This document shows, in pieces, positions 1 to 23,433 of a stretch of 23,433 bases of DNA. The notes under the pieces were generated by a model that ran no database searches, was not told the DNA's origin, and was given only the letters and a program-made list of their open reading frames with translations. The stretch is from a virus: the IMG/VR virus record IMGVR_UViG_3300018476_000012, positions 1 through 23,433 of that record, one strand, 5' to 3'. Made by a program: the position numbers and the translations under genes. Position 1 is the stretch's first letter, and every line of letters begins with the position of its first letter.

Positions 1-123
1 CAGCTTGCCGATGTCGGTCGCGATCAGCGTGACGCAGCCGAAGACGGCGAAGTACGAGAGCGCGGTCGGTGAGGTGATCTCGTCGTTGTTCTGCCACGCG
101 CCCATGTAGGGCTCGCGGACCAG
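1..123. repeat. Terminal direct repeat, left copy (circular-assembly overlap)
   Basis: These 123 bases are identical to 23311-23433. Both copies lie inside the portal reading frame, and joining the ends through the repeat restores one uninterrupted portal gene with a normal N-terminus. This is the expected signature of a circular contig whose ends overlap by the assembler's word length. A real packaged terminal repeat is possible but less likely, because it would cut the portal gene and the packaging proteins are of the cos-type HK97 family. Confidence 0.95.
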
Positions 124-210
124 GGGAAACCATCCCCCACGCGACGCCGCCGGCGTCATGTTCGCCGGCGGGCGCCTTGCGCGGGAGATCTCGAGTCCGA
201 AGATCCGCAT
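1..210 (-). CDS. Portal protein, N-terminal part (gene continues at 23310)
   Basis: This is the 5' end of the portal gene, which crosses the contig junction. On the circle the gene runs from 210 down to 1 and then 23310 down to 22141, giving 459 residues. The ATG at 210 lies 6 bases after the capsid stop. A GAGG motif overlapping that stop can serve as ribosome site, with a slightly short spacing of 4. The N-terminus MRIFGLEIS followed by GGWFPLVREPYMGAWQNN matches the usual HK97-portal start, in which a GWF..R/E stretch precedes GAWQ. The ATG at 105, which a linear reading would pick, drops these 35 conserved-looking residues and is not the likely start. Expression should be coupled to the capsid gene. 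Confidence 0.9.
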   Translation of the reverse strand, partial: MRIFGLEISRARRPPANMTPAASRGGWFPLVREPYMGAWQNNDEITSPTALSYFAVFGCVTLIATDIGKL

Positions 211-216
211 CGGGCC

Positions 217-2106
217 TCAGAGCGTGTAGACGGCGCCGGTCAGGTAGTAGACCGAGCTCGAGAGGGCGCGCTTCCAGTTGATAAACCGCTCGGCGCGGAG
301 GCCGACCAAGTTGTCCTGCCAGAGCGAGGTCCACTGGGTCGTCGCCGGGTCGGCCGGATTCACCGGCGCGTCGTTCATCTGCAGCGTGGCCTCGCGGGAG
401 GTGTCGATCGAGACGCCGCCGTCGTCGGCCAGCAGAATGTATTCCGGCGCCAGGCCGATCACCTTGTCGCCGACGGCATTGCTGGCGATCACGGTGACGC
501 CGTTCGCCGAGCCGCCGTTCGCGCCGACGCCGGGGAAGATCACCTGACCCAGCGCGTCGCGCTTGTAGCCCATCGCGAACGCGTTGGTCTGGTTCATGAT
601 GATCGTGAGGCCGGCGAGCGGGACGTTGTTGCCCGAGAAGAACGTGACGATCGCGCCGAGGTCCTTGCCGGGATCGTCGAGCGACGCGGCCGTGCCGGCG
701 CCGTTCGTGATCGAGGCCGGCGACACGTTCGCGACTTCGGCGACGGCCGGGTCCGTGAACTGCTGATCCAGGAACTGCGCGATGCCCTTGATCATGTCGT
801 TGCGGACGATCGCCTCGGCCGACGGCGACGAGCTCCGGACGAGCTCCTCGGTCAGGACGATGATGCCGGCCGCCTTCGCCATACCGAGCGAGGTCGACGT
901 GAATTGCAGTTTGCCGACCGGCTTCGCCTTCGCCTGGCCAACCCACTTGTAGGTCCCGCCGCCGGTTTGCACCGGCACGGAGACATTGAACGGGACCTTG
1001 GTCAGGCCGGGGATCTTGCCGAGGATTGTCGCCGGCCGCGAGAGCTCGACGAATTCGTTGGTCAGGTTGTTGACCTGGACGAGCGCGCCGGCCCAGGCCG
1101 GATCGGTCGTCGTGCCGGGCGCGACGGCCGCCTTGATCATCACCTCGACCTCGGGCGTCGAATCCTTCCACTGCTTCGCGTACTCCAGCGCACGGTAGCT
1201 GTCGCCTTTGGCGTTTAGCATCGCGAGCGTGTAGCGGACAAACGCCGAGCCGGGCGCGATGTTCGGCCGGACGGAGATCTGCGGCAGCGCCGGCAGTTGA
1301 GAAAAATTCGGCGCGCCGTTCGTGGTGAGCGGGACGGGCGCGGCCGCGGCGGCGTTCGCCTTCTCGAGCGCGCGGAGGCGCGTCAGGTGCGCGTCGGCGC
1401 TTTTCACTTCGAGCTCGAGGCCGTCGTACTCCTCGCTCTGCTCGGCGTCGAGCGTCGCGCCGGCCTCGCCGGCCTTGGTCATCAGCTCGGTCATGCGCGC
1501 GGTCAGGGCGGCGCGCTTGTTTTCAAATTGGGTGATCTGTTCGGCGGTCGTGATCTTCATGGTGGCGCGCGTTCCCACGCGGACGACTGGCAAGCCCGAG
1601 ACGCCGGGCAGGGTGAGGCCAGACGCGGCCAGGTGCGGCGCGTCGTACGACTTGATCGAATGGATCGTCGTTTCGACGTTCGCCGGGACGGTCACGAGCG
1701 ACAGCTCGCAGATTTCGCTTTTGAGAATGTGCATCCCGCCGGATCGCAGCGCCTTGATCCCGTCGGCGAGCGGACGCCAGCCGATCGACACGCCGGTAAT
1801 CAGCCCGGCCTTGATCGAGTGCCAGGCGTCGTTGACGCGGTCGCGGACGAGGCCGGGCTCGTCGATTTCGGGCAGCTGCGCTTCGAACCGGATCCCCTCG
1901 CGCGTCGCGGTCAGCGTGACGCGGCCGACAGGGCGTTCGCGATCGTGATGGAGCAGGAGCGGGAGGGGATTCGTGAAGGTCGCGCCGAGCGGTTCGAGGA
2001 TGTCGCCGCGGCGGTCTGGGGTCGGAGACGACGCCAGGCCGGTGATGATCCGCCGCTCGGCGTCGAGCGATTTGATCGACAGGAGCGCGTAACCGCGGTC
2101 GAGCAT
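217..2106 (-). CDS. HK97-type prohead protease fused to major capsid protein
   Basis: One 629-residue polyprotein combines three units normally made as two proteins. Residues 1-150 resemble the S78 prohead protease: LLHHDRERPVGR, GLITGVSIGWR and ELSLVTVPAN carry the probable catalytic His53/54, Ser107 and a nearby Glu (E134 is the best candidate; exact residues inferred). Residues 183-265 are Glu/Lys/Ala-rich and coiled-coil-like, matching the scaffolding delta domain that is cleaved off. Residues about 280-629 are the HK97-fold capsid subunit, with LVELSRPATILGKIPG and the TEELVRSSSPSAEAIV region. An ATG at 1560 (residue 183) lies exactly at the start of the delta domain and could give a separate capsid precursor, but only a weak GGGAA precedes it. 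The gene starts 12 bases after the small upstream gene and has no clear ribosome site, so coupled translation is likely. Confidence 0.93.
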   Translation of the reverse strand: MLDRGYALLSIKSLDAERRIITGLASSPTPDRRGDILEPLGATFTNPLPLLLHHDRERPVGRVTLTATREGIRFEAQLPEIDEPGLVRDRVNDAWHSIKAGLITGVSIGWRPLADGIKALRSGGMHILKSEICELSLVTVPANVETTIHSIKSYDAPHLAASGLTLPGVSGLPVVRVGTRATMKITTAEQITQFENKRAALTARMTELMTKAGEAGATLDAEQSEEYDGLELEVKSADAHLTRLRALEKANAAAAAPVPLTTNGAPNFSQLPALPQISVRPNIAPGSAFVRYTLAMLNAKGDSYRALEYAKQWKDSTPEVEVMIKAAVAPGTTTDPAWAGALVQVNNLTNEFVELSRPATILGKIPGLTKVPFNVSVPVQTGGGTYKWVGQAKAKPVGKLQFTSTSLGMAKAAGIIVLTEELVRSSSPSAEAIVRNDMIKGIAQFLDQQFTDPAVAEVANVSPASITNGAGTAASLDDPGKDLGAIVTFFSGNNVPLAGLTIIMNQTNAFAMGYKRDALGQVIFPGVGANGGSANGVTVIASNAVGDKVIGLAPEYILLADDGGVSIDTSREATLQMNDAPVNPADPATTQWTSLWQDNLVGLRAERFINWKRALSSSVYYLTGAVYTL

Positions 2107-2118
2107 GCGCCGGCGAGT

Positions 2119-2319
2119 CTAGCGGCCGGGCTTACGCTCGTCTGACTTCTGGTACCGCAACTGCCGGGCGATCGTCTTGCGGATGAGTTCGGGGACCGTC
2201 ATCCGCTCACGGCTCGCCGCCCGATAGACCGCGTCGTAATGCTTCGAAGGTAGGCGCAGTGACATCTGCATCGACGGATCCGCGCGATCGAGCGGCGGCC
2301 GGCCAGGGCGTCGGTGCAT
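2119..2319 (-). CDS. Small ribbon-helix-helix-like protein in the packaging-capsid block
   Basis: A 66-residue basic protein whose ATG directly follows the TerL stop (TAAATG), showing tight translational coupling. After a Pro/Arg-rich N-terminus, residues 17-58 read MQMSLRLPSKHYDAVYRAA then RMTVPELIRKTIARQL. This is the strand-helix-helix pattern of CopG/Arc-type DNA-binding proteins: a short strand with alternating hydrophobics, an amphipathic helix, a turn at MTVPE and a second helix. Such a regulator between the large terminase and the capsid gene is unusual. It could autoregulate the late genes or bind the packaged DNA, but neither role can be shown here. The assignment rests on the fold pattern only. 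Confidence 0.7.
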   Translation of the reverse strand: MHRRPGRPPLDRADPSMQMSLRLPSKHYDAVYRAASRERMTVPELIRKTIARQLRYQKSDERKPGR

Positions 2320-3873
2320 TTAACGGGGTCCACCGAAAATATACACCTCGAACTCGGTTTCCGGCGGCGTCGCGTCGCGGTGCATCGCGTCGAGCGCCAT
2401 CACCAGCGCATAGACGCCGTCGATCCGTTCGGTCGATTTCGCTTTGGACGGTTGAATGTTGCCGGCGTTGTCGGTGTCGACCGAGGCGTTCGCGATGTTC
2501 CAGCGCAAAATCGGATGACCGTCGTGCCGGATCGTTTTCTCGAGGATCGCTTTCTCGAGCGCCTTCGACGGGGCCGAGAGGGTCGCCTTGCCCTGGCGCA
2601 TCTTCACGCACGTGAACCCGTCGATCTTCTCGAGGCGCGACACGAGATCGGTCGCGTTCCACGGATCGAACGCGATCATCCGGACCTGGTAGCGGTCCTG
2701 CCAGTCGAGCAGCTCGGCGCGGACGCGCTCGTAGTCGACCGTCGGGCCTGGCGTCGTGATGATGAAGCCCCGGCGCGCCCACTCGTCGTACGGCACGCGA
2801 TCGCGGGTGACGCGCGCCTGGATGCGATCGGCCGGGCAGAAGAACTGCGCGAGCACCGTGCAGCCCGGCCCCTCGTCGTCGGGGAACACCGCGACCGCGG
2901 CGGTGAGGTCGGTCGTCGTCGACAAGTCCAGGCCGACATAACAGCGCCGACCGGCGAGAGTCGTCGGATCGATCGCGGTCTGGCAGGCGTCCCAGGCGTC
3001 GAGCGCAATCCATCGCGCCTCTTGCTCGGTCCACTGGTTCAGATACAAGCGACGGAAACTGTTTTCTTGCGCCGGGATCGCTTCGGCGCGGGCACACGCG
3101 ACGCGGAGCTCCTCGAGCGAGCGGAAATCGCCGAGCGCGGGATTCGCGTGTCGCCAGGTCGTCTCGTCGCGCCAGTCGGCGTCCGCGGGCGCTTCGTAGA
3201 TCACCGGGAGGAACGTCGGATCGATCGCGGGCGACGCCAGGACGTTTTTCGCGTGCGCGTAGAGCTCCCAGAGGATCGAATGCCGATCGTAGCCGGCGGT
3301 CGAGATCGCAATGATCAACGGTTGCGCGCGCGCGCCAGTGCTCGAGGCGAGCACGTCCCACAGGTCGCGCGTCGGCGCGGCGTGCAGCTCGTCGTAGATC
3401 ACGCGCGAGGCGTTCAGGCCATGTTTGCTATATGCCTCGGCGCTGATCGCGCGATAGATGCTGCCCGACTTGCGATGCACGATCCGTTTTTGCGAGTCGA
3501 TGATTTCGCACGCGGCATAGAGCTCGGGATCGTTGCGGACCATCTGCGCGGCGACGTTGAAGCAGAGCGCGGCCTGATCCTTGTCGTTGGCGGCCGAGTA
3601 GACTTCGGCGCCGATTTCGTTGTCGAACAGCAAGCCATCGAGCGCGAGCGCCGCGCAGAGTTCCGTCTTGCCGTTCTTACGCGGCATCATCAGCAGGCAG
3701 GTCCGGTACTGGCGCAGGCCGGTCGCTTTGTTGATCGAGAACAGCGGGCGGATGATCTGTTTTTCCTGCCACGGTCGCAGCTTGAACGTCTGCCCGGCAA
3801 AGGGTCCCTTGGTGTGCGTCAGCTGATTAATCAGGCGGACTTTCTGCGACGGGACGGATTCCTTGCGCGGCAT
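2320..3873 (-). CDS. terL: Terminase large subunit, HK97 type
   Basis: A 517-residue packaging motor and nuclease. The ATG at 3873 overlaps the TerS stop by one base (TGATG). The frame is open further upstream, but that part is Arg/Pro-rich shadow sequence inside TerS. The ATPase domain shows a Walker A-like PRKNGKT (64-70), a Walker B VIYDELHA with Asp161-Glu162, and a coupling motif STAG (191-194). The C-terminal RNase H-like nuclease shows acidic residues at GLDLSTTTDL (Asp316), AFDPWNA (Asp403) and RIDGVYALVMALDA (Asp485). The layout and the adjacent P27-type TerS and HNH genes match cos-packaging phages of the HK97 group. It should pump DNA through the portal and cut unit-length genomes. 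Confidence 0.96.
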   Translation of the reverse strand: MPRKESVPSQKVRLINQLTHTKGPFAGQTFKLRPWQEKQIIRPLFSINKATGLRQYRTCLLMMPRKNGKTELCAALALDGLLFDNEIGAEVYSAANDKDQAALCFNVAAQMVRNDPELYAACEIIDSQKRIVHRKSGSIYRAISAEAYSKHGLNASRVIYDELHAAPTRDLWDVLASSTGARAQPLIIAISTAGYDRHSILWELYAHAKNVLASPAIDPTFLPVIYEAPADADWRDETTWRHANPALGDFRSLEELRVACARAEAIPAQENSFRRLYLNQWTEQEARWIALDAWDACQTAIDPTTLAGRRCYVGLDLSTTTDLTAAVAVFPDDEGPGCTVLAQFFCPADRIQARVTRDRVPYDEWARRGFIITTPGPTVDYERVRAELLDWQDRYQVRMIAFDPWNATDLVSRLEKIDGFTCVKMRQGKATLSAPSKALEKAILEKTIRHDGHPILRWNIANASVDTDNAGNIQPSKAKSTERIDGVYALVMALDAMHRDATPPETEFEVYIFGGPR

Positions 3874-4364
3874 CAGAGCATCCCGCCCCATTTGCTCGCG
3901 GGCTCGGGTGCTCGAGCGGCCGGCAACCGGGCGACCTTCGCGCGGCCCGACGGCGTCAGGCCGAGTTCGGACCATTGGCGCTGGCAGTGCTTCAGCGCGT
4001 CGGAGGCGATCGCGACGAAGGGTGACGGGCGCGCCAGGCCGTCGACGAGCGTGGTGAGGCCGTGCCGCTGCAGCTGCCAGCGCGCCGCGAGATAGGTGCT
4101 CCATTCGAGACAGAGCGCGACGACGGCGCCGCGGTCGCCCTGGGTGATGAGGCCACAGCCGCGTAGGAGCGGCGCGACGCGGCGCCATTCGGCCTGGGCG
4201 CGGCGATCGCCGCGGAGCTCGGGCGGCGGGGTGTCAAAGGTCGCATCGAGCGCCGGCGGGGTCGGTTCGAGCTCGGGCGACAGGCGCCGCTTGCCGGGAT
4301 TGCCGCGGAGGATCTTGAGCGCGGTCGGTTGCGGGCGTCGCCCGCTGTTGTGATTCCCTGGCAC
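3873..4364 (-). CDS. terS: Terminase small subunit, P27 family
   Basis: A 163-residue protein that recognises the packaging site and loads TerL. The N-terminus GRRPQPTALKILRGNPGKRR is the typical opening of P27-family small terminases, a basic segment rich in Pro and Arg. The rest is helical, with a conserved-looking EWRRVAPLLRGCGLIT segment and QWSELGLTPSGRAKV near the C-terminus, both characteristic of the family. The start is GTG at 4364 with GAGG six bases upstream; no in-frame ATG is better placed. Its stop overlaps the TerL start by one base. The non-coding interval just upstream is the natural place for its DNA target. Confidence 0.92.
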   Translation of the reverse strand: MPGNHNSGRRPQPTALKILRGNPGKRRLSPELEPTPPALDATFDTPPPELRGDRRAQAEWRRVAPLLRGCGLITQGDRGAVVALCLEWSTYLAARWQLQRHGLTTLVDGLARPSPFVAIASDALKHCQRQWSELGLTPSGRAKVARLPAARAPEPASKWGGML

Positions 4365-4588
4365 GTGATACCTCTGATACCCCTCAGACCTCTCGTGATC
4401 CCTTTTGGGACACTACCGACACGAGGGACGAACCGCACTCAAATTCCGCGAAAATACGTGCGTGGCCCGGAACGGCTCCGGACTCCTGCTGGGGCGCGCG
4501 CGCACCCCTCCCCCCCTGCAGGGCCGCGCACGTGCGCAGCGCGCGCCTGGGCGCGACGATCGTCGCACGCGTGGACACCGATCTTGCC
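4365..4588. other. Intergenic interval with nested palindromes, candidate cos region
   Basis: This 224-bp gap lies between the HNH gene and TerS, where cos sites of HK97-like phages are usually found. It holds a C-rich tract followed by a perfect 10-bp palindrome CCCTGCAGGG (4514-4523) and, two bases on, a perfect 12-bp palindrome GCGCACGTGCGC (4526-4537). Alternating GC dinucleotides lie on both sides. A cos assignment is inference from position and symmetry only, because the contig gives no virion ends. No promoter or further gene is convincing here. Confidence 0.4.
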
Positions 4589-4915
4589 CTACGCACCTCG
4601 AGCGGTCTTCGCCGTGTGGCACGCCTTGCACAAGCCCTGCAAGTTCGTTCGATTCCAGAAGAGCACCGGATCGCCATCGTGCTTGACGATGTGATCAATA
4701 TCCACCGTGAGGACCTTGCGGCCCGCGGCTCGACACGTCCGACAGAACGGCTCGTCGACCAGGACCTCGGCGCGCAGGCATTGCCAGCGGGCCGAGACGT
4801 ACCAGCGGTGCGCCTTCGCATAGACCTCGCGCGTGAGCCTGGCGCGTGGCGCGTGCGCCGCGCAGCGCCCGCTCGAGACGAGTACTCCACAACCAGGCTC
4901 GCCGCAGAATTGCAA
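4589..4915 (-). CDS. HNH endonuclease next to terS
   Basis: A 108-residue zinc-binding nuclease. The core reads VDIDHIVKHDGDP (Asp74-His75), then NRTNLQGLCKACHTAKT with Asn91 and His100, which is the H-N-H signature. Structural Cys pairs lie at 58/61 and 96/99, and an extra Cys/His cluster (C4, C9, C18, H21) at the N-terminus suggests a second zinc site. HNH proteins in this position activate TerL for cos cleavage in HK97-like phages (established for that group), and this is the likely role here. The start is a TTG at 4915, two codons after the preceding gene's TGA in the same frame. No ATG or GTG start is available before the zinc cluster, so this rare start or readthrough must be assumed. 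Confidence 0.88.
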   Translation of the reverse strand: MQFCGEPGCGVLVSSGRCAAHAPRARLTREVYAKAHRWYVSARWQCLRAEVLVDEPFCRTCRAAGRKVLTVDIDHIVKHDGDPVLFWNRTNLQGLCKACHTAKTARGA

Positions 4916-4918
4916 TGG

Positions 4919-5578
4919 TCACGCCCACAACAATTCCGCGCGCTTGTACTGACGGCCCAACTCTTCGATGGCGAACGGGCCTTGCGTCTTCGCCATTTCC
5001 ATCAGCGCCGGGAAGCCACCCGAGAGTGACGTTTCGATTTCCTCGGGCGTGGCCCTGCGGCCCTCGCGCCACCACGTCACCTGCTCCGGATCACCGATCG
5101 TGATCAAGACGCCGCGATTGCCTTCGGGAACGCGGAAGACGTCGAAGGTCCGCGTCAGCCACACGCACACGACGCCGGGATTGCGCGACAACCCATACCC
5201 GGGCGCGTGTTCGGTGTCGGGCGGCAGCTCGTGCTCGTCACGCACGCGCGACGGGTTGACCAGGAACGGGCAGTTCCGCACCGACCACAACGCGCACTCG
5301 AGATGGCACGGCGGCTCGCTGGTCGATCGCGTGATCGCGCACATCGGGCCGATGGGGAAGGCGAGCCACTTTCCCAACTCCTGACCGCAGACCCAACATC
5401 GGCGCTCCTTCACCGCCTGGACGAACTTCCGGCCGTCGACGACGCGGAAGTCCGGCACGCGCCGACCGTCACGATCCACCCACGCCACGAACCACGGCAC
5501 CGGATAGCCGCGCTCGTCCAGCGCGAGCTGCGCCAGTCGGCCCGTCAGCGGTTCAAGGTCGCCACGGAGCTTCGTCAT
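4919..5578 (-). CDS. Conserved Cys-rich protein of unknown function
   Basis: A 219-residue soluble protein. The N-terminal third contains DERGYPVPWFVAWVDRDG and DFRVVDGRKF. A Cys-rich centre then reads CWVCG (61, 64), with further Cys at 80, 91, 95 and 103 (ALWSVRNCPFL), consistent with one or two zinc sites. The C-terminal part includes NPGVVCVWLTRTFDVF and a GDPEQVTWWREGR motif followed by helices. This architecture recurs as an uncharacterised protein in phages and high-GC bacteria, and no activity is known to me. The ATG at 5578 overlaps the previous stop (ATGA). Its place in the early block, between an unknown protein and the HNH gene, suggests a replication or host-takeover role, which is only inference. 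Confidence 0.8.
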   Translation of the reverse strand: MTKLRGDLEPLTGRLAQLALDERGYPVPWFVAWVDRDGRRVPDFRVVDGRKFVQAVKERRCWVCGQELGKWLAFPIGPMCAITRSTSEPPCHLECALWSVRNCPFLVNPSRVRDEHELPPDTEHAPGYGLSRNPGVVCVWLTRTFDVFRVPEGNRGVLITIGDPEQVTWWREGRRATPEEIETSLSGGFPALMEMAKTQGPFAIEELGRQYKRAELLWA

Positions 5579-5973
5579 GATGCGTGCACCGTTCCTTTCG
5601 AGCCTTGTCGTTTCTCGCGCATCTCGGCCAGCATCGCCAGGACCGCAGGCTCCGGGAGGCCCTTGTCGCGCATGAGTTCGTAGACGATCTGATCGGTCGT
5701 CGCCGCTTCGATGGCACCTCCAAACATCGCGTAGATTTCACGTGCCTTCTCGAGCGGGAACTGCAGCCGCTCATCGTTAACGATGAACTCGACGAGCCCC
5801 TGCTTGGTCCGGGCGCTAAGCAGCGAGCCGACCGTGATCGCGTGTTCCCCTGGCGGTCGGCCCATCAACAGCGCGCGCACCCGGCAGCGGAGACATTCAC
5901 CGCATTCGACACTGTTGCATCCAGGAACGCCCGCGAGGACCTGCGACACTTCCGACGCTGACAACTTCACCAT
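5575..5973 (-). CDS. Unknown early protein with N-terminal Cys cluster
   Basis: A 132-residue protein. A short helix is followed by CNSVECGECLRC, with Cys at 19, 24, 27 and 30. This is a compact cluster that could bind zinc or an iron-sulphur centre. The remainder is predicted helical and charged, with LEKAREIYAMFGGAIEAA and LPEPAVLAMLAEMREKR. The ATG at 5973 has GAGG seven bases upstream. Its stop overlaps the next start (ATGA), so the two Cys-rich proteins are co-translated and may act together. I do not recognise the family. Confidence 0.75.
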   Translation of the reverse strand: MVKLSASEVSQVLAGVPGCNSVECGECLRCRVRALLMGRPPGEHAITVGSLLSARTKQGLVEFIVNDERLQFPLEKAREIYAMFGGAIEAATTDQIVYELMRDKGLPEPAVLAMLAEMREKRQGSKGTVHAS

Positions 5974-6000
5974 TCGGGGGCCTCTCTCTGATTTGTCATT

Positions 6001-6693
6001 TCACAACGTCGCCGGGTCGACCCACCAGGCGATGAAGAACGTCGAGCGCCGGCGATTGCCACGCGGGTCGAGCAGCTGCCCGACGAGAATCGGATCGCGT
6101 CCCTCGTTCGAGACCATGCCGATCTGGTCGAACACTTTGAGGGCCATCGCGCGCGCGGCCGCCTCGAGGATGACTGGTTTCATCGCGACGACCGGAAAAT
6201 CGACGTCGTCGTACTCATCGCTGACGAGATGCGTGACGTGCTTCGTTTCACCCTTGTCGTTCTTCTCGGCCGCGTAACTCTCGTCGCGGTGCGTGAGCTC
6301 GTCATCGACATAGCGACCGACGCCGGCGGGCAGTGATGCTTGCGGCGTCGCCGCGAAGTGGTGCCACCTCGAGGACGAGAACGTCTCGGCCTGCTTCGCG
6401 CGGTTCACGCGCACCGCGATCACATCGACCGGCATGTTCGGGACCAGGAGATAGCCGGCCTCGAGCGCCGCTTTCATCTTTTCGTAGTAGCGCATCCGAC
6501 GGACGCAGCGATTCAACGAGTTCACGACGACGCTGGTCTTCCAGCCGTTCTCGAGGCAGAGCTTTTGCTGGAGCTCAAACTCGTCGGCTTCGTCGACGAG
6601 CGCCCGGATTTTGTTCACGCACCACGCGATGAGGTCCTTTTGGGCCGGGACCATGTCGGCGGGCGACAGGGCGACGAGCGTCGTATCAGACAT
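6001..6693 (-). CDS. Unknown early protein, 230 residues
   Basis: A soluble acidic-to-neutral protein of unknown function. It opens with MSDTTLVALSPADMVPAQKDL. A helical region (20-75) contains paired Cys and Arg (NRCVRRMRYYEKMKAALEAG), and a more beta-rich, charged C-terminal half contains the VSDEYDDVDFP segment. It ends in RRRSTFFIAWWVDPATL. I chose the ATG at 6693 because GAGG lies six bases upstream; the frame is open for four more codons to a TTG without a ribosome site. It sits between RusA and the Cys-rich pair, within the replication and recombination block. Nothing in the sequence allows a specific function. Confidence 0.75.
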   Translation of the reverse strand: MSDTTLVALSPADMVPAQKDLIAWCVNKIRALVDEADEFELQQKLCLENGWKTSVVVNSLNRCVRRMRYYEKMKAALEAGYLLVPNMPVDVIAVRVNRAKQAETFSSSRWHHFAATPQASLPAGVGRYVDDELTHRDESYAAEKNDKGETKHVTHLVSDEYDDVDFPVVAMKPVILEAAARAMALKVFDQIGMVSNEGRDPILVGQLLDPRGNRRRSTFFIAWWVDPATL

Positions 6694-6701
6694 GCAGCAC
6701 C

Positions 6702-6824
6702 TCAATCATGTTTGCCTCGCAACAGGATCCGCAGGCGTTCGCGCCGACGGATCTCATCGGTCCGCGCGCGCTCGTGCGCGAGCCAGCGTCGATAGATCAG
6801 CAGGCCGGCGGCGAGGATCAGCAC
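6702..6824 (-). CDS. Possible small membrane-anchored basic protein
   Basis: The gap between RusA and the 230-residue gene can encode about 40 residues from GTG at 6824: VLILAAGLLIYRRWLAH followed by an Arg/Glu-rich tail ending in RILLRGKHD. The hydrophobic run extends upstream in the same frame (four more Leu/Ile codons), so the true start may be a non-canonical codon near 6836. The gene ends 8 bases before the next start. The hydrophobic-then-basic pattern resembles other tiny phage membrane proteins. A second frame beginning at the ATG that overlaps the RusA stop gives only an Arg/Ala-rich 33-mer and looks less natural. Confidence 0.35.
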   Translation of the reverse strand: MLILAAGLLIYRRWLAHERARTDEIRRRERLRILLRGKHD

Positions 6825-6854
6825 GATCAGCAGCAGCGCGCGCCCGTCCCCCGA

Positions 6855-7325
6855 TCATCGCGTTTCCTCCATCACAATCACGCGCGCGCTCACCTTGTCG
6901 GCGTAGATTTTCCGGACCGAGAGCGCGACCACCTGGCCGTCGTCGTGATAGGCAATCCCGGTGAGCGCATCCATGAGCGCGCGACAGAGTTTGTCGACAT
7001 CGGGGCGGACGCAGGGATCACACCGTAAGCGATCGCGCCCCTTGGGCCGTGCGAACCCGTAGATGACCGAGACCGTGACGCCGCGGCCCTTCGGGACCAT
7101 CGTCACGCCGGCGCGCCGGGCGGCCCACTGGACCGCGGCCGCGAACGACTTGCCGTGTTTACTGTCGGTCTTGGTCCGCAGCTGGCCGCGGCGATCGAGA
7201 AACGAAAACGTCGAGCCCTTGACGCCGAACGGGCCCGGCACTTCGAAATAGAACGAGGCGTGGCCGGCGATCTCATGTGCGACGCGCGCCTGGACATCAC
7301 CGACTTTGTGATTCAGGTTGGTCAT
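6855..7325 (-). CDS. rusA: RusA-family Holliday junction resolvase
   Basis: A 156-residue endonuclease that cuts four-way DNA junctions, resolving recombination or replication intermediates before packaging. The family core is clear: RPDVDKLCRALMDALTG (Asp109 and Asp111) followed by IAYHDDGQVVALSVRK with Asp128/129, matching the PDxDN...DDxQV pattern whose aspartates bind metal. The N-terminal strand region carries FYFEVPGPFGVKGS, as in other RusA proteins. It starts at ATG 7325, overlapping the stop of the winged-helix gene by four bases (ATGA), so both are co-expressed. The length is slightly above that of the E. coli protein. Confidence 0.93.
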   Translation of the reverse strand: MTNLNHKVGDVQARVAHEIAGHASFYFEVPGPFGVKGSTFSFLDRRGQLRTKTDSKHGKSFAAAVQWAARRAGVTMVPKGRGVTVSVIYGFARPKGRDRLRCDPCVRPDVDKLCRALMDALTGIAYHDDGQVVALSVRKIYADKVSARVIVMEETR

Positions 7326-7828
7326 GACGCCTTCGCTTTTGGGCGTTTGCCTTCGGTGTTTTCTCGCGCGCGCGTTGTACGAGTACTAGTTCTTGACGGA
7401 TCTATGACGGATCGGGTGCAGTGGGCTGCACCCCTGACGGAAGCCCACTGCACCCCTGACTGTTGATGGCTGTGGAAATCTTTTGTTTTCCCAGCGATTC
7501 TCGATCGCCCCTGTGGAAAAACCTGTGGACCGAATAACCGGAGTTGGTCGCCATCACTGAAGACCAGGGCGGCCTCGACGAACCGATAGTGTGTCGCCTG
7601 ATGCTGCCGGGCGGGCTTCAGGACCTCGAGGACGCCGCGACGGTGCAGCTCGTGGACCGCGGTCTGTGTGGCGCGTTCACACCGCCCGACCATCCGCGCG
7701 AGGCTCGCGATCGATGGAAAGACGCGCACGCCGGCGTCCGTCGCAAACGACGCGCACGCCGCAGCGTACGGCTTCAGCCAGGCCGGCAGATCGGACTCGA
7801 ACACGGCAGAGACCAATCGCCCGCTCAT
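7322..7828 (-). CDS. Winged-helix protein, probable replication initiator
   Basis: A 168-residue protein from ATG 7828. The frame is open further up, but that part is Arg/Pro-rich and overlaps the previous gene. Residues about 15-90 form a winged helix-turn-helix: WLKPYAAACASFATD, VFPSIASLARMVGRCERATQTAVHELHRRGVLEVLK and the wing THYRFV. This resembles the N-terminal DNA-binding domain of phage O-type replication initiators. The C-terminal half is Ser/Arg/Lys-rich and low in complexity, and its DNA carries strong direct and inverted repeats and DnaA-box-like sites, as in lambda gene O. Its position directly before rusA fits a replication module. A purely transcriptional role cannot be excluded. 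The ribosome site (GGGAG only two bases before ATG) is poor. Confidence 0.7.
   Translation of the reverse strand: MSGRLVSAVFESDLPAWLKPYAAACASFATDAGVRVFPSIASLARMVGRCERATQTAVHELHRRGVLEVLKPARQHQATHYRFVEAALVFSDGDQLRLFGPQVFPQGRSRIAGKTKDFHSHQQSGVQWASVRGAAHCTRSVIDPSRTSTRTTRARENTEGKRPKAKAS
7394..7532. other. Candidate replication origin inside the winged-helix gene
   Basis: Several repeat classes cluster here. TGACGGA occurs at 7394, 7405 and 7435, and TGACGGATC twice at 11-bp spacing. A perfect 14-bp inverted repeat pairs 7414-7427 with 7442-7455 across a 14-base loop. CTGCACCCCTGAC is directly repeated at 7426 and 7448. TGTGGA follows at 7471, 7512 and 7524; TGTGGAAAA and TGTGGAAAT resemble the DnaA box TGTGNATAA. 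An AT-richer stretch lies at 7477-7491. The combination of iterons, DnaA-like boxes and easily melted DNA inside a probable initiator gene recalls lambda ori. Function is inferred. Confidence 0.5.
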
Positions 7829-7846
7829 TGCTCCCGCCGATCGTGT

Positions 7847-7866
7847 GCGGTCCGGACCTGGACCGC
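7847..7866. repeat. Short perfect hairpin between two early genes
   Basis: GCGGTCC and GGACCGC pair across a six-base loop in the 49-bp gap between the Xis-like and winged-helix genes. There is no T-run on the minus strand, so it is unlikely to be an intrinsic terminator. It could affect translation or message stability. Confidence 0.4.
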
Positions 7867-7877
7867 GCGGAGGCCCG

Positions 7878-8243
7878 TCACCGCGAGCCTGCTTTCTGCC
7901 GGACCTCCTCGTCCGCCTGGCGTTTGGCCTTCGTGGCGGCGAACCCATGCCGTCGCTGTTTCTGCTTGACACGGCGGGTCTGGAGGTCGCGGAACACGTC
8001 TTCGCGCAGCCAGCGGTACGGATACTTGTCGAACGGGAGCGGCCGGAAGGTGTTCTGTTGCAGCCCGCGCCGGATCGTCAAAGGGCTCACGCGATAGACC
8101 GACGCGATTTCCGGCAGGGTGAGGATGACCGGTAGCTGCTGGAGATCGACCACGAGCGTGGCCTTGGCGGGCGTCGGTTTGGGAAGACTCGGCAACGTGG
8201 CCTTGGCAGGTGTGGGTCTGGGAACGCGACGCTTACTGATCAT
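7878..8243 (-). CDS. Excisionase/MerR-like helix-turn-helix protein
   Basis: A 121-residue basic DNA-binding protein, first gene of the long minus-strand series. I chose ATG 8243 because GGAGGGG (8248-8254) is the best ribosome site in this region. Residues 41-88 (LTLPEIASVYRVSPLTIRRG through YRWLREDVF) fit the HTH_17/excisionase pattern: a recognition helix followed by a wing that ends in W-hydrophobic-R-x-E-D-V. The N-terminus has PTPAKATL twice (residues 10-17 and 23-30), encoded by a near-identical DNA repeat, and the C-terminus is Lys/Arg-rich. It may act as excisionase at the nearby attP, as regulator of the divergent promoters, or both. The assignment rests on motif and position. Confidence 0.72.
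   Translation of the reverse strand: MISKRRVPRPTPAKATLPSLPKPTPAKATLVVDLQQLPVILTLPEIASVYRVSPLTIRRGLQQNTFRPLPFDKYPYRWLREDVFRDLQTRRVKQKQRRHGFAATKAKRQADEEVRQKAGSR
8157..8223. repeat. In-frame 28-bp imperfect direct repeat, 39-bp period
   Basis: Bases 8157-8184 and 8196-8223 are near-identical and offset by 39 bp (13 codons), giving the duplicated PTPAKATL segment in the N-terminal tail of the HTH protein. It is a recent-looking coding duplication. Differences fall mainly at third codon positions. Confidence 0.75.
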
Positions 8244-8392
8244 CTGGCCCCTCCGGAATCCGATGCGAACGCCGACGCCGACCGAAACAACCACGAAGCG
8301 GGTTGGGGGGAACACGCATCGTAGACCACTTCTAAAAGAATCTCTTTCTAAAGATAACCTTTAAGCGCCATATTGGTGGGGGTAATACCGCC
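8244..8392. promoter_or_regulatory. Divergent regulatory region between early and integrase units
   Basis: This 149-bp gap separates the first minus-strand gene from the plus-strand zinc-ribbon gene, so it should hold promoters in both directions. It contains the most AT-rich patch near any gene start (about 8326-8364). Inside it TTCTAAAAGAA (8330-8340) and TTTCTAAAGATAA (8345-8357) share a TTCTAAA(A)GA core at roughly 16-bp spacing, and the first is itself an inverted repeat. These look like operator half-sites for a switch protein. I cannot place -35 and -10 boxes with confidence. Confidence 0.5.
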
Positions 8393-8605
8393 GTGGAACA
8401 ATCCGCCGTCATGGCGAAACTCGTCCCCCTGACGTTTATGGGGCATCAATGCCAACGCTGTGGGCATAAATGGATCCCGAAAGGCGAGACCGCGCCTGAG
8501 ACCTGTCCGAAGTGCAAGAGTCCGTACTGGAACAAACCGCGCCGACACGCTTCCGGATCTACCGGGAAGCGCACGGCGCCGTCAACCCAAAAGCGACAAA
8601 AGTAG
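8393..8605 (+). CDS. Small zinc-ribbon protein upstream of integrase
   Basis: A 70-residue protein with a clear zinc ribbon: CQRCGHKWIPKGE, then CPKCKSPYWNKPRR, giving C-x2-C and C-x2-C knuckles joined by about 15 residues. The tail is Ser/Thr/Lys/Arg-rich and probably disordered or DNA-binding. The reading may start at GTG 8393, preceded by a G-run but no well-spaced ribosome site, or at ATG 8411, which gives 64 residues. It is the only gene besides the integrase on this strand and faces the early operon across a repeat-bearing intergenic region, the usual place of a phage repressor. A regulatory role is inference, since zinc ribbons of this size also act as adaptor domains. Confidence 0.7.
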   Translation: MEQSAVMAKLVPLTFMGHQCQRCGHKWIPKGETAPETCPKCKSPYWNKPRRHASGSTGKRTAPSTQKRQK

Positions 8606-8618
8606 CTCATAATTAGGC

Positions 8619-8631
8619 TAAAATACGAGCG
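8619..8631 (+). promoter_or_regulatory. Possible -10 box for a leaderless integrase transcript
   Basis: TAAAAT (8619-8624) ends six bases before the GTG start of the integrase, and no ribosome site lies between. This is the spacing expected if transcription starts at the start codon itself. No good -35 box is visible, so the call is tentative. Confidence 0.3.
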
Positions 8632-9923
8632 TGGGAACACGAACACGCACGACACTCGCCGAAGGCATTTATCAGGACGCGCACGGCATCACCGTCCTCG
8701 CACGCCTCGGCTCTAAGCCGAACATCCTCGAAGCCAAAGCGCGCTTCCCGCTCGTCGACAACGACGGCATTCCGTATTCCAGAAGAAATAACGTCGAGCT
8801 CGTGAAGTGTCGCTTCCAGTTGCTTGAGGATCTGCGGCTCCAGCGCGCGCGCGCCGGCGGGGAAGCGGGCTCGCTCGGCGCCGCGATCGACGCGTGGAAG
8901 ATCGAATTCCCGCTGAACATCCGCGCGGATGGCACGCCGGAAATTAACGACAAGCGGGGTAACGATCACTACCTGATCGCGCACTGGCGCACGTCGCCCC
9001 TGGCCGCCGCGCCCGTCGATGCGATCAAGCGTTCGCAGATCCGGAAACAGTTGAACGCCTGGACCGAAGGCGGGAGCGCGCCGACCACCGTCGCGCATCG
9101 CAAACGCATCCTCACTGATCTCCTGCGCTGGTCGCTCGAGGTGGACGACGACGACGACATCACGTTACCGACCGAGGGGATCGAGAACCCTCCGCCGCGA
9201 AAGCCGAAGGCGCGCGGGATTCCGATGCCGATCCTATCGCGCATCCTCGCGACGATGCCGGATCGCGGTCGGCCGACCGGGCAGGGGAAAGGGACCCGCC
9301 CGACCGTCAGCGAGACCAAGATCCGGTGCGGCGTGATGGGCTGGACGGGGCTGTCGCATATGTCGCTGCAGCGCCTCGAGCGCCGGCTCGTGAACTTCCG
9401 CGATGGCAAGATGTTCTATCCAGACCGCCACAAGGGCGCCGGCGCCGACGGCGTCTGGGTCGCCCTGCTCCCGCCCGCGCTCGAGTTCCTGCGCGCCTTT
9501 GACCGCGCCGGCCTGTGGGGGAAGAGCTGGTCGCGCTCGAGTATGCATGGGACCTGGCGCCGGGCCGTGAAGAATACCCGCAAGGCACTCGCCGCCGCGG
9601 CCGCGCAGACTGACGACCTCGAGCGCGCCGCCGACGCCAAGATCATGCTCGAGCAGTTCGACGAGTCGGTCGCGCCCAACTGCTACCCGTACGACACACG
9701 GCACTCGTTCTTGTCGGATGTCTATCGACAGTACGGGGACCCGTACGCCCTTAAGGCGATCGGCCAGCACGCCGACCTCAAGATGGGCGAGCGGTATACC
9801 AAGGCGGTCGTCCCTGAGAAGGTCGCGAGCGCGATCGACGCGATGCGCGCGAAGTGGTTCCCCGAGGCGCCCAAACCGGCCGCGACCGTGCGCGAGTTCC
9901 GCGTCGTCCAGTCGACCAAATGA
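8631..9923 (+). CDS. int: Tyrosine-family phage integrase with divergent active site
   Basis: A 430-residue recombinase that should insert the phage at a host tRNA gene; the attachment site lies 125 bp downstream. Residues 80-175 form the helical core-binding domain. The catalytic domain follows, with box I at GWTGLSHMSLQRLE (237-250), a probable beta-hairpin Lys in DRHKGAGADGVWVALLP, box II at YPYDTRHSFLSDVY (Arg357-His358), and IGQHADLKMGERYTKAV, supplying His380 and the nucleophile Tyr389. The first catalytic Arg, normally in TGxR, is absent: Ser-His follows TGL. The box II His is replaced by Tyr/Asp, a change seen in other phage integrases. The start is GTG 8631 with no ribosome site. The protein may use a displaced Arg, for example Arg248. 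Confidence 0.9.
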   Translation: MGTRTRTTLAEGIYQDAHGITVLARLGSKPNILEAKARFPLVDNDGIPYSRRNNVELVKCRFQLLEDLRLQRARAGGEAGSLGAAIDAWKIEFPLNIRADGTPEINDKRGNDHYLIAHWRTSPLAAAPVDAIKRSQIRKQLNAWTEGGSAPTTVAHRKRILTDLLRWSLEVDDDDDITLPTEGIENPPPRKPKARGIPMPILSRILATMPDRGRPTGQGKGTRPTVSETKIRCGVMGWTGLSHMSLQRLERRLVNFRDGKMFYPDRHKGAGADGVWVALLPPALEFLRAFDRAGLWGKSWSRSSMHGTWRRAVKNTRKALAAAAAQTDDLERAADAKIMLEQFDESVAPNCYPYDTRHSFLSDVYRQYGDPYALKAIGQHADLKMGERYTKAVVPEKVASAIDAMRAKWFPEAPKPAATVREFRVVQSTK

Positions 9924-9996
9924 CGCCGTGTGTGTGCGGTCAAGTTTGCGCGGAATTGGGGGAAATCCGGCGCGTTGTGTGTGCGTCGAGTGTGTG

Positions 9997-10012
9997 CGTT
10001 CCACGTGGAACG
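9997..10012. promoter_or_regulatory. parS-like: parS-like palindrome
   Basis: CGTTCCACGTGGAACG is a perfect 16-bp palindrome. Its inner 14 bp, GTTCCACGTGGAAC, equal the core of the chromosomal ParB-binding site parS (consensus TGTTYCACGTGRAACA); only the outermost pair differs. It lies outside genes, directly abutting a GTGTGTGCG repeat and about 35 bp from the tRNA-derived attP core. No ParA or ParB gene is present, so any binding would be by the host protein. Binding is inferred from sequence identity. Confidence 0.7.
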
Positions 10013-10047
10013 TTTAGAATCAAGCACTTAACATCTAGAGAACTGGC

Positions 10048-10092
10048 TTCCTAAACCGGGGGTCGCAGGTTCAATTCCTGCCAGGCGCACCA
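10048..10092 (+). other. attP: attP core: 3' half of a tRNA-Arg(CCU)-like gene
   Basis: From the anticodon loop onward this reads as a tRNA 3' half: CCT anticodon (10050-10052), AAACCGG, variable region, T-arm GCAGG-TTCAATT-CCTGC (10065-10081), acceptor strand CAGGCGC (10082-10088), discriminator A and encoded CCA (10090-10092). No matching 5' half precedes it, and anticodon-stem pairing is imperfect (C31-A39). It is therefore a fragment that would restore the host tRNA-Arg after integration, a standard target for tyrosine integrases. The exact left crossover limit, about 10043-10050, cannot be fixed from one sequence. Confidence 0.88.
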
Positions 10093-10127
10093 ATCAAATC
10101 AATAAGTTACAGGGATTCACCGGGAGC

Positions 10128-10151
10128 CGGCGCACACACGCCGCCGTTTTT
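10128..10151 (+). terminator. Possible intrinsic terminator after attP
   Basis: CGGCG (10128-10132) can pair with CGCCG (10139-10143) around a CACACA loop, followed three bases later by five T. It could stop integrase transcripts, or those of the rebuilt tRNA. The stem is only five base pairs and it overlaps one of the GTGTGTGCG repeats, so this is tentative. Confidence 0.35.
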
Positions 10152-10480
10152 ACGTACTCAGAATTAGGCCGGAATATGCAAAGTCTAAATCGGTGTGTGT
10201 GCGTGGTGTGTGTGCGAAACGCCGCAGGTTCTCGCGGCCGATATCGATCACCCGCCAGCGGATACGGTCCGCGTTTTTCATCGGACACACCGTAGCTCGT
10301 TGAACGGCCCGGCCCTTGCGGCTGGAGCTAACAACCGCGTCGGCTCCGCACCGTGGCGGATGATCGAATCAGATCAGCAGCCGTGTGCGTGGTGTGTGTG
10401 CGTACATCCGGCCCTCCCAGCGCGGGCCGAGGCCAAGGTCGGCGGCGCGGCCGGACGACGCACACACACGCGCACACACG

Positions 10481-10615
10481 TCAGAGCAGCAGCGACAGGA
10501 TCCAGAGCGCCAGGCCGGCGCCCAGCAGGCCGACGCGCGGGCTCGGGATGTTGGCCGCCGCCGCCAGGAAGCACACGAGCGCGAGGACCAACAGCACGAG
10601 ATCGATCGTCATCAT
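10481..10615 (-). CDS. Two-segment small membrane protein, holin-like
   Basis: A 44-residue protein made almost entirely of two hydrophobic segments: IDLVLLVLALVCFLAAAANI (3-22), a short IPSPR turn, then GLLGAGLALWILSLLL to the end. The ATG at 10615 overlaps the preceding stop (ATGA), with AAAGG nine bases upstream; a second ATG follows directly. It is the last gene of the late series, a frequent place for lysis genes, and the hairpin topology fits a very small holin. It lacks the charged C-terminus usual in holins, so the function is inferred from size, topology and position only. Confidence 0.65.
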   Translation of the reverse strand: MMTIDLVLLVLALVCFLAAAANIPSPRVGLLGAGLALWILSLLL

Positions 10616-10821
10616 GGCGGGTCGCCTTTCCAGGTGAACTGCGTTCCACAACAGACACAGACGTACTGATCGACGCCGCCGGCGGGCTCGGGCGGGGTCG
10701 CGGTGTCGCAGTGTTTCGGACACTGCGGCCCGTTGCCACGTGTCGGCTCGCCCGGGACCGCTAGGGTCATTCGGAGCGCCTGGGCGTCTATCCGGCGCCC
10801 GTTGACCCGACCGGGCCTCAC
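10612..10821 (-). CDS. Small Cys-rich (zinc-knuckle-like) protein
   Basis: A protein of 69 residues from GTG 10821 (four-base overlap with the previous stop) or 52 from ATG 10770; neither start has a strong ribosome site. The shorter form begins MTLAVPGEPTRGNGP and is less Arg-rich, so it may be the real product. The C-terminal half has CPKHC, about 15 residues of linker, then VCVCCGTQFTWKGD, giving two Cys pairs that could hold zinc. It is co-translated with the small membrane protein through ATGA. I do not recognise the family. Confidence 0.6.
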   Translation of the reverse strand: MRPGRVNGRRIDAQALRMTLAVPGEPTRGNGPQCPKHCDTATPPEPAGGVDQYVCVCCGTQFTWKGDPP

Positions 10822-11150
10822 ACGCCCGCCATGACGTTCCAGAGGGTCGTAATCTGGCTGCGGATCTCGGCGTCCGCGGCGCTCGTCTCGATCGCGCCGG
10901 CTTCGAAGTTGTACGACGTGGTCGCGGCGACGAGGTTGGTCCCATTCGCGATCGTCGGGCCGAGCGAGTAGGCCATCTGCGTCGGGTTCGTGATGACCTG
11001 CTGGGCGAGTTGCCGGCGCTGTTGGTGATGCTCGACGGAGTCGGCCTCGCCGGCGACGACGATGGCCTCCGAGAGGAGGAGCGAGCTGAGACGCTTCTGG
11101 AAGTTCGGATCGGCCGCCAGCGCGGATTGGCTACGGGGTGTCGTGGGCAT
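10818..11150 (-). CDS. Conserved-type unknown phage protein, 110 residues
   Basis: The ATG at 11150 has AAAGGA seven bases upstream. The protein is helical: DPNFQKRLSSLLLSEAIVVAGEA, then HHQQRRQLAQQVITNPTQMAYSL, and an ending of DAEIRSQITTLWNVMAGV. This layout (a helix beginning with NFQKRL, an RxxLAxxVxxNP segment and a C-terminal LWNxMAGV) resembles small proteins of unknown role seen near the end of structural modules in other environmental phages, as I recall them. A virion or tail-assembly accessory role is possible, and nothing points to an enzyme. Confidence 0.7.
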   Translation of the reverse strand: MPTTPRSQSALAADPNFQKRLSSLLLSEAIVVAGEADSVEHHQQRRQLAQQVITNPTQMAYSLGPTIANGTNLVAATTSYNFEAGAIETSAADAEIRSQITTLWNVMAGV

Positions 11151-11185
11151 CGGTCATTCCTTTGTGTGTGTGCGTGTGTGTGCGT

Positions 11186-13060
11186 TTACGCGGTCCAGTC
11201 GCGGCCCGGCAGCCGACGGACCAGCCGCTCGAGACGCCCGCCGCGCCGGCGAATCGTCGGGATGAGCGCGTTCCAGGTCGTCATGGTCGCGGCGGCCGCC
11301 GCAGGCTCGAGCTGACCGACGACGAGGCGCGCGACGCCGCCATGCTGGAAGCTCGCGCCGGCGGGCAGCGGGCCGGATCGTTCGATGAGGCCGGTCAGCA
11401 TGTTGATCACGGTGAACTCGGCGCACGCCCGCTCGCAGGGCAGCGCGTTGCCGGCTTGCTCCTGCGTGTGCACGACGAGCACGAAGCGACCATCCGGCGC
11501 GATCGCGTGCTCGGCGCGCGTCGGGTCGACCGCGGCCAGGATGCGCACGCCGGCGAAGCGCGTCCCCGCGTGGCACACGACCGGGAAGGTCGCGATGTCG
11601 GTCGGCAGGAAGGTGGGCAGCCGCGCGACCTCCAGGAAGCCGGGCATCGTGTGGATCGGCCCGTTCCAGAAGACGCCGTTCCCCGACATGAATGTCCACG
11701 CCTGGCCGCCCAGGAGCGCCGCCGCGGTGAGGCCGCACAGCAGCTCGGGATCGTTAACCTGGCCGACGCTGACGCCGTCGCCGCCCCCGACCGGTTCGGT
11801 GTTGACGACCGGTTGACCGGTGTTGCGGATCGTCTCGTCGTAGCCGTACCCGAAATAGTGCTCGATGATGTGCGTGTGATCGCCGCGGTTGCCGTGACAG
11901 GTGATCGCCGTCGCCGGCGACGCGGACCAGTAGACAAACGAGTCCGGCATTTCTGACTCCCAGGACGTCATCGGCGGATCGCAGGCGGCGAGCGCGTCCG
12001 GGTCCGAACTCCCGCCCGGCGCCGACAACCCGCGGATCGCCGGCAGCCAGCCCGCGCCAGATTCGAACGCATAGATCATCCGCTGCAGGAGCTCGCGCGA
12101 GTCCCCGCCGTTCTGCCAGGCCTCGTTGATCGCCCACACGCCGGCGAGGACCTCGCGCCCGAATGGCAGGCTCGCGTAGAACTCGCCGTTGCGGAACATG
12201 TGATCGACCTTCTCGTCGTCGTCCCAGGCGTTCATGTCGCCGCGGTCGTCGAAGATCTTCAGGCCGAGCTCGTGCAGGAGCGTGACGTATTCGCGTTTGC
12301 GGTCCCAGTAGTTCGGGGTCGCCGGAATCTCAGCGCCGCTATTCGCGATGAACGGGATCGGCGTGACCTCGCGACCCTTCCAGGCTTCCCATTCGTCGGC
12401 GTCGCCGGGTCGGTTCGCGTCCCAGTACCCGAGGACGTCGAGGTTGCGGACCACGCCGTACTCTTCGGCGATGATCTCGAGTTGCGTCCGGACGTCGAGC
12501 CCGCCGATCGTTTTGCCGTGACACCAGGCCGAGAAGCCCTCCATGAAGTGACACGCCATGACGATCCGCGGACCGGTCGCGTCGCCGATCACGCGATCGG
12601 CGCGCGTGATCTCGCCGGCGAGGACATTGGGATTCGTGACGGGTGGCGGCGCCGGCGTCCAAAAGTCCGCGCTCGACGCGAAGAATTCCCACTCGCCCGG
12701 GACCGTCGGACCCGGGACCCGATCCGCGACGACGAGCTCGCCGCCGCCGCCCTCCGCGCAGAGGTACTTGCCATGAAACGAGAGAAACGCGACGCCGACG
12801 TCGCGGACCTCGATCGTGAACCGTTCCCACTCGCCGGACGCGAGCGCGCGCGCCAGGACGGTGTCATCGGGCTCCGCGGTCAAGTAGTGCCCGTCGTGCG
12901 CCTGCAGCGAGACGCGCCCGTCGTCGTAGGTGTGGACGGTCCACGTTTCCCATGGTCCAGCGAACACACGGTCCGCGACGACCAGGCCGCCGCCGCCGTC
13001 CTCCGCGCAGACATACGAACCATTCGCGGATTGCAGCGTAGTGGAGACGGGCGCGATCAT
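11186..13060 (-). CDS. Fascin-like beta-trefoil plus glycoside-hydrolase-like protein
   Basis: A 624-residue protein starting at ATG 13060 (AAAGGA eight bases upstream; ATGA overlap with the small membrane gene). Residues 5-130 contain repeated units such as SYVCAEDGGGGLVVADR, HYLTAEPDD and KYLCAEGGGGELVVADR, the signature of a fascin-like beta-trefoil, often a carbohydrate-binding fold. After a Pro-rich linker (137-142) comes a roughly 350-residue domain suggesting a TIM-barrel glycosidase: IVMACHFMEGFSAWCHG, KIFDDRGDMNAWDDD, VWAINEAWQNGGD (Asn312-Glu313, candidate acid/base) and VVNTEPVGGGDG (Glu422, candidate nucleophile). A beta-rich C-terminal domain follows. There is no signal peptide. 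It probably decorates the tail and binds or degrades surface polysaccharide. The family cannot be fixed by eye. Confidence 0.72.
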   Translation of the reverse strand: MIAPVSTTLQSANGSYVCAEDGGGGLVVADRVFAGPWETWTVHTYDDGRVSLQAHDGHYLTAEPDDTVLARALASGEWERFTIEVRDVGVAFLSFHGKYLCAEGGGGELVVADRVPGPTVPGEWEFFASSADFWTPAPPPVTNPNVLAGEITRADRVIGDATGPRIVMACHFMEGFSAWCHGKTIGGLDVRTQLEIIAEEYGVVRNLDVLGYWDANRPGDADEWEAWKGREVTPIPFIANSGAEIPATPNYWDRKREYVTLLHELGLKIFDDRGDMNAWDDDEKVDHMFRNGEFYASLPFGREVLAGVWAINEAWQNGGDSRELLQRMIYAFESGAGWLPAIRGLSAPGGSSDPDALAACDPPMTSWESEMPDSFVYWSASPATAITCHGNRGDHTHIIEHYFGYGYDETIRNTGQPVVNTEPVGGGDGVSVGQVNDPELLCGLTAAALLGGQAWTFMSGNGVFWNGPIHTMPGFLEVARLPTFLPTDIATFPVVCHAGTRFAGVRILAAVDPTRAEHAIAPDGRFVLVVHTQEQAGNALPCERACAEFTVINMLTGLIERSGPLPAGASFQHGGVARLVVGQLEPAAAAATMTTWNALIPTIRRRGGRLERLVRRLPGRDWTA

Positions 13061-13146
13061 TTCGGTTTGTCCTTTCGAGGGCGAAGCGAGAACACGACGA
13101 GGGCGACGACGACCGCCAACAGGACCAACGTGTCGACGAGGATCAC
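13057..13146 (-). CDS. 29-residue single-pass membrane peptide
   Basis: A tiny gene between the tail hub and the glycosidase-like gene. GTG 13146 overlaps the hub stop by four bases (GTGA), and its stop overlaps the next ATG (ATGA). It has one of the best ribosome sites of the genome, GGAGGG at 13152-13157, five bases upstream. The product is MILVDTLVLLAVVVALVVFSL followed by a basic RPRKDKPK tail: one transmembrane helix with its charged end in the cytoplasm. It is probably involved in lysis or membrane targeting, which is inference. It falls below normal gene-finder length limits. Confidence 0.72.
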   Translation of the reverse strand: MILVDTLVLLAVVVALVVFSLRPRKDKPK

Positions 13147-15896
13147 GACGTCCCTCCGACGACGGGGCCGCGCGCGACCAGGCGGCGCAGCGTGTCCTCG
13201 AGTGAGAACCGGACGCTTGAGGCCTCCACGGAGTAGCGCGGCGCGACGCCAGGGACCTGATCGATTTCCGTGATCGTCACGTCCTGGATCGTCAACACGA
13301 CGGCGATCGCCGGTGAGGGGAGATTGACAACGACCGGCTTCCCGCTCTTGGTCTTGACGTCGCGGGTCGCATACGCGACGGTGATGATCGGCCGCGCGAA
13401 GAGCGCCAGGTCCGCGTCACAGCGCGCGGTCAGGGACTCGACACCGCGGCGCGTGTCGGTGATCACATATTCGACGACGCCATCGCCGCCGGCGCGCGCG
13501 GCCTGTTCGGCTTGCGCCGCGAGGTCATCGCGTTGCACCCAGATATGAATCGCCGACCCTTTCGCGATCGGCACGGTCAGGCCCGCGACGCCGACGAGCA
13601 TCGGCGCGGGGATCGCCTGGCTGCCGTAGAGGACCGTCGTGGTGATGGCGCCGGGACCGGTCGCCGGAATCCCGACCAGCTGCCCGCCGCTCGTGCCGGT
13701 GTAGCGGACGACTTGCCCGCCGCCGAGCTTGACCCAACCACCGGCCGCGAGGAACGGTGCCGGACTGGCGACGGGCAGCGCCGGCGCGCCGGGGTTGACC
13801 TGGCCGGCGGGCTGCGTCAGGCCGGACGTGTCGCCGATCGGGGCATCCGTCGTCAGGCCGGCATCGGGCGTCGAGTCCACGTAACTGCCCGCCGTGTTGC
13901 TGCCGACGGTGTAGAGCTTTTTGAGCGCCGTCGCGCCGGCCGCCGTCCGATACAGCTCGATGTTCGTGACCCCGGACGGGCCGGCGGGCCAGGTGACATT
14001 GGCGCGATTGGCGGTGACCGCCGTCGCAGGCACGAGCGCGCCGAGGCTCGCATTGGCGAGGGCGTCATCCGCCGCCGTCGTGCCGTTGGTCACACTGAGC
14101 GCGAGGCGCGCGGTCGCGGCGCCGGCGGCGTTGAACTCCCGATAGAGATCGACGTGTGTGACGAGGACCAGCGGCGAGACGGGAATCGCGCTCAGGTGAC
14201 AGGTCCCGAGGCCGCTGTGATCGGTCGTCGGCGCCGCCGGGCCCAGCGTCTCGTCCGCCTTGATGTCGATCAGATACCGCCCTTCCGTGAATTCGGAGAA
14301 TTGCCCGGCGGCCTGCCCAAACGGGAGCCGGAAGAACGTCGGGCCTGGCGCCGACGCGCCGCCGTGCGTCCGGTACCAGCACCGCTGAAAACCGGCGGGG
14401 GCAGCCGGCAGGCCGGCGATCGTGTCGATCACGCCGGCGTTGTAGGCCAGGCGTTCGTTGGCCACCGGACTCAAGACCGTCTCCCGCGTGCCGCCATCCC
14501 AAAACGTAAAGCCGTAGCTGTACAAGGCCTCGACGTCGAGCGCGCCCTCGGGACGGGAGGTGCCGCCGGGAAACGCGACCGGTCCCGACGCCGGCGGCGC
14601 GATGCCCGCGACCGCCGTGATCGCATTGCTGACCGGCCCGGGGAGCGTCGAGCCCGTCGCCGTCCGGAACACGGCGTAGTAGCGATGGCTGCCCGGATTG
14701 AGCCCGCCGCCCGCGGAGGCCGCGCCGGCCAGCGGCGCCGTCGGCGGCGAGGGGAGCGCGCCGATCGTCACGCGCGTCGTCGGACTCGGGAGCGTCCCGC
14801 CCGTCGCCGTCAGGAACCGGTAGGCATAGTCGTGCGTGCCGGATTCGATGCCGCTCCCGTCCGCCAGCGCCACACCGGGCGGGGTCGTCGGCCCGGCGCC
14901 TGGCCCGACCAGCGTCCCGCCGTCCGTGAGCTCGACGCCGGTATGGGTGAGCTGTTCGGACTGCGCGCCGGCGGGCGTGGTCGCGGCGATGAGGCCGCCG
15001 CCGGTCGGCGAGAATTGCGCGCCGTCCTCGATCGGGATGAGCGTCTCGCCGGGCGCGAGGTCGGCCTGGATCGATTCCCCGTAGCCCTTCCCATAGACGC
15101 GCGTCCGGAGTTGGCTGCTGTCGGTCTTCGATTGAATCGGCGGATCGTGCAAGAAGGGATGCGTCGCGTCGATCGGGTCGGGCGGCGCCGCGGTGTCGTC
15201 GCGGAATAGGTAGATCGTCCCGTCCTCAACCTTGCAGTAGCCGCCGACCGCGGTCGCCAGGCGGCTCAGGCACGCGATGAACGTGTCCGTACCGTCGAAC
15301 ACGATCGAGACGAGCGGGAGGTCGGCCTCGATGCCGGCCGTCGAGAAGTCCGGCGCGAAGCTCGTCGTGATGGCCAGGGCGATCGTCGTCGCCGAGGTGT
15401 CGACCCAGGTCCCAAACGGGCGACGCGCATTGGCGCGCGCGGTGTCATCGATCGCGGTGATCGCCCACGCGACGTGTTGCGGTGTTCCTTCGAAGTAGTG
15501 ATCGACACTCTGGACCTGGCCGGCGAACAGCACGAGGCTCGACCCGAGCGTGATCCGGAGGCGCTGCCCGACGATGGGCGCGAGGCCCTCGATGACGAGC
15601 GCACAGGTATTCGGCGCGTCGTTCAGGATGTCGTGAATCGTGACGCCCTTCATGCGGACGCGACCGCGGACGTCGACGCCGTCAATCGTGATGCCGACGC
15701 GCGTGGTGGACGGGACGACGAGATCGGCGCCCGCCGTGATCGTGATCGTCGGCGCCGCGGCGAGCAGCGCCGTCGTCCGCAAGTCCGCCGCGGCCGTGAC
15801 GCTGATCGTGAGCTGCGCGGCGAGTGTGAGCGCGGCGCCGGCCGGCACTAAGCCACCGGCAAACGGCACGCTCGCAAAATAAATCCCGCCGAACAT
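13143..15896 (-). CDS. Tail-tip/baseplate hub protein with inserted Fn3/Ig-like repeats
   Basis: A 917-residue protein. It begins MFGGIYFASVPFAGG, typical of phage tail-tip proteins. Residues about 65-290 form a hub-like domain (RVGITIDGVDVRGRVRMKGV, LVLFAGQVQSVDHYF, SRLATAVGGYCKVEDGTIYL). Residues about 300-760 are a Gly/Thr/Pro-rich insertion of beta-sandwich repeats, with GSGIESGTHDYAYRFLTATG echoed by GGLNPGSHRYYAVFRTATG. The hub fold then resumes at GDGVVEYVITDTRRGVESLTARCDADLALF and VAYATRDVKTKSGKPVVV, and ends in beta-strands. The insertion probably reaches outward and contacts surface sugars, while the hub closes the tail tube. The ATG lies four bases after the fibre gene's stop. The repeats give the gene unusual low-complexity DNA. 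Confidence 0.85.
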   Translation of the reverse strand: MFGGIYFASVPFAGGLVPAGAALTLAAQLTISVTAAADLRTTALLAAAPTITITAGADLVVPSTTRVGITIDGVDVRGRVRMKGVTIHDILNDAPNTCALVIEGLAPIVGQRLRITLGSSLVLFAGQVQSVDHYFEGTPQHVAWAITAIDDTARANARRPFGTWVDTSATTIALAITTSFAPDFSTAGIEADLPLVSIVFDGTDTFIACLSRLATAVGGYCKVEDGTIYLFRDDTAAPPDPIDATHPFLHDPPIQSKTDSSQLRTRVYGKGYGESIQADLAPGETLIPIEDGAQFSPTGGGLIAATTPAGAQSEQLTHTGVELTDGGTLVGPGAGPTTPPGVALADGSGIESGTHDYAYRFLTATGGTLPSPTTRVTIGALPSPPTAPLAGAASAGGGLNPGSHRYYAVFRTATGSTLPGPVSNAITAVAGIAPPASGPVAFPGGTSRPEGALDVEALYSYGFTFWDGGTRETVLSPVANERLAYNAGVIDTIAGLPAAPAGFQRCWYRTHGGASAPGPTFFRLPFGQAAGQFSEFTEGRYLIDIKADETLGPAAPTTDHSGLGTCHLSAIPVSPLVLVTHVDLYREFNAAGAATARLALSVTNGTTAADDALANASLGALVPATAVTANRANVTWPAGPSGVTNIELYRTAAGATALKKLYTVGSNTAGSYVDSTPDAGLTTDAPIGDTSGLTQPAGQVNPGAPALPVASPAPFLAAGGWVKLGGGQVVRYTGTSGGQLVGIPATGPGAITTTVLYGSQAIPAPMLVGVAGLTVPIAKGSAIHIWVQRDDLAAQAEQAARAGGDGVVEYVITDTRRGVESLTARCDADLALFARPIITVAYATRDVKTKSGKPVVVNLPSPAIAVVLTIQDVTITEIDQVPGVAPRYSVEASSVRFSLEDTLRRLVARGPVVGGTS
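13152..13157 (-). promoter_or_regulatory. Strong ribosome site deciding the 29-residue gene
   Basis: GGAGGG on the minus strand, five bases before GTG 13146 and inside the 3' end of the hub gene. It is the main evidence that this tiny frame is translated. Confidence 0.7.
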
Positions 15897-15900
15897 GTGG

Positions 15901-17058
15901 TTATCCGAGCCGCGCGACGAGGGCCGCGACCGTCGCCTCGAGCCGCTCGATCGTCGCCTCGAGCGCGAGGACCTTGGCGTCGTGCGCCTGCCAGCCGACG
16001 ATCAGGTCGGGAACGTACTTCGCGTAGTCGACGCCCCAAGGGGTCGTCAGCCGGCCAGTGTTGTCCGTCTCGTCCGTCCCGACGGTGACGGCAAACGGCG
16101 CGACGGCGATCGCCTCCTGCGCGAAGACGCCGCGGCCGGGCGTCCCGTCGGCGGCCCAGGTGAAGTCGTGGATCACCGTGCGCCGGAGGACCTCGAGATC
16201 CGTCCGCGGGCCGCGGTCCATCTTCAGGCGGGCGTCGGACGTGGTGTTAAAGGCGGTTGCGCTCGCGGCCGTGCTGATCGAGCCCACGATTCCGTTCGGG
16301 TTCAGGAATTGGGCTGCAGGGGTCGCCGCGGTCGTGGCAGCCCCAGTCTTGACGGTGCCGAGGGGATCGAGCAGCACGAATTGATACCCGGTGAGGAACG
16401 GCCCGCCAATGAGGACGTTGTTGGGCCCCGGATCGTAGGCGTTGCCACTGAAGTTAAAGCCGCCGTTCTGAAGGAACATCCCGCGGAGTTGCGTGTTGCC
16501 CGTGTAGAACTGGATGGAGCCCGCCGGGCCTGCAAAGAACGTCAGGACGCCGCCGGCCGCCGCGTGTTCGTTCCCAAACAGTCGCAGCATCGCGCCACGG
16601 TCGGGACTATTGGCGCCGCCGCCGCAGATCGCGGTGAGCTCCGTGTCCGCGCCGTCGATCGTGCTCCGGCGAATCGTCGGGCCGGTCAACACGACATCGC
16701 CCGTCGTCACGATGGGCGTCGCGATTTGCGGGAAGTTGGTCCCGCTCTCGAGATCCGTCAGTGTCTTCGCGGTGATCGTCGCGGCGATCAGGTCCCCGGC
16801 GACAATCGCGCGCGCGGTCGTCGCTTCCTGGGCGCGCGTGATCGTGAGGCCGTCACCGGTGACCGCCGTCACCCGGACGACTTCCGCGTTCGCGGGATCA
16901 GGGATCGCGGTCGCCGGCCAGATGGTCGCATTGAACGGCGCCGCCGGGAAGCGCGCCCCGAGGCCGGCGGCGACGGTGAGGGACGTGCCGGAGCTCGCCG
17001 GGCTGGGCGGCGTCGCGACGGTCGCGATCGCTAGATTCTTGTGCGCGTCAAAGGGCAT
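15901..17058 (-). CDS. Tail fibre/spike with C-terminal peptidase S74 chaperone
   Basis: A 385-residue fibre protein. The N-terminal 110 residues (NLAIATVATPPSPASSGTSL through TAKTLTDLESG) form a repeat-like attachment domain common to phage fibres. A Gly/Asn-rich beta region of about 150 residues follows. From residue 272 the intramolecular chaperone is clear: TSDARLKMDRGP with Ser274 and Lys279 (the self-cleavage dyad in this family), FTWAADGTPGRGVFAQEA, VDYAKYVPDLIVGWQAHDAKV, and a final trimeric coiled coil, LEATIERLEATVAALVARL. The domain helps the fibre trimerise and then cleaves itself off. It is two bases downstream of the previous stop. It is probably a receptor-binding protein. Confidence 0.9.
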   Translation of the reverse strand: MPFDAHKNLAIATVATPPSPASSGTSLTVAAGLGARFPAAPFNATIWPATAIPDPANAEVVRVTAVTGDGLTITRAQEATTARAIVAGDLIAATITAKTLTDLESGTNFPQIATPIVTTGDVVLTGPTIRRSTIDGADTELTAICGGGANSPDRGAMLRLFGNEHAAAGGVLTFFAGPAGSIQFYTGNTQLRGMFLQNGGFNFSGNAYDPGPNNVLIGGPFLTGYQFVLLDPLGTVKTGAATTAATPAAQFLNPNGIVGSISTAASATAFNTTSDARLKMDRGPRTDLEVLRRTVIHDFTWAADGTPGRGVFAQEAIAVAPFAVTVGTDETDNTGRLTTPWGVDYAKYVPDLIVGWQAHDAKVLALEATIERLEATVAALVARLG

Positions 17059-17060
17059 GG

Positions 17061-17495
17061 TTAAGCCACCGTCACGGCGATCGCGCCGGCCGGAAAGCGC
17101 GGCGCCGGATCGCCGGCCTTGATGTCCCGCGGCGTGGTGAGCGGCGCCCAGGCGGGGAGCGGCGTCCCGCCGGTCGGCGCATCAAAAAAGGCCATGTGGG
17201 TGACGAGGCCCCAGTCCGCGGACGGGGCCGGAAACGTGATCGCGACGGCATTGGTCGTCTGTCCGCCCGTCCCGCTCGAGACGCCGCCGGTACCGCCTTG
17301 GGTCGCGGTCCAGTTCGTATCCAGCGGCGGGAGATTGACGCGCGCATAACCCCCGCCCGCGACTTCGGCCGCGCCGCCGGCGTCACTCGTCGGCGCGGTG
17401 AAGAGCGCGACCCAGAGCGCCGCCGGTTTCGCGAAGGTCGCCGATCGGAACAGGTGATCGACGAGTTTGTTTTCGAGGGTGTCGGTCGCGTTCAT
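17061..17495 (-). CDS. Small tail protein of the LENKLVDHLF family
   Basis: A 144-residue protein with the recurring phage pattern TLENKLVDHLFRSATFAKPAA, LWVALFTAPTSDAGGAAEV, GGGYARVNLPPLD, NAVAITFPAPSADWG, VTHMAFFDAPTGG and a terminal AGAIAVTVA. Proteins of this type lie among tail or fibre genes in many siphoviruses and are predicted tail components; their precise role is not established. It starts five bases after the tape-measure stop and lies just before the fibre gene, consistent with a tail-tip or fibre-attachment part. Confidence 0.82.
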   Translation of the reverse strand: MNATDTLENKLVDHLFRSATFAKPAALWVALFTAPTSDAGGAAEVAGGGYARVNLPPLDTNWTATQGGTGGVSSGTGGQTTNAVAITFPAPSADWGLVTHMAFFDAPTGGTPLPAWAPLTTPRDIKAGDPAPRFPAGAIAVTVA

Positions 17496-17499
17496 GACG

Positions 17500-18972
17500 T
17501 CAGGCCATTCCTAATTGCGTGCCCGATCGGATTTGTCCCATCAGGATCTCGCTCACGCGCCGCGCGATGTTGGATTCGGTGTCGACAATGTTGAACGTGT
17601 TATTGACGGTGACCGGTCCGCTCCCGCTGCCACCGCTCGCGCCGCCGATCGGGAGCGCGGCGATTTCTTCGAGCTGCCCGCTCGTCGTAAAGAGGGAATT
17701 GCGATTCAGGATCGCGTTGGCGCGCATCTGAAATTGCATCAGCTCGAGATGCGCGCGGACGGCGGCCGTTGCCTCGGCGACCGGCTGCACCATTTCCCGA
17801 TCGAGCCGGCCGAAGTGATCGCCAATCCCGTCGATGAGGTCCGGCACGATCGAATGCCCGACGACGGTGTTATAGAGCGACGTGAACGCGCCGACGACGT
17901 CCTGGATTTTGCTCTTGATCGATTCGACCAGGCCGGTGAACTTGTCGACGAGCCACGTCTTGATGCCTTCATACATCGCTTGCGTGGCCGCGACGATGCC
18001 GTCCCAATTCTTGTAAATCAGGACCGCGAGCGCGCCGACGGCGAGCGTGATCCAGCCGGCCGGTCCGATGAACCCGAGGATCGTGGTGAAGGCCGAGACG
18101 ATGCCGGCGCCCAGGCCCGTCGTCGACAGGACCGAGACGAGCGACGACAACGACACCAGCACCGGCGCGAGCGCGACGCCGATGCCGACGACGGCGACGA
18201 CAAAGGTCTGCACGCCCTCCGGCAGCGAGCGGAACACGCCCAGCAAATCGGTCAACGTGCTGACCAGCACGCCGCCGACGAGCTCCTGCAGGTCGGACAT
18301 CTGGTTTTGCATGTTCGCGATTTGCCCGTTGTAGGTCTGCAGTTCGTTCTGGGCCGCCGGGCCGGTTTTCTCGTTGATGGCGTTGAGCATGTCGGCGGTC
18401 GACATGCCTTTTGTCGCGGCGTCCCCGAGCAGCGGGCCAAGCTTGCCAAAGTTCTCATTCCCCGACGCGATCGTCTTCGAGACCATCGCCGCCGCCGTGT
18501 TGAGGTCGATGTTGAGGGCCGACGCGAGATTCGTCACGGCCGTCATCGCGAGTTGCATCTGCTCGGGGCCGACCTTGCCGATCGTCGTCAACGTCGCCTG
18601 GGCGGCGATCACGGCCTCGTCGGCGTATTTCGTCGTCGCCTGAAACTGCGACGCCATCTGGCTGTATTGCTCAATGATGGCCGGCGTCGCGTTGCCCTGC
18701 GTGGCGAGCGCCGACGTCAGGCGTTGGACCGCGTCCTGCTCCTCGGTATAGGCGGCGATAAAGGTCGAACTCGCCGCGACGACATCGGTCGCGAGCTGGC
18801 GGGTCTGTCGCCCGACCTGTTCGTACATCTTGAGCGTGTCCTCGAGGCCGCGATCGACGCCGGGCCCGAGCTCCTCGGCGCTCTGCTTGAAGCCCTGCAT
18901 CGCCGTCACGGCTTCGTGTGTCGCGTCGATGAACGACGAAAAGTCCGCGACGAACGAGGCGCTCAACGGCAT
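17500..18972 (-). CDS. Tail tape measure protein
   Basis: A 490-residue protein setting tail length. The N-terminal third is helical and Gln/Ala-rich with coiled-coil character (AVTAMQGFKQSAEELG, SQMASQFQATTKYADEAVIAAQATL). The centre has several hydrophobic segments (FVVAVVGIGVALAPVLVSL, ITLAVGALAVLIYKNWDG) that could enter the host membrane during DNA injection. The NWDGIVAATQAMYEGIKTWL stretch is typical of tape-measure proteins. The ATG at 18972 lies three bases after the chaperone GT stop, the standard neighbour. At roughly 0.15 nm per residue the tail would be about 70 nm long, short for a siphovirus (estimate). Confidence 0.93.
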   Translation of the reverse strand: MPLSASFVADFSSFIDATHEAVTAMQGFKQSAEELGPGVDRGLEDTLKMYEQVGRQTRQLATDVVAASSTFIAAYTEEQDAVQRLTSALATQGNATPAIIEQYSQMASQFQATTKYADEAVIAAQATLTTIGKVGPEQMQLAMTAVTNLASALNIDLNTAAAMVSKTIASGNENFGKLGPLLGDAATKGMSTADMLNAINEKTGPAAQNELQTYNGQIANMQNQMSDLQELVGGVLVSTLTDLLGVFRSLPEGVQTFVVAVVGIGVALAPVLVSLSSLVSVLSTTGLGAGIVSAFTTILGFIGPAGWITLAVGALAVLIYKNWDGIVAATQAMYEGIKTWLVDKFTGLVESIKSKIQDVVGAFTSLYNTVVGHSIVPDLIDGIGDHFGRLDREMVQPVAEATAAVRAHLELMQFQMRANAILNRNSLFTTSGQLEEIAALPIGGASGGSGSGPVTVNNTFNIVDTESNIARRVSEILMGQIRSGTQLGMA

Positions 18973-18975
18973 TGG

Positions 18976-19526
18976 TCACCGCCGCGTGCGCGCGTGCCGC
19001 TTGTCCTCGTCGACCAGATACGCGATGAGCTCGTCATAGACGTGTTGTGGAACCTCTTGCAGGTCGTACCAAGTCCAGCCCATCACCCGACAGACATCAA
19101 AGTCCTGTCGGGTGCGCGCGCTCCAGTGCGTGTTTTTTTTTCTTCGGCGAGCGCCGCCGCGCGCGCGCCCTGGTGGCGCTGGATCGCTTTCTGGACTTCC
19201 ATGTAGGCGTCGCTATCGATCACGTCGAGCGCCGCTGTGACGACCGCGGCCGGTTGATCGGCAATGAGGATCGGCCGCCCGTCGGCATCGGTGAACGACC
19301 AGTCCAACAGATAGGCCAGGACCATCGCGACGCCGGCGGCGATCGGGTCGAGCTCCATCGTCGGCGTCGCCGCGCCCGTTGCGGTCGTCGTCACCAGGAG
19401 CGGGCGCATCGAGGCGCGCATCAGCTCCCGGTACTCGCCCGCGGTGAGGTCCTGCTTGACGATCAGGAAATCGCCCTCAGAGAGCTCGAGGCGATCGGTT
19501 GCCGGGCGTCGGACACGTATCGACAT
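18976..19526 (-). CDS. Tail assembly chaperone GT fusion by -1 frameshift
   Basis: The longer of two products from one start. Ribosomes read the G frame from ATG 19526 to the A9 run (19133-19141), slip back one base, and continue for 52 residues to TGA at 18976-18978, giving about 183 residues. The T part, with DFDVCRVMGWTWYDLQEVPQ and HVYDELIAYLVDEDK, is a plausible folded domain typical of chaperone T segments. It lacks its own start and ends three bases before the tape-measure ATG. In lambda, GT recruits tail-tube subunits onto the tape measure while G coats it. The exact slip codon is inferred (A-AAA-AAA at 19140-19134), and polymerase slippage on the same run is an alternative. Confidence 0.85.
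19083..19526 (-). CDS. Tail assembly chaperone G (unshifted product)
   Basis: A 147-residue protein read without frameshifting. It begins MSIRVRRPATDRLELSEGDF four bases after the previous stop; the frame is open upstream, but ATG 19526 follows an AAGGGA-like motif. The body is helical, with DPIAAGVAMVLAYLLDWSF, ILIADQPAAVVTAALDVIDS and YMEVQKAIQRHQGARAAALAEEKK, as expected for the G chaperone that wraps the tape measure. The last 16 residues after the slippery run (TRTGARAPDRTLMSVG) look non-conserved, as is usual for the unshifted tail. Confidence 0.85.
   Translation of the reverse strand: MSIRVRRPATDRLELSEGDFLIVKQDLTAGEYRELMRASMRPLLVTTTATGAATPTMELDPIAAGVAMVLAYLLDWSFTDADGRPILIADQPAAVVTAALDVIDSDAYMEVQKAIQRHQGARAAALAEEKKTRTGARAPDRTLMSVG
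19133..19141 (-). promoter_or_regulatory. Slippery nine-A run for -1 frameshifting
   Basis: On the coding strand GAAG is followed by nine A, the longest homopolymer I noticed in an otherwise GC-rich genome. It is read as GAA-AAA-AAA in frame. It allows tandem Lys-tRNA slippage, or RNA-polymerase slippage, and opens the T frame. Downstream stems were not assessed. Confidence 0.85.
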
Positions 19527-19530
19527 CGGT

Positions 19531-19818
19531 CTACATCCCTTCCAGCGCGCCGAGGCGCGCGATGACCTGCCCCTCGGCCGTGACCTGGACGGATTCAACC
19601 GGCCAGCGCCACACGCGTTTCCCCGGCACGACGAACACGAGCGGGGACTGGGCCAGCAGAATCGGATTACTGCTGACGACGGTCCCGGTCAGCGCGCCGC
19701 CATAGGTCCGCCGATCGATCGCGACCGAGACGCCGCGCACCTCGGCCGCCGTGTGATAGGCGTGCTTGACGAGGCCGCGCGCGGCCGTGAACGGGAGCGG
19801 CGCCTCGTCGATCTGCAC
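19531..19818 (-). CDS. Unknown small tail-module protein
   Basis: A 95-residue protein starting with GTG 19818, immediately after the tail-tube stop (TAAGTG). It is mostly beta-strand-like: VRGVSVAIDRRTYGGALTG, NPILLAQSPLVFVVPGKRVWRWPV, then ESVQVTAEGQVIARLGALEG. I do not recognise it. The gene lies between the tube and the assembly chaperone, where some siphoviruses carry minor tube or tube-decoration proteins. There is no hydrophobic or Cys signature. Confidence 0.65.
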   Translation of the reverse strand: MQIDEAPLPFTAARGLVKHAYHTAAEVRGVSVAIDRRTYGGALTGTVVSSNPILLAQSPLVFVVPGKRVWRWPVESVQVTAEGQVIARLGALEGM

Positions 19819-20232
19819 TTACGGAACCGCCGGCGGTTCGAGCGTCCAGGGCCCGGCCGCGACAAACGACCCGTTGATCGTCACCGCGCCGTCGGCCGCG
19901 CATTCGATGCCGGCGTCGAGATAGGCGAGGCCTTTGAACATGTGCGTCGGCGTCAACGTCGACGGGATGAGCTCGAGCATCACCGGCACGTCACCGAGCG
20001 CGATGCGCAGAAAGTCCGGCGAGCTGAGCTCGTTCCACACGCCGTTGATCTCGCCCTGGATATCGGGCAGGCCGAGGACGTACTGCTTGTTGGTGTCGCC
20101 GAAACAGGTGACGTCCTCTTTGTCGCGGGCGAGGTCGAGCGTCCACTCGTTGAGGTCGCCGACGACTTCGGTCGTCGACCCGCCGGTCGGGTCCATCTTC
20201 ACTTGCCCTTTGCTGCCATGTCGTCGCGCCAT
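19819..20232 (-). CDS. Major tail tube protein
   Basis: A 137-residue subunit of the tail tube. KVKMDPTGGSTTEV-like opening residues, LNEWTLDLARDKEDVTCFGD, TNKQYVLGLPDIQGEINGVW and the closing beta region (ADGAVTINGSFVAAGPWTL) follow the usual tube-protein order of a strand-rich barrel with an exposed loop. The ATG at 20232 has AAAGGA about eight bases upstream in a 15-bp gap, one of the few real gaps in the late series. This is consistent with separate, high-level translation of an abundant protein. Confidence 0.85.
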   Translation of the reverse strand: MARRHGSKGQVKMDPTGGSTTEVVGDLNEWTLDLARDKEDVTCFGDTNKQYVLGLPDIQGEINGVWNELSSPDFLRIALGDVPVMLELIPSTLTPTHMFKGLAYLDAGIECAADGAVTINGSFVAAGPWTLEPPAVP

Positions 20233-20247
20233 GTCGGGGTCCTTTCC

Positions 20248-20682
20248 CTAACTCGGATAACTCATCACTTCGTACTGGCCGCCGTGGTGGTGCCAGGTCG
20301 CTTTGTTGACCAGATCGATTTCGGGATAGGCGACGCGATCGAGGCGCCGGCAGTCCATCGCGATGTAGCCGGCCGCCGTCAGATCGAGGATCGCGCCGTG
20401 CAGCAATTGATGAATCCGCGCCGCCGCCTGGCGCGCCGGCGTTTTGCTGGTCGCGAAGATGACGGCCTTGACGAGATAGTTCGTGCGTTCATAGAGCGTG
20501 TCGCCGTCCAGCGCGGGCTGCTCGCGATGATCGAAGAGCGCGACGATCACAAACGCGCCAGGCGCCGGCGACGCTGCGGGGCGGATGCCCCAATAGACGC
20601 CGTCCGGGCAGAGCGTCGACAGCGCCGCGTCATTCGCGAGGACTTCCATCACGGCGGCGTCGACGAGTCCGGCATCGGCCAT
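20248..20682 (-). CDS. Tail terminator / DUF3168-type protein
   Basis: A 144-residue protein. The start ATG 20682 overlaps the preceding stop by one base; the longer open frame upstream is shadow sequence. The N-terminus VDAAVMEVLANDAALSTLCPDGVYWGIRP and the middle NYLVKAVIFATSKTPARQAAARIHQLLH follow the pattern of siphovirus tail-terminator proteins, which cap the finished tube and join it to the head. The gene position, directly before the tube gene, agrees. Confidence 0.8.
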   Translation of the reverse strand: MADAGLVDAAVMEVLANDAALSTLCPDGVYWGIRPAASPAPGAFVIVALFDHREQPALDGDTLYERTNYLVKAVIFATSKTPARQAAARIHQLLHGAILDLTAAGYIAMDCRRLDRVAYPEIDLVNKATWHHHGGQYEVMSYPS

Positions 20683-21071
20683 CAGCGGAGGTCGCCTCCG
20701 ACGACGAGGCCGCGGGCCCGGACGCGCGCGATGACGGCGTCGGTGAAGCGCTCGCGGCCGATCCGGGTGAGCGGGACAAACGCCGGCGTCGCCGTCGTCG
20801 TCACGGTCCCGAATTCGACAAAGTGGGCATAGGGCGCCGTCACCTCGATCCGGGTGAAGACGCGGGCGGGGGAGGTCGAACTTTCGCGCGCGACCCGGAC
20901 GCTGTTCCGGAGCGTCCCGGTGACGCTGGGATAGGCCGCGCGAATCGCGGCGGCCGTCTCGTTGGCGATCGATTGCTGCAGGGGACCGACCTCGGCGGCG
21001 AGGTCCGGCGCCAGCAGCTGCAGCTCCGCCAGGAGCTCGTCGACACCGGTGAGTCGCAGGGCGGCGGCCAT
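20682..21071 (-). CDS. HK97 gp10-like tail completion/neck protein
   Basis: A 129-residue protein from ATG 21071, one-base overlap with the gene before. It shows the HK97-gp10 pattern: a helical start (GVDELLAELQLLAPDLAAEVG), YPSVTGTLRNSVRVARES, then APYAHFVEFGTVTTTATPAFVPLTR and a C-terminal helix. The VEFGT segment is the most characteristic part. It acts in head-tail joining or tail completion, in a complex with its neighbours. Confidence 0.88.
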   Translation of the reverse strand: MAAALRLTGVDELLAELQLLAPDLAAEVGPLQQSIANETAAAIRAAYPSVTGTLRNSVRVARESSTSPARVFTRIEVTAPYAHFVEFGTVTTTATPAFVPLTRIGRERFTDAVIARVRARGLVVGGDLR

Positions 21072-21424
21072 CAGCTTTGCAGGTCCGCGACGAGTTCCAT
21101 TTCGCGGTCGCGCTCCTCGAGATTCGTGACGCTGGTGATCTGGTAGACGTGCCCTTTGCAGCGCATCCGCGCGCGCGTCGTGACGCCGGGATGGAACCGG
21201 CCGTGCACAATGTGCGAGACGTGCGTGATCACCGTGCCGGCCGTGACGTGCTCGGCATCGCGCGCCGTCGCCGGGCGGACGCGCACATACCACGTCGAGG
21301 GGACGAGCGGGGTCCAGGCCTGCGTATAGCCGCCTTCGCCGTCGGGGACCGGGGCGCCAGGGACTTCGAACGTGACGAGCTGGTTATCCCGGCCGATGCT
21401 GTTGGGCGCGGTCTTCGTCTGCAT
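21071..21424 (-). CDS. Head-tail joining (stopper) protein
   Basis: A 117-residue beta-barrel-type protein of the phage head-tail joining family. It shows a QLVTFEVPGAPVPDGEGGYTQAWTPL start, TWYVRVRPATARDAE, and ITHVSHIVHGRFHPGVTTRARM followed by YQITSVTNLEERDREMEL. These are the expected successive strands, with the 'R..G...Y.I..v.n..er.r.l' ending. It starts at ATG 21424, overlapping the connector stop by one base. It should seal the connector after packaging and dock the tail. Confidence 0.88.
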   Translation of the reverse strand: MQTKTAPNSIGRDNQLVTFEVPGAPVPDGEGGYTQAWTPLVPSTWYVRVRPATARDAEHVTAGTVITHVSHIVHGRFHPGVTTRARMRCKGHVYQITSVTNLEERDREMELVADLQS

Positions 21425-21729
21425 CAGGCCAGCGCCGGATCGCGCTTCCGCATCAGCAGCAGCGAGATCCCCTCCCAGAGTTTGGCGTCCTGGTCGTCGA
21501 TCGCGACGTCGTCGCCGCGGTGCTCATACAAATTGCAGAGCATCTTGAGCGTCGCCGCCTGGACGACATCGGGCGCGGTCGTCGCGTCCCAGGTCGGCTG
21601 GAACTGCGCGCCCAGGTAGTCGGCGATCAGCGCGCTCGCGTGTTCGAGGTACAGCGTCACTTCGGCGTCGCGCGCCGGGTCGGTGATGTGCAAGGCGAGC
21701 TTCGCGTTTTCGAGCGTCTCGAGGATCAT
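21424..21729 (-). CDS. gp6-like head-tail connector
   Basis: A 101-residue helical adaptor. MILETLENAKLALHITDPARDAEVTLYLEHASALIADYLG matches the opening of gp6-like connectors (a short helix, then two helices with DAE spacing). DVVQAATLKMLCNLYEHRGDD and LWEGISLLLMRKRDPAL follow the family order. ATG 21729 overlaps the previous stop (ATGA). It forms the ring beneath the portal. Confidence 0.9.
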   Translation of the reverse strand: MILETLENAKLALHITDPARDAEVTLYLEHASALIADYLGAQFQPTWDATTAPDVVQAATLKMLCNLYEHRGDDVAIDDQDAKLWEGISLLLMRKRDPALA

Positions 21730-22151
21730 CGGTCGCCTCGCGCGTCGCGGCCGCGCTTCACCATCAGTTGCCAGTCGGTCGACGTGCCGGGCGCGCCTTT
21801 CGTGGTCCTGGCGCAGTACCACGCCGACCCGCCCGCCGTGACCAGGTCGCCGACGTCGTAGGTCTTCCCGGACACATGCACGCCGAGATAGTTGAGGCTC
21901 TTACCGTCGTGGCCGTCTCGCCCTGGCGGGCCGGCGGGCCCAGGCGGACCCGGCACTGGAGGCCGGCCCTCGAGGTCCGTCAGCCGCGCATCCAGGCGCT
22001 CGATCACACTCTCGATCGCACTGATCGCGCCGGCGGTGTGACTGAGGGCCGCCGTGTGGGCCGTCTCGAGCGCGTTGACGCGGAGCTGCATCGGCGCGAT
22101 CGCCCCGCGGATCGTGTCGCCGATATGCAGCGCGAGGACCTCAGGCCGCAT
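21726..22151 (-). CDS. Collagen-like protein with carbohydrate-binding-like C-terminus
   Basis: A 141-residue protein that overlaps the portal stop by 11 bp; GAGG lies six bases before ATG 22151. It begins with a helical or coiled-coil segment (IRGAIAPMQLRVNALETAHT through IESVIERLDARLTDLEG). A short collagen-type Gly-X-Y stretch, GPPGPAGPPGRDGHDG, follows. It ends in a compact domain with YLGVHVSGKTYDVGDLVTAGGSAWYCARTTKGAPG and DWQLMVKRG, like the chitin-binding modules (CBM5/12) used by some phages as head fibres. A trimer with a coiled-coil base, collagen stalk and sugar-binding tip is likely. It is probably a surface fibre on the capsid or neck rather than a connector. Confidence 0.75.
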   Translation of the reverse strand: MRPEVLALHIGDTIRGAIAPMQLRVNALETAHTAALSHTAGAISAIESVIERLDARLTDLEGRPPVPGPPGPAGPPGRDGHDGKSLNYLGVHVSGKTYDVGDLVTAGGSAWYCARTTKGAPGTSTDWQLMVKRGRDARGDR

Positions 22152-23433
22152 GGAGGCCCTCGAGGGATTTCGCGAGCGTCTCGAGAAACTGCTTTTCCTC
22201 GGCCTCGTCGTCGGCCGACGGCAGTGCCGGCATCGCGACCGGGGCCGGCGCCGGCTTCGAGAACGGGGCATCGGCATCACGTTCGGCGAGCGCGGCGAGC
22301 GAGTAGTTCTGCTGCTGCATGTAGGGCGTGTTGCCACCCTTGACCGTGCCCAGCCCGAAGTATTTCTTGCGCACTTCATCCGGCGAGAGCGCGCCGGCGC
22401 CGATCGCTTCCGCGGCCGCTTTCGTCTTGGTCGCGGTGACCATCCAGATCAGATCGTCGATGTCGAATTCGGTCCCGTAGGGCCGCTTGAGTTCGAGCCC
22501 TTCGTCGAGCGACGTTTCGAAGTTCGTCAATTTTTCTTGCAGGCACTGCGCGTGATATTTCAGCCACAGCGATTCGACATCGGCGGTCGGCGTGTCATCC
22601 AGGTCGAGCAACGCCGGCGGGACGTGATAGCAGGTACAGACTTGCTTCGCGGTCCAATTCAACTGCTCGATCAGTTGCGCATCGGCCGCGCTGACGGTCA
22701 TCGCTTCGTACTTCAACCCTTTGCCGACGACGGCGACGCGGCCGATGTTGGCGCCTGAAAAGTTTTCTTCCCAGTAGGCCTTGATCCGTTGCGCTTGCTC
22801 TTCGCCGATTTCGCCGGGCGCCGTCAGGACGCCGCCGGGATGCGACCCGCCGCGAAAGAATTGCTCGCTCTTGGTTTGAATCGTCAGGCCCTGCTGGGCG
22901 GCCAGGCCGCACGCATACAGCGGCGTCACGCCGATCAGCGGATGGAACAACGTCACCATCGGGTCATGGATGATCTCGCGCGCAGGGACGACGAGATCCT
23001 GCCCCTCGGGGAGATCGTCGGTGATGCCGACGAGGTTGTCGCGTTTCAGCGCGTAATAGACCGCGCCATCAGGACCGACGAGCGGCGTGACGCGACAGGG
23101 GTCGAGCACGTAGAGCGCGGAGACGACGCCGCGCTCGTCGCGCTGTTTGAGGACGTAGGCATTGCCGGCGGTGAGCTTCGACGTGATCCACTGCTCGACG
23201 AACTTGTTGATCGTCTGGTAGCGATTCGGCTTGCGCAGCACCGGCGAGTACGCGGGATTGGTCGTCTCGGTCCAGATGCCGTTGTCGTCCTCGGTGACGA
23301 GCCGGAGCTGCAGCTTGCCGATGTCGGTCGCGATCAGCGTGACGCAGCCGAAGACGGCGAAGTACGAGAGCGCGGTCGGTGAGGTGATCTCGTCGTTGTT
23401 CTGCCACGCGCCCATGTAGGGCTCGCGGACCAG
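22141..23433 (-). CDS. Portal protein, HK97 family (main part, 5' end at 1-210)
   Basis: The gene reads through the right edge of the window and begins at 210 on the circle (459 residues in all). The protein forms the twelve-fold ring through which DNA enters and leaves. Visible family parts are ALSYFAVFGCVTLIATDIGKL, PAYSPVLRKPNRYQTINKFVEQWI, NAYVLKQRDERGVVSALYVLDP, and HPLIGVTPLYACGLAAQQGLTI, with VPPALLDL and LDEGLELKRPYGTEFDIDDL downstream. The C-terminus, with LSPDEVRKKYFGLGTVKGGNTPYMQQQNYSL, is the usual wing-to-crown region. The last 60 residues are Pro/Ala/Glu-rich. The gene follows the capsid gene, whereas in most HK97-like phages it precedes the protease and capsid. Confidence 0.95.
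   Translation of the reverse strand: MVREPYMGAWQNNDEITSPTALSYFAVFGCVTLIATDIGKLQLRLVTEDDNGIWTETTNPAYSPVLRKPNRYQTINKFVEQWITSKLTAGNAYVLKQRDERGVVSALYVLDPCRVTPLVGPDGAVYYALKRDNLVGITDDLPEGQDLVVPAREIIHDPMVTLFHPLIGVTPLYACGLAAQQGLTIQTKSEQFFRGGSHPGGVLTAPGEIGEEQAQRIKAYWEENFSGANIGRVAVVGKGLKYEAMTVSAADAQLIEQLNWTAKQVCTCYHVPPALLDLDDTPTADVESLWLKYHAQCLQEKLTNFETSLDEGLELKRPYGTEFDIDDLIWMVTATKTKAAAEAIGAGALSPDEVRKKYFGLGTVKGGNTPYMQQQNYSLAALAERDADAPFSKPAPAPVAMPALPSADDEAEEKQFLETLAKSLEGLHAA
23311..23433. repeat. Terminal direct repeat, right copy
   Basis: Exact second copy of bases 1-123. The unique genome length is therefore 23,310 bp, and position 23311 is the same molecule position as 1. Any count of genes or sites should use only one copy. 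Confidence 0.95.

Follow-up and report, generated by a model that had tools for sequence, protein, structure and literature searches.

A predicted GH-A-type glycoside hydrolase with a CBM92-like sugar-binding module encoded beside the tail genes of an uncultured phage

The 624-residue protein encoded at positions 11186–13060 on the minus strand of a soil viral record of 23,433 bases (the window, meaning the whole stretch of DNA analyzed) combines an N-terminal CBM92-like beta-trefoil with a predicted (beta/alpha)8 barrel resembling those of clan GH-A, and is very probably an active glycoside hydrolase with a sugar-binding head. The fuller reading, in which an active enzyme of this kind also has an extracellular role in entry, is one that we favor with less assurance. 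A sequence-only reading had proposed a sugar-binding trefoil fused to a glycosidase-type barrel with Glu313 and Glu422 as the catalytic pair, and fold, motif and conservation all lend support to it.

Genome and gene

A 123-bp direct repeat is common to both ends of the record (1–123 and 23311–23433), and the portal reading frame stays open through the junction when both copies of the repeat are counted; the record is therefore a closed genome of about 23.3 kb. Genes for the terminase, a fused protease-capsid, portal, connectors, major tail protein, tape measure, fiber-like proteins, RusA, a replication protein and a tyrosine integrase are present, and as predicted from these sequences the gene set is that of a temperate long-tailed phage. 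Beside the integrase gene is the 3′ end of an apparent tRNA-Arg(CCU) with CCA (10047–10092, plus strand), which is likely the attP site, and a similar tRNA piece is found in contigs L002, L006 and L008. The portal and capsid have relatives at 46–58% in prophages of Microvirga antarctica and Acetobacteraceae AT-5844, but a search of 385 alphaproteobacterial genomes for the attP tRNA sequence, allowing up to 2 mismatches, gave no match.

The reading frame of the enzyme begins with ATG, and its boundaries and strand are exactly those given in the sequence-only reading. It is not a chance ORF, because about 20 viral contigs recovered in IMG/VR scans encode relatives, dN/dS against the window protein is approximately 0.12–0.39 over the full length (Nei-Gojobori counts), and residues N312, E313 and E422 are the same in all 12 of the long sequences compared. 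The features of the protein are as follows.

11186..13060, minus strand: modular protein of 624 residues (CBM92-like trefoil, GH-A-like barrel, C-terminal beta domain and basic tail)
12671..13048, minus strand: beta-trefoil, CBM92-like carbohydrate-binding module, residues 5–130 (Pfam DUF7910/Fascin; PDB 7zoi/7zoh by sequence and fold)
12941..12952, minus strand: W37-E-T-W, first predicted glucosyl-binding Trp-Glu motif (aligned with WELF of CpCBM92)
12818..12829, minus strand: W78-E-R-F, second Trp-Glu motif (WExF; CBM92 alignment)
12680..12691, minus strand: W124-E-F-F, third Trp-Glu motif (WExF; CBM92 alignment)
11615..12613, minus strand: (beta/alpha)8 barrel, GH-A-like catalytic domain, residues 150–482 (AlphaFold2 models, DSSP, Foldseek)
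12122..12127, minus strand: N312-E313, predicted acid/base at the end of strand 4 (motif, models, conservation)
11792..11803, minus strand: N420-T-E422-P423, with the predicted nucleophile Glu422 at the end of strand 7 (motif, models, conservation)
11306..11614, minus strand: C-terminal beta domain, residues 483–585 (strands 494–584 in the model)
11189..11305, minus strand: basic tail, residues 586–624 (alignments, composition)

The N-terminal trefoil

In Pfam the trefoil passes the family cut-offs for both DUF7910 (E=2.9e-11) and Fascin (E=5.2e-7). In a single-sequence search of the PDB its best matches are two Chitinophaga pinensis CBM92 modules (4e-6 for 7zoi, and 1.3e-5), and in a profile search the fascins rank above CBM92, as the fold shared by the two allows. 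Foldseek comparison with the CBM92 crystal structures gives TMt values of 0.85–0.90 and rmsds of 1.8–2.1, and fascin trefoils also match by fold, with an rmsd of about 2 over 125 columns. The fold thus does not separate the two kinds of trefoil, but the binding site does, and it is for this reason that we prefer a relationship to CBM92.

In CBM92, each of the three subdomains ends in a WExF motif; mutagenesis shows that binding depends on the Trp residues, O3 and O4 of the glucosyl unit are held by the Glu, a contribution is proposed for an Arg close to each motif, and mutagenesis together with crystal structures showed that the motifs bind glucose (PMC11039641). The phage trefoil has Trp-Glu pairs at all three aligned sites, placed at the subdomain ends as in CpCBM92A/B (7zoi, 7zoh), the first being WETW rather than WExF, and an arginine precedes each of them (R31, R71 and R114). 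Across 12 long sequences, residues W37, E38, E79, W124 and E125 never vary, and W78 is replaced by Tyr in one (L002); each arginine varies in some relatives, the third most, to Q or T. A further resemblance to CpCBM92A/B is that the module adjoins a glycoside hydrolase, although in the phage protein it is N-terminal and its binding is predicted.

The beta-trefoil of 125–150 residues that characterizes CBM92 is present in the model and in the Foldseek matches. CBM92 members share an overall identity of at least 37% (PMC11039641), and the phage trefoil is 24–26% identical to the two members with solved structures, these being the members compared. Because of this identity and the one WExW motif we use the label CBM92-like, not CBM92. 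Judged from its sequence, the trefoil is a CBM92-like sugar-binding module, with binding predicted. The sequence-only reading had called the domain fascin-like: the trefoil itself stands, by Pfam and by fold, and the fascin label gives way to CBM92-like, since fascin only shares the fold. A fascin-type, actin-bundling function was rejected for the same reason, with the Trp-Glu sites pointing to CBM92. ‘Fascin’ matches in phages can mark sugar-binding modules.

The barrel and its predicted catalytic glutamates

The AlphaFold2 model of the whole protein (18 alignment rows, pLDDT 73.7, pTM 0.65) contains a (beta/alpha)8 barrel at about residues 168–480, and the barrel appears again when residues 134–590 are modeled alone (pTM 0.82); the two runs rest on overlapping alignments. 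In clan GH-A, the acid/base Glu ends strand 4, usually after an Asn, and the nucleophile Glu ends strand 7. This layout is found in both phage models, in which eight strands alternate with helices and, by DSSP, Glu313 is three residues past strand 4 (305–310) and preceded by N312, with Glu422 two residues past strand 7 (418–420). From these strand ends we infer that the two glutamates face each other; in the retaining hydrolases of the clan the two carboxylates are about 5 angstrom apart. The phage glutamates correspond to the ‘NE’ and ‘NTEP’ glutamates of the sequence-only reading, which numbered them correctly and expected the TIM barrel that both models contain. P423 is likewise invariant in the 12 long sequences.

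Foldseek returns 282 PDB matches to the barrel at E<=0.001, many of them glycoside hydrolases. At the top are BVU_0362 (4n0r, 2.6e-10), a GH140 apiosidase (8t9w, 3.3e-10, with TM 0.58/0.61) and an endo-galactanase (2gft), and PslG (4zn2, 2.8e-7) stands a little lower. TM-scores are moderate, at about 0.6, and model confidence is low in parts of the barrel, including segments between strands 5 and 7 (e.g. residues 348–375). The nearest clan GH-A folds (4n0r; GH140, 8t9w; BT_1012, 5msy; PslG, 4zn2) have the same barrel followed by a beta domain and the same two glutamates, as predicted for the phage protein, but the phage barrel is only 10–13% identical to them. It has no match in Pfam, PHROGs or NCBIfam, and a profile of the enzyme part finds no match among PDB sequences up to E=10; the likeness to GH140 is therefore at the fold level only and does not extend to sequence membership. 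Two viral proteins in BFVD, A0A6J5R1U1 and A0A1B1ISZ4, have a similar predicted fold over most of the length (E 5.8e-15 and 9.8e-10); both are uncharacterized and about 15% identical to the window protein.

A beta domain such as that at residues 483–585 often follows GH-A barrels. The basic tail has 8 K/R and 2 D/E residues, ends in GRDWTA and is modeled with low confidence; it is kept in the subfamily with the trefoil and absent from L013 and L029.

Gene neighborhood

The genes around the enzyme gene are listed here.

13143..15896, minus strand: tail hub-like protein, directly upstream of the enzyme gene (L018 homologue, conserved order)
13057..13146, minus strand: 29-codon peptide with one TM segment, VILVDTLVLLAVVVALVVFSLRPRKDKPK, which overlaps the end of the hub gene and the start of the enzyme gene; similar in L001, L008 and L009
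10818–11150, minus strand: 110-residue protein after the enzyme, with a weak PHROG 33419 match
10481–10821, minus strand: zinc-ribbon ORF (CPKHCDTATPP...CCGTxFTWKG), then a 44-residue protein; kept in several relatives

Among close relatives of the window, most contigs that extend this far keep one gene order: major tail protein, tape measure, gp80-like, S74 fiber, hub and enzyme. The hub-like protein itself has no family match, and its L018 homologue hits a PHROG for an internal virion protein, with a weak match to a baseplate hub. The sequence-only reading had placed the enzyme gene after the tail hub and fiber; it does directly follow the hub, and the fiber-like gene lies upstream of the hub. 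This gene order makes a virion-associated location plausible. The protein has no recognizable virion-docking domain, and inspection by eye shows no signal peptide. In L006, L002, L007 and L011 the slot of the 29-codon peptide is taken by other small ORFs, membrane or lipoprotein-like in character. The 110-residue protein has 69% mean identity in four relatives and is upstream of the hub in L016; the 44-residue protein has two predicted hydrophobic stretches and is possibly a holin.

Two patterns count against a role in entry at the tail. First, the mean identity of the enzyme is 69% (18 loci), compared with 53% for the hub, 58% for the fiber and 42% for the tape measure, and the enzyme is thus better conserved than its tail neighbors, unlike a typical receptor-binding protein. 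Secondly, the enzyme gene is among replication genes in L031 and directly after an endolysin gene in L029. Because of this last arrangement, and because no endolysin or other peptidoglycan hydrolase is recognized among the window ORFs scanned (or in the scanned part of L013), the main rival is a lysis-stage enzyme, made late and kept outside the particle, which would be released with or after a holin and attack the envelope or surrounding polysaccharide for exit. The membrane peptide overlapping the enzyme start, the small hydrophobic protein further down and the retention of the basic tail are also in its favor. However, the fold is GH-A-like and not that of a known peptidoglycan-hydrolase family, with no peptidoglycan-hydrolase domain matched in Pfam, PHROGs or NCBIfam; the trefoil is predicted to recognize glucosyl ends, not peptidoglycan; the gene lies within the tail operon; and the separate endolysin of L029 shows that the enzyme need not be the lysin there. 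The lysin of the window genome may simply be unrecognized. We consider the lysis-stage role unlikely, and an enzyme acting at entry remains the preferred reading.

Relatives and exchange of the N-terminal head

The trefoil-barrel plan is found at 64–89% identity in about fourteen of the IMG/VR contigs, some cut by contig ends. In L013 and L014 a barrel-like domain precedes the trefoil, which is followed by a window-type barrel (59–60%). L029 has a B_lectin-like (bulb-lectin-like) head (Pfam B_lectin 7.9e-6, below cut-off; PHROG 19296, 7e-16) on a 53% identical barrel whose glutamate sites read ‘NEP’, which is canonical, and ‘REP’. In L031, where the gene runs over the ends of a 65-kb record, both glutamates are kept behind a head of no recognized identity, and L018 has a trefoil on a barrel only 21–25% identical, with the glutamates matched by motif. 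In these predicted proteins, then, the head is exchanged (trefoil, extra barrel plus trefoil, mannose-lectin-like or unrecognized) and the barrel is kept, with both glutamates present wherever a relative's sequence covers them. The domains also differ in their identity to the window protein, with trefoil, barrel and C-terminal values of 0.78, 0.73 and 0.72 in L010 and 0.63, 0.81 and 0.91 in L008; this change of rank between domains suggests, from sequence comparison, recombination between modules. The very large ORF at 7424–11332 of L020, another viral contig, shows by eye a GH-A-like barrel (NEPW, TETG) after a propeller-like N-terminus, together with a CBM92-like trefoil and one more barrel-like domain.

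These patterns bear on the idea that the barrel is inactive and the protein is an adhesin, a receptor-binding protein that does no more than attach to surface sugar. There are phage tail proteins that bind glycans and leave them uncut, and the binding residues of the trefoil are kept here; but divergent relatives all share both glutamates and the NE and EP motifs, a constancy that an inactive enzyme would not be expected to show, and the binding module is the exchangeable part while the barrel is constant. We regard an adhesin as improbable and retain the active hydrolase.

In the searches made, relatives of the whole protein came only from uncultured phages. No relatives of the window protein, L029 or L018 were found in the collection of GenBank phages searched, and plasmid matches cover the trefoil only, with no full relatives among them. 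No cellular relatives were found by a pattern-based scan of genome contigs, which sees close relatives only, or by profile in 597 genomes of two bacterial families with related prophages (part of GTDB); as a control the profile recovers the window, L029 and L031, a weak control since all three are among the profile's own rows. An auxiliary metabolic or lysogenic-conversion gene, with which the host would degrade plant or fungal glucans in soil, might be suspected, as CBM92 modules are found on bacterial enzymes of soil species (PMC11039641) and the phage is temperate by its integrase and likely attP in a tRNA. It is made highly improbable by the lack of a visible secretion signal, by the absence of cellular relatives in the genomes scanned, and by the position of the gene, which is inside the late tail operon with its start overlapping the preceding small ORF and not in a lysogeny cassette.

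Proposed function

For the preferred reading, an active hydrolase at entry, we propose that the CBM92-like trefoil would bind the glucosyl units of a polysaccharide through as many as three Trp/Glu/Arg sites, and that the barrel would cleave a glycosidic bond as clan GH-A enzymes do, by a two-glutamate mechanism with configuration retained, Glu313 serving as acid/base and Glu422 as nucleophile; the site motifs, fold and conservation argue strongly for both steps. Gene order suggests that the enzyme would be made late with the tail genes and act outside the cell, most likely at the tail tip, where it would open a path through host capsule or exopolysaccharide. The gripping module would be swapped between phages and the cutting module kept. 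Our best guess for the target is a glucose-containing surface polysaccharide. Binding to beta-1,6-linked glucans is a hallmark of CBM92; the known ligands of the family are fungal and algal beta-glucans, and by analogy these would count against a target on the phage-host surface.

Comparison with known systems and significance

Phage enzymes against surface polysaccharide are well known, and the most studied depolymerases are beta-helix tailspikes, trimeric virion proteins that mostly form a right-handed beta-helix. That hallmark is absent from both AlphaFold2 models of the window protein, which have a barrel instead. Tailspike depolymerases such as KP34gp57 (PMC10653864) are likewise proposed to open the host polysaccharide layer, and the gene likewise adjoins tail genes, but the phage protein described here has a predicted GH-A-type barrel with a CBM92-like module, and its place on the virion is a proposal from gene order. 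We found nothing in the literature searched on trefoil-bearing phage depolymerases.

The sequence-only reading suggested that the domain combination may be new for phage tails. This holds only in part: a trefoil with a glycoside hydrolase is already familiar from bacterial enzymes (PMC11039641), but the protein itself is absent from the GenBank phages searched. The new elements are a GH-A-type barrel that falls in no known sequence family and that the searches made recovered solely from uncultured phages, and the exchange of sugar-binding heads on such a barrel. We put forward only tentatively, as somewhat less likely than not, that the barrel founds a new phage-only glycoside hydrolase family, a constant cutting unit of soil phages with exchangeable heads; if so, their depolymerase system would combine GH-A barrels with binding modules of cellular type and would do without beta-helix tailspikes. 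A GH-A-type enzyme with a glucan-binding module, retained among the tail genes of many uncultured phages, would give phages a second modular design for passing surface polysaccharide, and would be a candidate new enzyme family with clear test residues.
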